A DNA stretch of 64,000 nt from Arthrobacter sp. AQ5-06 (lineage in GTDB: Bacteria; Actinomycetota; Actinomycetes; Actinomycetales; Micrococcaceae): positions 62,001 through 126,000 of the forward strand of contig NZ_QMKP01000008.1 of NCBI RefSeq assembly GCF_003287955.1, read 5' to 3'. Of the stretch, positions 1 through 64,000 are shown piece by piece. How positions within the stretch are numbered: position 1 is the stretch's first letter; every line of letters starts with the position of its first letter. The notes under the pieces were generated by a model. That model saw only the letters and a program-made list of their open reading frames with translations, made no database searches and had not been told where the DNA came from. Made by a program: the position numbers and the translations under genes.

Positions 1-2
1 TG

Positions 3-836
3 GACCGGGAAACGCTTGCCGACTCAGCCCGTGATGAGGTGACCGGACTGGCCGAGGCGCTGGAAACTGCCGGTATCACGGTGCACGTGTTCGAGAACTA
101 CGACGACACCCGCCCGGACAGCGTGTTTCCCAACAACTGGCTCTCCACCCATGCGGGGGGCCACATTGCGATGTTCCCGATGTACGCCCCCAACCGCCGC
201 CACGAGCGCCGCACCGATATCCTTGACTTCCTCAAGACCCACTACCGGGTGCAGGAAGTCATCGACTACTCCGGACTGGAGATGGACCGGGTGTTCCTGG
301 AAGGCACCGGCGCCATGGTCCTGGACCACGGCGGCCGTGTGGCATATGCCGCTCGTTCCCGCCGGGCTGATCCTGTTGCGCTGGAGCGGTTCTGCACGAA
401 CTTCGGCTACGAGCCCATGCTGTTCGACGCGGCGGACGCGGCCGGCACAGCCGTCTACCACACGAATGTGATGATGTCCGTGGCGACGGACTTCGCAATG
501 GTTGGACTGGACACTATCCAGTCGGCAGATCGACGACGTGAGGTGGTGCAACGCCTTTCCGGCGGGGGCCGGAAGATCATCGAGCTGAGCCACGAGCAGA
601 TCCTCAACTTCGCAGGCAACACGATCGAACTGCAGGGCACGGATGGTCGAGTGTTGGCGCTGTCCCGGCGGGCCCTGAAGAGCCTGACGGACGAACAAAA
701 GACCATCATCGAAAGCAGCTGCACCCTGCTGCCCGTTGATGTACCCACGATTGAACTGGCCGGCGGCTCCGTGAGGTGCATGATCGCAGGAATCCACCTC
801 GATCGGAGGCCAGTCCCCGCCGGCGTCGGAGCCTGA
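3..836 (+). CDS. ctlX: CtlX-type citrulline/amidinotransferase-like hydrolase, 5' end cut by window
   Basis: The reading frame is open to the left edge, so the N-terminus is missing. The product belongs to the guanidine-modifying (amidinotransferase/dimethylargininase) fold. Visible marks are FPNNW followed by STH near position 130, EGTGAMVLDH near 300, HTNVMM near 460 (catalytic His region) and VRCMIAG near 775 carrying the expected catalytic Cys. Members annotated CtlX are linked to citrulline use; the exact substrate cannot be read from the sequence. It ends 12 bases before the first frame of a TVP38 fragment. Confident family call, less confident substrate. Confidence 0.85.
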   Translation, partial: DRETLADSARDEVTGLAEALETAGITVHVFENYDDTRPDSVFPNNWLSTHAGGHIAMFPMYAPNRRHERRTDILDFLKTHYRVQEVIDYSGLEMDRVFLEGTGAMVLDHGGRVAYAARSRRADPVALERFCTNFGYEPMLFDAADAAGTAVYHTNVMMSVATDFAMVGLDTIQSADRRREVVQRLSGGGRKIIELSHEQILNFAGNTIELQGTDGRVLALSRRALKSLTDEQKTIIESSCTLLPVDVPTIELAGGSVRCMIAGIHLDRRPVPAGVGA

Positions 837-848
837 GGCCTCCCAAAG

Positions 849-1088
849 CGTGTTGCGTTCACCGCCATCAACTATCTGGCCGGTCTGACTTCGGTTGCCT
901 GGTGGCCCTATCTCCTGGGCACGGCGCTCGGCATCCTGCCGGGCACGATCAGTTCCGTGACCCTGGGTGCGTTCGGCATGCAGCTCGGCTGGCAGGTACC
1001 GGCCGCTGCGGCCGCGCTCGGACTGCTGACCCTTGCCGGACTGATCGTGGCTGCACGCAGGCGGCGAAAAGGGGCCGGGAATGTTTGA
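849..1088 (+). pseudogene. TVP38/TMEM64 (VTT domain) membrane protein, C-terminal remnant
   Basis: The frame encodes NYLAGLTSVAWWPYLLGTAL then LGILPGTISSVTLGAFG and ends in a basic tail RRRRKGAG. This is the C-terminal third of a TVP38/TMEM64 protein (related to DedA): the conserved NYxxGLT, YxxGTxLGxxPGT block and last transmembrane segment are present, but everything upstream is gone and the preceding gene ends at 836 with no start codon for this frame. Intact members are about 200 residues; about 80 remain. The stop overlaps the ATG of the next pseudogene, suggesting the original pair was translationally coupled. Confidence 0.7.
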
Positions 1089-1681
1089 TGCCATGCTGAG
1101 TCACCGGACGGCGCCCGTTCTTGACCGGTTGGCTTCAGCATTGGACCGGCGCTGGGTCATCCCCGACCGGCTGACCGGGCTGAACCTGGTGCTGGGCCTG
1201 GCCGCGGCACAGTGGTGGCTCCCGGCACTGGCTGCTGTGCCGGCTGGCTGATGGCCTGGACGGGCCGCTGGCCCGCCTGAGGCGCCGCCGGTCAGGGCAG
1301 GAGGATCCTGGTCGGGGCGGGTTCTGGGACATCAGCGCGGACTTCGTGGTCTACGGCGCCACCGATGCCGGAGTGGGCATAGGCGCCACGGCCGCGTTCG
1401 CCTCGCCGTGGCTGCCGGTCGAGTTGGTTCTCTTCGCCTATTAAGTCAAAGGTGCGGTCTTCCTGGCCTTCTCCTCCATTGCCGAGAAGACTGGCCGCCA
1501 GATCGATGATGGAAGGTCGCTGTCATTTCTGGGCGGGCTGGCGGAGGGGGCTGAAACAGTGGTGGTGCACAGCCTGTGGCTGATCTTCCCGGAGCTTGCC
1601 TGGGTGATCGCCGTCGTCTGGGCCCTTCTGGTGGGGGTCATTGCCCACCGGATCCTGGCGGGGTACCGGGCTTTGAGCTGA
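1081..1681 (+). pseudogene. CDP-alcohol phosphatidyltransferase, frameshifted and with an internal stop
   Basis: Starts MFDAMLSHRTAPVLDRLA at 1081 and reads through WVIPDRLTGLNLVLGL. The frame is lost near 1215-1240; in another frame the signature DGLDGPLAR follows, then GFWDISADFVVYGA, matching the family pattern DGxxAR...Gx(2-3)DxxxD that binds CDP-alcohol and metal. A TAA at 1442-1444 interrupts an otherwise good frame (FAY-stop-VKG) and the homology continues to TGA at 1679-1681 (RILAGYRALS). Two independent lesions make this a clear pseudogene. The enzyme would have made a phospholipid-type phosphodiester in the membrane. Its tail overlaps the convergent reductase gene. Confidence 0.75.
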
Positions 1682-3086
1682 TCCGGCGCCTGTCAATGGC
1701 CAGCCGCCGGATCCTGCCCAACACCTTTATGGCAGTGCCCGTGAACGGGGAAGCGAGGCGTTCCCGGACATCCAAAACTGCGGCGTTCCACACACCGTCG
1801 GAGTACGTGGGGTAGGCGTGGGTGGCGCCGGCGATGTCTGAGGTCCGTAGTTTCTTGTGCACGGCCAGGGACAGTTCGGCAAGGGATTCCCCTGCCCGCG
1901 GGCCCACGATGGTACCTCCGATGATGCGGCCCCCGCGGCCCACCAGCAGGCGCGTGAAACCGTCGGTCTTGTCCTCGGTGATGGCCCGGTCCAGATGGGA
2001 ATGCCATACGGTGCGGGACAGCGCCGACTCACCGTCTTCGTTGCTTGTCACGGCGGCGATTTCCGGTGAAGTGTACGTGACCCGTGGAACCGCGGTGCTG
2101 ATCCGGCGTCGGAGGCCGAGCACCGCATTGGATGCTGCCACGCTGGCGTGGACGCCGGCCAGATGCGTGAACTGCGGGTGTGTGGTGACATCTCCTGCCG
2201 CCCAGATCAGGGGATTGGAGGTCCGCATGTGTGAATCAGTGATCACATGCCCGCGGTCGTCGAGGCTGACGCCCACGCGTTCGAGCCCAAGGCCAATGGT
2301 CCGCGGGGTGCGGCCCGTTGCCAGCAGCACGGTGGAAACATCCACAGCAGTTCCGTCCGCCAGCTGCAGCCGCACCCCGTCCCCGAGGCTGGTTGCCTTG
2401 GCGACGGTCGTGTTTTCCAGGATCTTCACGCCGTCGGCCTTCAGGCTTTCCCGCACAATGTCCACCGCCTCCGGGATCTCTTTGGCCAGGATCCGGGAGC
2501 GGACGATCATCGTGACCTCAGATCCCAGTCGCGCGAAGGCCTGGCCCAGCTCACAGGCAATCGGATCGCCGCCGAGGATGGCAAGCCGGTCCGGCAGCGC
2601 GGCTAGGTCCCAGACCGTTTCGGAGGTGACGGTCAGGGCAGGGTCCAATCCGGGAATGGCTGGCCGGGCGGGCGCCCCGCCGGTTGCTATCAGGGCCTGC
2701 CGGAACCGGAGGGGACGTCCGTCCAGGTCGGCCGTCCCGGGACCGGTGAAGGTCACCCGCCCCGAGAGGACCTCGACGCCGGCTTGTTCCAGAGCCTCCG
2801 GTGTATCCACGGGCTCGATGGTCCGGATTGCTGTAGCGATGCGTTCCCGCACTGCGGGGAAATCCGGTTCCTGGCCGGCCTGCATCCGCAAAGTCCTCGC
2901 CTGCGCCGCCGCGGAGAGGAGCGTCTTGGAGGGGACGCAGCCGGTCCACAGGCAGTCACCGCCCGTGCGCTCCTGCTCCACCAGGACGGTGCGGGCACCG
3001 AAACCGGCTGCGGTCTTGGCCCCGACGATTCCCGCTGTGCCTCCGCCGAGGACCAGGAAGTCAATAATTCGGTCAGTGGGTGCCAT
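1638..3086 (-). CDS. FAD-dependent pyridine nucleotide-disulfide oxidoreductase (mercuric reductase/lipoamide dehydrogenase family)
   Basis: 482 residues, the usual length. The FAD-binding LGGGTAGIVG lies at residues 13-22 and the redox pair in GGDCLWTGCVPSK gives Cys45 and Cys50 (CxxxxC). An NAD(P)-binding segment LAILGGDPIACELGQAFARLG and the second FAD motif WAAGDVT follow. The C-terminal dyad reads HAYPTYSDG where classic enzymes have HxHPTxxE, so the second His is Tyr and the Glu is Asp. The true disulfide substrate is therefore uncertain; there is no N-terminal HMA domain or C-terminal Cys pair expected for a mercuric reductase. Start at 3086 chosen because AAGGGGA precedes it at good spacing; an upstream in-frame ATG at 3125 lacks one. 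Related genes occur next to TVP38 genes elsewhere, consistent with the remnant nearby. Confidence 0.85.
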   Translation of the reverse strand: MAPTDRIIDFLVLGGGTAGIVGAKTAAGFGARTVLVEQERTGGDCLWTGCVPSKTLLSAAAQARTLRMQAGQEPDFPAVRERIATAIRTIEPVDTPEALEQAGVEVLSGRVTFTGPGTADLDGRPLRFRQALIATGGAPARPAIPGLDPALTVTSETVWDLAALPDRLAILGGDPIACELGQAFARLGSEVTMIVRSRILAKEIPEAVDIVRESLKADGVKILENTTVAKATSLGDGVRLQLADGTAVDVSTVLLATGRTPRTIGLGLERVGVSLDDRGHVITDSHMRTSNPLIWAAGDVTTHPQFTHLAGVHASVAASNAVLGLRRRISTAVPRVTYTSPEIAAVTSNEDGESALSRTVWHSHLDRAITEDKTDGFTRLLVGRGGRIIGGTIVGPRAGESLAELSLAVHKKLRTSDIAGATHAYPTYSDGVWNAAVLDVRERLASPFTGTAIKVLGRIRRLAIDRRRISSKPGTPPGSGGQ

Positions 3087-3175
3087 GATGAAGATCCCCT
3101 TACGGTTGTTGCCGGCTGCTGCCATTGGAGGACTCCCGGTATGCCCGGCGTATTCCCTGATCCAAGGAGCGAGTT

Positions 3176-3826
3176 ATCCCCGACAAGTACACAGCATTCG
3201 CGCCGTTTTACGATGCCCTCTCCGGCGAATATCCGGTTTACCGTGCCGGAAGGGTCCGCGGAATCGGCGCGCTGACGCCGCGGCCGGGGGAGCAGGTCCT
3301 GGACCTGGGCTGTGGAACCGGGCTCAATTTTCCGTTGCTCGTGGACCGGGTAGGTCCCTCGGGAACGATAGTAGGAATCGACCGCAGCGCCCGGATGCTG
3401 CGGCAGGCCCGCCGACGCGCCGTCAAGGCTGGATGGGAGAACGTCATCCTCATCCACGCCGACGCCGTTCTCCTGGATCCGGCAGCCGTCCGCGCCACGA
3501 TCCAAGGGCAGGGAGGATCCGGGACCTCCGATGCTGCCCTGGCCACCTATTCGCTCTCGCTGATGCCGGAATGGCGGAAAGCCTGGGCCAATCTGACGGA
3601 GCTGCTGCGCGATGATGCCAGGGTGGCCGTGGTGGACATGCAGGAGCCGGTGGGATGGGCCCGGCTACTCACTCCCTTGGCACGGGCAGCCTGTGCCCTG
3701 GGCGGCGCGGACATGGCAGCACACCCATGGCAGGCCGTCGAGGGGGACTGCACCGGCGTCATCCGGGACTCAGCCCGGGCAGGACATCTGCAGATCCGCG
3801 CAGGCACGCTCCGGGGCCCTGCCTGA
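3176..3826 (+). CDS. Class I SAM-dependent methyltransferase with no canonical start codon
   Basis: The frame encodes DKYTAFAPFYDALSGEYPVYRAGRVRG, then motif I VLDLGCGTGLNFPLL, motif II VGIDRSARML, and an acceptor-region segment ALATYSLSLMPEWRKA, ending at 3826 (about 216 residues). Homology begins right after a TGA at 3158-3160, but no ATG, GTG or TTG exists before the TTG at 3335, which would delete motif I. AAGGAG at 3164-3169 sits six bases before an ATC at 3176-3178, exactly where an ATG is expected. Either ATC is used as a rare start or an ATG has mutated and the gene is silent. The acceptor substrate is unknown. Confidence 0.6.
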   Translation: MPDKYTAFAPFYDALSGEYPVYRAGRVRGIGALTPRPGEQVLDLGCGTGLNFPLLVDRVGPSGTIVGIDRSARMLRQARRRAVKAGWENVILIHADAVLLDPAAVRATIQGQGGSGTSDAALATYSLSLMPEWRKAWANLTELLRDDARVAVVDMQEPVGWARLLTPLARAACALGGADMAAHPWQAVEGDCTGVIRDSARAGHLQIRAGTLRGPA

Positions 3827-3928
3827 ACACTTGCGAAGGAACGCGCCCTGTGTGCCCCAGATTATTTAACCGTGCTGCGGCGGGGCCATAGGGTTGCCGG
3901 TATCACTGCGGCGAGATGAAGGGGGGCC

Positions 3929-5189
3929 ATGACTCCGGAATCCACCGTCCCGCACCGTGTGCGCAGGCCCTGGCTGAGCCGCCGTGCCGGCAGGGGAGTG
4001 CGGCGTGGAACAGCAGCTGCGGGGAAGATTGCCGCGCTGCTTCGCAGCCTTGAACTGAGGACCAGACCTGTCCATCCGGAGAGCCGTGCCGCGCTGGACC
4101 GGCGCTGGTCCGAGCTGCCCGAGCACGTAAAACCCCCTGCCCAGCTGCTGGGCAGGACAGCGGTTGGATGCGAAGGAACCCATGGCGTCTTTCCCAAATG
4201 CAACCTGACCTGCACCCCGTGCTACCACTCAGCAGATGCGAACAAAGTGCGGATCGACGGTGGCCACACCGTGCGGGCAGTGAACGAATAGCTGGCGTTC
4301 CTCCGCCGTCTGCGCGGACCCCGCGGCCCCGCCCAGCTGATCGGCGGCGAAGTCAGTCTGCTGCCCGCCGGAGACCACGCAGCGGCCCTGCTTGCCATGC
4401 GTGCCGCCGGACGGGAACCGATGTCCACGACGCACGGAAACTTCGACTACCAGTACCTGCTGGATGTTGCGCTGGAGCCGACCGGCAAGCCGAGGTTTCG
4501 GAAGGTATCGTTCGCCGCCCATTTTGATTCCCTCATGCGTGGACGCAGGGGAGTGCCCCGTCCCCGGACCGAGGCTGAGCTGGACCCATTCCATGAACGG
4601 TTCGCCGCGATGTTCACGGACCTTAAAAGGGACCAGGGGACAAGTGGCCGGGGTTACCACCGCCGTGCTGGACATGCCTTTCGACATGCTGTCCTTCCAG
4701 CCAGCCGCGTATATCGGCGATGACAGGAGATGGGGGAAGGGCTTCACCGACGTCACCATCGACGCCGGCTGGGACCGGATCGAGGAGGGCGCCGGGCAGC
4801 GGATTCCCTGGCAGGGCACCCAGTTCGGCGATGTGCGCTGCAACCGGACCGCCGTGGTTTTACGGGCGGGGCAAAGCCGGGCCGCGTTGCTGGATCCGGC
4901 CGACCAAAAGGACCTCGACGCACGGGACCGGCTGCTGGCCCACTTCGGCGGGATGTATTTCGGCGGGACGCCACACTGGATTGTCGCCGTAAGAGTCATC
5001 AGGGCCTTGCTGGCCCACCCCGGCGACGTCCCCGTGATTCTTGGTTTCGGCCTTCGACTTTCCCGGCGCGCCGGCGGCCTGTTCGGGATTATTTCCAGCT
5101 CCCGTCCTCCCCGGTTGTCCCGGGCTATGAGGTGTTGTCCAGGAACGCGAACCCGGAGCTTGCCGCCGGGGGGTCACCGCCCTGGATGA
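3929..5189 (+). pseudogene. Radical SAM protein, disrupted by a stop and a frameshift
   Basis: Begins MTPESTVPHRVRRPWLSRR and contains the iron-sulfur motif CNLTCTPC (CxxxCxxC) near 4199-4222, directly followed by YHSADANKVR. A TAG at 4269-4271 interrupts the frame (AVNE-stop-LAFLRRLRGP); the same frame continues with QLIGGEVSLLP, MSTTHGNFDYQYLL and SFAAHFDSLMRGRRGVPRPR to about 4650. There a frameshift or small deletion moves the homology to another frame (MPFDMLSFQPAAYIGDD, RCNRT, FGGMYFGG, HPGDVPVILGFGL). C-terminal similarity fades after about 5065. The uncharacterised family normally runs about 450 residues. This copy cannot make the full enzyme. Confidence 0.75.
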
Positions 5190-5253
5190 GTCCTGGCGGA
5201 GGCAGATCCTTGCCGGAAGCTGAGGCTGTAAGAGCCCAACCCCCATCCCCGGG

Positions 5254-5637
5254 ATGGTACGCGATGGCGTGCACTACTCCGCCATGGGAGCCCACGCGCT
5301 GCCCGGGAACCACCCGTGGTCGGAAGGACCCGCCATGCTCCTCATCCGGCAGGAACGCATCGTCCTCTTTGAGGAACACAGCCAGGGCCTGCCAGCGGTG
5401 GTGACCGGGATCCGCACCCGCGGGCCCCGGCGGCTGGTCACTGCGGAGGCCGCCGACGTGAACCTGTACGCGGAAGCCACCGCCAGCCCTGCCCTCGCCA
5501 CCGGGGATACCGTCCGTATCCAGCTCCCGACTTCCGCACTGGCGGCAGTCGGAGGAGTTGCAGAACACCGAAGTGCGGCCCTTGACTTCCCCCGGCTGGA
5601 AGGTTTTAGCGTGACAGTATCAGCAACAAAAAACTGA
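5254..5637 (+). CDS. Orphan protein with a TOBE-like C-terminal segment, probably a relic
   Basis: 127 residues if the ATG at 5254 is used; no clear ribosome binding site precedes it. The stretch MLLIRQERIVLF followed by AVVTGIRTRGPRRLV, DVNLYAEAT and GDTVRIQLP resembles the TOBE domain at the C-terminus of ABC-transporter ATPases (the RPE-R-I entry, beta strand layout and GD-V spacing). No ATPase domain is present. The first 30 residues look random and the upstream 100 bases hold no recognisable gene. It could be the tail of a lost transporter ATPase that stays open by chance, or a small binding protein. Low certainty. Confidence 0.35.
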   Translation: MVRDGVHYSAMGAHALPGNHPWSEGPAMLLIRQERIVLFEEHSQGLPAVVTGIRTRGPRRLVTAEAADVNLYAEATASPALATGDTVRIQLPTSALAAVGGVAEHRSAALDFPRLEGFSVTVSATKN

Positions 5638-5653
5638 AGGGAAGGAGCTGGCC

Positions 5654-5800
5654 ATGGCGCTTCTAGAAGGAGAGGTTTACCGCTGCCCGGATCAGGCATG
5701 CGGGTGCGAAATCACTGTCACCAAGGGCGCGGCCCCGGGTCACGGCGGAGACCATGAGCCCACCTGCTGCTGCGGGCACAGCATGGAGAAAGTGAACTGA
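5654..5800 (+). CDS. 48-residue desulforedoxin-like Cys-rich metal protein
   Basis: Translation starts at ATG 5654 behind a strong GGGAAGGAG. The peptide reads GEVYRCPDQACGCEITVTKG near the N-terminus and PTCCCGHSMEKVN at the C-terminus. The frame VYxC...C-G followed after about 20 residues by CCG-x-x-M matches desulforedoxin and the N-terminal domain of desulfoferrodoxin, which hold one FeS4 iron by CxxC and CC. Here the first pair is spaced CxxxxCxC and the second is CCC, and a GHGGDHE insert adds histidines, so a metallothionein-like zinc role is also possible. It is intact although neighbours on its left are decayed. Confidence 0.6.
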   Translation: MALLEGEVYRCPDQACGCEITVTKGAAPGHGGDHEPTCCCGHSMEKVN

Positions 5801-5959
5801 CACCGGTGTGAGCGGCCGGGCGCCCCGGTTGCGGCAGACGCCGTCGGACGCTGTTCCAGGCCGGGGCCCCTTATGTGTCCGTGTTTACAGAGCGAGGAGG
5901 GACCACGGACCTATCTTTCGAAGGTAAGCAGTTCCGTTTCAACGAAAGGCAGCCAAACG

Positions 5960-6421
5960 ATGTCCGCTACATCTCCTGTGGCACACCAACCACACGTTTC
6001 CACTCATCACCTTGCCCGGCGCATCACCGCAGGGGTCACCGGCGGTACTGCCGGCGGTCTCGTCTTCGGCGCCCTTATGGCCATGATGGGCATGCTGCCC
6101 ATGATCGCCTCGATGGTCGGATCGGATTCGGCCGTGGTGGGCTTCGGGATTCACATCGTGATCTCGATCCTGATTGGTCTGGGCCTGACCGTGCCGTTCG
6201 CCGGGCTTCTGTCCTCCTATGGCCGTGCTGCGTTGATCGGGTTGGCCTATGGGGCGCTCTGGTGGGTGCTCGGGCCCCTGCTCATCATGCCTACAATGCT
6301 GGGAATGCCCCTGTTCATGGTCGACGCGACGGCCACGTGGTCGCTGATGGGCCATCTGGTCTACGGGGTCACCCTGGCCCTGGTCGCCGTCCGTATCCTG
6401 AAGTCCGCACATGAGCGATAA
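5960..6421 (+). CDS. Small membrane protein, about four transmembrane segments, unknown function
   Basis: 153 residues. After a short polar N-terminus with several His (VAHQPHVSTHHLARR) come Gly-rich hydrophobic segments: GGTAGGLVFGALMAMMGMLPMI, VGFGIHIVISILIGLGLTVPFAGLL, ALIGLAYGALWWVLGPLLIMPTML and LMGHLVYGVTLALVAVRIL. Start chosen at 5960 because GAAAGG precedes it; a longer frame back to 5873 adds a non-hydrophobic leader. Its last four codons overlap the start of the downstream Crp/Fnr gene by 11 bases, so the two are translated from one mRNA. I do not recognise the family. Confidence 0.65.
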   Translation: MSATSPVAHQPHVSTHHLARRITAGVTGGTAGGLVFGALMAMMGMLPMIASMVGSDSAVVGFGIHIVISILIGLGLTVPFAGLLSSYGRAALIGLAYGALWWVLGPLLIMPTMLGMPLFMVDATATWSLMGHLVYGVTLALVAVRILKSAHER

Positions 6422-7208
6422 CTGGGAAAATGGGCTGGAAGCTGCTGTGGGCGGCCTCCAGCCCTGGTCTCCGGGCCAACGCGAACCGTATCCACTCACG
6501 GCAGGGCCGGATGACCCGTTCACCTGCCTGAACGAGGTGGACCTCTTCGCCGACCTGTCCGCTGAAGAGATGCACGCGATGGACATGATGGCCCCGGCGC
6601 GGATGTTCCGCCGCGGAGAGCTCGTCTACAGCCAGTCCCAGCCCGTGACCGCCCTCTTTATCCTCAAGTCAGGCCGGATACGGGTCTTTCGTGTCGCCGA
6701 GGACGGTAAAGCCCTCACCATGGCCATCCTGGAACCGGGAGCCGTCTTCGGGGAAATGATGCTGGTCGGTCAGCGTATGTACGACAACTATGCCGAGGCC
6801 ATCGAGGACTCCGCCATCTGCCGGCTGGGGGTCGAGGACGTTGAAAGGTACCTGATCTCTGACCCCCGCATCGCGATCCGCATCTCACGGCTCCTGGGGG
6901 AGCAGGTGGCCCGACTGGAGGAACGCCTCACGGACCTGGCTTTGCGTCCGCTGTCGGCCCGGGCCGCCTCCATCCTGATCAGCCTCGATGCCGCGGCACC
7001 CAGCGGCCGGTTCGGGCAAAGCCGGGACATCCGGCTCACCCACGAACAGATCGCAGGCCTGCTCGGCGCCACCCGGGAGGCCACCAGCAAAACGCTTGCC
7101 GACTTCGCCGTGAAGGGTATCATCCGGCAGGGCCGCGGCCGCATCACGATCCAGAATCCCGCTGCTTTGCGAGCGGTTGCAGGAAGCAGCTACCCCGGTG
7201 CTGTCTGA
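6411..7208 (+). CDS. Crp/Fnr-family transcriptional regulator
   Basis: 265 residues. A non-conserved 35-residue N-terminus precedes the cyclic nucleotide-binding beta roll (FADLSAEEMHAM to about residue 150, with FILKSGRIRVFRV and GAVFGEMMLVG), the dimer helix (RISRLLGEQVARLEERL) and a winged helix with the recognition sequence RLTHEQIAGLLGATREATSKTLADF at about 205-230. The phosphate-binding RxSA of cAMP-responsive Crp is not seen and there is only one Cys, so neither cAMP nor an FNR-type cluster is indicated; the effector is unknown. It overlaps the upstream membrane protein gene, which may be its sensor partner or target. Confidence 0.85.
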   Translation: MSDNWENGLEAAVGGLQPWSPGQREPYPLTAGPDDPFTCLNEVDLFADLSAEEMHAMDMMAPARMFRRGELVYSQSQPVTALFILKSGRIRVFRVAEDGKALTMAILEPGAVFGEMMLVGQRMYDNYAEAIEDSAICRLGVEDVERYLISDPRIAIRISRLLGEQVARLEERLTDLALRPLSARAASILISLDAAAPSGRFGQSRDIRLTHEQIAGLLGATREATSKTLADFAVKGIIRQGRGRITIQNPAALRAVAGSSYPGAV

Positions 7209-7692
7209 AGGGCAGACGTGAGTTAATGCGGCGCTTCGCCTTGTGATCGGACTCAGCGAGTACAGCGTCGTTCCATATGGCTCGGTACATGGCATCCCTA
7301 TCGTTGTTTCAACGGAGTTCCGATGCAGCGCAACGTTTTATAGACGGTCGCGAGCACTCAAGGACTAGCCGCTCCGCGCGTTGTCCCTGAAGGCGACACG
7401 AAGCGATCACAAAACGCCGCCAAAGAGCGATCAAATCCACAACCCGCCTCGCAGGCCCCCCGGAAACCAAGGAGTCCTGGTGGCCCAATAATGTGTCTCA
7501 CTCCGCTATTCTCAGAAACACCAGAAATTGAGCTTTGATGAGGGCAGGAAGGCGAAGGGGTCCTGGACGCTGATCTTAGGACCCGGGTCCTGCGGTGCGG
7601 GCGCGGTTTCCGGATGGCGATCCCGGTTTAATGCCCGGGCTCTGGTCACACACAACAGCTGCGGGTCCGAGGGCGAGGGGAGAACGATCGCG
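7209..7692 (+). other. 484-base stretch without a recognisable gene
   Basis: Between the regulator and the hydrolase I find no frame with convincing protein similarity on either strand. AT content is higher than around it. The 8-mer AGCGATCA occurs twice (near 7402 and 7426). The hydrolase promoter must lie in its last 150 bases. It may hold an eroded gene or insertion. Confidence 0.4.
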
Positions 7693-8697
7693 ATGATGGC
7701 CGGCGCTCTGCTGGCAGGATGCCTCGCCATGGGTGCGTTGAGTGTCGGCTACCAGGCGGTCGCCACCGGGCGGGACCGGCGTCGTTTCCCTCCGCCCGGC
7801 GCACTGGTAGACATCGGCGGACGCCGTCTGCACCTGTGGCGCGCCGGCAGCGGCGCTCCGGCCGTGGTGGTGGTGACCGGGCTTGGCGCGGCCGCGCTCG
7901 AGTGGGCGCCGGTGCAGCAGGCCCTGGCCCGGGACACCACCGTCTGCCTCTACGACCGGCCCGGTCTCGGATGGAGCCAGGCGCGACCCAGACTGGAGAC
8001 CGTCACCGGAATGGCTGAGGAGCTGGACCGGGTCCTACGGGCCGGGCGCGTACCCCCGCCCTACATCGTCGTCGGGCACTCCCTCGGCGGCATGGTGGCC
8101 CGCGTCTACGCCGCACGACACCCGGACCGGATGGCCGGGCTGGTCCTTGTCGACACCCCTCATGATCGGCAGTTCGAGCGCGCCGGGCAGCTCCTGGACA
8201 GGAGGACCCGGACGCGGAGGCTGGCCAGCAGGGTGCTCTCCGGCGTCCGGCAGGCTGCTCCGCTTGGCCTCGTCCGCCTCGGGGCGGACCTCGGAATCGC
8301 CCGGAAACCCCGCGCCGAGGCACGGCAGCGGTACCCCGGCGCCCCGATCGAGCTTGGGCTGGCACTGCAACTGCGGACGCGGCACCGCTGCTCGCTCATC
8401 GGGGAGGTGCACGCCCTGCTGACCGCCGGGCCTGCCGTACGGGAACACGCCCCCGGTCTCGGCGCCCTCCCGCTCACCGTGATCACCCGCGCGGCATACC
8501 AGCCCGACCCGGCAGCCTCCGGCCGGACCGGGGCCGGGACCGCCGCCGCGCTCACGCTGTGGGCCGAGCTCCAGGCCGACCTCGCCGATCTGTCGACCCG
8601 CGGCACCCTCGTGATCGCCGAACACGCCGGCCACCACGTACACCGCGACGAACCCGAACTGATCGTCCGGGCCGTCCGGCAGATCATCGCGGGCTGA
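7693..8697 (+). CDS. Alpha/beta hydrolase, membrane-anchored or secreted
   Basis: 334 residues from ATG 7693 (GAGGGGAG lies upstream). The N-terminus MMAGALLAGCLAMGALSVGYQAV is a hydrophobic anchor or signal peptide. The fold follows: oxyanion-region VTGLGAAALEW, YDRPGLGWSQ, the nucleophile elbow VVGHSLGGMVAR (Ser in GHSLGG), LVLVDTPHD and the catalytic His in EHAGHHVHRDEPEL near the C-terminus. Substrate is not predictable; relatives include esterases and haloalkane-type hydrolases. It stands alone, converging with the aldo/keto reductase gene. Confidence 0.8.
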   Translation: MMAGALLAGCLAMGALSVGYQAVATGRDRRRFPPPGALVDIGGRRLHLWRAGSGAPAVVVVTGLGAAALEWAPVQQALARDTTVCLYDRPGLGWSQARPRLETVTGMAEELDRVLRAGRVPPPYIVVGHSLGGMVARVYAARHPDRMAGLVLVDTPHDRQFERAGQLLDRRTRTRRLASRVLSGVRQAAPLGLVRLGADLGIARKPRAEARQRYPGAPIELGLALQLRTRHRCSLIGEVHALLTAGPAVREHAPGLGALPLTVITRAAYQPDPAASGRTGAGTAAALTLWAELQADLADLSTRGTLVIAEHAGHHVHRDEPELIVRAVRQIIAG

Positions 8698-8767
8698 CGC
8701 CCGGACGTAATAGTTGCAGCCTTCACAGCGGTCGGGGTCGGGGACCAATATGCGGGCAACCGGCGCT

Positions 8768-8777
8768 AACGATCGTT
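8768..8777. promoter_or_regulatory. AACGATCGTT palindrome in a convergent intergenic gap
   Basis: A perfect 10-base palindrome between two converging genes, where promoters are not expected. The same ACGATCGT core recurs in the next two convergent gaps at 12767, 12804 and 15334. Function unknown. Confidence 0.3.
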
Positions 8778-8845
8778 TAGGGACACCACTTCAGTCAGAG
8801 GCGTTGGAAAGGATGCAGGGGCGATGGCGCCGGGGAACCAATTGG

Positions 8846-9784
8846 TTAAACCGGATTGCGGGTTGGATCGTTCTGACTGCTGGTGACCCTGTCCAGTGTT
8901 CTCATCGTGTCGTGGTCGAGAGTGATGTCGCCGGCCGCGATGTTTTCCTTGAGGTGTTCGATGCTGCTGGTGCCTGGGATCAGCATGGTATTCGGGGCGT
9001 GTGTGAGCTGCCAGGCGAGGCCGACCTGTGTCGCAGTGGCGTCCAGACGTTCCGCGACGTCCTGCACGGTCGGGTCGTCTGTGACTTTCGGGAGTCCCGC
9101 GTAGCCGCCTCCGCCGAGGGGGAAATAGGGTACCCAGGCGATGTTCCTCTCGCGGGACTCATCGAGCAGGGGTTCGAAGGAGCGGTCGAGCATGTTGTAG
9201 ATGTTCTGCACGCAGGTGATCCCCGCGGGCAGGGCAACGCGGAGTTGTTCGGCGGTGATGTGGCTGAGGCCGATGCCGAGAATCTTTCCTTCGTCGCGAA
9301 GGGTTATCATTTCGGCGAGTTGGTCTTCGAAGGGCACGATCTGGTCGCCGTCAGCGATGAGGCCGGGCCGGTAGTCCATGCGGCGAAGGTTCACGACGTC
9401 GATCCAGTCCGTCTCCAAGGTGGCGAGGTTTGCTTCAATAGCGGCCCGCAGCTCGTGGGGTTTCTGGGCTGCGGTGAGCGGGATGGGCGCGCCGGGTACG
9501 GGCGCCGCCCCGGCCTTTGTCGCGATCAGAATTTCCTCACGGTGACCGCCGAGTGCGTCTCGGAGCAGTCGGTTGGCCAGTCCGTTGCCGTAGAACTGTG
9601 CCGTGTCGAAGTGGTTGATGCCGAGATCGAGCGCATGGCGAAGAAGTGCAATGGCTCCGGTGTAGTTCTCCGCAGACTCGGATTTCCTGGTGAGCTGGCC
9701 CATGCCGTACCCGACCCGGGCGGCGGGCCGTCCGGCGAGGGTGAAGATGCCGGCGGGGCGGGGGCGGGTTGATGAGTCGTTCAT
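8846..9784 (-). CDS. Aldo/keto reductase
   Basis: 312 residues. The NADPH-dependent (alpha/beta)8 barrel is shown by GYGMGQLTR, the segment HALDLGINHFDTAQFYGNGLAN (catalytic Asp and Tyr), EILIATKAG (catalytic Lys), WIDVVNLRRMDYRPG at the position of the usual catalytic His (LHR-x-D; here LRRMD, so His appears replaced by Arg), GKILGIGLSHI and the cofactor segment MLIPGTSSIEHLKENIAA. The start has AGAGAGGA upstream. DUF2316 lies just upstream on the same strand, 94 bases away, so both may be controlled by the MarR operators at 10234-10280. Confidence 0.88.
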   Translation of the reverse strand: MNDSSTRPRPAGIFTLAGRPAARVGYGMGQLTRKSESAENYTGAIALLRHALDLGINHFDTAQFYGNGLANRLLRDALGGHREEILIATKAGAAPVPGAPIPLTAAQKPHELRAAIEANLATLETDWIDVVNLRRMDYRPGLIADGDQIVPFEDQLAEMITLRDEGKILGIGLSHITAEQLRVALPAGITCVQNIYNMLDRSFEPLLDESRERNIAWVPYFPLGGGGYAGLPKVTDDPTVQDVAERLDATATQVGLAWQLTHAPNTMLIPGTSSIEHLKENIAAGDITLDHDTMRTLDRVTSSQNDPTRNPV

Positions 9785-9878
9785 GAGTGGTCCTCTCTTG
9801 AAGATGGTCGGGGAATGCCCGCCGGGGATTTGAAGCTGGCCGGACGCGGACGCGGATGTGAATGTGGATGCGCGAAAA

Positions 9879-10181
9879 CTACCGGGGCTCCGGGACTGGG
9901 CGGAGGCCGAACCAGATGTCCGCTCGGGCGCGGCCCTGCTCGGTCAGGACACTGTACGGAGCGGGGGTGCCACCGGCGCTGATGACGGCGCGTTCGAGGT
10001 AGTCCCGCAGGATCCAGATGTTTACCGGATCAGAGAACTGGCTGAGAGTGAGTGTGTCGTTCAGTTGTTCCTCGGTGAAGCCGAGATCGGCTTGCACCTT
10101 TGACGAAGTGAGGCCGGCCTGCCGAAAATTGCTGGCCAACTCCTGGCTCGTACGAAGGCGTTCGGAGCGATTAAGAGACAC
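9879..10181 (-). CDS. DUF2316 family protein
   Basis: 100 residues from a GTG at 10181 that follows AAGAGGGAAG; the frame is open further upstream but lacks similarity there and would cover the MarR operators. The protein matches the DUF2316 pattern: SLNRSERLRTSQELASNF, LGFTEEQLNDTLTL, DPVNIWILRDYLERAVISAGGTPAPYSVL and a final RADIWFGL. Family function is unknown; the segment resembles a helix-turn-helix core. It is divergent from the MarR gene and shares its control region. Confidence 0.8.
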   Translation of the reverse strand: MSLNRSERLRTSQELASNFRQAGLTSSKVQADLGFTEEQLNDTLTLSQFSDPVNIWILRDYLERAVISAGGTPAPYSVLTEQGRARADIWFGLRPVPEPR

Positions 10182-10233
10182 GTTTCTTCCCTCTTGCAGT
10201 GATGAGGCGTCTCCATCCGAGCCACCTCCACGG

Positions 10234-10280
10234 TAGTGTTGTAGTTTCAACACTAGGAAGGGTATGTTGAATTGTCAACA
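10234..10280. promoter_or_regulatory. Two MarR operator boxes, one over the marR start codon
   Basis: TGTTG-N6-CAACA occurs twice: 10237-10252 (inside an eight-base inverted repeat, TAGTGTTG...CAACACTA, 10234-10255) and 10265-10280 (TGTTGA-ATTG-TCAACA, perfect). Centres are 28 bases apart. The second box contains the TTG start codon at 10272, so occupancy would block both transcription and initiation. The layout predicts autoregulation and control of the divergent DUF2316 gene. Confidence 0.6.
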
Positions 10281-10736
10281 GATGAGGTGGCTGATGAAAC
10301 TGGCACGTGTCCGCGCACTCCTGAAGAGGACGTGGATCTGTGGTTCCAGTGGAAGCGGACCCACGAGCTGATCCGGCTGGCGGTCGTGTCGGACGTGACG
10401 GCTACCGCCGGGGTCTCTGAATCAGATCTAAGTGTTCTGATTCAACTGGACGCTGCAAGCGGCGTTTCGAGGCAGAACGCGTTGGCTGCAGCGACCGGGT
10501 GGGATCGGACCAGGCTTTCCCACCTGTTGACGCGCATGGAAGCACGAGGGTACCTCACGCGCCGAAAGTCCGGGCCCGGAATGGAGGTTGCGATCTCAGA
10601 TGCTGGGCGTGCAGCCCTCGAAGCAGCACAGGCCCCCCTTCACGCTGCCGTCGAGCGTCACCTTCTGAGCAAACTAGGGGCTGAAGACAAGGCCGCATTG
10701 AGGACAATCCTTCATCGCCTGGGCGGGGCGGAATAG
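10272..10736 (+). CDS. MarR-family transcriptional regulator
   Basis: 154 residues from TTG 10272, preceded by AGGAAGG. The winged helix is at about residues 45-115: LSVLIQLDAASGVSRQNALAAATGWDRTRLSHLLTRMEARGYLTRR, with helical dimer segments at both ends. No ATG is available in frame. Divergent from DUF2316 and the aldo/keto reductase, which suggests a ligand-released repressor of that reductase unit; the ligand is unknown. Confidence 0.82.
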   Translation: MSTDEVADETGTCPRTPEEDVDLWFQWKRTHELIRLAVVSDVTATAGVSESDLSVLIQLDAASGVSRQNALAAATGWDRTRLSHLLTRMEARGYLTRRKSGPGMEVAISDAGRAALEAAQAPLHAAVERHLLSKLGAEDKAALRTILHRLGGAE

Positions 10737-10858
10737 CGGTCACGCCCAGCGTTGCCCGGCGCCGTACGCCCGGGCTCCAGCACGGTCGCACGACCTGGAT
10801 GACGAACGCTGCCACTCGCTCCAACGACCGTCACCTCCACCGGTCCCGGCTCCCCGAG

Positions 10859-12010
10859 CTATCTTTCTCGTGCTGCGGCTTGCCCTGCGTCGTCCGTGGC
10901 CGCCCGCAGCCGGGACCGTGTTGCTGTCGCGGCCGTGGCCGTGGCGAGCACGGGCTCTGGGTCGAGGGATCCCTCTATGTGCACGACCTCTTGGTTGCGG
11001 AAGTGTCCGATCATGGTGAACACAACCCCGGCGATGGTCCATCCGGCCAGGACCAGCCAGGGGAAAAGCGTGTTGGCGTCAGGAAAATAGGACAGGTCCC
11101 GCAGCAGAGTGGTCGAGGCGCCCGGGACGAACCATTGTCCAATTGCGCCCCAGGGATCAGGGAGGAACTGCATGGGTGCGGTGGCGGCAGAGATCGGGTT
11201 GGCGATCAGCATCGTGGTCACGGCCCCGACCGGGATTCCTGCCGTGCCGATCAGGGCGTTGAGGCCGACGATGAACGAACTCGTACCGAGCAGCGCCAGT
11301 CCGGCGCCCAGCCCGTTGAGCACGGCGTTGCCCTGCAGCACGCCGTAGAGCCCCTGCATCACCAGCACGATGAGGCTGCCCGCCAGGATCGAGTAGAGCG
11401 CCAAGGCGCCCAGCCGGCGCCGGTTCCCCACTACCACCAGCGAGACGAGGATGCCGCCGATCATGCCGCCAAAGGCCAGCGGGAACGCCGCCAGCGCCAG
11501 GCCGGTGCCTTTCACATCTGTCGCGGCCAGCGGGACGACGTCGGTCACGGTGACCTTCGGGGCAACCGGTGCCGGGTGCCCGGCGGCGGCCGCCGGCCCG
11601 GCCGCGGCCGCCGTGGCCTGGTTGATTTGGGTCTGGAGCTGCTGGGCGACGCCGGTGAGGATCTGGCTCACCGCGGTGCCGTTCGCGGAGGCGGTGAGCA
11701 CCTCGGGGGCCGGTCCCAGCACCACCGCACCGTAGGCGTCCCGGGAGCGGATGAGCGCCGTGGCGGCGTCCCTGCTGTCCACCGTGGTGATCGTGAAGGT
11801 TCCGCCGGCCTTGTCCTCCCACGCCTTTTCCAGTGCCTGGACCTGCGTGGGAGGACCGGTGACGGCCAGGGGGATGTTCTTCGCCGAGGACGTGATGCCC
11901 GCCCAGGTGAAAGCCAGCAGCACCACCCCGACAATGACCGCCGCCGCGATGGCGATAAGGACGACGCGCGACCATTTGGTGTGCGGCGCGGCCGCGGGAA
12001 CGATGGGCAT
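10859..12010 (-). CDS. YhgE/Pip-like ABC-2-type membrane protein
   Basis: 383 residues. One N-terminal transmembrane helix (VVLIAIAAAVIVGVVLLAFTWAG) is followed by an extracytoplasmic domain of about 130 residues (IPLAVTGPP, GTFTITTVDSRDAATALIRS, YGAVVLGP) and then five or so membrane helices (LAAFPLAFGGMIGGILVSLVVVG and others). This is the layout of YhgE/Pip and SNG1-type proteins, relatives of ABC-2 permeases without an ATPase, often placed beside TetR genes and tied to drug or lipid stress. It is divergent from the TetR gene across paired operators. Confidence 0.75.
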   Translation of the reverse strand: MPIVPAAAPHTKWSRVVLIAIAAAVIVGVVLLAFTWAGITSSAKNIPLAVTGPPTQVQALEKAWEDKAGGTFTITTVDSRDAATALIRSRDAYGAVVLGPAPEVLTASANGTAVSQILTGVAQQLQTQINQATAAAAGPAAAAGHPAPVAPKVTVTDVVPLAATDVKGTGLALAAFPLAFGGMIGGILVSLVVVGNRRRLGALALYSILAGSLIVLVMQGLYGVLQGNAVLNGLGAGLALLGTSSFIVGLNALIGTAGIPVGAVTTMLIANPISAATAPMQFLPDPWGAIGQWFVPGASTTLLRDLSYFPDANTLFPWLVLAGWTIAGVVFTMIGHFRNQEVVHIEGSLDPEPVLATATAATATRSRLRAATDDAGQAAARER

Positions 12011-12028
12011 GGGTGTCTCCCGACTAGT

Positions 12029-12095
12029 AAAAAGAATGATTGTTCTCTATGATGAATGCCGGCAGGGGATCCTGTCAAGAACAACCATTCTTTTT
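12029..12095. promoter_or_regulatory. Paired TetR operators between the divergent genes
   Basis: An 18-base element at 12029-12046 (AAAAAGAATGATTGTTCT) is repeated in inverted orientation at 12078-12095 with one mismatch. Each holds a GAA-N6-TTC palindrome. One copy lies just before each divergent gene, so one regulator can shut both. Confidence 0.65.
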
Positions 12096-12106
12096 GAGGT
12101 GGCCGC

Positions 12107-12700
12107 ATGCCGAGAGTGACAGATGCCTACCGCCAGGCCCGCCGTCTGGAGATCGCCGAGGCGGCGTTGCGCTGTTTTGGCCGCAAGGGGTTCCAGGGGA
12201 CCTCGATGGCGGACATCATTGTCGAGTCCGGGCTGTCGGCGGGTGCCATCTACGGGCACTTCAAGAGCAAGGACGAACTCATCGAGGTGTCCGTCCGCGA
12301 GATCCTGGATCACCTGCTGGGTGAGATCGATGCGGTCCGTACCTCCGATCCGTTGCCCGAACCCCGTGAGGTCCTCAAGGCATTCCTGCAGGGCATCGGG
12401 GAGGACATCATCGAGCGCGGTCTTATCCTTCAGGTCTGGGCCGAGGCAATGACCGATCCGGCCTTGGGCCGTATAGCGGCCGGAACGGTCACCGGTCTCA
12501 AGGAACTCTTCGCCGGTTACCTCATCACCTGGTACACCCAGTCCCGCGGGCTGACACCCGCGGAGGCTTCGACCCGCGCGGGGAAGTACGCTGCGGTGAT
12601 GCTGGGGGTGTGCCAGGGCTTCATCGTCCAATCCGCGCTAATCCCGGGCTTCGACGCCGAGGAATACCTTGCCGGGCTCGGCGCGATCACACCGGCCTGA
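12107..12700 (+). CDS. TetR/AcrR-family regulator
   Basis: 197 residues. The N-terminal DNA-binding domain reads RRLEIAEAALRCFGRKGFQGTSMADIIVESGLSAGAIYGHFKSKDELI, a textbook TetR helix-turn-helix at about residues 14-58. The C-terminal ligand-binding part is all helical (DPALGRIAAGTVTGLKELF, AAVMLGVCQGFIVQ). GAGGTGG lies before ATG 12107. Divergent from the Pip-like gene, it probably represses that gene and itself through the paired boxes. Confidence 0.87.
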   Translation: MPRVTDAYRQARRLEIAEAALRCFGRKGFQGTSMADIIVESGLSAGAIYGHFKSKDELIEVSVREILDHLLGEIDAVRTSDPLPEPREVLKAFLQGIGEDIIERGLILQVWAEAMTDPALGRIAAGTVTGLKELFAGYLITWYTQSRGLTPAEASTRAGKYAAVMLGVCQGFIVQSALIPGFDAEEYLAGLGAITPA

Positions 12701-12766
12701 CGGCCAGGAAACCCCGCCCACTAAGATGGGGGTGCAAAGTTCACTATTGGGCTACCGAGTGTTGCG

Positions 12767-12812
12767 ACGATCGTTAGAATCCACCCCTGTGCGGCGTCTG
12801 AAAACGATCGTT
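12767..12812. promoter_or_regulatory. Two ACGATCGT palindromes in the gap between convergent tetR and lysR genes
   Basis: ACGATCGT at 12767-12774 and AACGATCGTT at 12803-12812, centres 37 bases apart, in a 258-base gap where both neighbouring genes end. A weak direct repeat (GTGTAAAGCTTGC and ATGTATAGCTTGC, about 12857-12895) follows. No gene found in this gap. Confidence 0.3.
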
Positions 12813-12958
12813 CGTTTTATAGGCTTGGGTATTGAACGTTTCCGCAGGCCGCAAGTGTAAAGCTTGCCGTGTCCGCACCAATGTATAGCTTGCTGCTGTT
12901 TGCGATACAGATGTGAGCTCCGAGGATTGGCTACGGGCGGGTCTCGACCCGGAGAGCT

Positions 12959-13831
12959 TTACGCCTCTGAGGCCAGGGTGGCAAAGGCATTGCTGGCGGC
13001 GCTCTGATAGGCGCCTGCCCTTCGAAGCAGGGCTACGGTGCGGCGTGGTAGCGGCTGGGTCATGCTGATCGGATAGAGGTTTTCCTGTTCGCGGGCGATG
13101 GCGTCGGGCAGCACTGTGGCAAACGGGCCGCGGCGGACGATTTCGATGATCGCATTGACCGAGTTGGCTTCGATGACGATCCGGGGCGCTATTCCGTGCT
13201 CGTGGAAGTATCGGTCGATATGGTGGCGGGTGGCGAATTCCCTGCTGAGCAGCGCAAGCTCCTGGTGCCCCAATTCCTGCACCGTCAACGGTGCCTGCTG
13301 CCCGAAGCGCGGATGCGATGGTCCGACGACCAGGCTGAGGGTTTCGGGAAACAACGGCTGCGCCTCGATGGGAGATGACACTGGCTCGGCGAACGCGATG
13401 CCAATGTCGAGACGGTCCTCGGCCAGCTCTGACTCGATCCGGTCCTGGGTCATTTCCTGGATGCTCAGGGTTATCCCGGGGTAGCGGGAGTTGAACCGCT
13501 GCACCAGCGGGCCGATCAGGTAGGCCGTGAATGTCGGGGTCATCGCGAGCCGGAGCGAGCCCCGGCTGAGGTCCTGCACGTCGTGGATGGCACGTTCGCC
13601 GGCGCTGAAGTCCTGCAGCGCCCGGCGAGCATAGCCCAGATAGATCTCGCCGGCGTCGGTCAGGCGCACCGTCCGGCCGCTGCGGTCCAGCAGCTGTGCG
13701 TGCAGCGAATTTTCCAGTTGTTTGATTTGCTGCGAAAGGGTCGGCTGCGAGACGTGTAGCGCCTCGGCCGCCCGGGTGAAGTTCTGGTGTTCGGCGACCG
13801 CGAGCAGGTAGCGGACATGACGTAGAAGCAT
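12959..13831 (-). CDS. cynR: LysR-family regulator, CynR-like
   Basis: 290 residues from ATG 13831. The helix-turn-helix is MLLRHVRYLLAVAEHQNFTRAAEALHVSQPTLSQQIKQLE at residues 1-40; the effector domain starts GSLRLAMTPTFTAYLIGPLV. Its divergent position next to carbonic anhydrase and cyanase genes, and the close CynR-like N-terminus, support a cyanate-responsive activator. A 14-base palindrome lies between it and cynT. Confidence 0.85.
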   Translation of the reverse strand: MLLRHVRYLLAVAEHQNFTRAAEALHVSQPTLSQQIKQLENSLHAQLLDRSGRTVRLTDAGEIYLGYARRALQDFSAGERAIHDVQDLSRGSLRLAMTPTFTAYLIGPLVQRFNSRYPGITLSIQEMTQDRIESELAEDRLDIGIAFAEPVSSPIEAQPLFPETLSLVVGPSHPRFGQQAPLTVQELGHQELALLSREFATRHHIDRYFHEHGIAPRIVIEANSVNAIIEIVRRGPFATVLPDAIAREQENLYPISMTQPLPRRTVALLRRAGAYQSAASNAFATLASEA

Positions 13832-13848
13832 GCAACCAACTATAGCGA

Positions 13849-13862
13849 AAAGCAATTGCTTT
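13849..13862. promoter_or_regulatory. Palindrome between cynR and cynT, probable CynR site
   Basis: AAAGCAATTGCTTT is a perfect 14-base palindrome, 17 bases before the cynR start and 77 before cynT. LysR regulators bind such interrupted T...A palindromes near their own promoter. Confidence 0.5.
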
Positions 13863-13939
13863 GATCCGAAATGAGTCTTGGACACTATGGCTGCGTGCTG
13901 TCATCGTTGAATTATCACCTCAAGCAAAGGAGACACAGC

Positions 13940-14599
13940 ATGCAGGACATCATCGAGGGCGTACTCAAGTTTCAGCGGGATGTGGTTCCGGGGCGTGCCG
14001 AGCTCTTTCAGAGGCTCGCCACCACCCAGCGTCCGGGGGCACTGTTCGTGACCTGCTCGGATGCGCGCGTGATTCCGGAACTGATGACCCAGCGCGAACC
14101 CGGCGATCTGTTCGTCATCCGCAACGCGGGCAATATGGTGCCGTCCTATGCCCCGGGGCCCGGCGGCGAATCCGCAAGCGTCGAATACGCGGTTGCGGTG
14201 CTCGCGGTCACCGATATCGTGATCTGCGGCCACTCCGACTGCGGAGCGATGACAGCCATCTCCACGGGTAAGTGCCTTGATGATGTTCCGGCCGTCGCTG
14301 GCTGGCTCCATCACGCCGACGCGGCCAAAGCAGTGAACGCCGCCGGAACATACAGCTCCCCCGGCGAAAAGCTGCGGGCGCTGATCCAAGAGAATGTCAT
14401 CTCCCAGCTGGCCAATATCTCCACCCATCCGTCGGTTGCGCTGGCGCTCAGGCAAGGTCGGCTGAAGCTGCACGGCTGGGTCTACGACATAGAAACCGGC
14501 GGAGTCGAGACGCTCGACCCCGCCACCGGACGGTTTGTACCGCTCATCGACAACCCGTGCCCCACTCCCACCCCCGCCCGTCTCGGACAGTCCGTCTGA
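13940..14599 (+). CDS. cynT: Beta-class carbonic anhydrase of the cyanate operon
   Basis: 219 residues from ATG 13940 behind AAAGGAG. Zinc-binding residues are in CSDARVIPE (Cys, Asp, Arg) and HSDCGAM (His and Cys), with the RNAGN substrate-site motif between. In cyanate use this enzyme regenerates bicarbonate from CO2 for cyanase. It lies 30 bases upstream of cynS and is cotranscribed. Confidence 0.93.
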
Positions 14600-14629
14600 G
14601 TCCGTCTACCAACCGAAGGAAATAACCGC

Positions 14630-15100
14630 ATGTTGCACTCGCAAGCCTCCCAGGCCCCGCGGCAGGAACTCGCCGCCGCCGTCATCGACGCTAAGACCCG
14701 CGCGAACCTGTCCTGGCAGGACCTCGCCGACGACACCGGGTTGAGTATCGCCTTTGTCACCGCCGCTCTGCTCGGCCAGCACCCCTTGCCCGCTCTGGCA
14801 GCCGCCACCGTCACTGAGAAGCTGGGTCTCGGCGACGACGCGGCGCTGCTCCTGCAGACCATCCCCGTGCGCGGCAGCATCCCGGGCGGCATACCGACCG
14901 ACCCCACCATTTACCGCTTCTACGAAATGCTTCAGGTCTACGGTTCCACCCTCAAGGCACTGGTCCATGAGCAGTTCGGCGACGGCATCATCAGCGCGAT
15001 CAACTTCAAACTCGACATCAAGAAGGTCGAAGACCCGGACGGCGGGTCGCGCGCGGTGATCACCCTCGACGGCAAGTACCTCCCGACAGTGCCGTTCTAA
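14630..15100 (+). CDS. cynS: Cyanate hydratase (cyanase)
   Basis: 156 residues, the full family length. The N-terminal helix bundle resembles a helix-turn-helix ([24 protein letters not shown]), and the C-terminal catalytic part carries [11 protein letters not shown] (catalytic Arg and Glu) and [10 protein letters not shown] (catalytic Ser), ending [10 protein letters not shown]. It converts cyanate and bicarbonate to ammonia and two CO2 as a decamer. GAAGGAAA precedes the start. Confidence 0.95.
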
Positions 15101-15110
15101 GCCGATCGCC

Positions 15111-15146
15111 GGTGAGGCAGTACTCCAAACGGGCTCCTGCCTCACC
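15111..15146 (+). terminator. Hairpin after cynS
   Basis: GGTGAGGCAG at 15111-15120 pairs with CTGCCTCACC at 15137-15146, a perfect ten-base stem starting ten bases after the cynS stop. There is no U run, so termination may be incomplete. Confidence 0.5.
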
Positions 15147-15510
15147 CGCACTGATCGTCAGAGATAGCGAGATCACCCCAGAGAGCCCGAACTTGGCGGT
15201 GCAGACAAATGACCCGCCCGCAAAGCCACCCGATGTCGGGGTCCTGACTGCGACGCAATGACGATTCAAAAGGATCGTGTTCGCTGCACGCGCCAGAACG
15301 CCGGCGTGATGTCATTTTCCTCTAAGTTACCGGACGATCGTGACAGCTGGCCGCAGTGGTACGACGGCCGTTCAGGTCTGTAAGTTGGCTACCACTCGGG
15401 TTGGCCCTTCAGGAAAGACTGCGGACGGCCTGCGGGCAGCGGCAGGGCCAAGCGGGGATGCCGGGAGCGGCAGGCCTGAGTATGCACAGCCAGTGTTCCT
15501 GCTGTGGGGC
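15147..15510. other. Gap between convergent cynS and debranching-enzyme genes
   Basis: 364 bases with no gene I can support. An ACGATCGT palindrome lies at 15334-15341. A short frame just after it spells WPQWYDGRSGL before a stop, which recalls glycosidase C-termini, but it is too short to call. Confidence 0.35.
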
Positions 15511-17856
15511 CTAGCTATCCTGCCTTGGCTTCGGGTGTGGCCTGGCTTGCTCCACGAGGTCGGTCATCCATGGCCGATGCCCGCGATGAAACGTCATGTC
15601 CTCGGGCAGGCCTTGGACCGAGGCTGTGGAACCGGCGACGTCGATGGTGATGCGGCCGCGGCCCATAGGTGCGTTGGTGATGTGCAGGTGGCCGAAAGAC
15701 TTCGGCAGCGCCGGATCCATCCACAAGCCGCCTTGGGAAACATGCGCATCGTACTGCATCAAGCTCGTTACCAGCAGGATCGGGGCGGTTGCCGCCCATG
15801 CCTGCGGTGAACACGCCGTGGGATAGGGCACGGGCTGGGCGATTTGTTCCCGGCTGAAACCGCAGAATAACTCCGGCAACCGGCCGTTCGAGTACTCGGC
15901 TGCCTCCAGCAATGCTGTGGCGATCCGTTGCGCCTCCGCCACGAAGCCGTAGCGCATCAAGCCGGCCGCAATCAGCGCGTTGTCATGTGGCCAGACGGAC
16001 CCATTGTGGTAGCTCGCTGGGTTGTAGGCGCCCATGTCGCTGGCCAGGGTCCGCACGCCCCAGCCGCTGAACATTTCCGGGGACATCAGGCGTTCGGCTA
16101 CGAGCGGCGCCTTGTCCTCATCCACTAGGCCGAACCAAAGGCAGTGCCCCATGTTGGATGCGCAGGCGTCGACCGGACGCTTTTTGCCATCCAGCGCTAC
16201 GGCGTAGTAGCCGCGCTCGGGTAGCCAGAACTGCTCGTTGAACTGTTTCTTCAGTCGTTCCGCGCGTTCCGCGAGCTCGGCCGCCAGAGACGCATCACCG
16301 GCGTCGTACGCCATCCACGCGCGCGCCATGTACGCGCTGTAAACGTAGGCCTGCACCTCGCATAAAGCGATTGGCGGTTCCGCCAGGGTGCCGTCCGCGA
16401 AGTTGATGCCGTCCCATGAATCCTTCCAGCCTTGGTTGATCAGCCCGCGGTCATTGAGGCGCTCATACTCAACAAACCCGTCGCCGTCTTTGTCCCCGTA
16501 GTCCCGGATCCAGGCCAGTGCACGGTCTGCATGGGGCAGCAGGGCGGCGATGGTATCGGCGGCGAAGCCCCAGCGGCTGACGGCCCCGAGCACGCTCACG
16601 AACAGCGGTGTCGAGTCGACACTGCCGTAATAGGCGGACTTGCCGCCCAGGGACAACCCGCTGGAGACATCGAGTCTGACCTCGTGCAGGATCTTGCCCG
16701 GTTCCTCCTCGCTCATTGGGTCCACCACTTTGCCCTGGCGGTCCGCCAGCGTCTGCAGGGTGCCCAGGGCCAGGGACGGGTCCACGGGCAGCGCCATTTC
16801 TGACGCCCACAGCGAGTCCCGCCCGAACAGGGTCATAAACCACGGCGCCCCGGCGGCAACAACGACGCGCTCCGGATGTTCCGGATCCTCGATCCTCAGG
16901 GCGCCCAGGTCGTCGTAGCTGCGTTGCAGGGTCCGCTCAATGGAGTGGTTGCCCATGTGCAGCACCGGAATCCTGGCCACCCACTCCTGCCGGCGCCGAT
17001 CGCGCGGCGACAGTCCACCCGCATCCGGATGCATGAACAGTGTCACCGGACCAGGCCCCTCAACGGCCGGCACCACCGTGAGCACAGTTTGCCAATGAGC
17101 CTGCGGCGCCACCACCGCCCGGTAAGTCAGAGAATCTGCCTCGACGTCAGCGCCACCGGCCGCGATGACGACCCCCTTGCGGACATCCTCCCAGGCGGCC
17201 CGGATGGTGAGCGAATCACCATCCGACTGGCGGATTTCATCCCAGTGCCGCTGGATCCGCGCCTCCTTCACTTCAAACAGATCGGCGAAATCCGCTTCGA
17301 CGCTGAGGCGGATCACGCATTCGACCGGATCCAGCGAATAATTCCGGACCGTGATCTGCTCCACGAGGCCGGCCCCCACTTCGCGCAGCCGCTCGACAAT
17401 CAGCGGGCTGTCCGCATAGCCGTCCGAGCGGGGAACCCGGCCGACAAACAGTGCCCGGTACGGTTCCTTCGTCTCCGCCGCCAGCGGCTCCAGTGACTGG
17501 CCGTTGATAGTCAGTCTCCAGCAGGAAAGGATGCGGGTGTCCTGAACGAAAACCCCATGCGGATGGTCTGGACGGATGTCCCCGTTCGGCAAAGAGATAC
17601 AGAAGGACGACCCCTCCACCAAAGTGACCGCCCCAGTCCCCAGCGGCCCTGCGGCTGTATCGGCATTCCATCCCGCCACGTCCGGTCCCTTCAACGGGTT
17701 GGCACGGTGCGGCAACGCGGGCCCCGATCCGACTGCCGACCCCGTATTCGTTGGTTCAATCGACGCTACGCTCCTCTGCTGCCCGATGCCAGAGCCGACG
17801 CCGGCAAACGTCTCGATCCCGAGGCTACTGTTTGGCCACAGTACCTCCTCGGTCAC
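15511..17856 (-). CDS. Glycogen debranching-type enzyme (amylo-alpha-1,6-glucosidase family)
   Basis: 781 residues from GTG 17856. An N-terminal beta-sandwich glycogen-debranching domain (about 75-290: FCISLPNGDIRP, FVQDTRILSCWRLTINGQ) is followed by an (alpha/alpha)6 catalytic barrel (about 340-770) with FGRDSLWASEMAL, STPLFVSVLGA, NQGWKDSWDG and NGSVWPHDNALIAAGLMRYG, the acid/base regions of this group. Such proteins act on alpha-glucans or related sugars; the substrate here is unproven. The first 60 residues are unconserved, so a later start is possible. Confidence 0.85.
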   Translation of the reverse strand: MTEEVLWPNSSLGIETFAGVGSGIGQQRSVASIEPTNTGSAVGSGPALPHRANPLKGPDVAGWNADTAAGPLGTGAVTLVEGSSFCISLPNGDIRPDHPHGVFVQDTRILSCWRLTINGQSLEPLAAETKEPYRALFVGRVPRSDGYADSPLIVERLREVGAGLVEQITVRNYSLDPVECVIRLSVEADFADLFEVKEARIQRHWDEIRQSDGDSLTIRAAWEDVRKGVVIAAGGADVEADSLTYRAVVAPQAHWQTVLTVVPAVEGPGPVTLFMHPDAGGLSPRDRRRQEWVARIPVLHMGNHSIERTLQRSYDDLGALRIEDPEHPERVVVAAGAPWFMTLFGRDSLWASEMALPVDPSLALGTLQTLADRQGKVVDPMSEEEPGKILHEVRLDVSSGLSLGGKSAYYGSVDSTPLFVSVLGAVSRWGFAADTIAALLPHADRALAWIRDYGDKDGDGFVEYERLNDRGLINQGWKDSWDGINFADGTLAEPPIALCEVQAYVYSAYMARAWMAYDAGDASLAAELAERAERLKKQFNEQFWLPERGYYAVALDGKKRPVDACASNMGHCLWFGLVDEDKAPLVAERLMSPEMFSGWGVRTLASDMGAYNPASYHNGSVWPHDNALIAAGLMRYGFVAEAQRIATALLEAAEYSNGRLPELFCGFSREQIAQPVPYPTACSPQAWAATAPILLVTSLMQYDAHVSQGGLWMDPALPKSFGHLHITNAPMGRGRITIDVAGSTASVQGLPEDMTFHRGHRPWMTDLVEQARPHPKPRQDS

Positions 17857-18057
17857 CGGGCCGTGAGGTGGTTGGCCCAGGGATGTCGAACCATTGAAAA
17901 GCCGTCGACAGCAACGGCTACGGCATTCTTGATCTGTCCGGACATGTCGCCGCTGACTGGAGCTCCGGCGCCAGGTTTCAGCTGGTCTTCCGGAGCCTGT
18001 TCAGCCTCAACGTGGTTGGCAGGCACTCCGGCGACAGTAGGCTGTTGCGAGGCAAAC

Positions 18058-18900
18058 CTAGCTTTGGTTCCGGATCTCAGAACTCCCGGGTGCCTGTCCG
18101 CCCAGCCGCGCGGTGACTCGGTGCGCCGCGGCTGCGCACGATTCTCCCAGGCTTTGCAGTCTGTCCCGCGAGACTCGGAACCGGGGGGCCGGGATGAGGA
18201 CGGCCGCAACGATATCGCCGCGGTGGTCATATACCGGTGCGGCCACGCCCACTTCATCGATGGAGGACTCGCCGTAGTTGATCGCCCAGCCCCGTCGGGC
18301 GCTATCTTGGAGCCGGATCAGGTAGGCTTCGACGCTGGTTTCATCCAGACCCGGATACGTGATGGCGCCGCTGCGCAGCAGGGCCACGACCCGTTCGGCG
18401 GGTTCCGCGGCGAGGAAGACCTGCACGGAGGAGCTCATGGCATCGTTGTAGCGGGCACCTAACGGCGTTGTGTGTTTGATCTGATGGTGGCTGGCGATCT
18501 GTTCGACGCACATCGATTCGGTGCCGTTCCACACCATGAGGGCACTTGTTTCGCCGGTCTGTTCGGCGAGTTCACGCAGGACAGGATAAGCAACGCGGCG
18601 TTCTTCCAGTTCGGCCAGCAGCGGTCCGGCGACGGCGATCAGCCCCAGGCCCAGGCGGAAGCGCCGCGTCTCCGGATCACGTTCCACCAGGTGTTCCTGT
18701 TCGAAGGTGGAAAGGATCCGCGAAACGGTGCTTTTGTGCAGCCCGACTCTGTTGGCGATCTCGGTGACTCCGAGGAGCGGTTCATCCGCGGTGAAAGTTC
18801 GTAGGACGGCAATGGCGTTGACTATGACGGATGTGCCCTTGGTGTCGCCGTTTCCGTTGGTGTCAGGAGATTCTGCTGGGGTCATGGTGTTTACCATCAT
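18058..18900 (-). CDS. IclR-family regulator, probably of the creatine genes
   Basis: 280 residues; several ATG codons cluster at the start (18900, 18897, 18885). The winged helix is SVIVNAIAVLRTFTADEPLLGVTEIANRVGLHKSTVSRILSTFEQEHLVERD, residues 24-75, and the effector-binding GAF-like domain fills the rest (MSSSVQVFLAA, INYGESSIDEVGVAAPVYD). It lies immediately downstream of creatinase on the same strand, beyond a strong hairpin. The duplicated GTTGC box before the transporter and glyA is the best candidate for its site. Confidence 0.85.
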   Translation of the reverse strand: MMVNTMTPAESPDTNGNGDTKGTSVIVNAIAVLRTFTADEPLLGVTEIANRVGLHKSTVSRILSTFEQEHLVERDPETRRFRLGLGLIAVAGPLLAELEERRVAYPVLRELAEQTGETSALMVWNGTESMCVEQIASHHQIKHTTPLGARYNDAMSSSVQVFLAAEPAERVVALLRSGAITYPGLDETSVEAYLIRLQDSARRGWAINYGESSIDEVGVAAPVYDHRGDIVAAVLIPAPRFRVSRDRLQSLGESCAAAAHRVTARLGGQAPGSSEIRNQS

Positions 18901-18915
18901 TCCGTATGAGGGCCG

Positions 18916-18950
18916 AGAAGCGGCGCCGCGTTGGACGTGGCGCCGCTTCT
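18916..18950 (-). terminator. Strong hairpin between creatinase and iclR genes
   Basis: AGAAGCGGCGCC at 18916-18927 pairs perfectly with GGCGCCGCTTCT at 18939-18950 (12-base stem, 11-base loop). It starts 19 bases after the creatinase stop. On the minus strand no U run follows, so it may only dampen read-through into iclR. Confidence 0.55.
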
Positions 18951-18968
18951 TTGCAGGTCATGGGACGG

Positions 18969-20225
18969 TCAGGCACCCACGATGTTGTACTCCGGGCCGA
19001 ACGGGAACTTGGTGATGTTCTCGGCCCCGTCTTCACCGACCACCAGGATGTCGTGCTCGCGGTAGCCGCCGGCGCCCGGCTGGCCGTCCAGGACCGTGAT
19101 CATCGGTTCCATGGAGACCACCATCCCCGGCTCCAGGACCGTGTCAATGTCCTCGCGCAGCTCCAGCCCGGCTTCACGGCCGTAGTAGTGGCTCAGGACG
19201 CCGAAGGAGTGGCCGTAGCCGAAGGTGCGGTTGGCCAGCAGGCCGTGGCTGACGTAGATCTCGTTGAGCTCGGCGGCGATGTCCTTGCAGACGGCGCCGG
19301 GCTTGATGAGTTCCAGGCCGCGCTTGTGGACCTCGACGTTGATGTTCCACAGTTCCAGGGAGCGGGCATCCGGTTCGCCGTAGAAGAGGGTGCGTTCCAG
19401 GGCGGTGTAGTAGCCGGAGGTCATGGGGAAGCAGTTCAGGGACAGGATGTCGTGTTCCTGGATTTTGCGGGTGGTGGCCCAGTTGTGGGCGCCGTCGGTG
19501 TTTATGCCGGACTGGAACCACACCCAGGTGTCGCGGATTTCGGAGTCCGGGAACGTGCGAGCAATTTCGTGGACCATGGCTTCGGTGCCGATGAGGGCGA
19601 CCTCGTATTCGGTGATTCCTGCGGTGATGGCGTTGCGGATGGCCTCGCCGCCGAGGTCGCCGATTCGTGCACCGTGTTTGATGACCTCGATCTCTTCAGC
19701 GGATTTGATCATACGCTGGCGCATGGCGGCCTGGGCCACGTCCACGAGCCCTGCGCCGGCAAAGGCTGCCTGGATTTTGTTTCGGTTGTCCAGCGGCAGG
19801 GAGTCGTCCTCGACGCCGAGCCGGCGGGCGTTGATGCCGCGGGTACGCAGGGTCTCCTGGATGGCGTGAATGAAGTTGTCCCGGCGCCAGTCCGTGTAGA
19901 CGAGGTTGTCGCCGTAGCTGCGGCGCCAGGGCATGCCGGCGTCGATGTTGGCCGTGATGGTCACGGTGTCGTCCCTGGTGACCACCATGGCGTAGGAGCG
20001 GCCGAAGTAGGTGAAGAGGAAGTCGGAGTAGTACTTGATGGAGTGGTAGCTGGTCAGGACGACAGCGTCCAGGTCCTTCTCGACCATGATGCGGCGCAGC
20101 CCTGCCAGGCGCCGCTCAAACTCGGCATCGGAAAACGTGAGGCTGACTTTCTCGCCGTTGTTCAGGATTTTGAGGCGGTCCAGCTTGGCGACGTCGTTGA
20201 CGGCTTCGGTTTCGGTGCTGGTCAT
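18969..20225 (-). CDS. Creatinase (creatine amidinohydrolase)
   Basis: 418 residues from ATG 20225 with AAAGAAAGG upstream. It is an M24 pita-bread fold protein, hydrolysing creatine to sarcosine and urea without the metal centre of aminopeptidases. The C-terminal half is very close to known creatinases: GINTDGAHN, HDILSLNCFPMTSGYYTALERT, RTFGYGHSFGVLSHYYGREAG, VLEPGMVVSMEPM and GAGGYREHDILVVGEDGAENIT. An upstream in-frame ATG at 20318 would overlap the transporter gene and is unlikely. It is the second gene of a unit with the MFS transporter 58 bases upstream. Confidence 0.9.
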   Translation of the reverse strand: MTSTETEAVNDVAKLDRLKILNNGEKVSLTFSDAEFERRLAGLRRIMVEKDLDAVVLTSYHSIKYYSDFLFTYFGRSYAMVVTRDDTVTITANIDAGMPWRRSYGDNLVYTDWRRDNFIHAIQETLRTRGINARRLGVEDDSLPLDNRNKIQAAFAGAGLVDVAQAAMRQRMIKSAEEIEVIKHGARIGDLGGEAIRNAITAGITEYEVALIGTEAMVHEIARTFPDSEIRDTWVWFQSGINTDGAHNWATTRKIQEHDILSLNCFPMTSGYYTALERTLFYGEPDARSLELWNINVEVHKRGLELIKPGAVCKDIAAELNEIYVSHGLLANRTFGYGHSFGVLSHYYGREAGLELREDIDTVLEPGMVVSMEPMITVLDGQPGAGGYREHDILVVGEDGAENITKFPFGPEYNIVGA

Positions 20226-20283
20226 TGTGGTGATGCCTTTCTTTGGTGCGGTTCTGTAGATGAAGATTTTGGAGCCGGCCGGA

Positions 20284-21639
20284 CTATTCGTGGCGCAGCG
20301 GCTCTTTGCTGGTTTCACGGGAAAGGATGACGGCGACCAGGGAGATGACTGCAGCGCCGACCAGGTACCATGCCGGCGCCAGATCGCTGGCTGTGGCCGC
20401 GATCAGCAGGGTGGCCATGAACGGGGCGGTGCCGCCGAAGAGAGCGTTGGAGAGGTTGAAGCTGACCGCGAAGCCGCTGTAGCGGACGCGGGTCGGAAAC
20501 ATCTCGGCAAGGAAGCTGGGGAGCGTGCCGTCATTGAGGGTGAGCATGGCGCCCAGCAGGATCTGGACCAGGACGATGACCAGGAAGTTTCCGGTTCCCA
20601 GCAGGGCGAAGGCGGGCACCGTCAGCACGATGAAGGTAATGGATGCGGCGATGAGCACCCTCTTGCGGCCGTAGCGGTCCGAGAGCATTCCGGTCAGGAA
20701 GATGAAGCCGATGTACGTCACCAGGGCGATCGTGGTGGCCAGGAAGGATTCGGTTGCACCGAGACCCAGTTCCGAGGACAGATAGGTTGGCATGTAGCTG
20801 AGGATTACGTAAAAGCCGACGGCGTTGAGCAGCACGGCTCCGACGGCCAGAAGCAGCTGACGCCAGTGGTTCCGGAACAGGCTGGACACCGGAGCCTTGA
20901 CGGCCTCGCCCTCGGCGGCCAGTTCGCGGAACACCGGAGTGTCTTCGAGCTTGGTGCGGATGTAGCGTCCAATCAGGCCCATCGGGGCTGCCAGAAGGAA
21001 CGGCAGACGCCAACCCCAGCTTTGCATCGCTTCGGAACTGAGGAGGGCTGTCAGGAGGCCGGCGAGCAGGGAGCCGAGGAGCAGGCCTGCGGCGGTGCTG
21101 GCGGGTACGACGGCGGCGTACAGGCCGCGTTTGTTGGTAGGGGCGTATTCCACCAGGAAGGCAGAGGCGCCGGCGTATTCACCCGAGGCGGAGAAGCCCT
21201 GGGCAACGCGGATGATCAGGAGCAGGATCGGAGCCCAGATGCCGATCGTGTCATAGCCCGGGATCAGTGCGATGCAGAACGTCGCCCCGGACATGATCAG
21301 GATTGACAGGGAAAGTGCGTTCCGCCGGCCAACCTTGTCGCCGATATGGCCCCAGACGAAACCGCCGAGCGGCCTCACCAGGAACGATATCGCGAACAGG
21401 GCGAAGGTCAGTAGAAGCCCGGTCTGGGGATTGGATTGGGGGAAGAAGACCGCGGCAATTGTTGCGGCCAGATAGCCGTAGACGGCGTAGTCGAACCATT
21501 CGACGAAGTTGCCGATGAAGCTTGCCATGATGACCCGCCGGCGGGTGTCCTTGCTGACTCCGTCACCGTTGACGTGCAGTGGCTGGCCGTTCGTCGGCAA
21601 GGGAGGGCCTGCGGGCATCGAAGTTGTTTCGTTACTCAT
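20284..21639 (-). CDS. MFS transporter, metabolite:H+ symporter type, probable creatine importer
   Basis: 451 residues, twelve transmembrane segments. The MHS/ProP-like subfamily marks are SFIGNFVEWFDYAVYGYLA, FLVRPLGGFVWGHIGDKVGRR (loop 2-3 motif), RVAQGFSASGEYAGASAFLVEYAP and the second-half loop SDRYGRKRVL. ATG 21639 is used (GGTGGAC upstream). It is the first gene of the unit with creatinase, so creatine or a related betaine or sarcosine is the likely substrate. A three-part GTTGC box lies 21-48 bases upstream of its start. Confidence 0.88.
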   Translation of the reverse strand: MSNETTSMPAGPPLPTNGQPLHVNGDGVSKDTRRRVIMASFIGNFVEWFDYAVYGYLAATIAAVFFPQSNPQTGLLLTFALFAISFLVRPLGGFVWGHIGDKVGRRNALSLSILIMSGATFCIALIPGYDTIGIWAPILLLIIRVAQGFSASGEYAGASAFLVEYAPTNKRGLYAAVVPASTAAGLLLGSLLAGLLTALLSSEAMQSWGWRLPFLLAAPMGLIGRYIRTKLEDTPVFRELAAEGEAVKAPVSSLFRNHWRQLLLAVGAVLLNAVGFYVILSYMPTYLSSELGLGATESFLATTIALVTYIGFIFLTGMLSDRYGRKRVLIAASITFIVLTVPAFALLGTGNFLVIVLVQILLGAMLTLNDGTLPSFLAEMFPTRVRYSGFAVSFNLSNALFGGTAPFMATLLIAATASDLAPAWYLVGAAVISLVAVILSRETSKEPLRHE

Positions 21640-21659
21640 GTGTCCACCAATAATTTTGG

Positions 21660-21687
21660 GTTGCATTGAACGCAACGCTGTTGCATT
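21660..21687. promoter_or_regulatory. GTTGC triple-box operator, transporter side
   Basis: Pattern GTTGC-N7-GCAAC-N3-GTTGC at 21660, 21672 and 21680; the repeat GTTGCATT recurs 20 bases apart, two helical turns. An identically spaced copy lies at 21803. Probable IclR binding site for the creatine unit. Confidence 0.6.
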
Positions 21688-21802
21688 AGACTAGGCGTGA
21701 CGTAGACCACAGTCAAGACACTTTTCTGTATTGCTGCGTTAATTTATCCGTGAAGCGTCAACTGCCGACCGTGATTGAAGCAATACGTCAGGTGGCTCCA
21801 GA

Positions 21803-21830
21803 GTTGCAGACAACGCAACACGGTTGCAAA
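21803..21830. promoter_or_regulatory. GTTGC triple-box operator, glyA side
   Basis: Same GTTGC-N7-GCAAC-N3-GTTGC arrangement at 21803, 21815 and 21823, 143 bases from the first copy and 41 bases before the glyA remnant start. Confidence 0.6.
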
Positions 21831-21870
21831 TATCATCCCGCTGTTTCACTTTGAACTGAAAGAGATCACC

Positions 21871-22422
21871 ATGACGGGCACCCTCAGTGACTCCCTGGCC
21901 GGAGTCGACACCGAGGTTGCGCAGGCCAGCGGACAGGAACTCATCCGCCAGCAGTCAACTCTGGAGATGATTGCCTCGGAGAATTTCGCCCCGGCGACAG
22001 TCATGGAGGCGCAGGGTTCGGTCCTGACGAACAAGTACGCCGAGGACGATCATCTGGTGGACATGGCAGAGGTGGAGGCCCTGGCTCTCGAGTACCGCCC
22101 GAAGCTGATCATCGCCGGCTGGTCCGCCTACTCCCGCCAGCTGGACTTCGCCGAGTTCCGCCGGATCGCCGACCTGGTGGACGCCTACCTCATGGTCGAC
22201 ATGGCCCGCTTCGCCGGCCTCGTGGCCGCAGGGCTGCACCCCAACCCGGTGCCGTACGCCGACGTCGTCACCACCACCACGCACAAGACCCTCGGCGGCC
22301 CGCGCGGCGGAGTCATCCTCGCCAAGGAACAGTACGCGCGCAAGATCAACAGCGCCGTGTTCCCCGGCCAGCAGGGCGGCCCGCTGGAACATGTCATCGC
22401 TCCCGTGAAGTCCAGGACCTGA
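21871..22422 (+). pseudogene. glyA: Serine hydroxymethyltransferase gene with internal and 3' deletions
   Basis: The N-terminus is normal ([25 protein letters not shown]) with ATG 21871, but NKYAE is joined directly to [13 protein letters not shown], an in-frame loss of roughly 90 residues that removes YxGG and the cofactor-binding LAHGGHLTHG region. The PLP lysine region [13 protein letters not shown] remains, while the conserved VDMAH is VDMAR. After GGPLEHVIA the similarity stops and six unrelated codons end the frame; about 180 C-terminal residues are gone. The 183-residue product cannot be active. Its place beside creatinase fits a lost sarcosine-to-serine branch. Confidence 0.85.
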
Positions 22423-22580
22423 CGTTGGACGATATTGATTGGCGGACCGGCACCTTCACGATCACCGGGAAAGGCGGCCGGATCGAACGCATGCCGCGGC
22501 CGGTGGATGCTGGTGCCGCTGTCGTGGACTACCTCCGAAACGAGCGCCCCGCGTCAAGATGGTTTGGTCCCGCTGCTTGA
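22407..22580 (+). pseudogene. Tyrosine recombinase (phage-type integrase) fragment
   Basis: In the frame beginning near 22407 the translation runs [51 protein letters not shown], then TGA at 22578-22580. The LxLDDIDWRxGxxxIxGKGxRxxxxPxP pattern is the middle of the catalytic domain of XerC/XerD-like recombinases and transposon integrases. The N-terminal domain and the C-terminal HxLRH...Y box are absent. It abuts the broken end of glyA, so a recombinase-bearing element once lay here. Confidence 0.75.
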
Positions 22581-22668
22581 ACCGTTGTAGGCGGCCTAAC
22601 CCCACGGTAGCGTTCTGTCGCTGGGAAATGCTGATAGCCCGGCAGCTGGTTCCGTGTCAGGATCAGGT

Positions 22669-23604
22669 ATGCCACGCCGCCTGATGCTGCTTGATACTGC
22701 GTCCCTGTACTTTCGCGCATTTTATGGCTTGCCGGACACGATCCGCCGCACTGACGGAACGCCGGTGAACGCCGTTCGCGGCCTCCTGGACATGATCGCC
22801 CGCCTCATTACGGATTACGGGGCAACGCATCTGATTGCCTGCTGGGACGACGATTGGCGTCCGCAGTGGCGCGTGGACCTGATTCCGACCTACAAGTCGC
22901 ACCGGGTCGCCGAACTTGTGTGGGATGCCCCCGACGTTGAGGTCGTACCGGACGGGCTCGAGGCGCAGCTTCCGATGATTCGCCGCGTCCTCGAGCTCGC
23001 CGGCATCGCCGTCGTCGGGGCTTCTGAACACGAAGCCGACGACGTCGTCGGCACGTACGCCAGCCACGCGGACCTCCCCGTCGATGTGGTCACCGGCGAC
23101 CGTGATCTTTTCCAGACAGTCAACGACGACCGTCAGGTGCGGGTGATCTACACCGCGCGGGGCATGAGGAACCTCGAAGTCGTGACGGACGCCGTCGTCG
23201 TCGGGAAGTACCGGGTACTGCCCGAACAGTATGCCGATTACGCGACCCTTCGCGGCGACGCCTCCGACGGGCTGCCAGGCGTGGCCGGCATCGGCGAGAA
23301 GACCGCAGCGTCGCTCCTTGGCCAGTACGGCACACTGGACAACTTGCTTGCTGCAGCAGCCGACGGGGGAGGCGGGGTGTCCGCCTCTGTGCGGTCCAAG
23401 CTCGCCGCGGGCGCCGACTACCTCAGGGTAGCGCCCACCGTGGTGAAAATCGTGCGCGCCCTCAACCTTCCCACCCTCGAGGAAGCGGGCGCCCAGTTGC
23501 ACCCTGTCGACGGCGAACCGCGCGCCGAACTGGAGCGTCTTGCCGTCGAATGGAACCTTGGCGGCTCGGTCAAACGGCTGCTGGACGTGCTTGAGCGGCA
23601 GTAA
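22669..23604 (+). CDS. 5'-3' exonuclease (FEN-like, PolA N-terminal type)
   Basis: 311 residues from ATG 22669. Metal ligands and core motifs of the 5' nuclease family are visible: LMLLDTASLYFRAFYG, ACWDDDWRPQWR, YKSHR, EHEADDVVGTYA, VVTGDRDLFQTV, and the helix-hairpin-helix GDASDGLPGVAGIGEKTAASLL. It resembles the first 300 residues of polA, which is present intact at 44461, so this is a separate single-domain nuclease for RNA-primer or flap removal. Confidence 0.88.
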   Translation: MPRRLMLLDTASLYFRAFYGLPDTIRRTDGTPVNAVRGLLDMIARLITDYGATHLIACWDDDWRPQWRVDLIPTYKSHRVAELVWDAPDVEVVPDGLEAQLPMIRRVLELAGIAVVGASEHEADDVVGTYASHADLPVDVVTGDRDLFQTVNDDRQVRVIYTARGMRNLEVVTDAVVVGKYRVLPEQYADYATLRGDASDGLPGVAGIGEKTAASLLGQYGTLDNLLAAAADGGGGVSASVRSKLAAGADYLRVAPTVVKIVRALNLPTLEEAGAQLHPVDGEPRAELERLAVEWNLGGSVKRLLDVLERQ

Positions 23605-23806
23605 CGGGGCAGCAACTCGCCTTGGCGGCACGGGCCGGCACCAGCGAAATCGCGGACGCTGACGCCACCCGTATGGGGCGTCCCGGGCTGAATCCCCGCC
23701 AGGGGAAAGTACGTCCGACCACGGAACCATAGAACGGAACGCATAGGCGTGAGTTGAATTTTATTAGGACCGGCAAGCTGGACTGGATCTAACGTGATGA
23801 ACCGGT

Positions 23807-23917
23807 GCTGACGAGCACGGCGGCCGCATTGTCGAAATCGGGAACCTTGCCGAGTTCGTCGCTGCGGGCGGCCGATATGCCATGCTGTGGAGGGCCTGGA
23901 ACGGCGCCGCGCTCTGA
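23807..23917 (+). pseudogene. C-terminal tail of an ABC transporter ATPase
   Basis: Frame 23807-23917 reads ADEHGGRIVEIGNLAEFVAA, then GGRYAMLWRAWNGAAL and stop. HGRIVExGxxxELxAxGGRYAxLWxAW is the universal C-terminus of exporter-type ABC ATPases, just after the H-loop. Two stop codons sit right upstream and nothing earlier of the gene is recognisable. Confidence 0.6.
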
Positions 23918-23929
23918 CGCGCTGGTTGC

Positions 23930-24511
23930 TCAGTCAGCTGCCGAGAGGAACCGTCCGTTCCTGATCCGCGACGGGCCAAAGACGACGGACAGCGGGGCAA
24001 TGGTCCGCGGTCCGCGTTCCCGCGACAGTGGACGGCCGACGGCGACGTGGGGCACCCAGTGCGGATACCGGTAGCCCAGCGCCGCTGAGCTGAGGATGAA
24101 GTCGTCCACATTGTCCACGAGGAGCCGGTCCAGAAGATCGTGCAGGCCCTGCACCAGGGACACCTGGTAGTCGCGTACGCGACGGGGCACGTCCACTTCG
24201 AGCCCGGAGATGCCTCCGCCACCCAGCACGATCAGTTGTTCCGAGGTACCCGCAAACCCGTCCAGTACGGGCAGGCCCTGCAACCAGCCCGTTGTGTGCC
24301 GGACGGCATCACCGGCCGAGGTGATTCCCTTGGTCCAGTCCGCGACGTCCTGCGCAAAATCAGCCAGGATGCCGATATGCAGCAGCGTCAGGTGCAGCCC
24401 CTGCGGCCTGCGCAGTCCATTGACATAGCTGCCCAGCGCCTCGTAGTCAGAGGGGCCTGATCCCACCGTGAGCACGGGAACCTCCACTGTGATGCGCGGA
24501 AGCGGCTGCAC
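23930..24511 (-). CDS. 2H phosphoesterase / 2'-5' RNA ligase-like protein
   Basis: 193 residues from GTG 24511, six bases after AGGAGG. The two His motifs of the 2H superfamily are present as HLTLLHIG and HVAVGRP (general HxT/S form; the second is HVA). Such proteins open cyclic phosphates or act on 2'-5' linkages in RNA; the biological substrate is not known. Divergent from the EF-G-like gene 163 bases away. Confidence 0.65.
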   Translation of the reverse strand: MQPLPRITVEVPVLTVGSGPSDYEALGSYVNGLRRPQGLHLTLLHIGILADFAQDVADWTKGITSAGDAVRHTTGWLQGLPVLDGFAGTSEQLIVLGGGGISGLEVDVPRRVRDYQVSLVQGLHDLLDRLLVDNVDDFILSSAALGYRYPHWVPHVAVGRPLSRERGPRTIAPLSVVFGPSRIRNGRFLSAAD

Positions 24512-24674
24512 GCGGACCTCCTCACAGTGGCACGGACTCCTGGGCTCTGGCTGCAATTATCCTCCGCCGCGGCCGCCTCGTCCGGGTGGACACTCTTGCC
24601 CTTGCGCCCGCCAGGGTGTCGAATCAGAGAACACGATTCGGCCCGGTTCATGGCAAAGACGCCAGGAGGTTCCC

Positions 24675-26834
24675 ATGTCAGCGAAAGGCGCAAAGGATGC
24701 AGCGCGGACACCGGGGCGGGGAGGGCCGGAGGTGCGCCGGGCTGATGCTCCGCACGGCATCGCGGCAGCGGATCCGGGACAGGTGCGCAACGTGGCTCTC
24801 GTGGGGCATTCGGGCGCCGGGAAGACCCTGCTGATCGAAGCATTGCTGGCCGCCCACGGCATGATTTCACGCAAAGGCTCCATTGCGGACGGCACCACCG
24901 TCAGTGACTCCGACCCGTCAGCAGTGCGGCAGCAGCGGTCGGTCACGCTGTCCTTGGTTCCGCTGCTCATCAACGGCATCAAGGTGAACCTTTTGGATAC
25001 TCCGGGATATCCGGATTTTATCGGCGAACTTCGGGCGGGGCTCCGGGCTGCGGACGCCGCCCTCTTTGTTGTCTCCGCCGTTGACGGCATCGACGCCACC
25101 ACTACGGCTCTCTGGGGAGAATGCGAACGCTTCGGGATGCCGCGGGCTGTGGTCATCACCCGCGTTGACCACCCCCGGGCAGATTACGACGGCGTCCTGG
25201 CCGCCTGCCAGCAGGCGTTCGGCGACGCGGTGCTGCCGCTGTATGTCCCGGTCCGGGCCGGTGGCGAAACCAATGGGCTGCTGGGATTGCTGACGGGCAC
25301 AGTCTCTGACTACTCCGCCGGGGAGGCGGACGCCGGTTCCCGGGACGCTGACCCAGGTGAGCGGGCGGGGTCTGAAACCGCCCGGGGCCGGCTTATCGAA
25401 GGGATCATCGCCGAAAGCGAGGACGAGACCCTGATGGACCGCTATTTGGGTGGTGAGGACATCGATACCGATGTCCTCATCGCCGACCTGGAAACCGCCG
25501 TCGCCCGCGGTTCCTTTTTCCCGGTCGTGCCGGCCTCGGCTGTCACCGGACTCGGCACGGCGGAACTGCTGGAAGTCCTGACCCGGGGCTTCCCATCGCC
25601 GGTGGAGGGCGGCCTCCCGGAGGTGACTGACTTGGCGGGCGCTCCGGCGGCGGCCTTGGTCTGTGACCCGGAAGGGCCGCTGGCAGCTGAAGTGGTCCGC
25701 ACCACCATTGATCCGTTCCTGGGCCGGGTCTGTCTGACGCGGGTCTTTTCCGGCACGTTGCGTGCGGACACTCCAGTGCACGTCGGCGGGCACGGGCTCG
25801 CGGACCGCGGCCATCAGGACCATGACACCGACGAGCGCGTCACCCACCTGTATTCTCCGCTGGGCCCCAACCTGCGTCCTGTAACGCACTGTGTGGCCGG
25901 TGACATCTGTGCGCTGGCGAAACTGGGAAGCGCCGAAACCGGGGACACCATTTCGGCCAAGGACCAGCCGCTGCTGCTTGCCACCTGGGAGATGCCGGAG
26001 CCGCTGATGCCGGTGGCAGTCGAGGCGGACTCGCGCAGTGACGAGGATGCGCTGGCCCGGAGCCTGGCGAAGGTTGCGGCCGGCGATCCCACGCTGCGAG
26101 TGGAGCGGAACGCGGAAACGCACCAGCTGGTCCTCTGGTGCATGGGGGAGGCGCATGCCGAGGTGGTGCTGGACAGGCTGCGCGACCAGGGCGTGAAGCT
26201 GCACACTATTGGCGTGGTGACGCCGCTGCGGGAAACGTTCGCCGCCCCGGCGACGGGCCACGGACGGCACGTCAAACAGTCCGGCGGCCACGGGCAGTAT
26301 GCCGTATGCGACATCGACGTGGAGCCGCTGGACCGTGGCGGCGGGTTTGAATTTGTTGACAAAACCGTGGGCGGGGTGATCCCCGGAACGTTTATCTCCT
26401 CCGTCGAGAAGGGGGTGCGCGCGCAGATGCAGAAAGGATTGGCTGCCGGGTTCCCCGTGGTGGACCTGCGCGTCACACTGGTGGGCGGCAAGGCCCACAG
26501 CGTTGACTCTTCCGACGCCGCCTTCCAGGCGGCGGGCGCCCTGGCGCTCCGGGAGGCCGCCGCGGCCGGTCACATCCAGCTGCTCGAGCCGGTTTCCTCG
26601 GTCAGCATCACCGTGTCCGAGGCGCACGTGGGTGCCGTGATGAGTGACCTCTCAGCACGCCGCGGCAGGCTCACCGGTACGGCCACCTCCGGTAGTGAGC
26701 TAACTGAAATCAGCGCGGAAGTCCCTGACCAGGAACTGCTGAAGTACGCTGTGGAGCTGCGGGCGCTGACTGCCGGGACAGGCCGGTTCCGGCGCCGGTA
26801 CCTCCGGCATGACCCGGTGCCCAGCAGCTCATGA
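24675..26834 (+). CDS. Elongation factor G-like GTPase (EF-G2 type)
   Basis: 719 residues from ATG 24675 with AGGAGGT upstream. The G domain has P-loop GHSGAGKTLLIEALL, switch segment QRSVTLSLVPL, and LLDTPGYPDFIGELRAGLRAAD. The base-specifying NKxD is TRVD, an unusual change. Domains II-V follow with the domain IV segment QSGGHGQYAVCDIDVEPL and SSVEKGVRAQMQKG. The tRNA-mimic tip is conserved in outline. Actinobacteria carry this protein besides the essential EF-G; its function is not settled. The MFS gene follows after ten bases. Confidence 0.88.
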   Translation: MSAKGAKDAARTPGRGGPEVRRADAPHGIAAADPGQVRNVALVGHSGAGKTLLIEALLAAHGMISRKGSIADGTTVSDSDPSAVRQQRSVTLSLVPLLINGIKVNLLDTPGYPDFIGELRAGLRAADAALFVVSAVDGIDATTTALWGECERFGMPRAVVITRVDHPRADYDGVLAACQQAFGDAVLPLYVPVRAGGETNGLLGLLTGTVSDYSAGEADAGSRDADPGERAGSETARGRLIEGIIAESEDETLMDRYLGGEDIDTDVLIADLETAVARGSFFPVVPASAVTGLGTAELLEVLTRGFPSPVEGGLPEVTDLAGAPAAALVCDPEGPLAAEVVRTTIDPFLGRVCLTRVFSGTLRADTPVHVGGHGLADRGHQDHDTDERVTHLYSPLGPNLRPVTHCVAGDICALAKLGSAETGDTISAKDQPLLLATWEMPEPLMPVAVEADSRSDEDALARSLAKVAAGDPTLRVERNAETHQLVLWCMGEAHAEVVLDRLRDQGVKLHTIGVVTPLRETFAAPATGHGRHVKQSGGHGQYAVCDIDVEPLDRGGGFEFVDKTVGGVIPGTFISSVEKGVRAQMQKGLAAGFPVVDLRVTLVGGKAHSVDSSDAAFQAAGALALREAAAAGHIQLLEPVSSVSITVSEAHVGAVMSDLSARRGRLTGTATSGSELTEISAEVPDQELLKYAVELRALTAGTGRFRRRYLRHDPVPSSS

Positions 26835-26844
26835 ACGCCACGTC

Positions 26845-28101
26845 ATGAACGCCGCCGCGCGGAAGATCCAGCGCATCTACCTCACCCTGACGCTGGGCAA
26901 TACCCTTGCGGCCTCTTTCATTTGGGGAATCAATACGCTCTTTCTGTTGGATGCCGGGCTGAGCAACCTGGAAGCATTCGCGGCCAACGCCTTCTTCACA
27001 GCCGGCATGGTCCTGTTCGAAGTGCCTACCGGGGTCATCGCGGACAGTTGGGGACGCCGGGTCTCATTCCTGCTCGGCACGGTGACCCTGGCTGCCTCCA
27101 CCTACCTGTACTACCTGCTCTGGCAGTTATCCGCTCCCTTCTGGTCCTGGGCAGTGGTGTCGGTCCTGCTGGGCCTGGGCTTCACATTCTTCTCCGGGGC
27201 CGTGGAGGCCTGGCTGGTGGACGCGTTGCACTTCTCCGGCTATGACGGTGCTTTGGAGGCGGTGTTCGGACGGGCGCAGATGGTCGCCGGCGTCGCTATG
27301 CTGGCGGGCTCAACGGCCGGCGGCGTGATCGCCCAGGCCACTGACCTCGGCGTGCCGTTCCTGTTGCGGGTAGGCGTGCTCCTCGCGATGTTCGGGGTGG
27401 CCTTTTGGCTGATGCGCGATGTGGGTTTCACTCCGGAACGTTCTCCCCATCCGGTTAGGGCGACCCGGGCAGTGCTGTCCGCCTCCATCGACAATGGCCT
27501 GAAAAACCCGCCCGTGCGGTACATCATGCTTGCCGCCCCGTTCAGCGCCGGCGTCGGGATCTATGTTTTCTACGCGCTGCAGCCCTACCTGCTGGAGCTC
27601 TTCGGAGACCCGCGCGCCTACTCCGTCGCCGGGCTCGCGGCGGGCATTGTGGCCGGCGCCCAGGTGGTGGGCGGGTGGCTGGCACCGACTGTCCGGCGCC
27701 TGGTCCGCAAACGCACCACGGTCCTGATCGTGGGCGGCAGCGCGAGCGCGCTGATCCTGGTGGCGCTGGGCTTCACGCGCGTGTTTTGGGTGGCGCTGCT
27801 GCTGCTGGTCCTCTGGGCCCTGGTCTCCGCAGCGGCGACCCCTGTGCGGCAGGCGTATCTGAACGACATGATCGCCTCAAAGCAGCGGGCAACGGTGCTC
27901 AGTTTCGATTCACTCATGGGATCCAGCGGCGGAATCGTGGTCCAGCCGCTCCTCGGCCGGGCAGCAGACGTGTACGGCTACCCCCTCTCGCTGGCCATCA
28001 GCGGCGTGATCGAGCTGTTCTCCCTGCCGTTCCTGCTGGCGAGCCGCCGGCGGCGCTCGCCGGCCGACACAGCAACCGCCGAAACCAGCACATCGGCCTG
28101 A
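26845..28101 (+). CDS. MFS transporter
   Basis: 418 residues, about twelve membrane helices. Start at ATG 26845, ten bases after the preceding stop. Recognisable are GNTLAASFIWGINTLFLLDAGLS, FEVPTGVIADSWGRRVSF (loop 2-3 motif GxxADxxGRR) and the second-half segment NDMIASKQRATVLSFDSLMGSSGG. This class is annotated as putative drug or small-molecule efflux. Cotranscribed with the EF-G-like gene. Confidence 0.82.
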   Translation: MNAAARKIQRIYLTLTLGNTLAASFIWGINTLFLLDAGLSNLEAFAANAFFTAGMVLFEVPTGVIADSWGRRVSFLLGTVTLAASTYLYYLLWQLSAPFWSWAVVSVLLGLGFTFFSGAVEAWLVDALHFSGYDGALEAVFGRAQMVAGVAMLAGSTAGGVIAQATDLGVPFLLRVGVLLAMFGVAFWLMRDVGFTPERSPHPVRATRAVLSASIDNGLKNPPVRYIMLAAPFSAGVGIYVFYALQPYLLELFGDPRAYSVAGLAAGIVAGAQVVGGWLAPTVRRLVRKRTTVLIVGGSASALILVALGFTRVFWVALLLLVLWALVSAAATPVRQAYLNDMIASKQRATVLSFDSLMGSSGGIVVQPLLGRAADVYGYPLSLAISGVIELFSLPFLLASRRRRSPADTATAETSTSA

Positions 28102-28206
28102 GGCCATGGCCTCGGCAGAAAAAAGATTTGAGCCTTGAGAGTCCATACGCGGCGGAGTATCGTGGCGCAAACCCACCCTGCGCAACACCCTGACTTGGGA
28201 GCGATC

Positions 28207-30033
28207 ATGCCTAGTGTGCGACGTCAATTGGCTGCTGTGACGGCTGTCCTGGCTTTGAGCGTGACGGGTGGGGCGGTGACCAGTCCCGCGTTCGCAGACC
28301 CTCGGGAGATCAAGAAGGAGGCGATGGCCACCGGGTACGGCGGGGCGGTGAGTACCGTTGACCCGGAGGCGTCCGCTGCGGCGATCCAGGTCCTCCGCGA
28401 CGGGGGCAATGCGGCGGATGCCGCCGTCGCCGCGGCCGCGACCCTGGGCGTGACCGAGCCCTACAGCGCCGGCCTCGGCGGCGGCGGATACTTCGTGTTC
28501 TACGACGCGAAGACAGGCAAAGTGGGAACCATCGATGGCCGCGAAACGGCTCCGGCAACGATGCCGACCGACGCGTTCATCAATCCGGCGTCCGGAACCT
28601 TATACACCTTCCCCGAGCTCGTCTCCAGTGGCGTCTCTGTGGGCGTCCCCGGAACACCGGCCACGTGGGAACGGGCATTGGAACGGTGGGGAACGCTGGA
28701 TCTTGGCGCGGCCCTCAAACCTGCCATCAAGGTGGCTAACCGTGGCTTCGTGGTAGACGAAACCTTCCGCCAACAGACAAATGACAACCGGGCGCGCTTC
28801 GAGGCGTTCCCTGCCACGAGCAGCCTGTTCCTCCCCGGCGGCGAACTGCCCGCCGTCGGCAGTATTTTCCACAACCAGGACCTCGCCAAGACGTACCGGC
28901 TCCTCGCGAAGGAGGGAGCGGATGCCTTCTACGGCGGCCCGCTGGCAGCGGAGATCGCCGCCACGGTCCAGTCACCGCCCAAGAGCGACACGACTGCGCT
29001 GCCTGTTCCGGCCGGCTACCTGACGACGGCGGATCTCGCCGCATACCGAACGCTGGACCAGGAGCCCACGCATGTGGAGTACCGCGGCTACGACGTCTAC
29101 GGCATGGCACCCTCCAGCAGCGGTGGCACCACAGTGGGCGAGGCGCTGAACATCCTGGAGCCGTTCAACCTCCGCGAGATGACCAAGCCAGCCGCGTTGC
29201 ATCACTACCTCGAAGCGAGCGCTCTGGCCTTCGCGGACCGTGCCAAATACCTGGGCGACCCGGCATTCGTCGATGTCCCCACCGAGGCCCTCACCGATCC
29301 GCAGTTTGGGAAGGAGCGGGCGTGCGCCATTGACCCCGGGACGGCGGCAACCAAGCCGGTACCGGCCGGGGACGTGTCAGAGTACGACGGCGTGTGCCCG
29401 GTTGCACCTTCGGCAGCCGCAGACGAGAAGGACACCGAAAACATCTCCACGACAAACCTGACTGTCGCTGACAGGTGGGGCAACGTGGTGGAATACACCC
29501 TCACGATCGAGCAGACCGGCGGGTCCGGCATAGTGGTGCCCGGCCGCGGGTTCCTGCTCAACAACGAGCTCACCGACTTCTCGTATACGTCTACCAGCCC
29601 GACGGACCCGAACCGGATCGAGCCCGGCAAGCGCCCACGGTCCTCGATGTCGCCCACCATCATCGTTAAGGACGAAAAGCCGTTCCTGGCGCTCGGTTCC
29701 CCCGGCGGATCGACCATTATCACCACCGTGCTGCAGACCATCCTCAACAGGGTGGACCTGGATATGAACATTTTGGCGGCGCTCGCGGCCCCCCGTGCAT
29801 CCCAGCGCAACACCGCCAATGTCACGGCCGAGCCGGGCTTCATCACGCAATACGGAGACGCCTTGGCACCATACGGCCATAAGTTGGTACCCGCCGGGGA
29901 CGCCTTCACCTCGGCGGCCGAAATTGGTGCGGCGACAGCCATCGAGTTTGGGCCCGAGAAGAGCATGACCGCCGTTGCCGAGCCCCTGCGGCGCGGCGGC
30001 GGTTCGGCGATGGTGGTCAAACCGTCGCGGTGA
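28207..30033 (+). CDS. ggt: Gamma-glutamyltransferase, secreted
   Basis: 608 residues from ATG 28207. Signal peptide MPSVRRQLAAVTAVLALSVT with a likely cut after SPAFA. The large subunit has VSTVDPEASAAAIQVLRDGGNAADAAVAAA and GLGGGGYFVFYD. Autocleavage is expected before the Thr in ENISTTNLTVAD, which becomes the N-terminal nucleophile of the small subunit; LGSPGGSTIITTVLQTI forms the oxyanion region. It moves gamma-glutamyl from glutathione and similar peptides outside the cell. Confidence 0.92.
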   Translation: MPSVRRQLAAVTAVLALSVTGGAVTSPAFADPREIKKEAMATGYGGAVSTVDPEASAAAIQVLRDGGNAADAAVAAAATLGVTEPYSAGLGGGGYFVFYDAKTGKVGTIDGRETAPATMPTDAFINPASGTLYTFPELVSSGVSVGVPGTPATWERALERWGTLDLGAALKPAIKVANRGFVVDETFRQQTNDNRARFEAFPATSSLFLPGGELPAVGSIFHNQDLAKTYRLLAKEGADAFYGGPLAAEIAATVQSPPKSDTTALPVPAGYLTTADLAAYRTLDQEPTHVEYRGYDVYGMAPSSSGGTTVGEALNILEPFNLREMTKPAALHHYLEASALAFADRAKYLGDPAFVDVPTEALTDPQFGKERACAIDPGTAATKPVPAGDVSEYDGVCPVAPSAAADEKDTENISTTNLTVADRWGNVVEYTLTIEQTGGSGIVVPGRGFLLNNELTDFSYTSTSPTDPNRIEPGKRPRSSMSPTIIVKDEKPFLALGSPGGSTIITTVLQTILNRVDLDMNILAALAAPRASQRNTANVTAEPGFITQYGDALAPYGHKLVPAGDAFTSAAEIGAATAIEFGPEKSMTAVAEPLRRGGGSAMVVKPSR

Positions 30034-30089
30034 GTCCGGGGGCCGGGATGGGCCGCATGGGGTGGCGGGCCGGGTTCGCGGGGGCCGGG

Positions 30090-30368
30090 TTACTGGCCCA
30101 TCCCGGGCCGGACGGCCACAAACTCGATGCTGGTCTGAACCTTTTTCTGCGGACCACGGGAAAAGCCCTTGGCATCAAGCTGGTTCTGGGCACGGAACAC
30201 CGCCAGGGCGTTGTCGTAGATCTCGTTGAGCCTGCCGCCGGAGTAGACCTCCTGGGAGCCGTCGCTGAACGTGACAGTCACTGCTGCACTGGCTGGAAAG
30301 TGCCGCTTCATGCGGACGAAACCTTCGGAGTCCTGCTGGAGGTTGATCAAGGGAAATCCTGCTTTCAT
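30090..30368 (-). CDS. Hypothetical 92-residue protein
   Basis: Starts MKAGFPLINLQQDSEGFVRMKRHFP after GGAGG at fair spacing; an internal ATG at codon 20 is an alternative start. The middle VTVTFSDGSQEVYSGGRLNEIYDNALAVFRAQ looks like a compact beta-beta-alpha domain, and the C-terminus is basic then hydrophobic. I do not recognise it. Divergent from hrpB, its start lies 79 bases from the helicase GTG, so they may share a control region. Confidence 0.6.
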   Translation of the reverse strand: MKAGFPLINLQQDSEGFVRMKRHFPASAAVTVTFSDGSQEVYSGGRLNEIYDNALAVFRAQNQLDAKGFSRGPQKKVQTSIEFVAVRPGMGQ

Positions 30369-30435
30369 GTGGTCGACGACCTCCAGTCTGACCTATCCCG
30401 CCCCACCTGCGCTGATGCCGGTGCGGGATTGCGGC

Positions 30436-30441
30436 GACAAT
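30436..30441 (+). promoter_or_regulatory. -10 box of hrpB, leaderless
   Basis: GACAAT lies six bases before GTG 30448, so transcription would start at or next to the start codon. Confidence 0.4.
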
Positions 30442-30447
30442 GGACGG

Positions 30448-33198
30448 GTGACATCGCCAGCCAACTCCGCCGCCGTCCCTCCGGGCACCTCTGCCGCCGG
30501 CGCCTTTGATCTGGCGGCCATCGGCACCGGTCTGGTCTTTGCTGAATCACTCGGGGAGTTGATCTCTGTGCTGCGCGCCGGCGGTGCGGAGGGTACGGCA
30601 GTGGTGCAGGCGCCGCCCGGCACCGGCAAAACAACGCTTGTCCCGCCGCTGCTCGCCAACCTGATGGGACACACCAGGGAGGCCCGGCGCGTCGTGGTCA
30701 CCCAGCCCCGGCGGGTGGCCGCCCGCGCAGCCGCCCGGCGACTGGCCGCCCTGGACGGCAGCCGGATCGGAGACCGCGTGGGGTATACCGTCCGCGGTGA
30801 ACGCCAGGCCGGCCCTGCCACCCTGGTGGAGTTTGTCACGCCGGGGATCCTGCTGCGGCGCCTGCTGGACGATCCCGGCCTGGAGAGCGCCGGCGCGGTC
30901 ATCCTGGACGAGGTCCACGAACGCGGCCTCGAGACCGACCTGCTGCTGGGCATGCTCACCGAAGTGCGCCAGCTGCGCGGCGACCTGACCCTGGTGGCCA
31001 TGTCCGCCACACTGGACGCGCCCCGCTTCGCCGCCCTGATCGGGGGCTCAGCCGGGAACGCAGGGAGAGAGGATGACGGCGGCGGGCTGGCTCCCGTGGT
31101 CGACTGCCCCTCAGCCCTTTATCCCCTGGCAGTGGAGTGGGTGGCCGCCGCCTTGCCGCGGCTGGACGACCGTGGGGTCACGCGCGGGTTCCTGGACCAC
31201 GTGGCCGATACGGCCGCGCAGGCCCACACCGCCGCGGTGGCCCTGGACGCGGGCACCGATGCGCTGGTCTTTGTCCCGGGAGCTTGGGAGGTGTCCTATG
31301 TGGCGGCCCGCCTCCGCGGCCGGACGCCCCCCGGAACCGAGGTGCTGGAGCTCCATGGCCAGGTCAGTCCCACCGAGCAGGACCAGGCCGTGTCGGGGCG
31401 CCGGCCGAGCGGCCCGGCACGGATCATCGTGTCCACGGATCTGGCCGAATCCTCCTTGACCGTCCCTGGCGTGCGGCTGGTCATCGACTCCGGCCTGACC
31501 CGCGAACCACGCCGCGACGCCAGCCGCGCCATGTCCGGGCTGGTAACTGTTTCCTGCTCGCGGGCGTCAGCGGAACAGCGTGCCGGCCGCGCCGCGCGGC
31601 AGGGGCCGGGGCGGGTGGTGCGGTGTTACGACCAGAGAACCTACGGCGCGTCGCCGGCACATGTGACGCCCGAGATCGCCGTCGCAGACCTGACCGGTGC
31701 CGCGCTGGTCCTGGCCTGCTGGGGATCACCGGGCGGCGTCGGGCTGGCGCTTCCGGATGCACCTCCGCTGGCAGCCATGGGCGAAGCTATTGAGGTGCTG
31801 CGCGAACTCGGTGCCGTGGGGCGGGACGGACACGCCACAGCGCTGGGGCGGACACTGGCCAGGGTCCCGGCCGATCCCCGGCTGGCCCGCGCACTGCTCG
31901 ACGGCGCAGCGGCCGTAGGTCACCGCGCCGCAGCGGAAGCAGTGGCACTCGTGGCCGGGGACCAGCGGGCCCCGGGGGCCGACCTCACGCGGCTTCTGAC
32001 CGCACTGCGCACCGGAAAGGAGCCAGCCGCAAGGCGCTGGGCGGAGGACGTCCGCAGGCTGGAGAACATTGCGCGGAAGGAGGGCGCCGCCGTTGGCCCG
32101 TCTGTCATCGCCGTACTGGCATCCGACGCGCCGGTGACCGCTGCTGAAGCGGTGGGCGTCGTCGTCGCCCTGGCATTCCCGGACCGCGTGGCCCGGCGCG
32201 TCCCGGGCGATGGCCCGTCACGGTACCTGCTGTCGTCGGGTACGCGCGCGGGGTTGCCGGCGGGCAGCCCGCTGGCCGGGCAGGAGTGGCTGGCCGTGGC
32301 CGAGGTTTCGCGCGCCGCGGGGCGGGACGCCGCCGGCACGGGCGCCGTGATCCGCTCCGCAGCGCCGCTGACCGCCGATACCGCGGCAGCGGCCGCCGGG
32401 CACCTCCTGACCGACACGGTGGAAGCGCAGTTCAGCCAGGGCCGGGTGAAGGCCAGGCGGGAACGCCGGCTGGGTGCCATCAATCTGTCCTCTACGCCCG
32501 TCCGCCCCTCCGCCGAGGACGGCCGTGCCGCCGTGGCCCGCGCCCTCGCCAAGGAGGGCCTGGGAACCATCGGATGGTCGACGGCGGCCGACGCGTTGCG
32601 CCGCCGTCTCGCCTTACTGCGCCGCGAACTGGGTGAGCCTTGGCCCGACGTTTCCGAACCGTCGCTGCTGGCTCGGCTGGACTCCTGGCTGGGACCGGAG
32701 CTTGAGGCACTGGCCGGCGGCGCCTCCACCAACAGCATTGACCTCACCGACCCCCTGCGGCGGCTGCTGCCCTGGCCCGAGGCGGTCCGCCTGGCGGAAC
32801 TGGCACCGGAGGCGCTGAAAGTGCCGAGCGGATCGATGGTGCGGATCGACTACCCCGACGTTTCGGACTATGCCGGGTCAGGCTCGGCCGCGCCGGACCA
32901 GACAGGACCCGGGCAGGCAGGCGCGGACGACGCCGGCCGGCCGGTTGTCGCGGTCAAGCTGCAGGAGTGCTTTGGCTGGGCTGAGACGCCGCGGCTGGTG
33001 GACGGCAGGGTGCCTGTCCTCTTCCACCTGCTGTCACCTGCACGGCGGCCGCTTGCTGTGACGGATGACCTGGCGTCGTTCTGGTCCGGGCCGTACGCGC
33101 AGGTGCGGTCCGAGATGCGCGGCCGCTATCCCAGGCATCCCTGGCCGGAGGATCCCTGGACGGCACAGCCCACTGCACGGACCAAAGCCCGCATGTAG
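30448..33198 (+). CDS. hrpB: ATP-dependent helicase HrpB
   Basis: 916 residues from GTG 30448. DExH helicase core: Walker A APPGTGKTTLVPPLL, QPRRVAARAAARRLA, DEVHERGLETDLLLGML (DEVH box), MSATLDAPRFA, and STDLAESSLTVPGVRLVIDSG plus EQRAGRAARQGPG in the second RecA domain. The helicase-associated and HrpB C-terminal domains follow, ending RYPRHPWPEDPW, the family signature. RNA-type helicase of unknown cellular target. Confidence 0.92.
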   Translation: MTSPANSAAVPPGTSAAGAFDLAAIGTGLVFAESLGELISVLRAGGAEGTAVVQAPPGTGKTTLVPPLLANLMGHTREARRVVVTQPRRVAARAAARRLAALDGSRIGDRVGYTVRGERQAGPATLVEFVTPGILLRRLLDDPGLESAGAVILDEVHERGLETDLLLGMLTEVRQLRGDLTLVAMSATLDAPRFAALIGGSAGNAGREDDGGGLAPVVDCPSALYPLAVEWVAAALPRLDDRGVTRGFLDHVADTAAQAHTAAVALDAGTDALVFVPGAWEVSYVAARLRGRTPPGTEVLELHGQVSPTEQDQAVSGRRPSGPARIIVSTDLAESSLTVPGVRLVIDSGLTREPRRDASRAMSGLVTVSCSRASAEQRAGRAARQGPGRVVRCYDQRTYGASPAHVTPEIAVADLTGAALVLACWGSPGGVGLALPDAPPLAAMGEAIEVLRELGAVGRDGHATALGRTLARVPADPRLARALLDGAAAVGHRAAAEAVALVAGDQRAPGADLTRLLTALRTGKEPAARRWAEDVRRLENIARKEGAAVGPSVIAVLASDAPVTAAEAVGVVVALAFPDRVARRVPGDGPSRYLLSSGTRAGLPAGSPLAGQEWLAVAEVSRAAGRDAAGTGAVIRSAAPLTADTAAAAAGHLLTDTVEAQFSQGRVKARRERRLGAINLSSTPVRPSAEDGRAAVARALAKEGLGTIGWSTAADALRRRLALLRRELGEPWPDVSEPSLLARLDSWLGPELEALAGGASTNSIDLTDPLRRLLPWPEAVRLAELAPEALKVPSGSMVRIDYPDVSDYAGSGSAAPDQTGPGQAGADDAGRPVVAVKLQECFGWAETPRLVDGRVPVLFHLLSPARRPLAVTDDLASFWSGPYAQVRSEMRGRYPRHPWPEDPWTAQPTARTKARM

Positions 33199-33320
33199 CG
33201 ACGGCCCGTCCGGGGGCCTTCTTTCGTTGGTTGCACAGGAGAGGTGTCCGATACTTGGCCGAAACGTTGCGTCGACGCGCTGAAACATGGCGCAGTTAGG
33301 CTCGTTCCTACTTGGACAAC

Positions 33321-33334
33321 GTGGTCCAGACCAC
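33321..33334. promoter_or_regulatory. DasR-like (dre) palindrome
   Basis: GTGGTCCAGACCAC is a perfect 14-base palindrome differing from the DasR/NagR core TGGTCTAGACCA at one position. It sits 19 bases before a small frame at 33354, downstream of a TAGGCT -10-like hexamer at 33297-33302, where a repressor would block transcription. Confidence 0.45.
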
Positions 33335-33353
33335 CACACGAAAGGACACAATA

Positions 33354-33506
33354 ATGTTGCTTTTGAGTAGCCTGAACCTCCTGTTTGACGCCGGCCGCGG
33401 AGAGGGCAGCCGCCCGCACAATGGCGGGATCGGGAAGAGCGATTTCCCCACCGGTCGGCTGACCTCCACCGCATGGGAAGGCTGGTGGCACGAGGACGTC
33501 GCGTAG
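33354..33506 (+). CDS. Hypothetical 50-residue protein behind the DasR-like site
   Basis: ATG 33354 follows GAAAGGACA. The peptide starts hydrophobic (MLLLSSLNLLFDAG), continues GRGEGSRPHNGGIGKSDFP and ends TSTAWEGWWHEDVA. No family recognised. The ribosome site and operator favour a real product or a leader peptide; there is no gene on this strand downstream, since the next one converges. Confidence 0.45.
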   Translation: MLLLSSLNLLFDAGRGEGSRPHNGGIGKSDFPTGRLTSTAWEGWWHEDVA

Positions 33507-33533
33507 CCGGACCGGGACGCCGGGCCGGACCGG

Positions 33534-34211
33534 TCAGCCGCGGCTCCGCATGAACTCGGCGACCTTCGGCGCCAGCGACGCTCCGATCTCTGCAGCGTCG
33601 CGCTTCTTTCCTGCGACGGCGAAAGAATGGTCACCGCCGTCGATCCAGTCAAGGACAGCTGAGGGTCCGATCCGGGAGACCACACCCTCCAGCAGATCCG
33701 TCGTCGCGAAGGTGTCGCGGGTGCCCTGCAGGAACAGCATGGGGAGCGTGAGCCCGTAGAGGTGCTCGTCGCGGAGCTTTTCCGGTTTACCGGGCGGGTG
33801 GAGGGGATAGCCGAGGTAGACGAGTCCGGCACTATCCATTCCCTCGGCAACGGCCATGGACGCCATCCGGCCGCCAAACGATTTGCCGGCAGCCCACACC
33901 GGTCCGGCATCACCGTGCTCGGTCCCTCGCCGCGTTGCTTCATGCATGGCGGCACGCCAGGCGGCGATGGCTGCCGGCGGCCGGTCCGGGAATTTCCGGC
34001 CGGCTTCGCGGTAGGGGAAGTTGAAGCGCAAGGTGGCAACGCCGTCGCCGTTCAATGCCCGGGTGAACCCGCTCAGGAAGGGGTGCTCCATGCCCGCCCC
34101 GGCGCCGTGCGCCACCACCAGGGTGGCGAACGCATGCTCGGGACGGGCATAGGCGGCGGAAACGCCGACGTCGCCTACGGCAATAGTCAGGGCGGACTCT
34201 GAGACAGTCAT
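33534..34211 (-). CDS. Alpha/beta hydrolase, KANL3/Tex30-like
   Basis: 225 residues from ATG 34211. Signature segments are VVAHGAGAGMEHPFLSGF (oxyanion region), ATLRFNFPYREAGRKFPDRPP, the elbow AAGKSFGGRMASM (Ser in GKSFGG), LVYLGYPLHPPGKPEKLRDEHL, LFLQGTRDTFA (Asp) and GGDHSF (His). The catalytic triad is complete. Substrate unknown. Confidence 0.82.
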   Translation of the reverse strand: MTVSESALTIAVGDVGVSAAYARPEHAFATLVVAHGAGAGMEHPFLSGFTRALNGDGVATLRFNFPYREAGRKFPDRPPAAIAAWRAAMHEATRRGTEHGDAGPVWAAGKSFGGRMASMAVAEGMDSAGLVYLGYPLHPPGKPEKLRDEHLYGLTLPMLFLQGTRDTFATTDLLEGVVSRIGPSAVLDWIDGGDHSFAVAGKKRDAAEIGASLAPKVAEFMRSRG

Positions 34212-34386
34212 AGATCCATCATGCCGGATTCCTTCCGTACTTCGGGCGGCCGGTTGGCTGCACAGGCGGTGCCACTGGTTGGCTGCACAGGCGGGGCACA
34301 GCAGGGGGCCAGCCCCGGGCCAGCCAGTGGCCGGAGAGTGGGAGTCAACCCGACTCTGGAGGAGCCGCCATGACCGCAGCCCCTCC

Positions 34387-34545
34387 TTGGCCACAGCCCT
34401 GTCCACGGCAGCCGCCTCTTCATCCACGGCCGATCTCAACGGGCTCTCGGCATGGGTGGTGGGCGTGATGGAGGCCGTGGCCGGCCTCGTGGTGCTGTTC
34501 GGTGCCCGGAAGCTGCGGAAACGGCGGGAGAGCGTCCGGGTCTAA
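34387..34545 (+). pseudogene. Possible DedA-family remnant with a large internal deletion
   Basis: From TTG 34387 the frame reads LATALSTAAASSSTADLNGLSAWVVGVMEAV and ends VLFGARKLRKRRESVRV. The first part resembles the entry of DedA membrane proteins and the last part their basic C-terminus, with about 150 residues missing between. A GGAGGAGCC before an out-of-frame ATG at 34370 suggests the original start. Tentative. Confidence 0.3.
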
Positions 34546-34601
34546 ACCTATTGTGTTTGCCGAGGGATGGACCGGGTGCTGACGCAGCAGACCGTGCAGG
34601 G

Positions 34602-34607
34602 TAGGTT
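34602..34607 (+). promoter_or_regulatory. -10 box of the ligD-type gene, leaderless
   Basis: TAGGTT, six bases before ATG 34614. Confidence 0.5.
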
Positions 34608-34613
34608 GTCCCC

Positions 34614-35636
34614 ATGGCGAGCGAACAGACCACCCTCACTGTCCCGGGACCGCACGGCGAGCGCGAGATGCGTGTTTCCAGCCCCAGCAGGGTGCTCTGG
34701 CCGGAGCTGGGTCTGACCAAGCTGGATCTTGCACGCTACATAGTGGATGTGGGAGAGGCGTTCATTGCCGCGAACGGTGACCGGCCGGTGGCGCTGCAGA
34801 GGTTCTCGGAAAACGTCGAGGGGGACCAGTTCTTCTCCAAGAACCCGCCCAAGGGAACCCCGGACTTCATCCGGTCGGTGAAAGTGATCTTTCCGAGCGC
34901 GCGCTCGCACCCCATGCTGGTCCTTGACGAACCCGCAGCGGCAGTGTGGGCGGTCCAGATGAATACGGCGGTGTTCCATCCGTGGCCGTCACATGCAGAA
35001 AACACCGATAACCCTGATCAGCTGCGCATCGACCTTGACCCCCAGCCGGGAACTGACTTCGACGACGCTGTCCCGGCTGCCCTGGCGCTGAAGGAGGTGC
35101 TGGCGGAGGCCGGGCTGGACACGTTCATCAAGACATCGGGGAACCGCGGCCTGCACGTCTATGCGCCCATCGAGCCCCACCACGAATTCCTGGATGTCCG
35201 CCACGCGGTGATCGCCGCGGCCCGCGAGCTTGAGCGGCGGATGCCGGACAAGGTGACCACGGCCTGGTGGAAGGAGGAACGGGGCGTGAAGGTGTTCCTG
35301 GACTTCAACCAGGCGAACCGGGACCGGACCATCGCCGGCGCGTACAGCCCCCGCGCGCTGGCCCATGCGCCGGTCTCCTGCCCCATCACCTGGGACGAAC
35401 TGGGCAGCGCGGATCCCAAGAACTTCACCATCCTGACGGTCCCCGAACGCCTCAAGACCATCGGCGATCCCTGGGCAGACATGAAGGCGCATCCGGGCAG
35501 CATCGATGGGCTGTTGGGCTGGTGGGAGCGGGACCTCAAGGCCGGTCTCGGCGAGCTGCCCTTCCCGCCGGACTACCCGAAGATGCCGGGTGAGCCCCCG
35601 CGGGTTCAGCCGAGCCGGGCCCGCAAACAGGACTAG
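34614..35636 (+). CDS. LigD-type DNA polymerase domain protein
   Basis: 340 residues forming a stand-alone archaeo-eukaryotic primase-like polymerase domain, as in the N-terminal part of mycobacterial LigD. Motifs: FFSKNPPKGTPDFI, LRIDLDPQPGTDF (catalytic Asp pair), FIKTSGNRGLHVYAPI (nucleotide-binding Ser/His), RGVKVFLDFNQANRDRTIA (third Asp) and APVSCPITWDELG. It would fill gaps and add ribonucleotides in non-homologous end joining. No ligase, nuclease or Ku gene is in this window. Confidence 0.88.
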   Translation: MASEQTTLTVPGPHGEREMRVSSPSRVLWPELGLTKLDLARYIVDVGEAFIAANGDRPVALQRFSENVEGDQFFSKNPPKGTPDFIRSVKVIFPSARSHPMLVLDEPAAAVWAVQMNTAVFHPWPSHAENTDNPDQLRIDLDPQPGTDFDDAVPAALALKEVLAEAGLDTFIKTSGNRGLHVYAPIEPHHEFLDVRHAVIAAARELERRMPDKVTTAWWKEERGVKVFLDFNQANRDRTIAGAYSPRALAHAPVSCPITWDELGSADPKNFTILTVPERLKTIGDPWADMKAHPGSIDGLLGWWERDLKAGLGELPFPPDYPKMPGEPPRVQPSRARKQD

Positions 35637-35638
35637 GG

Positions 35639-36259
35639 CTACTCGAACCGGGACGGGTCCCCGGTGCCGCGCCGGACCACCTCGGCCACTCCGCTGGAAT
35701 AGTCGATCACCGTGGTGGGCTCTGCCCCGCAGTCGCCGGAATCGATGACGGCGTCCACTTCGTGTTCGAGCCGTTCCTTGATTTCCCAGCCCTGGGTCAG
35801 CGGGTCTTCCTCATCGGGGAGCAGCAAAGTGCTGGAGAGCAGCGGCTCGCCAAGCTCGGCCAGCAGTGCTTGGACCACCCGGTTGTCCGGGATCCGCACG
35901 CCCACCGTCTTTTTCTTTGGGTGCAGCAGCCGGCGCGGAACGTCCTTGGTGGCAGGCAGGATAAACGTGTAGCTTCCGGGCGTGACGGCCTTAATGGCGC
36001 GGAAGACATCGTTGCCGATGTTCACGAACTGGCCCAGCTGGGCGAAGTCCTTGCACACCAGTGTGAAGTGGTGCTTGTCGTCGAGCTTGCGGATATTCCG
36101 GATCCGGTCCAGCGCATCCTTGTTGCCCAGCTGGGCCCCGAGGGCGTAGCAGGAGTCCGTGGGGTAGGCGATCAGCCCGCCGTCGAGCACGATCTTCACG
36201 GCCTGAGTGATCGCGCGGGGCTGGGGATCCTGGGGATGAACATCAAAGTATCTGGCCAT
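35639..36259 (-). CDS. YciO-type Sua5/YrdC family protein
   Basis: 206 residues from ATG 36259. YrdC domain with VLDGGLIAYPTDSCYALGAQ, RIRNIRKLDDKHHFTLVCKDFAQLG, PGSYTFILPATKDVPRRLLHPKKKTVGVRIP and EPTTVIDYSSGVAEVVRRGTGD. The HHFTLVCKD and KDVPRRLL segments fit the YciO branch rather than the essential TsaC that makes threonylcarbamoyl-AMP; the YciO role is less clear. It converges with the ligD-type gene two bases away. Confidence 0.87.
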   Translation of the reverse strand: MARYFDVHPQDPQPRAITQAVKIVLDGGLIAYPTDSCYALGAQLGNKDALDRIRNIRKLDDKHHFTLVCKDFAQLGQFVNIGNDVFRAIKAVTPGSYTFILPATKDVPRRLLHPKKKTVGVRIPDNRVVQALLAELGEPLLSSTLLLPDEEDPLTQGWEIKERLEHEVDAVIDSGDCGAEPTTVIDYSSGVAEVVRRGTGDPSRFE

Positions 36260-36266
36260 GCTCCTG

Positions 36267-36272
36267 AGCCTA
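36267..36272 (-). promoter_or_regulatory. -10 box of the YciO-type gene, leaderless
   Basis: TAGGCT on the minus strand, seven bases before ATG 36259. The AGGAG inside the gap is too close to act as a ribosome site. Confidence 0.5.
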
Positions 36273-36401
36273 CGACAATTGCCGCCCTGGTCAGTAGACA
36301 GGCACGGCTCCGTGCACACAACGCCGATGGCGTATAGGTTCATGGCGTATAGGTTCAGTCAGGCGGGTGAGTCCTGTGCGGGGCGAACGAAAGGTGGCAG
36401 C

Positions 36402-37157
36402 ATGCCAGTGTGGCTTCAGGCGTTGATGTGGGGAACCGTGGGCGGTGCCGCGCTGGTGCTGGGGGCTGCCGCGTCATGGAAATGGGCGATTCCCTCCAAA
36501 CTTGTCTCCTCGATCATGTCCTTTGGGGCCGGCGTGCTGATTTCGGCCCTGGCGTTCGAGCTGGTCGGTGAGGCGGTTGAGGGAGGGGGCCTGTGGCCCA
36601 CCGTGACCGGATTCCTGGCCGGCTCCGTGGTCTACGTGGGAGTGAACATGCTCCTGACACGGGCCGGTGCAAAACACCGCAAACGCTCGGGCGGCCAGCA
36701 ACCGTCGGAGCAGGACAGCCCGGGCAGCGGCACGGCCATCGCCTTCGGCGCCCTCCTCGACGGGATCCCGGAGTCGGTAGTGCTCGGCGTCGGACTCATC
36801 ACCGCGGGATCGGTCAGTCCGGCCATGCTTGTGGCTGTGTTCATCTCCAACGTTCCCGAGGGTCTTTCCGGAACTGCGGGGATGAAGAAGGCAGGCCGCA
36901 GTACCCGCTACATTTTTGGGGTGTGGGGAGGCATTGCCGTAATGTGCGGGCTCGCCTCACTGCTCGGGTACGTGTCGCTGGAGAACGCTCCGGACGCCGT
37001 CGTCGCCTTCATTACCGCGATCGCGGCGGGCGGGATCCTGGCGATGCTCGCCGACACCATGATCCCCGAGGCGTTCGAGGAGCATCACAACCTCACGGGA
37101 CTGACCGCTTCCGTAGGGTTCCTGACGGCCTTTACAGTCCACCAACTCGGGGGTTGA
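36402..37157 (+). CDS. ZIP-family metal transporter
   Basis: 251 residues from ATG 36402 after GAAAGGTGG. Eight hydrophobic segments; the metal-site motifs are AIAFGALLDGIPESVVLGVGL (ZIP helix IV pattern, DGIPES in place of HxxPEG) and VFISNVPEGLSGTAGM (helix V, SNVPEG). A shorter loop rich in basic residues (AKHRKRSGG) follows helix III. Likely uptake or release of zinc or another divalent metal. Confidence 0.8.
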   Translation: MPVWLQALMWGTVGGAALVLGAAASWKWAIPSKLVSSIMSFGAGVLISALAFELVGEAVEGGGLWPTVTGFLAGSVVYVGVNMLLTRAGAKHRKRSGGQQPSEQDSPGSGTAIAFGALLDGIPESVVLGVGLITAGSVSPAMLVAVFISNVPEGLSGTAGMKKAGRSTRYIFGVWGGIAVMCGLASLLGYVSLENAPDAVVAFITAIAAGGILAMLADTMIPEAFEEHHNLTGLTASVGFLTAFTVHQLGG

Positions 37158-37177
37158 GCTCCCGCCGTCGCCAACGG

Positions 37178-38050
37178 TTAGCCCACGTGCACCCACGGCC
37201 GCTTCGTGACATCCGGTTCGGCTTCGCGAAGGATCTCGCGAGTCACGGGAGCGATCTCGCCTTCGCCCAGCACCAGGAAGCGCAGGAGGTTCACGGCAGG
37301 ATTGCCCTCGGTCCAGCGGAAGTAGACGTGCGGCATCAGCCCGGTCACATCACGGATGTGCAGGAGTACCGAGGCGATGGTGTTGGGGACGCCAGGTCCG
37401 TGCACCTCCAGCACGGCAAACCCGTGCCGCACCACGCCCCGGACTTCGAGGGCCGTCTCGAAGTCGGAGGAATCGTCCACCGTGACTTCCAGGAACAGCG
37501 TCTGGTAGTCCGCGGGGAAGTGGCTTGCTTCGGTGGCCGACGCCAGCTTCCGCCGGTAAGCGTCCGCTGACTGGCGAAGCGGTTCATGGGCGATGATCCC
37601 GATGGGCCCGGTCAGATTCTCCGCCAGAAACTCCAGGGCCTGGGTGTCGAGCCGGACGTGCGTGGCGTGCAGTTCGAAGGATCGCAGCACCCTGGAGAGC
37701 AGCGAGATGCTGATGATCCCCAGGATGAAGAAGCCGGCAATCCGGATTCCTTCGGGACGTTCAAAGATATTGGCGACCGTCGTGTAGAGAAACAGCACCG
37801 TGATCACGCCGAAGCCGATGGTCCGCTTACGCTGCTGAAGCCGGCGGGCGGAGAGCGTTACAGCTACTGCCGCCGAGGTCATCAGCACCAGGACGCCGGT
37901 GGCGTACGCACCGCCCTGGGCGTCGACGTCGGCTTCAAACAGCCAGGTGATCAGGAACCCGATCAGCGTGAAGACGAGCACGAGGGGCCGGACTGCCTTC
38001 GCCCACGCAGGGGCCATGCCGCACAGCACCGCGGGCACAGCCGAATCTAG
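37178..38050 (-). pseudogene. APC-superfamily permease, 5'-truncated
   Basis: The conserved C-terminal half survives: two membrane helices ([30 protein letters not shown]), two more ([34 protein letters not shown]), then a cytoplasmic domain with [50 protein letters not shown] and [27 protein letters not shown]. Upstream of about 38050 the frame turns to non-hydrophobic sequence, overlapping kdpD. Intact relatives of this permease type have roughly twice the length, so the first eight or so helices are gone. Confidence 0.6.
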
Positions 38051-38180
38051 TACTGGCCACACGCACCGAAGCCGGATTCCGGCGGATCTTGACGCATCCT
38101 TAACGCCCGTATGACCAAAAGCCACAATCCCCGGGGAAGGGCCGCACGGGACGGCGGGATCCGGGTGGGAGAATGGCCGC

Positions 38181-40139
38181 ATGGCACGGGAACGGATAGT
38201 CATTGGCCTCAACGGCAGCGACGACGCAGAACTGCTCATCCGCCGTGCCGCCAGGATTCTTGAAAGGAGCGACGGCGGCGAGCTGGTGGCCGTCTACGTC
38301 CGTACCGCCGGGGGTGCCGCGGGCGAGTCTCCACAGGTTTTGGAGGCACAGCGACGGCTCATCAATGACATGGGAGGGACCTACCACACCGTCTCCGCGT
38401 CGGATCCGGCCCGGGCCCTTCTGGATTACGCACGGAAGTCCAGTGCCACCCATATTGTCGTGGGGCAGTCCCGCCGCGGGCCGCTTGACGGTGTGCTGGC
38501 AGGGTTGTTCGCCGGCGGCACCGTGGAAGCCCGGGTGGTCCGCGGTGCGGGGGACATGGATGTCCAGGTAGTTTCCCGCGTCCCGCCCCAGCGGAACGCA
38601 CCGCGCAGGCGGCCTGACCTGGGCCGGACCAGGGTTGGTATTGGCTTTGCGCTCGCAGCAGCCCTGCCGGTCCTGCTGCAGCTGCTGCTCGCAGCCTTCG
38701 AGCACAGCGTTGCCACCGCCGTCCTGGTCCAGCTTGCCGGCGCCGTTGCGGTGTCGCTGGTGGGCGGGTTGTGGCCTGCCATCGTCGGCGCGCTGTGGAG
38801 CAGCGTGCTGGTGAACTACTTTTCCGCGCCGCCGCTGGGGGACCTGGCGATCAGTGATCCGCAGGACCTCCTGTCGCTGGCCGTTTTTGCGGGCGTCTCC
38901 GTGGCCGTCGCCGGCGTGGTGGACAGGTCTGCCCGCCGGTCCAAGGAAGCTGCCCGCGCCCAGACGGAGGCAGCGACGCTGGGCGACCTTGCGCTGGGCG
39001 CCTCCCGTTCGGAGGACACCCTTGACGGGATCCTCGCGGAGGCCCTGGACGCTTTTGGTGCCACCGGTGCCGCTGTGTTCAGCAGCCGGGAGGGCAAGGC
39101 GGAAGGTTCCGGCCCGACGTCGGGACCTTCCGGAGTCCACGGCGCTGACGCTGACGGCCAGTTCTGGTGGCTGGTGGCGGGGGCGGGGGATACCACCGGG
39201 TGGGAGCACGGCGTCACCGGCCTGCCGGGCAGCACTGCAGAACCGGTCGACGAGAACACCCGGCTGGTGCTGTTTGGCCGGGAGGTGCCGGCAGCGGACG
39301 GCCGGCTGCTGGGTGCGTTTGCGGTCCACGTGAAGGCCCAGCTGGAACGCCGCCAGCTGGCCTTCAGCCGGCGCGAGGTGCTGCGGCTGGCCGAAGGGAA
39401 CACCATGCGCACGGCGATCCTGCGGGCTGTGTCCCACGATTTCCGGACCCCCCTGGCCGGGATCAAACTCGCGGCGGGTGGCCTGCTGCAGCCGGCCGTC
39501 ACCTATACCCCGGCGGAAGAAAGAGAGCTGCTGGAAACCATCGATGAATGCTCGGACCGGCTGGACCAGCTGGTGGGAAACCTCCTGGACATGTCAAGGA
39601 TCACCGCCGATTCCGTCCGGCCGCTGCTGGGACCCGTGCGGTGGAGCGAGGGTGTCGCCCCGGCCCTGCGCGGGCTCCCGGGCGGTATTGTTCGGGTTGA
39701 ACTGCCCGCCAACATGCCCTCAGTGGAAGCCGATCCGGTGCTGCTGGAGCGTGTCATTGCCAACATTGTTGAAAACGCCGTCAAGTACGCGTCCGGCTCC
39801 GGGATCACCATCACCGGCACGTCCGACGGCATGGGCGCAGCCACGCTTGACGGCTATCCGTCCGGCGAACTGCGGATCATTGATCACGGCGCCGGTGTAC
39901 CCGCCGGGAAGGTGTTTGAGATGTTCCAGCCGTTCCAGCGGCTCCACGACCGGCCCCAGGCCACCGGCCTGGGACTGGGCCTGGCCGTCGCTGACGGGTT
40001 CGTCAAGGCTATGGGCGGCACGCTGACTGCAGAGGAAACTCCCGGCGGCGGACTCACCATGGTGATCAGGCTGGCCCTTTCCACCGGCACGCCGGGCGCG
40101 CGCCACGCGGCCGGCCAGCCGCGGCAGGAGGCCACATGA
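38181..40139 (+). CDS. kdpD: KdpD-type sensor histidine kinase lacking its N-terminal sensor domain
   Basis: 652 residues. It opens with [26 protein letters not shown], which is the universal stress protein domain normally found after about 200 residues of the KdpD ATP-binding domain. Four membrane helices (about 155-260), a GAF-like segment, the H box [15 protein letters not shown] and ATPase boxes ([36 protein letters not shown]) are all intact. The N-terminal Walker domain is absent. The ATG at 38181 has no good ribosome site. It overlaps kdpE by ATGA. Confidence 0.75.
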
Positions 40140-41017
40140 ACACGGACCAGACTGATTCTTCCGTCACGCAGGGCGGCCGCCGGACCAGTGTCCTCGTGAT
40201 CGACGACGATCCCCACCTGCTGAAGGCACTCCGGATCACGCTCCAGGCCCACGGCTACGCCGTGGACACGGCGGCCGACGGCGGCACCGCCTTGCGTGCG
40301 GCATCCCACCGTCCGCCTGACGTGATGATCCTGGACCTCGGACTGCCGGACCTGGATGGAGCTGAAGTCCTGCGGGAACTCCGCCGGTGGAGCAACCTGC
40401 CGGTGCTGGTGCTGTCCGCACGCCACGGCTCATCGGACAAAGTCGACGCCCTGGACGCCGGCGCGGACGATTACATCACCAAGCCGTTCGGACTGGACGA
40501 GCTCTTGGCCCGCCTGCGTGCGCTCCTTCGCCGCGTTCCGGAATCCGCATCGGTACCCACTGTGGCCGCATCCTCCTTCACCGTGGATTTGGCCCAACGG
40601 CAGGTCACAAGGGACGGGGACGTGGTCCGGCTGACGCCGACCGAATGGAACATCCTGGAACAAGAGCAATATGGCGGCGTGGATGAACTTGAAGGTGCTT
40701 ACAAGGGCTGCATTCCGGCAGTACAGGATGCCCGGACGAGGCTTGGCACCGCCATGCGCTGGCCCATGTACGACCGTGACCCGATCGAAAACTGGGTGGC
40801 AGGCCTGAGATCAGGCCATCAAGGAATTCAACACCGTCAGGGCCGGCCGCACGGCCCGGGTGCAGCGCACTGCCCGGGTCTGGGGCGGGTCCTGGCACGT
40901 CTCCGGGTTGGCCCGCACGCTGCGGAACCTGCCGTTCAAGAGCCGGACGGACAACAGCTTCCAGTACAACGACTGGCGGTTCGGTCAGGGCCAGCCCGGA
41001 AGCCCAGCACGCCCTGA
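40136..41017 (+). pseudogene. kdpE: kdpE response regulator, truncated and fused in frame to a monooxygenase fragment
   Basis: The receiver domain is complete (VLVIDDDPHLLKALR, phosphoacceptor in VMILDLGLPDLDG, LVLSARH, DYITKPFGLDELLARLRALLRR). The OmpR-type DNA-binding domain begins normally (SFTVDLAQRQVTRDG, VRLTPTEWNILE) but stops there at about 40665. The frame then continues for about 115 residues in unrelated protein: RWPMYDRDPIENWVAG is an FAD monooxygenase segment. The helix-turn-helix is lost, so it cannot activate kdp transcription in the usual way. The 293-residue chimera may still be phosphorylated. Confidence 0.75.
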
Positions 41018-41048
41018 ATCCGCACTGGCGAAGGCGCTCTCTGTCTAG
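40666..41048 (+). pseudogene. C-terminal relic of an FAD-dependent aromatic monooxygenase
   Basis: One frame holds TAMRWPMYDRDPIENWVAGL, the segment just before the second FAD motif of salicylate/3-hydroxybenzoate hydroxylase-type enzymes. The GDAAHPM motif is missing; in another frame IKEFNTVRAGRTARVQRTAR and WGGSWHVSGLARTLRNLPFK continue to the stop at 41048, the family C-terminus. So an internal deletion plus frame change has removed the FAD site. Its 5' end is fused to kdpE. Confidence 0.6.
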
Positions 41049-41081
41049 AAGGGCATCTTTGTCCAGGAGTCCTTGAGGAGG

Positions 41082-41124
41082 GGCTGCACGCAATGCAACG
41101 ATTGATACGTGCAGCCCTTTATTC
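41082..41124 (+). terminator. Rho-independent terminator
   Basis: GGGCTGCACG at 41082-41091 pairs with CGTGCAGCCC at 41109-41118, followed by TTTATT. It lies after the relic at 41048 and before the HAD gene. Confidence 0.75.
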
Positions 41125-41168
41125 ACTTAAGGACCGGTCCGGGTCTGCCGGCGTGACGGAGAGCGGTC

Positions 41169-41678
41169 TTGCGGAACGTCACCCTGTACCTGGACGTCGA
41201 CGGCGTGGTGTGCCCGTTCGGAGCAACGGGCAACACGCCGTGGGGTTCCGGCTGGCGCCTCGCGAACGCCGGTGTGCTCGAGGTGGCTTATGCGGGCCAC
41301 CTGGTTGACGGGCTGAACCAAATTTCCCGGGTGCCCGGAGTCCGGTTTGTGTGGCTCACCAGCTGGGAGGAGATGGCCGCGGAATACTTATGCCCTGCCA
41401 TCGGTCTGGCCGGCCGCCACTGGCCCTGCCTGACAGCTGAAGGCGGCGGAACGGGGGAGGGCTGGTGGAAGCTCGCCGCCCTCCAGGAAGACCTGGCGGC
41501 CAACACCCCGGATGGCATCGTGTGGATTGACGACCAGCTTCGGTATGAACAGGAAGCACTGGCCTGGGCCGGATTCCTGGGCCCGCGCATCCTTATAGTG
41601 GCGCCCGATCCCCGCCGGGGAATCTCTCCGGCCGAACTGGACGCCGTCAGCGGGTTTGTCATGAACCAGCTGTTTTGA
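41169..41678 (+). CDS. HAD-like hydrolase domain protein
   Basis: 169 residues from TTG 41169 (GGAG nearby). The HAD nucleophile motif is YLDVDGVVCPFG near the N-terminus; VWLTSWEEMAAEYL supplies the motif II Ser/Thr and IVWIDDQLRYEQ the acidic motif IV. It resembles HAD modules annotated in RNA-repair proteins. Substrate unknown. Confidence 0.7.
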   Translation: MRNVTLYLDVDGVVCPFGATGNTPWGSGWRLANAGVLEVAYAGHLVDGLNQISRVPGVRFVWLTSWEEMAAEYLCPAIGLAGRHWPCLTAEGGGTGEGWWKLAALQEDLAANTPDGIVWIDDQLRYEQEALAWAGFLGPRILIVAPDPRRGISPAELDAVSGFVMNQLF

Positions 41679-41831
41679 CCTGATGCCATGGACGCGTACG
41701 ATCGATAAGGTTTCAAGCCGGTTCTGTTAACGCCGCAGGTCATTTCACGCGCTCTGCAGGTGAATTATGCTTTGCAGGGCAGGCGGGGGTAAAGGAACTG
41801 CTGAACGTCGACTCTGCAGATTGGGCAACAG

Positions 41832-43130
41832 GTGGATATCACCTTCATGGTGGCGCTGGTCATCGCACTGGCACTTTTTTTCGACTTTACTAACGGCTTC
41901 CACGACACCGCCAATGCGATGGCTACGCCCATCGCAACCGGTGCCATCAAACCGAAGACCGCTGTGACTCTCGCCGCAATCCTGAACCTGGTCGGTGCCT
42001 TCCTCTCAACGGAAGTGGCCAAAACAGTCTCCGGCGGCATCATCCGGGAAGGCTCCGACGGTGTCCAGATCACCCCGGACATTATTTTCGCCGGCCTCAT
42101 GGGCGCCATCCTCTGGAACATGATCACCTGGCTCAAGGGCCTGCCGTCCAGCTCATCCCATGCACTCTTCGGCGGGCTGATCGGCGCAGCCATCGCCGGA
42201 ATCGGTTTCAATTCAGTGAATCTGGAAACCCTGCTCCAGAAGGTCATCCTGCCCGCCATTTTCGCCCCGCTCATTGCCGGCCTTGTGGCGTACCTCTGCA
42301 CCCGGCTCGCGTATGCCCTAACATCCCGGCACGATCCGGAAACCGGCAGCAAGCTGACGCAGAAGCGCGGCGGGTTCCGCACCGGCCAGATCTTCACCTC
42401 CAGCCTCGTGGCGCTGGCCCACGGAACCAACGACGCCCAGAAGACCATGGGCATCATCACCCTGGTCCTGATTTCTGCAGGCACCCAGGCCCCGGGCTCG
42501 GGCCCGCAGTTCTGGGTCATCACGGCGTGCGCCGTGGCCATCGCCGTCGGCACCTACGTGGGCGGCTGGCGCATCATCCGGACCATGGGCTCCGGGCTGA
42601 CCGAGGTCAAACCCGCCCAGGGATTCGCGGCCGAGACCAGCACGGCCTCAGCCATCCTCGCGTCCTCCCACCTGGGTTTCGCGCTGTCCACCACACAGGT
42701 GGCGTCCGGCTCGGTCATCGGGTCCGGCATGGGCCGTAAAGGCACCACGGTGCGCTGGAACATGGTGGGCAAGATCGCCCTGGGCTGGCTGTTCACGCTT
42801 CCCGCCGCCGGCATTGTGGGCGCGCTGACCGCGCTGCTCGTGAAGACGGGCGTGGTGGGCGTGGTGATTGCCGCCGTCGCCGGCACCACCGCGGTGCTGT
42901 TTATGTTCTTCTACTCCCGCAAGTCGTCGGTGGGCCACCACAATGCCGTGGAAGTCGAAGAAGCGGGCCACGCCGTCCGCTTCGCCAAGAAGAAAGCCCT
43001 CGCCCGGGCCCGCGCCAGGGCGAACCAGCAAAAGGATGCCGCCAGGGCGAACCAGCAGAAGGATGCCGCCACGGCGGACCAGCCGAACGATGCCGCCCAG
43101 GCGAACCAGCAGAAGGACGCTCAGCTATGA
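41832..43130 (+). CDS. PiT-family inorganic phosphate transporter
   Basis: 432 residues from GTG 41832. The duplicated PiT signature is clear: FDFTNGFHDTANAMATPIATGA near the N-terminus and SSLVALAHGTNDAQKTMGIITL in the middle, with WLKGLPSSSSHALFGGLIGA. About ten membrane helices. The C-terminal 60 residues are a charged tail ending in four imperfect nine-residue repeats. A small membrane protein overlaps its stop by ATGA. Confidence 0.9.
   Translation: MDITFMVALVIALALFFDFTNGFHDTANAMATPIATGAIKPKTAVTLAAILNLVGAFLSTEVAKTVSGGIIREGSDGVQITPDIIFAGLMGAILWNMITWLKGLPSSSSHALFGGLIGAAIAGIGFNSVNLETLLQKVILPAIFAPLIAGLVAYLCTRLAYALTSRHDPETGSKLTQKRGGFRTGQIFTSSLVALAHGTNDAQKTMGIITLVLISAGTQAPGSGPQFWVITACAVAIAVGTYVGGWRIIRTMGSGLTEVKPAQGFAAETSTASAILASSHLGFALSTTQVASGSVIGSGMGRKGTTVRWNMVGKIALGWLFTLPAAGIVGALTALLVKTGVVGVVIAAVAGTTAVLFMFFYSRKSSVGHHNAVEVEEAGHAVRFAKKKALARARARANQQKDAARANQQKDAATADQPNDAAQANQQKDAQL
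43014..43121 (+). repeat. Four 27-base tandem repeats in the PiT tail
   Basis: Units at 43014, 43041, 43068 and 43095 encode ARANQQKDA, ARANQQKDA, ATADQPNDA and AQANQQKDA. Copies one and two differ by one base; copy three is the most diverged. In-frame, so length can vary without loss of the transporter. Confidence 0.85.
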
Positions 43131-43348
43131 AGTGGTTAGAACTTTTGACTGTTGCCGGCACCACCCTGGTGTCCGCGGTAACGGTTGTGGTCCTGTATTC
43201 GCTGGGCGTGCGGCTGACGGCCATCGCCGGCGACGCCGAGCAGGCCTCACCCCGCGCCAAACGCTACTTCGCCTACACCTGCTTTGGCCTCTGCGGTGTA
43301 GCTGTGCTGTTCGGGCTGTACCTGATCATCCCTTACTTCAGCAAGTAG
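43127..43348 (+). CDS. Small membrane protein, 73 residues, in the phosphate transporter operon
   Basis: Starts ATG 43127 inside the PiT stop (ATGA). Two membrane segments: LLTVAGTTLVSAVTVVVLYSLGV and YTCFGLCGVAVLFGLYLIIPYF. Similar small proteins follow PiT genes in relatives; a helper role is inferred only from position. Confidence 0.75.
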   Translation: MKWLELLTVAGTTLVSAVTVVVLYSLGVRLTAIAGDAEQASPRAKRYFAYTCFGLCGVAVLFGLYLIIPYFSK

Positions 43349-43387
43349 CCCTTCAGCGCGTCCACGTCTCAGGGATACTCTGGATCC

Positions 43388-43945
43388 ATGTCCAGGATCC
43401 AGTATTTTGTCGCGGCCTCCATCGACGGGTTCATTGCCACCACCAATGATGACCTCGCCTGGCTGCTCGAGTTCGACGGCTTCGAGGGCGGCAAGGAAAG
43501 CTACGAAACCTTCATGGCCGGCGTCGGCTGCATCGTTATGGGCGGCGAAACGTTCGCCTGGCTGATGGAGCACGAACCCGGCAAATGGCCGTACCCTTCC
43601 ACACCCTGTTATGTGTTTACCCGGCACGAGCACGTTGCCCCGGCCGGCACGGACATCACGTTCGTCCGCGGTCCCGTCCAGGAGTTCATCCAGGACTTCA
43701 AGGATCACGCCGGCGGCATGAACGTCTGGGTGGTGGGTGGCGGCAACCTCGCTGCGCAATTCGCCGACGCCGGGCTGCTGGATGAACTCATCCTGTCGGT
43801 CATCCCCGTGGTCCTGGGCGAGGGCAAGCGGCTGCTCCCGCTGGAGGGCCCGACGACGCCACTTGAGTTGACGGCGTCCCGCACCTTGGGTCGGGGAATC
43901 GTGGAGTTGCGCTACACCCTCACATCCCCGGATCCGGCCCGCTAG
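43388..43945 (+). CDS. RibD C-terminal/dihydrofolate reductase-like protein
   Basis: 185 residues. Fold markers are FVAASIDGFIA at the N-terminus, VMGGETFAW, NVWVVGGGNLAAQFADAGLLDELILSVIPVVLGEGKRLL, the NADPH-binding and closing segments of RibD-type reductases. GATACT eight bases before ATG 43388 may be its -10 box. Substrate unknown; not a true folate enzyme by sequence. Confidence 0.85.
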   Translation: MSRIQYFVAASIDGFIATTNDDLAWLLEFDGFEGGKESYETFMAGVGCIVMGGETFAWLMEHEPGKWPYPSTPCYVFTRHEHVAPAGTDITFVRGPVQEFIQDFKDHAGGMNVWVVGGGNLAAQFADAGLLDELILSVIPVVLGEGKRLLPLEGPTTPLELTASRTLGRGIVELRYTLTSPDPAR

Positions 43946-43967
43946 GGAACTGAATTGCCTGAGGCGT

Positions 43968-44441
43968 TCACGCCTCCGAGGGCTCGTTGTCCCGCAGCAT
44001 GTTGGTGATGCGTGCGGTGGAGAGGCGACGGCCTTTTTCGTCGGTCATCACGATTTCATGCGTTGTCAGTGTCCGGCCCAGATGGATCGCCGTGCAGGTA
44101 CCTGTCACGGTGCCAGCGGCGATCGCACGGTGGTGCGTGGCGCTCACTTCGATGCCCAGGGCGTGCCTGCCGGCGCCGGCGTGCATCCCGGCAGCGAAGG
44201 ATCCCAGAGTCTCGGCCAGTACCACGTGGGCGCCGCCGTGCAGGATGCCCGCCACCTGGGTGTTCCCTTCCACCGGCATGGTGGCCACCGTCCGTTCCGG
44301 GCTCATCTCCAAGAAGTGGATCCCCATCTTCACCACGAGGGCGCCGATGCCCATGCCGCCGAGCCAGTCGTGGAGGTGCGCCGGGATGCCTGCTGTGACC
44401 AATTCCTCAGTGAAGGGCCCCGGCGTGAAATTGTCCATCAT
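43968..44441 (-). CDS. Hotdog-fold thioesterase (PaaI-like)
   Basis: 157 residues from ATG 44441 (ATG 44438 is also in frame). The hotdog motif is VAGILHGGAHVVLAETLGSFAAG, followed by ALGIEVSATHHRAI and the C-terminal strand. It would hydrolyse an acyl- or aryl-CoA thioester. Divergent from polA across about 20 bases with overlapping promoter elements. Confidence 0.82.
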   Translation of the reverse strand: MMDNFTPGPFTEELVTAGIPAHLHDWLGGMGIGALVVKMGIHFLEMSPERTVATMPVEGNTQVAGILHGGAHVVLAETLGSFAAGMHAGAGRHALGIEVSATHHRAIAAGTVTGTCTAIHLGRTLTTHEIVMTDEKGRRLSTARITNMLRDNEPSEA

Positions 44442-44443
44442 GG

Positions 44444-44453
44444 GAACTAGGCT
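44444..44453. promoter_or_regulatory. Overlapping divergent -10 boxes for the thioesterase gene and polA
   Basis: On the plus strand TAGGCT (44448-44453) lies seven bases before polA GTG 44461. On the minus strand TAGTTC (44449-44444) lies five bases before ATG 44438. The two share the TA at 44448-44449. The minus-strand box ends in C, so it is weaker. Confidence 0.5.
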
Positions 44454-44460
44454 GGCACCT

Positions 44461-47277
44461 GTGAGTGAAACTACCAAACCGGCCCCCTTCCCGACCGAAA
44501 CTACTGCGCTTGACGCTGCTGATGCCTTACAGGACATCAGCGTCCCGCCGGTCGGAGGCCAGGTTTCCGCTACGGAAACCCCCGTGGTTCCCATCCCCGG
44601 CCAGCCGCGGCTTCTGGTGCTTGACGGCCACTCGATGGCGTTCCGCGCCTTCTTCGCCTTGCCGGCGGACAAGTTCTCCACCGCCAACGGACAACACACC
44701 AACGCCATCCACGGCTTCACCTCCATGCTCATCAACCTGATCAAGGAACAGAAGCCCACCCACATTTGCGTCGCCTTCGACGTCTCGGATGACACCACGC
44801 ATCGCAAAGCGGAGTACAGCGAGTACAAGGGTGGACGCAACGAAACTCCCCGCGAGATGAGCGGCCAGATCGATCTCATCGACAAGGTCATGGGCGCCTG
44901 GGGCATCAAGACCATCAAGCTGCCCGGCTATGAGGCCGATGACATCCTGGCCACCCTCGCCGCCATGGGGGAAAAGGCAGGCTTCGAGGTACTGCTCGTA
45001 TCGGGCGACCGTGACGCCTTCCAGCTGATTACGGACAACGTTTTTGTGCTGTACCCCCGGAAGGGCGTCAGCGACATTCCCCGGATGGATGCGGCCGCCA
45101 TCCAGGAGAAGTATTTTGTGACTCCCGCGCAGTATTCGGATCTTGCCGCGTTGGTGGGGGAGACCGCGGACAACCTCCCGGGTGTTCCGGGCGTGGGCCC
45201 AAAGACCGCGGCAAAGTGGATCAACCTCTACGGCGGTCTCGAGGGCGTCCTCGAGCACCTGGATGCGATCGGTGGAAAAGTAGGGGATTCCCTGCGCGCC
45301 AACGTCGAGGACGTCAAACGCAACCGTCGGCTGAACAGGCTCCACACGGATCTCGAACTCCCGCTGACCCTGGACGATCTCGCGGAACCGCGGCCGGACG
45401 AGGCTGCCTTGGAGACGCTGTTCGACGAACTCGAATTCAAGACCATCCGTACCCGGCTCTTTGCCCTGTACGGCAGCGAGGAAGTGGAATCTGCGGATCG
45501 CGAAAGCATCGCCACGCCGGACTTCGTGATCCCCGCCGGTTCCGCCGAGTTGGGGGCCTTCTTGGCGGCGGGCGCTGGCAAGACGTCGGCAGTCGCCGTC
45601 GACCTGGTGCCCGGGCGGATCGGCGAAGACGCTGCCGCACTGGCCATTATCCGTGACGATGCCGCCGTCTACATCGACCTCTCCACCCAGGACGCCGCTG
45701 CTGAAAACGTCCTCGCGGACTGGCTGCGCGATGAAAATACCCCGAAGGTCATGCACGGCTACAAGGCTGCGCTGAAGGCCCTGTCTACCCGTGGCCTGGG
45801 CCTGGAAGGCGTGGTGGATGACACCTCAATTTCCGGATACCTCATCCAGCCGGACCGCCGCACGTATGAACTCGCGGAGCTGGCCCAGCACCACCTCAAC
45901 GTCAGTGTCTCCGCGGAGACTTCCAAGGCGGGCCAGCTGGAGCTGGCGTTCGATGGCGACGACGCCGCCGCTGCCGGCGCCCTGGTTCAGGTGGCGGCCG
46001 TGGTCCAGGCCCTGAGCCGGCACTTCGAATCAGAACTCACCGAACGCAAGGCAGGGGACCTGCTGACCACCCTCGAGCTGCCCGTCAGCCGCGTGCTGGC
46101 CGATATGGAAACCGCGGGCATCGCCATCGACCTGCCGCGCATGGACGAGCAGCTCGCCGATTTGTCCAAGGTGATCGACAACGCGCAGGAACTGGCCTTC
46201 GCCGCGATCGGCCACGAGGTCAATCTCGGATCGCCTAAACAGCTACAGACCGTGCTCTTTGACGAACTCGAGCTGCCGAAAACGAAAAAGATCAAGTCCG
46301 GTTACACCACCGATGCCGCGTCGCTGAAGAACCTGCTGGAAAAGACTGGGCACGAATTCCTGGTCCAGCTGATGGCGCACCGGGAATCCTCTAAGCTGCG
46401 GCAGATGCTGGAGTCGCTCAAGAAGTCCGTGACGGAAGACGGCCGGATCCACACCACCTATGCGCAGAATGTGGCAGCGACGGGCCGCATCTCCTCCAAC
46501 AACCCGAACCTGCAGAACATCCCCATCCGCAGCGAGGAAGGCCGTCGCGTCCGCGGCATCTTTGTGGTCAGCGACGGCTACGAGTGCCTGCTGTCCGCGG
46601 ACTATTCGCAGATCGAAATGCGGATCATGGCGCACCTTTCGGGGGACGCAGGCCTGATCCAGGCCTACAAGGACGGCGAGGACCTCCACCGGTTTGTGGG
46701 CTCAAACATCTTCCACGTGCCTACCGAAGAAGTCACCAGCGCCATGCGCTCCAAGGTCAAGGCCATGTCCTACGGCCTCGCCTATGGCCTGACCTCGTTC
46801 GGCCTGTCCAAGCAGCTGGAAATTTCCGTGGACGAGGCGCGCACCCTGATGAAGGACTACTTCGACCGGTTCGGCGCCGTCCGCGACTACCTTCGCGGCG
46901 TGGTGGACCAGGCCCGGGTGGACGGCTATACGGCCACCATCGAGGGGCGTCGCCGCTACCTGCCGGACCTCACCAGCACGGACCGGCAGCTGCGCGAAAA
47001 CGCGGAGCGCATCGCACTGAACTCACCCATCCAGGGATCGGCCGCAGACATCATTAAACGCGCCATGCTGGGCGTGCATGCTGAACTGGCTGCCCAGGGT
47101 CTCAAGTCGCGCATGCTCCTGCAGGTCCACGACGAACTGGTGCTTGAAGTCGCCGCTGGCGAGCGGGAAGCGGTGGAGAAGCTCGTCACCGAGCAGATGG
47201 GCTCTGCTGCGGACCTCAGCGTCCCGCTGGATGTCCAGATCGGCGTGGGCCCCAGCTGGTACGACGCTGGCCACTAG
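44461..47277 (+). CDS. polA: DNA polymerase I
   Basis: 938 residues from GTG 44461. The 5' nuclease domain (about 50-340) has LLVLDGHSMAFRAFFALP, FDVSDDTTHRKAEYSEYKGGR, GYEADDILATLA, SGDRDAFQLI and GVGPKTAAKWI. The 3'-5' exonuclease domain (about 350-540) lacks an obvious DEDD set and is probably inactive. The polymerase domain has motif A DYSQIEMRIMAHLSGD, motif B RSKVKAMSYGLAYGLTSFGL and motif C QVHDELVLE. Used in Okazaki processing and repair. The first 45 residues are an extension. Confidence 0.95.
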   Translation: MSETTKPAPFPTETTALDAADALQDISVPPVGGQVSATETPVVPIPGQPRLLVLDGHSMAFRAFFALPADKFSTANGQHTNAIHGFTSMLINLIKEQKPTHICVAFDVSDDTTHRKAEYSEYKGGRNETPREMSGQIDLIDKVMGAWGIKTIKLPGYEADDILATLAAMGEKAGFEVLLVSGDRDAFQLITDNVFVLYPRKGVSDIPRMDAAAIQEKYFVTPAQYSDLAALVGETADNLPGVPGVGPKTAAKWINLYGGLEGVLEHLDAIGGKVGDSLRANVEDVKRNRRLNRLHTDLELPLTLDDLAEPRPDEAALETLFDELEFKTIRTRLFALYGSEEVESADRESIATPDFVIPAGSAELGAFLAAGAGKTSAVAVDLVPGRIGEDAAALAIIRDDAAVYIDLSTQDAAAENVLADWLRDENTPKVMHGYKAALKALSTRGLGLEGVVDDTSISGYLIQPDRRTYELAELAQHHLNVSVSAETSKAGQLELAFDGDDAAAAGALVQVAAVVQALSRHFESELTERKAGDLLTTLELPVSRVLADMETAGIAIDLPRMDEQLADLSKVIDNAQELAFAAIGHEVNLGSPKQLQTVLFDELELPKTKKIKSGYTTDAASLKNLLEKTGHEFLVQLMAHRESSKLRQMLESLKKSVTEDGRIHTTYAQNVAATGRISSNNPNLQNIPIRSEEGRRVRGIFVVSDGYECLLSADYSQIEMRIMAHLSGDAGLIQAYKDGEDLHRFVGSNIFHVPTEEVTSAMRSKVKAMSYGLAYGLTSFGLSKQLEISVDEARTLMKDYFDRFGAVRDYLRGVVDQARVDGYTATIEGRRRYLPDLTSTDRQLRENAERIALNSPIQGSAADIIKRAMLGVHAELAAQGLKSRMLLQVHDELVLEVAAGEREAVEKLVTEQMGSAADLSVPLDVQIGVGPSWYDAGH

Positions 47278-47311
47278 GAAGGGACCGCTGGGAACGAGGG
47301 GGCGGGGCGCG

Positions 47312-47923
47312 ATGGACAAGTACGACGTCAAGAAGCAGTTCAAGGATCTGTATGCGCCTCGAGCCCGGGATTTCGAGGTGGTCACCGCCCTGCCGCTGAA
47401 CTACCTGATGGTGGACGGGCAGGGCAACCCGGGGACTGCCCCCGCCTACACTGCCGCCCTCGAGGCTTTGTATTCGGTGTCCGACGCCGTCAAGTTCGCC
47501 AGCAAGCACGGGGGCCGGGACTTCGTCGTCGGACCGCTGGAGGGCCTATGGACTGCGGACGATCCCGACGCCTTCACCCGGGGCGAAAAGGACAGCTGGA
47601 AGTGGACCATGATGATCCCGCAGCCGGGCTGGATCGGCGCCGCCGAGGTGCAGGACGGTATCGCGAAGGCTGCGGCGAAGAACGTTCCGGGGCTGGACCT
47701 GCTCCGCTTTGAGACCCTCGATGAGGGCCTCTCGCTGCAGATCCTGCACATCGGCAGCTACGACGACGAGGCCCCCACGCTGCGCCGCCTGCACAGTGAA
47801 TACATGCCGGCCAACGGCTTCGGATTCGCCGGCTTGCACCACGAGATCTACCTCAGCGACGCCCGCAGGGTGGCACCGGAAAAGCTCAAAACCATCCTCC
47901 GCCAACCGGTGCGGCGGCTCTGA
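47312..47923 (+). CDS. GyrI-like small-molecule-binding domain protein
   Basis: 203 residues. Sequence marks are YLMVDGQGNPGTAPAYTAALEALYSVSDAVKF, WTMMIPQPGWI and LSLQILHIGSYDDEAPTLRRLHSEY, then GFGFAGLHHEIYLSDARRVAPEKLKTILRQPV, the pattern of stand-alone GyrI/SOUL-type proteins. Family relatives hydrolyse or bind cyclic small molecules. It starts 34 bases after polA; the GGGGGCGGGG upstream may be its ribosome site. Confidence 0.82.
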   Translation: MDKYDVKKQFKDLYAPRARDFEVVTALPLNYLMVDGQGNPGTAPAYTAALEALYSVSDAVKFASKHGGRDFVVGPLEGLWTADDPDAFTRGEKDSWKWTMMIPQPGWIGAAEVQDGIAKAAAKNVPGLDLLRFETLDEGLSLQILHIGSYDDEAPTLRRLHSEYMPANGFGFAGLHHEIYLSDARRVAPEKLKTILRQPVRRL

Positions 47924-47979
47924 GCCATTTCCCGCCGGCGCGCGCGTGTTGCTGCTGGCCAGGCGCCGGAATCATTGGT

Positions 47980-47985
47980 TAGGCT
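47980..47985 (+). promoter_or_regulatory. -10 box of the Eis-like gene, leaderless
   Basis: TAGGCT, seven bases before GTG 47993. Confidence 0.5.
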
Positions 47986-47992
47986 CGGCGGT

Positions 47993-49291
47993 GTGGCTGA
48001 ACTGAGTGATGACTATGAAATCCGGCGCTTCCCAGCGGCACCCCAGGGCGAGGCGGGTTATCCCGACGCCGAATCATGGGTGAAGGCGGTGGCCTTTGGC
48101 TTCCACGAATCCACGCGGACACCGGAGCATGTTGCCAAGTCCTTGGAGACCTACGCAGTTGACCGGCGGATCTTCACCGGCGCCTACCAGACCCGGGAAG
48201 TCGCGCCGGGGTCGCTCCCCGCGGACGTACCGGTGGCAACCTTCGGCACATTGCGCAAAACACTCAACATCGGCTTCGGCAGGCTGCTGGAAACGCAGCT
48301 TGTCACCGCAGTGACGGTCCGGACCTCGCATCGGCGGCGCGGCCTGCTGCGCCGGATGATGTCCGAGGACCTGGCCATGGCGAAGGACGATGGCCTGGCG
48401 ATGGCAGCCCTGACAGCGTCCGAGGGCTCAATCTATGGACGCTTTGGCTACGGTGTGGCCAGCTTCGAACGGACCGTGAAAGTGGACACCACTGCCCGGT
48501 TCCAGCTCAAACACCAGGCAGTCGGCAGCGTGGACATCGCGGATCCCCGTGTGCTGCTGGACCTGGCACCGGAAGTCTTCGACCGCGTGCACCGCCTGAC
48601 CCCGGGATCGATCGGCCGCCAGGAGTGGTACCGGCAATTGGCTTCCGGGTCGCTGGGGCGCGACGGCAAGGAAGATCCCGCCATTAAAGTGGCCCTGCAC
48701 TACAGCCCCGACGGCGCCGTGGACGGCTATGTCTCCTACAAATTCCTCGGCTGGGATACTGAGCCCCACACCGTGCAGGTGGTGGACTTCGTGGCGGCCG
48801 CGGATGAGGCGTACCTGGAGCTCTGGCAGTTCCTCGCCGCCATCGACCTGGTGGAACGTGTCACGTGGGAGGAAGCACCGCTGGATGACCCGCTCACCTG
48901 GGCACTTGCCGATCCCCGCTGCATCGACTCGTCCGACAGCCGGGACATGCTCTGGCTCCGCATCCTGGACGTGGCCCAGGCGTTGGAAGCGCGGCAGTAC
49001 CCGGTGGACGGCAGGATGGTGCTTGAGGTGCAGGACCCGCTTGGCCTTACGGCTGGAACGTTTGCCGTGGAAGTCAGCGGCGGCGAGGCCGCCGTCGTGG
49101 GTCTGGAAGCTGCGCAGGACCCGGACCTGACGCTGGATGTCTCCGCGTTGTCATCAATTTATCTTGGTGCGGTATGTCCCGTTACGCTGACCTCGGCTGG
49201 GCGAATCCGTGAACACAAGCAGGGCGCGTCGCTCCGGGCACGGGGGATGTTCGCGGTTGAGCGTGCCACCCACTGCCTGACCCATTTCTAG
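47993..49291 (+). CDS. Eis-like GNAT N-acetyltransferase
   Basis: 432 residues from GTG 47993. Two GNAT-like domains and a sterol-carrier-like C-terminal domain as in Eis. Acetyl-CoA-binding LVTAVTVRTSHRRRGLLRRMM (the RxxGxG/A-type loop) and ALTASEGSIYGRFGYGVAS (the Eis YGRFGYG signature) are visible; the C-terminal free carboxylate expected for catalysis is Phe in THCLTHF. Eis enzymes acetylate amines including aminoglycosides; activity here is untested. Confidence 0.85.
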   Translation: MAELSDDYEIRRFPAAPQGEAGYPDAESWVKAVAFGFHESTRTPEHVAKSLETYAVDRRIFTGAYQTREVAPGSLPADVPVATFGTLRKTLNIGFGRLLETQLVTAVTVRTSHRRRGLLRRMMSEDLAMAKDDGLAMAALTASEGSIYGRFGYGVASFERTVKVDTTARFQLKHQAVGSVDIADPRVLLDLAPEVFDRVHRLTPGSIGRQEWYRQLASGSLGRDGKEDPAIKVALHYSPDGAVDGYVSYKFLGWDTEPHTVQVVDFVAAADEAYLELWQFLAAIDLVERVTWEEAPLDDPLTWALADPRCIDSSDSRDMLWLRILDVAQALEARQYPVDGRMVLEVQDPLGLTAGTFAVEVSGGEAAVVGLEAAQDPDLTLDVSALSSIYLGAVCPVTLTSAGRIREHKQGASLRARGMFAVERATHCLTHF

Positions 49292-49319
49292 GCGCCCCTG
49301 CCTCACTCAAGGACTATTC

Positions 49320-50249
49320 ATGGGGGAAATTGGAATGCCCCGTCTGACAGACCGCCGGTCCCTGCTGATTGGAATTGCCGGCCTCGCAGCGGCCGCGCTA
49401 TCGGGGTGCATGACCTCGTCGGACGCTGCCCCGGCTGCTGAGCCATTCACGCCGGCTTCCGCGGCGCCGGTGGATCAGGCCATTCCTGCGCCCTCAAGGA
49501 CAGTCGCGGCGGATACCCCCACTGAGCAGCCACCACGCCCCGTACCGCCGACGAAGCAGCAGATCATCGCCGAATTCGGTGCACGGAAGCCACAGGAGTG
49601 GGGGTTGCAGGTCAGAGGAGTGGTCAACAAGTCCGCTGCAGGGCACATTGCGCTGACGTTTGATGCGTGCGGTGGTCCCGGCGGCGCCGGGTGCGACCAG
49701 CAGCTGCTGTCCACGCTGCGCAAGCTCAACGTCCCCGCCACACTCTTCGTCAATGAACGATGGATCCAGACCAACCCGGCCCTGACCGCTGAACTGGCCC
49801 ACGATCCGCTTTTTGAACTCGCGAACCACGGATTCCTGCATCGGCCCCTTTCCGTGAACGGGAAGTCGGCTTACGGCATCGGAGGCACAGCGGATCTCGG
49901 TCAGGTCTACGACGAGGTAATGGGGAACCAGCGCGTCCTCCAGGAAATCACTGGCCACCTTCCGGGGTTTTTCCGGCCCGGCACGGCGTACTATGACGAA
50001 ATTGCTGCCGCGGTCACACGCCGCCTGGGACTCCTGCCGGTGAATTTCACAATAAACGGCGACGCCGGGGCTACGTTTCCGCCGTCAACGGTCGCTGCCG
50101 AGGTCGGCAAATCACGAGGTGGGGATATCGTGATTGCTCATTTCAATAAACCTGGCAGCGGCACGGCCGGGGGATTTGCCCAGGCATTGCCGCGGCTCCT
50201 AAGCCAAGGCGCCACTTTCGCGAAACTTGGAGCGGTTCTGCCGCTTTGA
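49320..50249 (+). CDS. Polysaccharide deacetylase-family lipoprotein
   Basis: 309 residues. The N-terminus carries DRRSLLIGIAGLAAAALSGCM, a twin-arginine signal with lipobox LSGC (Cys30). A 60-residue Pro/Ala-rich linker leads to the NodB-type domain: HIALTFDACGGPGG (motif 1, with the metal/catalytic Asp), ELANHGFLHRPL (motif 2 His pair) and FFRPGTAYYDE (motif 3). It probably trims acetyl groups from cell-wall glycans outside the membrane. ATG 49335 is an alternative start. Confidence 0.85.
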   Translation: MGEIGMPRLTDRRSLLIGIAGLAAAALSGCMTSSDAAPAAEPFTPASAAPVDQAIPAPSRTVAADTPTEQPPRPVPPTKQQIIAEFGARKPQEWGLQVRGVVNKSAAGHIALTFDACGGPGGAGCDQQLLSTLRKLNVPATLFVNERWIQTNPALTAELAHDPLFELANHGFLHRPLSVNGKSAYGIGGTADLGQVYDEVMGNQRVLQEITGHLPGFFRPGTAYYDEIAAAVTRRLGLLPVNFTINGDAGATFPPSTVAAEVGKSRGGDIVIAHFNKPGSGTAGGFAQALPRLLSQGATFAKLGAVLPL

Positions 50250-50261
50250 CCGGCATTGACT

Positions 50262-50291
50262 TTGACCCTCATTGGCTGCTGCGACTAGAAT
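50262..50291 (+). promoter_or_regulatory. rpsA promoter
   Basis: -35 TTGACC (50262-50267), 18-base spacer, -10 TAGAAT (50286-50291). A second TTGACT overlaps at 50256. The transcript would have a leader of about 150 bases. Confidence 0.65.
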
Positions 50292-50337
50292 AAGTGGGCG
50301 CGTACTACGTGCACGTTTCTAAAATCCACAAATCAGG

Positions 50338-50421
50338 ATGACCCGGAAGATCCCTGCGATCGCCCGAAGACCTGCGCCTGCGTTCCATAACGCGGGCGCG
50401 GCGGTTTGCCTGACCGACTAA
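50338..50421 (+). other. Possible 27-codon leader frame in the rpsA 5' region
   Basis: ATG 50338 to TAA 50421 encodes MTRKIPAIARRPAPAFHNAG... and stops 25 bases before the rpsA start. It sits in the transcribed leader, but its own ribosome site is weak. Could be chance. Confidence 0.2.
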
Positions 50422-50446
50422 CTATCCACAACGGAGCCCCTACTAC

Positions 50447-51925
50447 ATGACCATCACCTCCACCGAGAAGCCCGGTACCCCCGTAGTCGCCATTAACGAC
50501 ATCGGTACCGCTGAGGACTTCCTCGCAGCAGTCGACGCCACCATCAAGTACTTCAACGACGGAGACCTCGTCGAAGGTACCGTCGTCAAGGTCGACCGCG
50601 ATGAAGTTCTGCTCGACATCGGTTACAAGACCGAAGGTGTCATCCCCTCCCGCGAGCTGTCCATCAAGCACGACGTTGACCCCGGAGACGTTGTCTCCGT
50701 TGGCGATCTCGTCGAAGCCCTGGTGCTCACCAAGGAAGACAAAGAAGGCCGCCTGATCCTCTCCAAGAAGCGTGCTCAGTACGAGCGCGCCTGGGGCGAC
50801 ATCGAGAAGGTCAAGGAAGAAGACGGTGTTGTCACCGGTACCGTCATCGAGGTTGTCAAGGGTGGTCTTATCCTCGACATCGGTCTGCGCGGCTTCCTGC
50901 CCGCATCCCTCGTCGAGATGCGCCGTGTGCGCGACCTCGCTCCGTACATCGGTCAGAAGATCGAAGCCAAAATCATCGAGCTGGACAAGAACCGCAACAA
51001 CGTTGTGCTGTCCCGCCGTGCATGGCTCGAGCAGACCCAGTCCGAGGTCCGCTCCACGTTCCTCAACAAGCTGGAAAAGGGCCAGGTCCGTCCCGGCGTC
51101 GTCTCCTCCATCGTCAACTTCGGTGCATTCGTGGACCTGGGCGGCGTAGACGGCCTCGTTCACGTTTCCGAGCTGTCCTGGAAGCACATCGACCACCCGT
51201 CCGAGGTTGTCGAAGTTGGCCAGGAAGTCACCGTCGAGGTTCTCGAGGTCGACCTGGACCGCGAGCGTGTTTCCCTGTCGCTCAAGGCTACGCAGGAAGA
51301 TCCGTGGCAGACCTTCGCCCGCACCCACGCCCTCGGGCAGGTTGTTCCGGGTAAGGTCACCAAGCTTGTTCCGTTCGGTGCGTTCGTACGCGTCGAAGAC
51401 GGCATCGAAGGCCTCGTGCACATCTCCGAACTGGCAGTCCGCCACGTGGAGCTGGCCGAGCAGGTTGTCTCCGTTGGTGACGAGCTGTTCGTCAAGGTCA
51501 TCGACATCGACCTCGAGCGCCGCCGTATCTCCCTCTCCCTCAAGCAGGCTAACGAGGGCGTTGACGCCGACAGCACCGAATTCGATCCGGCTCTCTACGG
51601 CATGGCCGCTGAGTACGACGAAGAGGGCAACTACAAGTACCCGGAAGGCTTCGACCCGGAGTCCAACGAGTGGCTTGAAGGCTACGAGAACCAGCGCGCC
51701 GTCTGGGAGCAGCAGTACGCTGACGCCCAGACCCGCTGGGAAGCACACAAGAAGCAGGTTGCCCAGCACGCCGCCGACGACGCTGCAGCTGCAACGTCCG
51801 GTGACAGCGATTCCGGCACCACCAGCTACTCCTCCGAGCCTGCTGTCGAGTCCAACGCCGGGGCCGGTACCCTTGCTTCGGACGAGGCTCTTGCAGCTCT
51901 GCGCGAGAAGCTGACCGGCAACTAA
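50447..51925 (+). CDS. rpsA: 30S ribosomal protein S1
   Basis: 492 residues with four S1 (OB-fold) RNA-binding domains at about 38-105, 123-190, 208-277 and 295-363; the third and fourth carry the classic GxVxxIVxFGAFVDLGGVDGLVHVSELS and VPFGAFVRVEDGIEGLVHISELA. The acidic C-terminal tail of about 130 residues is typical of actinobacterial S1. Codon use is strongly biased (GGT, GTT, AAG), as for highly expressed genes. Own promoter and terminator. Confidence 0.96.
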   Translation: MTITSTEKPGTPVVAINDIGTAEDFLAAVDATIKYFNDGDLVEGTVVKVDRDEVLLDIGYKTEGVIPSRELSIKHDVDPGDVVSVGDLVEALVLTKEDKEGRLILSKKRAQYERAWGDIEKVKEEDGVVTGTVIEVVKGGLILDIGLRGFLPASLVEMRRVRDLAPYIGQKIEAKIIELDKNRNNVVLSRRAWLEQTQSEVRSTFLNKLEKGQVRPGVVSSIVNFGAFVDLGGVDGLVHVSELSWKHIDHPSEVVEVGQEVTVEVLEVDLDRERVSLSLKATQEDPWQTFARTHALGQVVPGKVTKLVPFGAFVRVEDGIEGLVHISELAVRHVELAEQVVSVGDELFVKVIDIDLERRRISLSLKQANEGVDADSTEFDPALYGMAAEYDEEGNYKYPEGFDPESNEWLEGYENQRAVWEQQYADAQTRWEAHKKQVAQHAADDAAAATSGDSDSGTTSYSSEPAVESNAGAGTLASDEALAALREKLTGN

Positions 51926-51953
51926 TTGCCATCGGCCCGGGGCTTCCCGGGCT

Positions 51954-51996
51954 AACACAGTGGGCCCCTGCGAATGCAGGGGCCCACTGTGTTTAA
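51954..51996 (+). terminator. rpsA terminator
   Basis: A perfect 18-base stem: arms 51954-51971 and 51976-51993, loop GAAT. It may also terminate the converging GNAT gene on the minus strand. Confidence 0.8.
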
Positions 51997-52045
51997 CAGG
52001 AAATCTGGCCAGCACCTAACGCTCCCAACGTGCGCTTCGGTGCGT

Positions 52046-52597
52046 CTAGTGCGAGTCAGTTGAGAGCACGACGACGGCACCCACCGCGCCGTCGTCGTGC
52101 GTCAGTACCCCGCCGGCAGCGGTGAGGAGCCGCTGCGCGCCGATGTTGCCTGCCGTTGTGGACGCCACGACCTGGTGCAGTCCGGCGCGGCGGGCTTCCG
52201 CCAGTACTAGCCCCAACGCGGCGCCACCCACACCGCGGCTGCGATAGCTCCGGCCCAGCCAGATGCCTGTCTCCACCTCGCCGGATCCTAAGGTGGCCTC
52301 CCCGGGTGTGCGGGGGACTGACGATTGGGGGCTGGTTCGCTTCAGCCTGATCGAGCCCGCCGGGCTGCCGCAGCAGAGCACCGCCCAGCTCTTTTCCGAG
52401 GCCGGGCCGTCCAGGCCCGCGGCTGCAGACCGGTGGTAGGCGCGGAACCAGTCGATCCGTTCCGCGTTCCAGCCCGTCCCATTGCCAAGCGGCGGCGTGA
52501 CGTCATCGGCGGACGCATCCAGCTGTGCCAGCTCCAGCAGCCGCTCCAACATGGGTTCGTCGACGTCTGCCAGGCGGACCTCAGGGGAGCGGGACAT
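52046..52597 (-). CDS. GNAT-family N-acetyltransferase
   Basis: 183 residues. The acetyl-CoA site is GIWLGRSYRSRGVGGAALGLVLAEARRAGLHQV (RxxGxG-type), followed by STTAGNIGAQRLLTAAGG. The layout resembles RimJ/RimL-type enzymes. GGAG before ATG 52597; its start overlaps the end of yigZ by 17 bases, so the two form an operon. Confidence 0.82.
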   Translation of the reverse strand: MSRSPEVRLADVDEPMLERLLELAQLDASADDVTPPLGNGTGWNAERIDWFRAYHRSAAAGLDGPASEKSWAVLCCGSPAGSIRLKRTSPQSSVPRTPGEATLGSGEVETGIWLGRSYRSRGVGGAALGLVLAEARRAGLHQVVASTTAGNIGAQRLLTAAGGVLTHDDGAVGAVVVLSTDSH

Positions 52598-53297
52598 CGA
52601 TCCACTCCGTTCCGGCCGGCGTCAGCCCGGCCTTCCCGGCGGTGAGTGAGCGCACGCGTTCGGTGGCGGCAGCAAGTTCCTCAGCATCGTCAGGCACTGC
52701 CAGGCGAAGGATGGTGTCCCGTGCACCGTAGCTGGTTTCCGCCATCACAAACCCCGCCGCCCGCAGGTCGTGCTCGAGGCGTCCGGCCACGGTGTGCGGA
52801 ACGGACGCTTCGCAGATCCGGAGGCGGCTCCGCCGGACCAGCGGGGCCCGTTCCAGGGCGGCGGACACCGATTCCGAATAGGCGCGCACCAGTCCACCCG
52901 CGCCCAGCAGGATGCCGCCGAAGTAGCGGACGACGACGGCGCTGACGTCGCTGAGGTCCGTCACTCCCGGCGCGGTTTCCCGCTTGATGATGGCGTCAAG
53001 CATGGGGATGCCGGCGGTGCCGGAGGGCTCGCCGTCGTCGTTGGAGCGCTGGATGTCCCTGTCCGGCCCCAGGACGAAGCCGGAGCAGTGGTGGCGTGCA
53101 TCGTGGAACTCACGGCGCAGGGCGGACACCAGGTCCCGGGCGGTTTCCTCGCTGTCGGCGCGGCGCAGCACCGTGATGAACCTGGAGCGTTTGATCTCGA
53201 GCTCGTGCCGGAAGTCCGGCCCCGACGCGAGGGTGGTGTAGGTGGTGGTCCGGCTGTCTGCGGACTCCATGCCTGGGGTTTCCGCTGTCTGTGCCAC
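52581..53297 (-). CDS. YigZ/IMPACT-family protein
   Basis: 238 residues from GTG 53297. The UPF0029 core is HELEIKRSRFITVLRRADSEETARDLVSALRREFHDARHHCSGFVLG, then SNDDGEPSGTAGIPMLDAI and VVVRYFGGILLGAGGLVRAYSE, with the YigZ C-terminal domain after it. Thought to act near the ribosome. No ribosome binding site precedes the GTG; a TAGACT box lies six bases upstream. Confidence 0.9.
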   Translation of the reverse strand: MAQTAETPGMESADSRTTTYTTLASGPDFRHELEIKRSRFITVLRRADSEETARDLVSALRREFHDARHHCSGFVLGPDRDIQRSNDDGEPSGTAGIPMLDAIIKRETAPGVTDLSDVSAVVVRYFGGILLGAGGLVRAYSESVSAALERAPLVRRSRLRICEASVPHTVAGRLEHDLRAAGFVMAETSYGARDTILRLAVPDDAEELAAATERVRSLTAGKAGLTPAGTEWIDVPLP

Positions 53298-53303
53298 CCG
53301 TTC

Positions 53304-53313
53304 AGTCTAGGCT
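53304..53313. promoter_or_regulatory. Overlapping divergent -10 boxes for yigZ and coaE
   Basis: The ten bases AGTCTAGGCT hold TAGGCT on the plus strand (53308-53313), six bases before coaE GTG 53320, and TAGACT on the minus strand (53309-53304), six bases before yigZ GTG 53297. Both share the central TA. The gap between start codons is 22 bases, so both transcripts must be leaderless. Confidence 0.6.
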
Positions 53314-53319
53314 GGTGGG

Positions 53320-54534
53320 GTGCTGAAGATCGGTTTGACGGGCGGCATCGCCTCAGGGAAGTCAGTGGTTGCCTCACGCCTCGCCGAGCTCGGCGCCGTG
53401 CTGGTGGATGCGGACGCGCTGGCCCGGGACGTGGTTGAGTCGGGAACGCCGGGACTCGCCCGCGTGGTGGAAGCCTTTGGACCGGACATGCTCGACGCCG
53501 GCGGCCGGCTTGATCGCGCCAGGCTGGGCGCCGTGGTCTTTGGCAACCCCGCTCAGCGGGCCGTCCTCAACGGCATCATCCACCCCCTGGTCCGGGCGGC
53601 AGCGGCCGGCATCATTGCCTCAGCTCCGGACGGCGCGATAGTGGTCCAGGACATTCCGCTGCTGGTGGAGACGGGGCAGGGCAGCGGCTTCCATCTCGTC
53701 CTTGTTGTGGACGCACCCGATGACCTCAGGATCGAACGGATGCTCGAACATCGCAGCATGACGGCCGAGCATGCCCGGTCGCGTATGGCGGTCCAGGCCT
53801 CGCGTGAGCAGCGGCTGGCTGCTGCCGACGTGGTGCTGGACAACTCTGGATCACTCGAGGACGTGACGGCACAGGTGGACCGGCTGTGGACGGAGCGGCT
53901 GGTCCCGTTCGCGGAAAATATCGTTCGCGGTGTCAGGGCGGCCAGGACCGGCACCGCAGTATTGTCTGCGCCGCGGGAGGATTGGGCAGCCCAGGCCGCA
54001 CGGCTGGGATCCCGGATCGCGGCCGCAGCACCGGGTGACATCCTGGCGGTGGACCATGTTGGCTCCACGGCCGTGCCCGGCCTGGCAGCCAAGGACGTCA
54101 TAGACCTCCAGGTCACAGTGTCCGATCTCAACGCGGCCGACCGGATCGCACCGCTGCTGGCGGCAGCCGGCTTCCCGGGCGTGCCCGGGGCCGGCTTCGA
54201 CACCCCCAAACCGACGGATCCGGATCCGACGCAGTGGCAGAAGCGCTTCCACGCCAACGCGGACCCAGGCCGCGCCGTGAACGTGCACGTCCGGTCAGTC
54301 GGATCGTCCGGCTGGCGCTACGCGCTGCTCTTCCGCGACTGGCTCAGGAGCGATCCGGAGGCCGCCACCCTGTATGGGGACCATAAGCGCGCTTTGGCCG
54401 AACTGTTTGCGCGCACCAGCGGGACGCGGGCTTACGCGGAAGCGAAAGAGCCGTGGTTCACGGACCTAGCCTGGCCGCGCATGCAGGGCTGGGCCGCCCG
54501 CACGGGGTGGGTGCCGCCGTCGTACATCCCCTGA
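53320..54534 (+). CDS. coaE: Dephospho-CoA kinase fused to a GrpB/UPF0157 domain
   Basis: 404 residues from GTG 53320. Residues 1-200 are the kinase of the last step of CoA synthesis: P-loop LTGGIASGKSVVASRLAELG, DADALARDVVE, IHPLVRAAA and VQDIPLLVETG. Residues 220-404 form a GrpB-type nucleotidyltransferase-like domain (DILAVDHVGSTAVPGLAAKDVIDLQVTV, RAVNVHVRSVGSSGWRYALLFRDWLR). The fusion is common in actinobacteria; the role of the second domain is unproven. Confidence 0.92.
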   Translation: MLKIGLTGGIASGKSVVASRLAELGAVLVDADALARDVVESGTPGLARVVEAFGPDMLDAGGRLDRARLGAVVFGNPAQRAVLNGIIHPLVRAAAAGIIASAPDGAIVVQDIPLLVETGQGSGFHLVLVVDAPDDLRIERMLEHRSMTAEHARSRMAVQASREQRLAAADVVLDNSGSLEDVTAQVDRLWTERLVPFAENIVRGVRAARTGTAVLSAPREDWAAQAARLGSRIAAAAPGDILAVDHVGSTAVPGLAAKDVIDLQVTVSDLNAADRIAPLLAAAGFPGVPGAGFDTPKPTDPDPTQWQKRFHANADPGRAVNVHVRSVGSSGWRYALLFRDWLRSDPEAATLYGDHKRALAELFARTSGTRAYAEAKEPWFTDLAWPRMQGWAARTGWVPPSYIP

Positions 54535-54601
54535 ACTCCCTGCCCCTGAGGCGGGTTGTTCGCCGGTAACAGATCCGGCTTTCACTGTCGGTCCCCGGTT
54601 G

Positions 54602-54607
54602 TAGATT
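54602..54607 (+). promoter_or_regulatory. -10 box of uvrB, leaderless
   Basis: TAGATT, six bases before ATG 54614. Confidence 0.5.
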
Positions 54608-54613
54608 AGATGC

Positions 54614-56713
54614 ATGAGCCTTGCCCAGGAGATCAACCGCGTCGTCGCTCCGTTTGAAGTCATCAGCGAATTCCAGCCGGCAGGTGACCAGCCCGCAGCC
54701 ATCACCGAACTGACGGAGCGGATCAGGAACGGCGAGAAGGACGTTGTCCTGTTGGGTGCCACCGGTACCGGCAAGAGCGCCACCACGGCCTGGCTCATCG
54801 AACAGGTCCAGCGGCCCACTTTGGTGATGGTGCAAAACAAGACCCTGGCCGCCCAGCTCGCCAACGAATTCCGTGAACTGCTGCCCAACAACGCGGTGGA
54901 GTACTTCGTTTCCTACTACGACTACTACCAGCCTGAGGCGTACGTAGCGCAGACGGACACCTTCATCGAGAAGGACTCGTCCGTCAACGAGGAAGTGGAA
55001 CGGCTCCGCCACTCCGCCACCAACGCCCTGCTGACCCGCCGCGACGTCATTGTGGTCGCCACAGTGTCTTGCATCTACGGCCTGGGCACACCGGAAGAGT
55101 ACATTGCCGGCATGGTCACGCTCCGCAAGGGGGCGCAGATGAATCGCGACGACCTGCTCCGGAAATTCGTCTCCATGCAGTACGCGCGCAACGACATGGA
55201 CTTCCACCGGGGGACGTTCCGGGTCCGCGGCGACACCGTGGAAATCATCCCGATGTACGAGGAACTGGCCATCCGGATCGAATTCTTCGGAGACGAGATT
55301 GAGAACATCCATACGCTCCATCCGCTGACTGGCGAACTGATCCGGGACGAAGAGGAAATGTACGTCTTCCCGGCCTCACACTATGTGGCCGGGCCCGAGC
55401 GGATGGCCCGGGCCATCAAGCGGATCGAGGACGAACTCGCCGAACGCCTTGCCGTCCTTGAAGGCCAGAACAAGCTGGTGGAAGCCCAACGGCTCCGGAT
55501 GCGCACCACCTATGACCTTGAAATGATGCAGCAGATGGGCTTCTGCAACGGCATTGAAAACTACTCGTCGCACATTGACGGCCGCGCCCGCGGGACCGCT
55601 CCGCACTGCCTCATCGACTACTTCCCGGACGACTTCCTGCTGGTGATCGACGAATCCCACGTCACCGTGCCGCAGATCGGCGCCATGTACGAGGGCGACA
55701 TGTCCCGCAAGCGGAACCTCGTGGACTTCGGTTTCCGCCTGCCGTCGGCCATGGACAACCGCCCGCTCAAATGGGACGAATTCCTTCAACGTGTAGGCCA
55801 GACGGTCTATCTGTCGGCCACTCCCGGCAAGTACGAACTTGGCAAGGCTGATGGCTTTGTGCAGCAGATCATCCGGCCCACCGGACTGATCGACCCCGAG
55901 GTGGTGGTCAAGCCCACGAAGGGCCAGATCGATGACCTGCTGGGCGAGATCAAGACCCGCACAGCAAAGAACGAACGCGTCCTGGTCACCACACTGACTA
56001 AGCGGATGGCGGAGGACCTCACCGACTACCTGCTGGGCCACGGCATCAAAGTCGAATACCTGCACTCGGACGTGGACACCCTGCGACGGGTTGAACTGCT
56101 CCGGGAACTCCGGATGGGTGTCTTCGACGTCCTGGTGGGAATTAACCTGCTCCGGGAAGGACTGGACTTGCCCGAGGTCTCCCTCGTGAGCATCCTGGAC
56201 GCGGACAAGGAAGGCTTCCTGCGCTCGGCGACTTCGCTGATCCAGACCATCGGCCGTGCTGCCCGCAACGTGTCCGGCCAGGTGCATATGTACGCGGACC
56301 GCATCACCGACTCGATGGCCAAGGCTATCGATGAGACCAACCGGCGCCGCGCCATTCAGGTGGACTACAACACGGAGCGGGGCATCGATCCGCAGCCGCT
56401 GCGGAAGAAGATTGCCGACATTACCGACCAGCTGGCCAAGGAAGACGCCGACACCCAGGAGCTGCTCAACAACAACCGGCTGGCCAAGGGTGCCAAACGT
56501 GGCAAGTCTGCAGCAAAGGGCGCGGCACAGGTCCGCAAGGACGGCCTCGCCGCGGCACCGGCCGAAGACCTCGTGGGCCTCATCGAACAGCTGACAGAGC
56601 AGATGCACGGCGCTGCCGCCGAACTCCAGTTCGAGGTGGCCGCGCGCATCCGGGACGAGGTCAGGGACCTTAAGAAGGAGCTGCGCCAGATGCAGGCGGC
56701 CGGCCACGCCTAG
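54614..56713 (+). CDS. uvrB: Excinuclease ABC subunit B
   Basis: 699 residues. Walker [19 protein letters not shown], the beta-hairpin segment [32 protein letters not shown] box, helicase motifs ([38 protein letters not shown]) and the C-terminal UVR domain that binds UvrC ([24 protein letters not shown]). Central to nucleotide excision repair. No SOS box was evident just upstream. Confidence 0.96.
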
Positions 56714-56782
56714 GCCACGCCCGGGCGGCGCCGGCGGTTCATGTTCCCGTGTGTGGGGACGCCTACTGTACAGTTAACGTCA

Positions 56783-56900
56783 CGTAGGGGAGTATCCCGA
56801 GCGCTACGATCGTCAACACGCCAGGCAGAGTTGCCTGGCCGGGCGTAGCGGGCCGCCATTTCAGCACTAAGTGCACAGGCTGGCCGGAGAGACTTACACC
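56783..56900 (+). ncRNA. yybP-ykoY manganese riboswitch upstream of terC
   Basis: Contains the conserved 5' block AGGGGAGTA (near 56786), the internal GTCAACA (56812-56818), paired arms (CCAGGCAGAGTTGCCTGG near 56820) and the closing GAGAGACTTACACC (near 56887), in the order seen in this Mn-sensing class. It precedes a TerC-family gene, the usual partner, by about 30 bases. Loop L3 adenosine placement was judged by eye only. Confidence 0.7.
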
Positions 56901-56930
56901 ATTTCTCTGTACCCTGCGAAAGGCTAACCT

Positions 56931-57959
56931 GTGCCCGAATTACCAGTGTGGTTCGAGGTCGGCTCACTTGTCGTCCTTGGCCTGATCCTCCTCATTGACC
57001 TTCTGCTGGTCGTCCGGCGTCCCCATGAACCTTCCATGAAGGAAGCCGGCCTGTGGGTTGCGTTCTATGTCTCCCTTGCCTTGCTGTTCGCTGGGGCCAT
57101 GTTCTTCTTTACCGGTGCCGAGTTCGGCGGCCAGTTCGTGGCCGGCTGGGTCACTGAATACAGCCTCAGCATCGACAACCTGTTTGTCTTCATCATCATC
57201 ATGGCCCGCTTCTCGGTGCCCCGTAAGTACCAGCAGGAAGTCCTGATGGTGGGCATCATCATCGCCCTGATCCTGCGCGGCATCTTCATCCTCCTCGGCG
57301 CCATCGTGATCGAGCAGTTCAGCTGGGTGTTCTACATCTTTGGCGCGTTCCTGCTCTGGACCGCCTGGAAGCAGGCCCAGGATGAAGGTGAGGACGAAGA
57401 GGACAAGGAAAACCCGCTCATCGCCCGGCTCCGCAAAGTCATCCCCATGTCGGAGAAGTTCGACGGCGGCAAACTGCGCACCACGGTGGACGGCAAGAAG
57501 GTCTTCACCCCCATGCTGATTGTGTTCATCACCATCGGCCTGACCGACCTCCTCTTCGCAGTAGACTCGATTCCCGCGATCTTCGGCCTGACGCAAAGCC
57601 CCTTCATCGTCTTCACCGCCAACCTGTTCGCCCTCATGGGCCTGCGCCAGCTGTACTTCCTGCTGGGTGGCCTGATGAACCGCCTGATCTACCTGAAGCA
57701 CGCTCTGTCCTTCATCCTGGCGTTCATCGGTGTGAAGCTGGTTCTCCACGCCATGCACGTGAACGAACTGCCGTTCATCAACGGCGGCCACCACATCGAA
57801 TGGGCCCCGGAGATTCCGACATTTGTCTCCTTGGCCGTCATCGTGGGCACCATCATCGTTGCCGTGATTGCCAGCCTCCTGAGCTCCAAGGCAAAGACGG
57901 CCCACCTGGACCCCCGCCTCGAGGAAGACGCCAAGAAGAGCTTCAGCGAAACCGAGTAG
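56931..57959 (+). CDS. TerC-family membrane protein, probable metal exporter
   Basis: 342 residues from GTG 56931 after GAAAGG. About nine membrane helices with the family landmarks EYSLSIDNLFVFIIIMARF, FGAFLLWTAWKQAQDEGEDEEDKENP and LTDLLFAVDSIPAIFGLTQSPFIVFTANLFALMGLRQLYFLLGG, which carry conserved Asp residues. Linked proteins export Mn or load metal on secreted enzymes; the riboswitch supports a manganese role. An acidic cytoplasmic loop lies at about 145-160. Confidence 0.87.
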   Translation: MPELPVWFEVGSLVVLGLILLIDLLLVVRRPHEPSMKEAGLWVAFYVSLALLFAGAMFFFTGAEFGGQFVAGWVTEYSLSIDNLFVFIIIMARFSVPRKYQQEVLMVGIIIALILRGIFILLGAIVIEQFSWVFYIFGAFLLWTAWKQAQDEGEDEEDKENPLIARLRKVIPMSEKFDGGKLRTTVDGKKVFTPMLIVFITIGLTDLLFAVDSIPAIFGLTQSPFIVFTANLFALMGLRQLYFLLGGLMNRLIYLKHALSFILAFIGVKLVLHAMHVNELPFINGGHHIEWAPEIPTFVSLAVIVGTIIVAVIASLLSSKAKTAHLDPRLEEDAKKSFSETE

Positions 57960-57980
57960 CGCTTCTTCATACTGCAGGTT

Positions 57981-58024
57981 CCAGCAATCCCGGCCGCAGT
58001 GCGACCGGGATTGCTGGCTTTAAT
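57981..58024 (+). terminator. Terminator after terC
   Basis: CCAGCAATCCCGG (57981-57993) pairs with CCGGGATTGCTGG (58005-58017), followed by CTTTAATT. Confidence 0.8.
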
Positions 58025-58054
58025 TACTCCCTGCGGTAGCGGCCGGCCGAGGAC

Positions 58055-58060
58055 TATGCT
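58055..58060 (+). promoter_or_regulatory. -10 box of the MFS gene, leaderless
   Basis: TATGCT, six bases before ATG 58067. Confidence 0.5.
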
Positions 58061-58066
58061 CTGAAC

Positions 58067-59473
58067 ATGGCCCGCATCCTTATGACCGAAATAGGAGTGC
58101 ACCAGGTGCAACGGCGCACCGTGGTGCTCCTGAGCGCGGCCCAGGTTTTCGGTGGCATCGGCACCGGAGCCACGGTTTCCATTGGTTCCATCCTGGCCGT
58201 GGAACTTTCAGGTTCCACCGTGTGGGCGGGTGCCGTGGCCACGGTTATGACCTTGGGGGCCGCGCTGGCAGCCCTTCCCCTGGCTTCGCTGGCGGACCGC
58301 CGGGGCCGCCGGGCCGGCCAGGTTACGGGGCTTTCCGCAGCCCTGGCAGGCACCGTGCTGATAGTTCTTTCGGTGGTGTCCGGCTTGTTCGTCCTGTTGG
58401 TACTGGGGGCGGTGGGCATCGGGGTGGGCACCGCGGCCAGTCTGCAGGCACGCTTCGCCGCCGTTGACCTTGCGGATGCTGAACACCGTGGCAGGGCGCT
58501 TTCCGCCGTTGTGTGGGCTGTGACGGTCGGCGCCGTGGCCGGACCCAACCTGATCCAACCTGGCACCGTTGTGGGCCTGGCACTCGGTCTGCCGCCCGTC
58601 GCCGGACCGTTCGTGATATCCGCAGCCGGACTCCTGCTGGCCATCGTGCTGCTCTTCGCCGGCCTCAGGCCCGACCCACTCCTGCTCGCCCGGGAAATCG
58701 CCGCCCGGGAGCCCGCCGCCCAGGAACCCACCGCCCAGCCGGCTGGCGGGAATATGCAGGGCACACCGCCAAGGACGGCCAATCAACAAGGCACCCCCGC
58801 GCGCAACGCGGGCGGGGGGTCGCTCGTCCGCGGGCTACGGGCAATCCGTCAGTCCAGGGCGTCCTGGCTGGCGCTTGCCGCCGTCGTCGGAGCGCACGCC
58901 GTGATGGTGGGCGTGATGTCCATGACCCCGCTGCATTTGCAGGAGCTCGTGGCCGGACCGGGTGCCTCCCACGCCGGCCACGCCGCCTCAGGCGATGTCC
59001 TGGTGATCATCGGCTTTACCATCTCCCTGCATATCGCCGGCATGTTCGCGTTGTCGCCGGTCATGGGCTGGCTGACTGACAAGGCGGGCAGGACAGAGAC
59101 CATCATGATCGGCTTCGCCACGCTGATCGCTGCCGTCGCCGTCGCAGGGTTTGGCCAGACGTCCACCGTGGCGGTGGCCGTGGGACTTGTCCTGCTGGGC
59201 ATGGGGTGGTCTGCAGCCACCATTTCCGGCTCCACGCTGCTGGCGGAGAGCGTCCCCCAGGAGTCCCGTGTGGTGGTCCAGGGTGTGTCGGACATGCTGA
59301 TGGGCGCCGCAGGTGCGGTCGGCGGGGCCATCTCCGGCCTGATCCTCAGTTGGGCCGGCTACCTGGGACTGAACATGGCGGGCGGCCTGGTGGGAGCTGC
59401 TGTGCTGACCGCCGCCGTCGTGGCCCTTGTGTCGCGCCGCCGTAGCCCGGTGTCCGGCTCAGCTGCCGGCTGA
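58067..59473 (+). CDS. MFS transporter
   Basis: 468 residues, twelve membrane helices. Loop 2-3 motif LASLADRRGRRAGQVTGL and the second-half loop SPVMGWLTDKAGRTETIM are clear. The central loop (about 215-260) is unusually long and low-complexity, rich in Ala, Gln and Pro (REIAAREPAAQEPTAQPAGG). Likely export of small hydrophobic molecules. ATG 58082 is an alternative start. Its end overlaps the converging peptidase gene by 15 bases. Confidence 0.85.
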   Translation: MARILMTEIGVHQVQRRTVVLLSAAQVFGGIGTGATVSIGSILAVELSGSTVWAGAVATVMTLGAALAALPLASLADRRGRRAGQVTGLSAALAGTVLIVLSVVSGLFVLLVLGAVGIGVGTAASLQARFAAVDLADAEHRGRALSAVVWAVTVGAVAGPNLIQPGTVVGLALGLPPVAGPFVISAAGLLLAIVLLFAGLRPDPLLLAREIAAREPAAQEPTAQPAGGNMQGTPPRTANQQGTPARNAGGGSLVRGLRAIRQSRASWLALAAVVGAHAVMVGVMSMTPLHLQELVAGPGASHAGHAASGDVLVIIGFTISLHIAGMFALSPVMGWLTDKAGRTETIMIGFATLIAAVAVAGFGQTSTVAVAVGLVLLGMGWSAATISGSTLLAESVPQESRVVVQGVSDMLMGAAGAVGGAISGLILSWAGYLGLNMAGGLVGAAVLTAAVVALVSRRRSPVSGSAAG

Positions 59474-60838
59474 GCCGGCAACCGAGCGCACCATACCCAG
59501 CAGGCGCCCGAAAATGGCCTCGCCGTCGTCGGCTATGCCGTCATGGTGGAAGTCGGCCGTCTCCCATACCTGGAGTCCGCGCACTGCAGCCGCTGTTACC
59601 AGGGACAGACTGCTGTCCACGTAAATGTCGTCCTGGTAAACCGCGGCGGCTGCTGGCACGCTGTTCGCGGCCAGCTGCGTGTGGTCATACAGCGGCTTCC
59701 AGTCCGTCTTGGCGGCCAGCAGATGGGCCACCTGCCGCAGTGGCACCAATGCGGCATCCTGCTCGAAGTACCACGGGTACACCATCTCGCCGGTCAGCAG
59801 CAGCGGCTCCGCATCCGGGCGGAATGCCGGATTTTCCTGCAGCACACGCCAGCCAGACCAGTCGGTCGCCTGTCCCTGCGCATAGATTGACTCATGAAGC
59901 AGGGCATAGAGCGGGTTCGCCAGGCGGGACACGATGCCCTGGACCTGCTCCAGGAAGGCATCGGAGAGCCTGTCCCCATTTGGCGTCTCAGTAAAGGCGT
60001 CCTCCAGCAGGTAGTGCAGGCCGTCCACCCGCGTGTTTCCGCCCAGGAAGGAGCCCACCATCTGGAACCGTTCCGCCGTGAGCGGGCCGCCGTCGGGAAG
60101 GAACTCCTCGGTCTGCCGCAGGTGCGATGCGATCGCATTCACTGTCCGGCGGTCCTCCGGATACCAGCTGAAGTACTCAGTGTTGCGGGCCGCAACGCGC
60201 GCGAACGTGGCGCGGTAGACGTCGTCGGCATGGCCGGCGAGCGGCGCCAGTCCGCCCGTGATGAGGGCTTCCTTCAGCCCGTCCGGGGCAAAAGACAGGT
60301 ACGTCAGAGCGCAGAATCCCCCGTAGCTTTGGCCGTAGATGCTCCAGGGGCCGGAGCCGAGCGCCGCCCGGATGAGCTCCGCGTCGGCCACGATGGAATC
60401 CGCACGGAAATGCTCAAGGTACGCAGCCTGAGCCTCGGCCGTATCACGCGCAGGCAGCGTGTTCCGGTCAATGGGAGTCGAAAGCCCGGTGCCGCGCTGG
60501 TCCAGCATCAGGATCCGGAAGTCCCGGGCCGCAGCTTTGCTCCAGCCGCTCAGCGAAGCCAGCCGGTTGCCGCGGCCGCCCGGCCCGCCCTGGAGGAACA
60601 GCAGCCAGGGAAGCTCTTCGGCTTCATCCTGAGTGTGGGCCGACGAGACGTACTCACGGGCGAAGACGGTGATGGTCTCGGCGGCGCCGTCGCCGGTCGC
60701 TGGCGCGAAGTGGTCCAAGGGAACGGTGAAGTAGTGCTCGGCGGTGCGCATGCCCCGAAATTCGTGCCGGGCCTTCACAAAATGCGGGACAGGGGTGCGC
60801 GTTTGCGTGGTTTGAGAGGAAGCGTCCCGCTCAGCCAC
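59459..60838 (-). CDS. S33-family peptidase (proline iminopeptidase-like)
   Basis: 459 residues from GTG 60838 (TTG 60865 is an alternative). Alpha/beta hydrolase fold with HYFTVPLDHFAPA, LFLQGGPGGRGNRLA (HGGPG-like oxyanion block), LMLDQRGTGLSTPID, the elbow WSIYGQSYGGFCALTYLS (Ser in GQSYGG) and the C-terminal His in ADFHHDGI. It removes N-terminal proline or similar residues from peptides. The start overlaps the GNAT stop by eight bases, so translation is probably coupled. Confidence 0.85.
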   Translation of the reverse strand: MAERDASSQTTQTRTPVPHFVKARHEFRGMRTAEHYFTVPLDHFAPATGDGAAETITVFAREYVSSAHTQDEAEELPWLLFLQGGPGGRGNRLASLSGWSKAAARDFRILMLDQRGTGLSTPIDRNTLPARDTAEAQAAYLEHFRADSIVADAELIRAALGSGPWSIYGQSYGGFCALTYLSFAPDGLKEALITGGLAPLAGHADDVYRATFARVAARNTEYFSWYPEDRRTVNAIASHLRQTEEFLPDGGPLTAERFQMVGSFLGGNTRVDGLHYLLEDAFTETPNGDRLSDAFLEQVQGIVSRLANPLYALLHESIYAQGQATDWSGWRVLQENPAFRPDAEPLLLTGEMVYPWYFEQDAALVPLRQVAHLLAAKTDWKPLYDHTQLAANSVPAAAAVYQDDIYVDSSLSLVTAAAVRGLQVWETADFHHDGIADDGEAIFGRLLGMVRSVAGSAGS

Positions 60839-61331
60839 GGATGGACGCTGCCGATCGGGTGCCAAAGCTCTCCAGGGCGTCGCCGGTCAGCCGGAATGTG
60901 GACCAGCCATCCAGGGTGCGGGCGCCGAGGTTGCGGTAGAAGTTGATGGACGGCTCGTTCCAGTCCAGGACGCTCCACTCAATCCGGGCGTAGCCGTTGT
61001 CGACGGCGGTGGCGGCCAGGTGCTTCAGGAGCGCCTTGCCGTGGCCCTCGCCGCGGGCGTGCGGGCTGACGTAGAGGTCTTCCAGATAGATGCCGTGGAC
61101 GCCTTCCCACGTGGAGTAGTTCAGGAACCAGAGTGCGAATCCCTGGACCTCGCCCGCACTGTTCTCAGCCATCGTGGCAAACACGCGCGGGTTCTCGCCG
61201 AACAGGACCTCAGCCAGCATTTCCGGGGTGTTGCGGACAGCGTCCGGCTCCTTCTCGTAGATGGCCAGTTCGTGGATCATCTGCAGGATGGCGGGGACGT
61301 CTTGCCGGGTGGCGGGGCGGATTACACTCAT
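60831..61331 (-). CDS. GNAT acetyltransferase, spermidine/diamine type
   Basis: 166 residues. Markers are IRPATRQDVPAILQMIHELAIYEKEPD, ALWFLNYSTWEGVHGIYLEDLYVSPHARGEGHGKALLKHLA (acetyl-CoA loop RGEGHG) and WSVLDWNEPSINFYRNLGA, typical of polyamine/thialysine acetyltransferases. First gene of a unit with the S33 peptidase. Confidence 0.88.
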   Translation of the reverse strand: MSVIRPATRQDVPAILQMIHELAIYEKEPDAVRNTPEMLAEVLFGENPRVFATMAENSAGEVQGFALWFLNYSTWEGVHGIYLEDLYVSPHARGEGHGKALLKHLAATAVDNGYARIEWSVLDWNEPSINFYRNLGARTLDGWSTFRLTGDALESFGTRSAASIRG

Positions 61332-61337
61332 GGTCCG

Positions 61338-61343
61338 AGTTTA
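61338..61343 (-). promoter_or_regulatory. -10 box of the GNAT/S33 unit, leaderless
   Basis: TAAACT on the minus strand, six bases before ATG 61331. Confidence 0.45.
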
Positions 61344-61361
61344 CTAGCGGGGCCGTGATCC

Positions 61362-62732
61362 CTACTGCCAGCGAAGCTGCGATGTCCCGTAGCGGACTGG
61401 TCCCTTGCTGTATTCCAGCGGCACGCCGTCCGCCATAATGGGCGGCCCAACATATCGCAGGCGGCCGTATGGGCTGTCGATCACGCGGAAGTCCGGTTCA
61501 GGCAGGGACCCACCGTGGCTGGCCACCGCGGGCAGCCGGAACAATTCTTCAGCGGTGCGGGCCAAGGAAAGCCGGGCCGCTCCGCCACGTCCGCTTCGGA
61601 GCCGTTCGGCCAGCAAGGCAATTGCTGCCGCCGCCAGGCCATATCCCGTGGCATGATCCAGTGCCTGCACAGGCAGCGCCCCAGGCTGCCACCCATCATC
61701 AGTCGTACGGCCATACCGTTCGGCAACGCCGCAAGCGGCCTGTACCAGGCTGTCGAAACCGCGCCGTCCCTTCCAAGGGCCGCCGCTGCCCCAGGCACTG
61801 AGGGTGACTATGACGAGGTCGGGCCGGGCCAGCAACAGCGTTTCGGGCGCCAGTCCGAAACGGTCAAGCCCGCCGTCCCGGTAACCCGTGACCACCACGT
61901 CGGCAGACTCAATGAGCCGCCTGATTCCTTCCATAACCGCGGGCTCCCGGAGGTCCGCCTCCGCACTGCGCTTGTCAAAGCCCGAGTCAATGAACACATC
62001 GCGCAACTCCGGAAGCTGGGGCGGGTCGATGCGCAGGACGTCCGCGCCCAGGGCACCCAGGAGGCGCGTGGCCGTGGGGCCGGCGATAACGCGCGTCAGG
62101 TCCAGCACCTTGAGCCCGGCCAAGGGGCGGCGGGGAACCGCCGATGGAACCCACCGGGAGAGCTGCGAACTTTCACCGGCTGCCGTCGGTGGACGGGAGA
62201 TTCTGATCCACGGCCCGGTGCTGGCCGTCCCATACATTGCGGTCGCGGCCCATTCCTCCCGCGTACGGACGGCAGCAGCGACGCCGTTTTTTGCCGTGAT
62301 GGCTTCCTCGGCTGTCAGGGACGTCATTCTTAGCAGGGCGTGTTCCACGTCCTGCGGTGTGCTGACGGAGAGTGCCGCCAGCAGCCGGGCTGCGTGGTGG
62401 GGATAGTTGGCGTGCAGGCGGATCCAGCCGTCCGACGTGCGCCGAAAGCCGGACATGGGGGCGAACCTTTCCGGTTTCACCCCCGCGATCCGCAGGTGTC
62501 CAAGCGAATCGAAGGACGCGGCGGTGGACCCGGATGCCAGGGCGTACCTCCCCGGAACGCCAACAAGTGCGTTCAGCGACGTGGCTGCTGCCTGGACCAC
62601 CCCCAAAGCCAGCCCCTCGACGTCCAGCAGGCCATTCCACCATTGCCGTGGACCGTCGGAAGGTGCCACGGGCTGGGCCTTCAGGGCTTCCAAAACCCTA
62701 AGGCTGCCGGTCAGGTCGGGGACGGAGTCCAT
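61362..62732 (-). CDS. CaiB/BaiF-family CoA transferase
   Basis: 456 residues. The class III domain starts at about residue 200: RPLAGLKVLDLTRVIAGPTATRLLGALGADVLRIDPPQ, then SADVVVTGYRDGGLDRFGL and LSAWGSGGPWKGRRGFDSLVQAACG. The Asp nucleophile position of the family falls in the FDSLVQAACG or RRGFD region. The first 200 residues form a shorter CoA-transferase-like half, so the protein looks like a fused pair. Substrate unknown. Confidence 0.83.
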   Translation of the reverse strand: MDSVPDLTGSLRVLEALKAQPVAPSDGPRQWWNGLLDVEGLALGVVQAAATSLNALVGVPGRYALASGSTAASFDSLGHLRIAGVKPERFAPMSGFRRTSDGWIRLHANYPHHAARLLAALSVSTPQDVEHALLRMTSLTAEEAITAKNGVAAAVRTREEWAATAMYGTASTGPWIRISRPPTAAGESSQLSRWVPSAVPRRPLAGLKVLDLTRVIAGPTATRLLGALGADVLRIDPPQLPELRDVFIDSGFDKRSAEADLREPAVMEGIRRLIESADVVVTGYRDGGLDRFGLAPETLLLARPDLVIVTLSAWGSGGPWKGRRGFDSLVQAACGVAERYGRTTDDGWQPGALPVQALDHATGYGLAAAAIALLAERLRSGRGGAARLSLARTAEELFRLPAVASHGGSLPEPDFRVIDSPYGRLRYVGPPIMADGVPLEYSKGPVRYGTSQLRWQ

Positions 62733-62740
62733 GGGGTCGG

Positions 62741-62746
62741 AGCCTA
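62741..62746 (-). promoter_or_regulatory. -10 box of the CoA transferase gene, overlapping an upstream stop codon
   Basis: TAGGCT on the minus strand, eight bases before ATG 62732. Its first three bases are the TAG stop of the helicase gene. Confidence 0.45.
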
Positions 62747-64000
62747 GAGCCGGTTGACGTCGGTGACCCGGACCACTGCCGTTCCGGATTCGTCGGAGGC
62801 CGCCAAATCCACGTCGGCGGAGATACCCCAGTCATGGTTGCGTGCCGGATCGTCGAAAATCTGCCGGACCTTCCACAGCCCGGGCTCTTCGGTGATCATG
62901 AGCAGTCCGGGGCCGCGGGCATCCGGGCCGGTGCCGATGTCGTTGTGTTCGTCGAAGTAGTCGTCCAGGACGTCTTCCCAGCGCTCGGCATCCCAGCCGG
63001 CGCCGCCGTCGAACTCGCCCAGGGCTGCTGCGTTTTCGTCCGCGAACAGTTCCACACGGCGGAACATCTCGTTGCGGACCATCACGCGGAAGGCACGGAT
63101 GTTGGACGTCAGCGACGGCGGCGGGGGAGGGGGAGCGTCGTGCGGGGTGGGCATCGCGCCGGACGTCAGCTCCTCCCACTCGTCCAGGAGGCTGGAGTCC
63201 ACCTGCCGCACCAGCTCGCCAAGCCAGGCGATGAGGTCCTCAAGGTCCTCCCGGAGCATGTCCTGCGGCACTGTCTGCCGCAACGCCTTGAAGCAGTCGG
63301 CGAGGTAGCGAAGCACAATGCCCTCGGAGCGGGCCAAACCGTAGAACTGGACAAACTCGCCGAAGTTCATGGCACGCTCGTACATGTCGCGGACCACGGA
63401 CTTGGGCGCCAGTTCAAAGTCGCCAACCCACGGGGCGGCCTTGCGGTAGACCTCGAAGGCTTCGCCCAGCAGTTCGGCGAGCGGCTGTGGATAGGTGACC
63501 TCCTCCAGCATGGCCATGCGCTGGTCATACTCGATGCCGTCAGCCTTCATCGCGGCAATCGCTTCCCCGCGGGCCTTCTTCTGCTGGGCGGAGAGGATCT
63601 GGCGGGGCTTTTCGAGGGTCGCCTCGATCACGGACACCACGTCCAGGGCGTACGACGGCGAATCCGGGTCAAGCAGCTCCAGCGCCGCCAGTGCAAACGG
63701 CGAGAGCGGCTGGTTCAGGGCGAAATTGGCCTGCAGATGGACGGTGAGCCGGACTGTCCTGCCGTCATGGCCCTGCTCTACTGCCGGGATGCGCTCCACC
63801 ACCTCAGCCGCGAGGAGCTCGCGGTAGATTCCCAGGGCTTTTTTCATCAGTCGCAGCTGTGAGGACCGGGTCTCGTGGTTTTCGGTCAGCAGCCGGCGTG
63901 CAGCCGTGAACGGGTCGCCGGGCCGTTCCATCAGGTTCATCAGCATCGAATGCGTCACGCTGAAGCTTGAGGTCAAAGGATCGGGCACGGACTCCACGAG
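62744..64000 (-). CDS. DEAD/DEAH helicase C-terminal part with DUF3516, cut by window end
   Basis: The frame is open to the right edge; 418 codons are visible. The sequence MLMNLMERPGDPFTAARRLLTENHETRSSQLRLMKKALGIYRELL is the post-helicase linker, and the rest (FEVYRKAAPWVGDFELAPKSVVRDMYERAMNFGEFVQFYGLARSEGIVLRYLADCFK) is DUF3516, found at the C-terminus of Ski2-like actinobacterial helicases. A proline run (APPPPPPSL) marks a linker at about residue 285. The helicase motors lie outside the window. Confidence 0.85.
   Translation of the reverse strand, partial: LVESVPDPLTSSFSVTHSMLMNLMERPGDPFTAARRLLTENHETRSSQLRLMKKALGIYRELLAAEVVERIPAVEQGHDGRTVRLTVHLQANFALNQPLSPFALAALELLDPDSPSYALDVVSVIEATLEKPRQILSAQQKKARGEAIAAMKADGIEYDQRMAMLEEVTYPQPLAELLGEAFEVYRKAAPWVGDFELAPKSVVRDMYERAMNFGEFVQFYGLARSEGIVLRYLADCFKALRQTVPQDMLREDLEDLIAWLGELVRQVDSSLLDEWEELTSGAMPTPHDAPPPPPPSLTSNIRAFRVMVRNEMFRRVELFADENAAALGEFDGGAGWDAERWEDVLDDYFDEHNDIGTGPDARGPGLLMITEEPGLWKVRQIFDDPARNHDWGISADVDLAASDESGTAVVRVTDVNRL

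Follow-up and report, generated by a model that had tools for sequence, protein, structure and literature searches.

A probable 22-bp bidirectional promoter for two leaderless mRNAs between yigZ and coaE of Arthrobacter

Described bidirectional promoters and leaderless genes compared with the yigZ/coaE locus

Bidirectional promoters arising from the symmetry of the -10 element were reportedly described in a 2021 Nature Microbiology paper by Warman, Grainger and colleagues. In E. coli, distances of 18, 10 and 23 bp between the paired transcription start sites form the common classes of bidirectional promoters; those with low basal activity often display no measurable competition, and strong activation of one direction affects the other and lowers cell-to-cell noise (PMC12825309). 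Leaderless genes are known from a separate literature: in Mycobacterium tuberculosis (PMC3898074) and M. smegmatis (PMC6448022) TANNNT elements without a -35 element and leaderless GTG starts are normal, and about a quarter of the transcripts are leaderless. The nearest precedent that we found for a combination of the two is the divergent M. tuberculosis pair prpD/Rv1129c, in which both genes are leaderless, with mapped starts at 1254630 and 1254510; as these lie 120 bp apart, the two -10 elements are unshared (PMC3898074).

The locus considered here lies in a window of 64,000 nucleotides, the whole stretch of Arthrobacter sp. AQ5-06 DNA that was analysed, and comprises two divergent genes with GTG start codons. 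On the plus strand (53320..54534) coaE codes for a 404-aa protein in which dephospho-CoA kinase (CoaE) is fused to a GrpB domain, and on the minus strand (52581..53297) a yigZ/IMPACT-family gene codes for a 238-aa protein with UPF0029 and DUF1949 domains. The 22 nt between them (53298..53319, assigned to neither strand) are the putative common promoter. From 53295 to 53322 the plus strand reads, in succession, CAC, CCGTTC, AGTC, TA, GGCT, GGTGGG and GTG. The coaE -10 box TAGGCT (53308..53313, plus strand) is followed after 6 nt by the GTG at 53320, and the yigZ box TAGACT (53304..53309, minus strand, read from 53309 to 53304) is followed by the 6 nt GAACGG and the GTG at 53297. Common to both boxes is the TA step at 53308..53309, in which A-11 of each strand faces T-12 of the other; since sigma flips A-11 and T-7, the base flipped at the shared TA differs between the two directions. 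An earlier note on this DNA had claimed a 22-base gap, a TAGACT/TAGGCT pair with a common TA and a distance of six bases from each box to its GTG, all of which proved exact to the base. Counting 12 nt from the TA places the predicted +1 positions at 53320 (53308+12) and 53297 (53309-12), 23 bp apart and on the G of each GTG. A scan of 53100-53500 for a TTGACA-like hexamer 16-18 nt upstream found no -35 element.

The locus thus resembles the -10-symmetry promoters of E. coli in its opposed -10 elements with common bases, its predicted starts 23 bp apart, which is the sequence definition of the 23-bp class, and its polymerases, which would be mutually exclusive. Unlike those promoters, in whose description leaderless RNAs go unmentioned, its predicted starts coincide with start codons, and its boxes are of the GC-rich actinobacterial TANNNT type without a -35 element (PMC12825309). 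With the mycobacterial leaderless genes it shares a TANNNT box 6-7 nt before a GTG or ATG and the absence of both a -35 element and a Shine-Dalgarno site, but those genes have been described singly, whereas here two would depend on one overlapping -10 pair (PMC3898074, PMC6448022). With prpD/Rv1129c it has in common a divergent pair with both genes leaderless, as predicted here and as shown by mapped starts there, and it differs in that its -10 elements overlap. In the literature searched, to which most subscription journals are external, we found no description of a 22-bp fusion of both known kinds kept in seven genera.

The start codons leave little latitude for other arrangements. Each box contains an in-frame TAG 12 nt (four codons) before its own GTG, which makes an upstream start impossible for coaE and yigZ alike, and as the P-loop motif of coaE begins at codon 6, the GTG at 53320 is effectively its sole start. 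The yigZ gene of the window has an in-frame ATG at codon 10, which is missing in the close relatives with a shared site L095 and L096; in 34 of 64 loci the yigZ GTG has no alternative start in codons 2-20. The earlier note had argued that there is no room for a ribosome site, and this is borne out by the absence of a Shine-Dalgarno-like site from -16 to -5 before either gene in all 64 loci. Hence coaE and yigZ each combine the sequence marks of a leaderless gene, namely a TANNNT 6-7 nt before the start and neither a Shine-Dalgarno site nor an upstream in-frame start.

Based on this geometry, the constraint on the start codons, the absence of Shine-Dalgarno sites, the conservation described below and the enrichment of TANNNT-N6-RTG at gene starts, we consider it very likely that the 22 bp constitute a single minimal bidirectional promoter of the housekeeping sigma factor, of the 23-bp class, which makes two leaderless mRNAs. 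Two TANNNT -10 elements lacking -35 elements would overlap head to head through the TA, such that polymerase, according to the orientation in which it is bound, would initiate either on the first G of the coaE start codon (53320) or on that of the yigZ start codon (53297). Both mRNAs would be translated from the 5'-terminal GTG independently of a Shine-Dalgarno site. We infer from these features where the actual 5' ends lie, that the main sigma factor is used and that the two polymerases exclude each other, and the geometry suggests that coaE and yigZ may compete for one melting site, as the earlier note proposed. As both predicted start sites are start codons, the promoter would make up the entire yigZ/coaE intergenic region. 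The other end of the yigZ-family gene has 17 bases (52581-52597) in common with the beginning of a GNAT acetyltransferase ORF that lies downstream in the same orientation, which suggests that the two genes form a unit served by the yigZ promoter.

Conservation, separation and re-arrangement in the Micrococcaceae

We then examined 186 coaE loci of the family, a sample in which some genomes are present twice (e.g. L101/L237 and L102/L232, with the same sequences). With starts set blind to the boxes, the start-to-start gaps of the 139 loci with a divergent yigZ upstream of coaE were widely scattered but for one sharp peak, with 61 loci at exactly 22 nt and at most three at any other value; three of these 61 records look like duplicate genomes, leaving about 58. 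In each of the 61, a TANNNT stands at N6 before both starts. When the layout is defined by the boxes instead, the TA is shared in 67 loci (about 64 genomes), three of which have one 7-nt spacer. These include 50 of the 92 loci of the window's own genus (g1), and there are three named relatives outside that sample; in all, the layout is found in seven genera (g1, g13, g19, g24, g25, g26 and g28). The A...TA...T columns of the resulting profile are set by the selection rule, and so the gap test alone is independent of that rule. Among 56 non-redundant sites with 6-nt spacers on both sides the spacers differ and coaE starts with GTG or ATG. The box interiors differ by genus, as in L227, with CACCGGTCCATCCTATGCTGGGGCCATG (TAGGAT/TATGCT), and L231, with TATGCT/TAATCT. 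The pseudo-palindromic TCAGTYTAG is strongly conserved within g1, and between genera only A...TA...T is constant, with interior variants such as AGTCTAGTCT, AGCATAATCT and ATCCTATGCT. A strict coaE-anchored pattern, sought in 396 genomes of the order, matched in the genus only. The proposal in the earlier note of a bidirectional promoter with two leaderless starts therefore gains support at the sequence level, as spacing, boxes, TA and start codons are conserved together across seven genera.

The relatives compared are non-independent samples. A quick FastTree of the yigZ proteins required at least 11 changes of the shared state, on a tree with many weak branches and meeting long branches in which gain and loss are indistinguishable. 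We considered a mutual tuning of the box bases, since at the fourth position of its box coaE has T in 58 of 64 shared sites versus 10 of 62 separate ones, and set it aside as too few independent contrasts are left once the tree is allowed for.

In the remaining loci of the genus, about half, yigZ and coaE are further apart or non-adjacent, and hence the shared layout is not essential. A TANNNT nevertheless precedes the coaE start in all 92 loci of the genus, at 6 nt except for two with 7, and the coaE box is also present in loci without yigZ. After separation yigZ often keeps TAGACT 6-7 nt from an RTG (L008, L010, L011, L017, L025 and others). Between the separated genes of L003-L006, L009, L014, L016 and L045 we observed a palindrome-like stretch combining GAGCGCAGCGAGGTCAGGG with CCAGGGTTCCCTGG in either orientation, the exact pattern of which has one or two copies per genome. 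Two further types of overlap were encountered. In g27 (L251, L258) the starts are 18 bp apart, CATGCCTTAGAGTCTATTGAGTG, with boxes TAGAGT and TAGACT overlapping in the reverse manner; this pair apparently belongs to the 18-bp class of bidirectional promoters, with both starts leaderless. In L065 (G005) the gap CACCGGGCTAGTCTAGTGTGCGTG presents a third type, in which the coaE spacer is shortened and a TAGTCT box, overlapping and 7 nt away from the start, appears to compensate for this.

Genomic background and alternative explanations

In 264 kb of the genome, with 468 candidate starts, TANNNT-N6-RTG occurs 12 times at gene starts versus about once at other offsets, and in 200 kb of the relative G044 the corresponding figures are 7 and about 1; this enrichment indicates that leaderless genes are a normal minority in this genome. 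The full pattern CAYN6ANNNTANNNTN6RTG occurs at four places in the 4.14-Mb genome, and at only one of these, the yigZ/coaE site, is the start of a gene clear in both directions. One of the others was discounted as it lies within uvrB, and L173 is one-sided. The fourth, L172 (G000:C2:24972-24999; CATAGCTCGAGGGTAGGCTTCCGGAATG), lies between the start of an MFS transporter and the ORF of a LysR-type regulator and is a possible second double-leaderless case, the regulator start being uncertain. Across the family, GTG-pattern matches outside coaE/yigZ were dismissed as one-sided leaderless genes or chance. In L184 and L185 (g31) the GTG of an ADP-ribosylglycohydrolase-like gene lies six nt past a TANNNT box, likely a leaderless promoter acting in one direction, with a mirror box due to chance. 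A TANNNT six nt before the ATG of a coaE without an adjoining yigZ was observed in L100, L106, L107, L118, L120 and L143 (Streptomyces, Kitasatospora and Brevibacterium). As the box extends to Streptomyces and Brevibacterium, the leaderless state of coaE, as predicted from its upstream sequence, is probably old in the Actinomycetes.

Such one-sided sites with a chance mirror, found at other loci of the genome and the family (L173, L184-L199), lend some plausibility to a reading in which only one direction, probably coaE, is a true leaderless promoter, with yigZ read from within coaE by way of a leader antisense to it. The persistence of the coaE box in the absence of yigZ and the internal ATG of the window's yigZ would fit this reading. 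We nonetheless regard it as improbable, given that TANNNT stands at N6 before the yigZ start in every one of the 61 loci with a 22-nt gap, that yigZ genes separated from coaE retain TAGACT-N6/N7-RTG in the loci named above, and that yigZ is preceded by no Shine-Dalgarno site.

Less probable still is that the conserved symmetric 10-12 bp are the binding site of a regulator rather than two -10 elements. The strong conservation of a pseudo-palindrome within g1 is what might be expected of such a site, but its interior changes between genera, which hold only A...TA...T in common; furthermore, a regulator site would not need the preserved distances to both start codons, and upon separation of the genes each half remains with its own gene at the distance of a -10 element. 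As for two box-like hexamers overlapping by chance in a single genome, TANNNT is admittedly a weak motif, but with four pattern sites in 4.14 Mb and the layout kept in dozens of relatives across seven genera, coincidence is already refuted and we assign it next to no weight.

Implications of a probable minimal bidirectional leaderless promoter

With 22 bp accommodating nothing beyond a pair of overlapping -10 elements and their spacers, the predicted bidirectional promoter is about the smallest layout able to transcribe and translate two divergent genes, and it suggests that the rules of the 10-, 18- and 23-bp classes of E. coli extend to GC-rich, leaderless promoters lacking a -35 element. 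Since the start site and the start codon are both linked to the position of the -10 element in either direction, and dozens of variants are available, the locus offers a ready natural experiment: the shared, 18-bp-overlapped and pulled-apart versions could be used to test whether bidirectional promoters couple the expression of their genes and why such an arrangement is kept or broken. We tentatively raise the possibility, which we hold to be doubtful, that the Micrococcaceae maintain a single-switch pair, in which the same two leaderless genes are repeatedly placed on one overlapping -10 pair, spanning the 23-bp class in seven genera and apparently the 18-bp class in g27. If this is true, the orientation of the polymerase alone would either trade off CoA synthesis, via coaE, against the yigZ-family protein or hold the outputs of the two in a fixed ratio.
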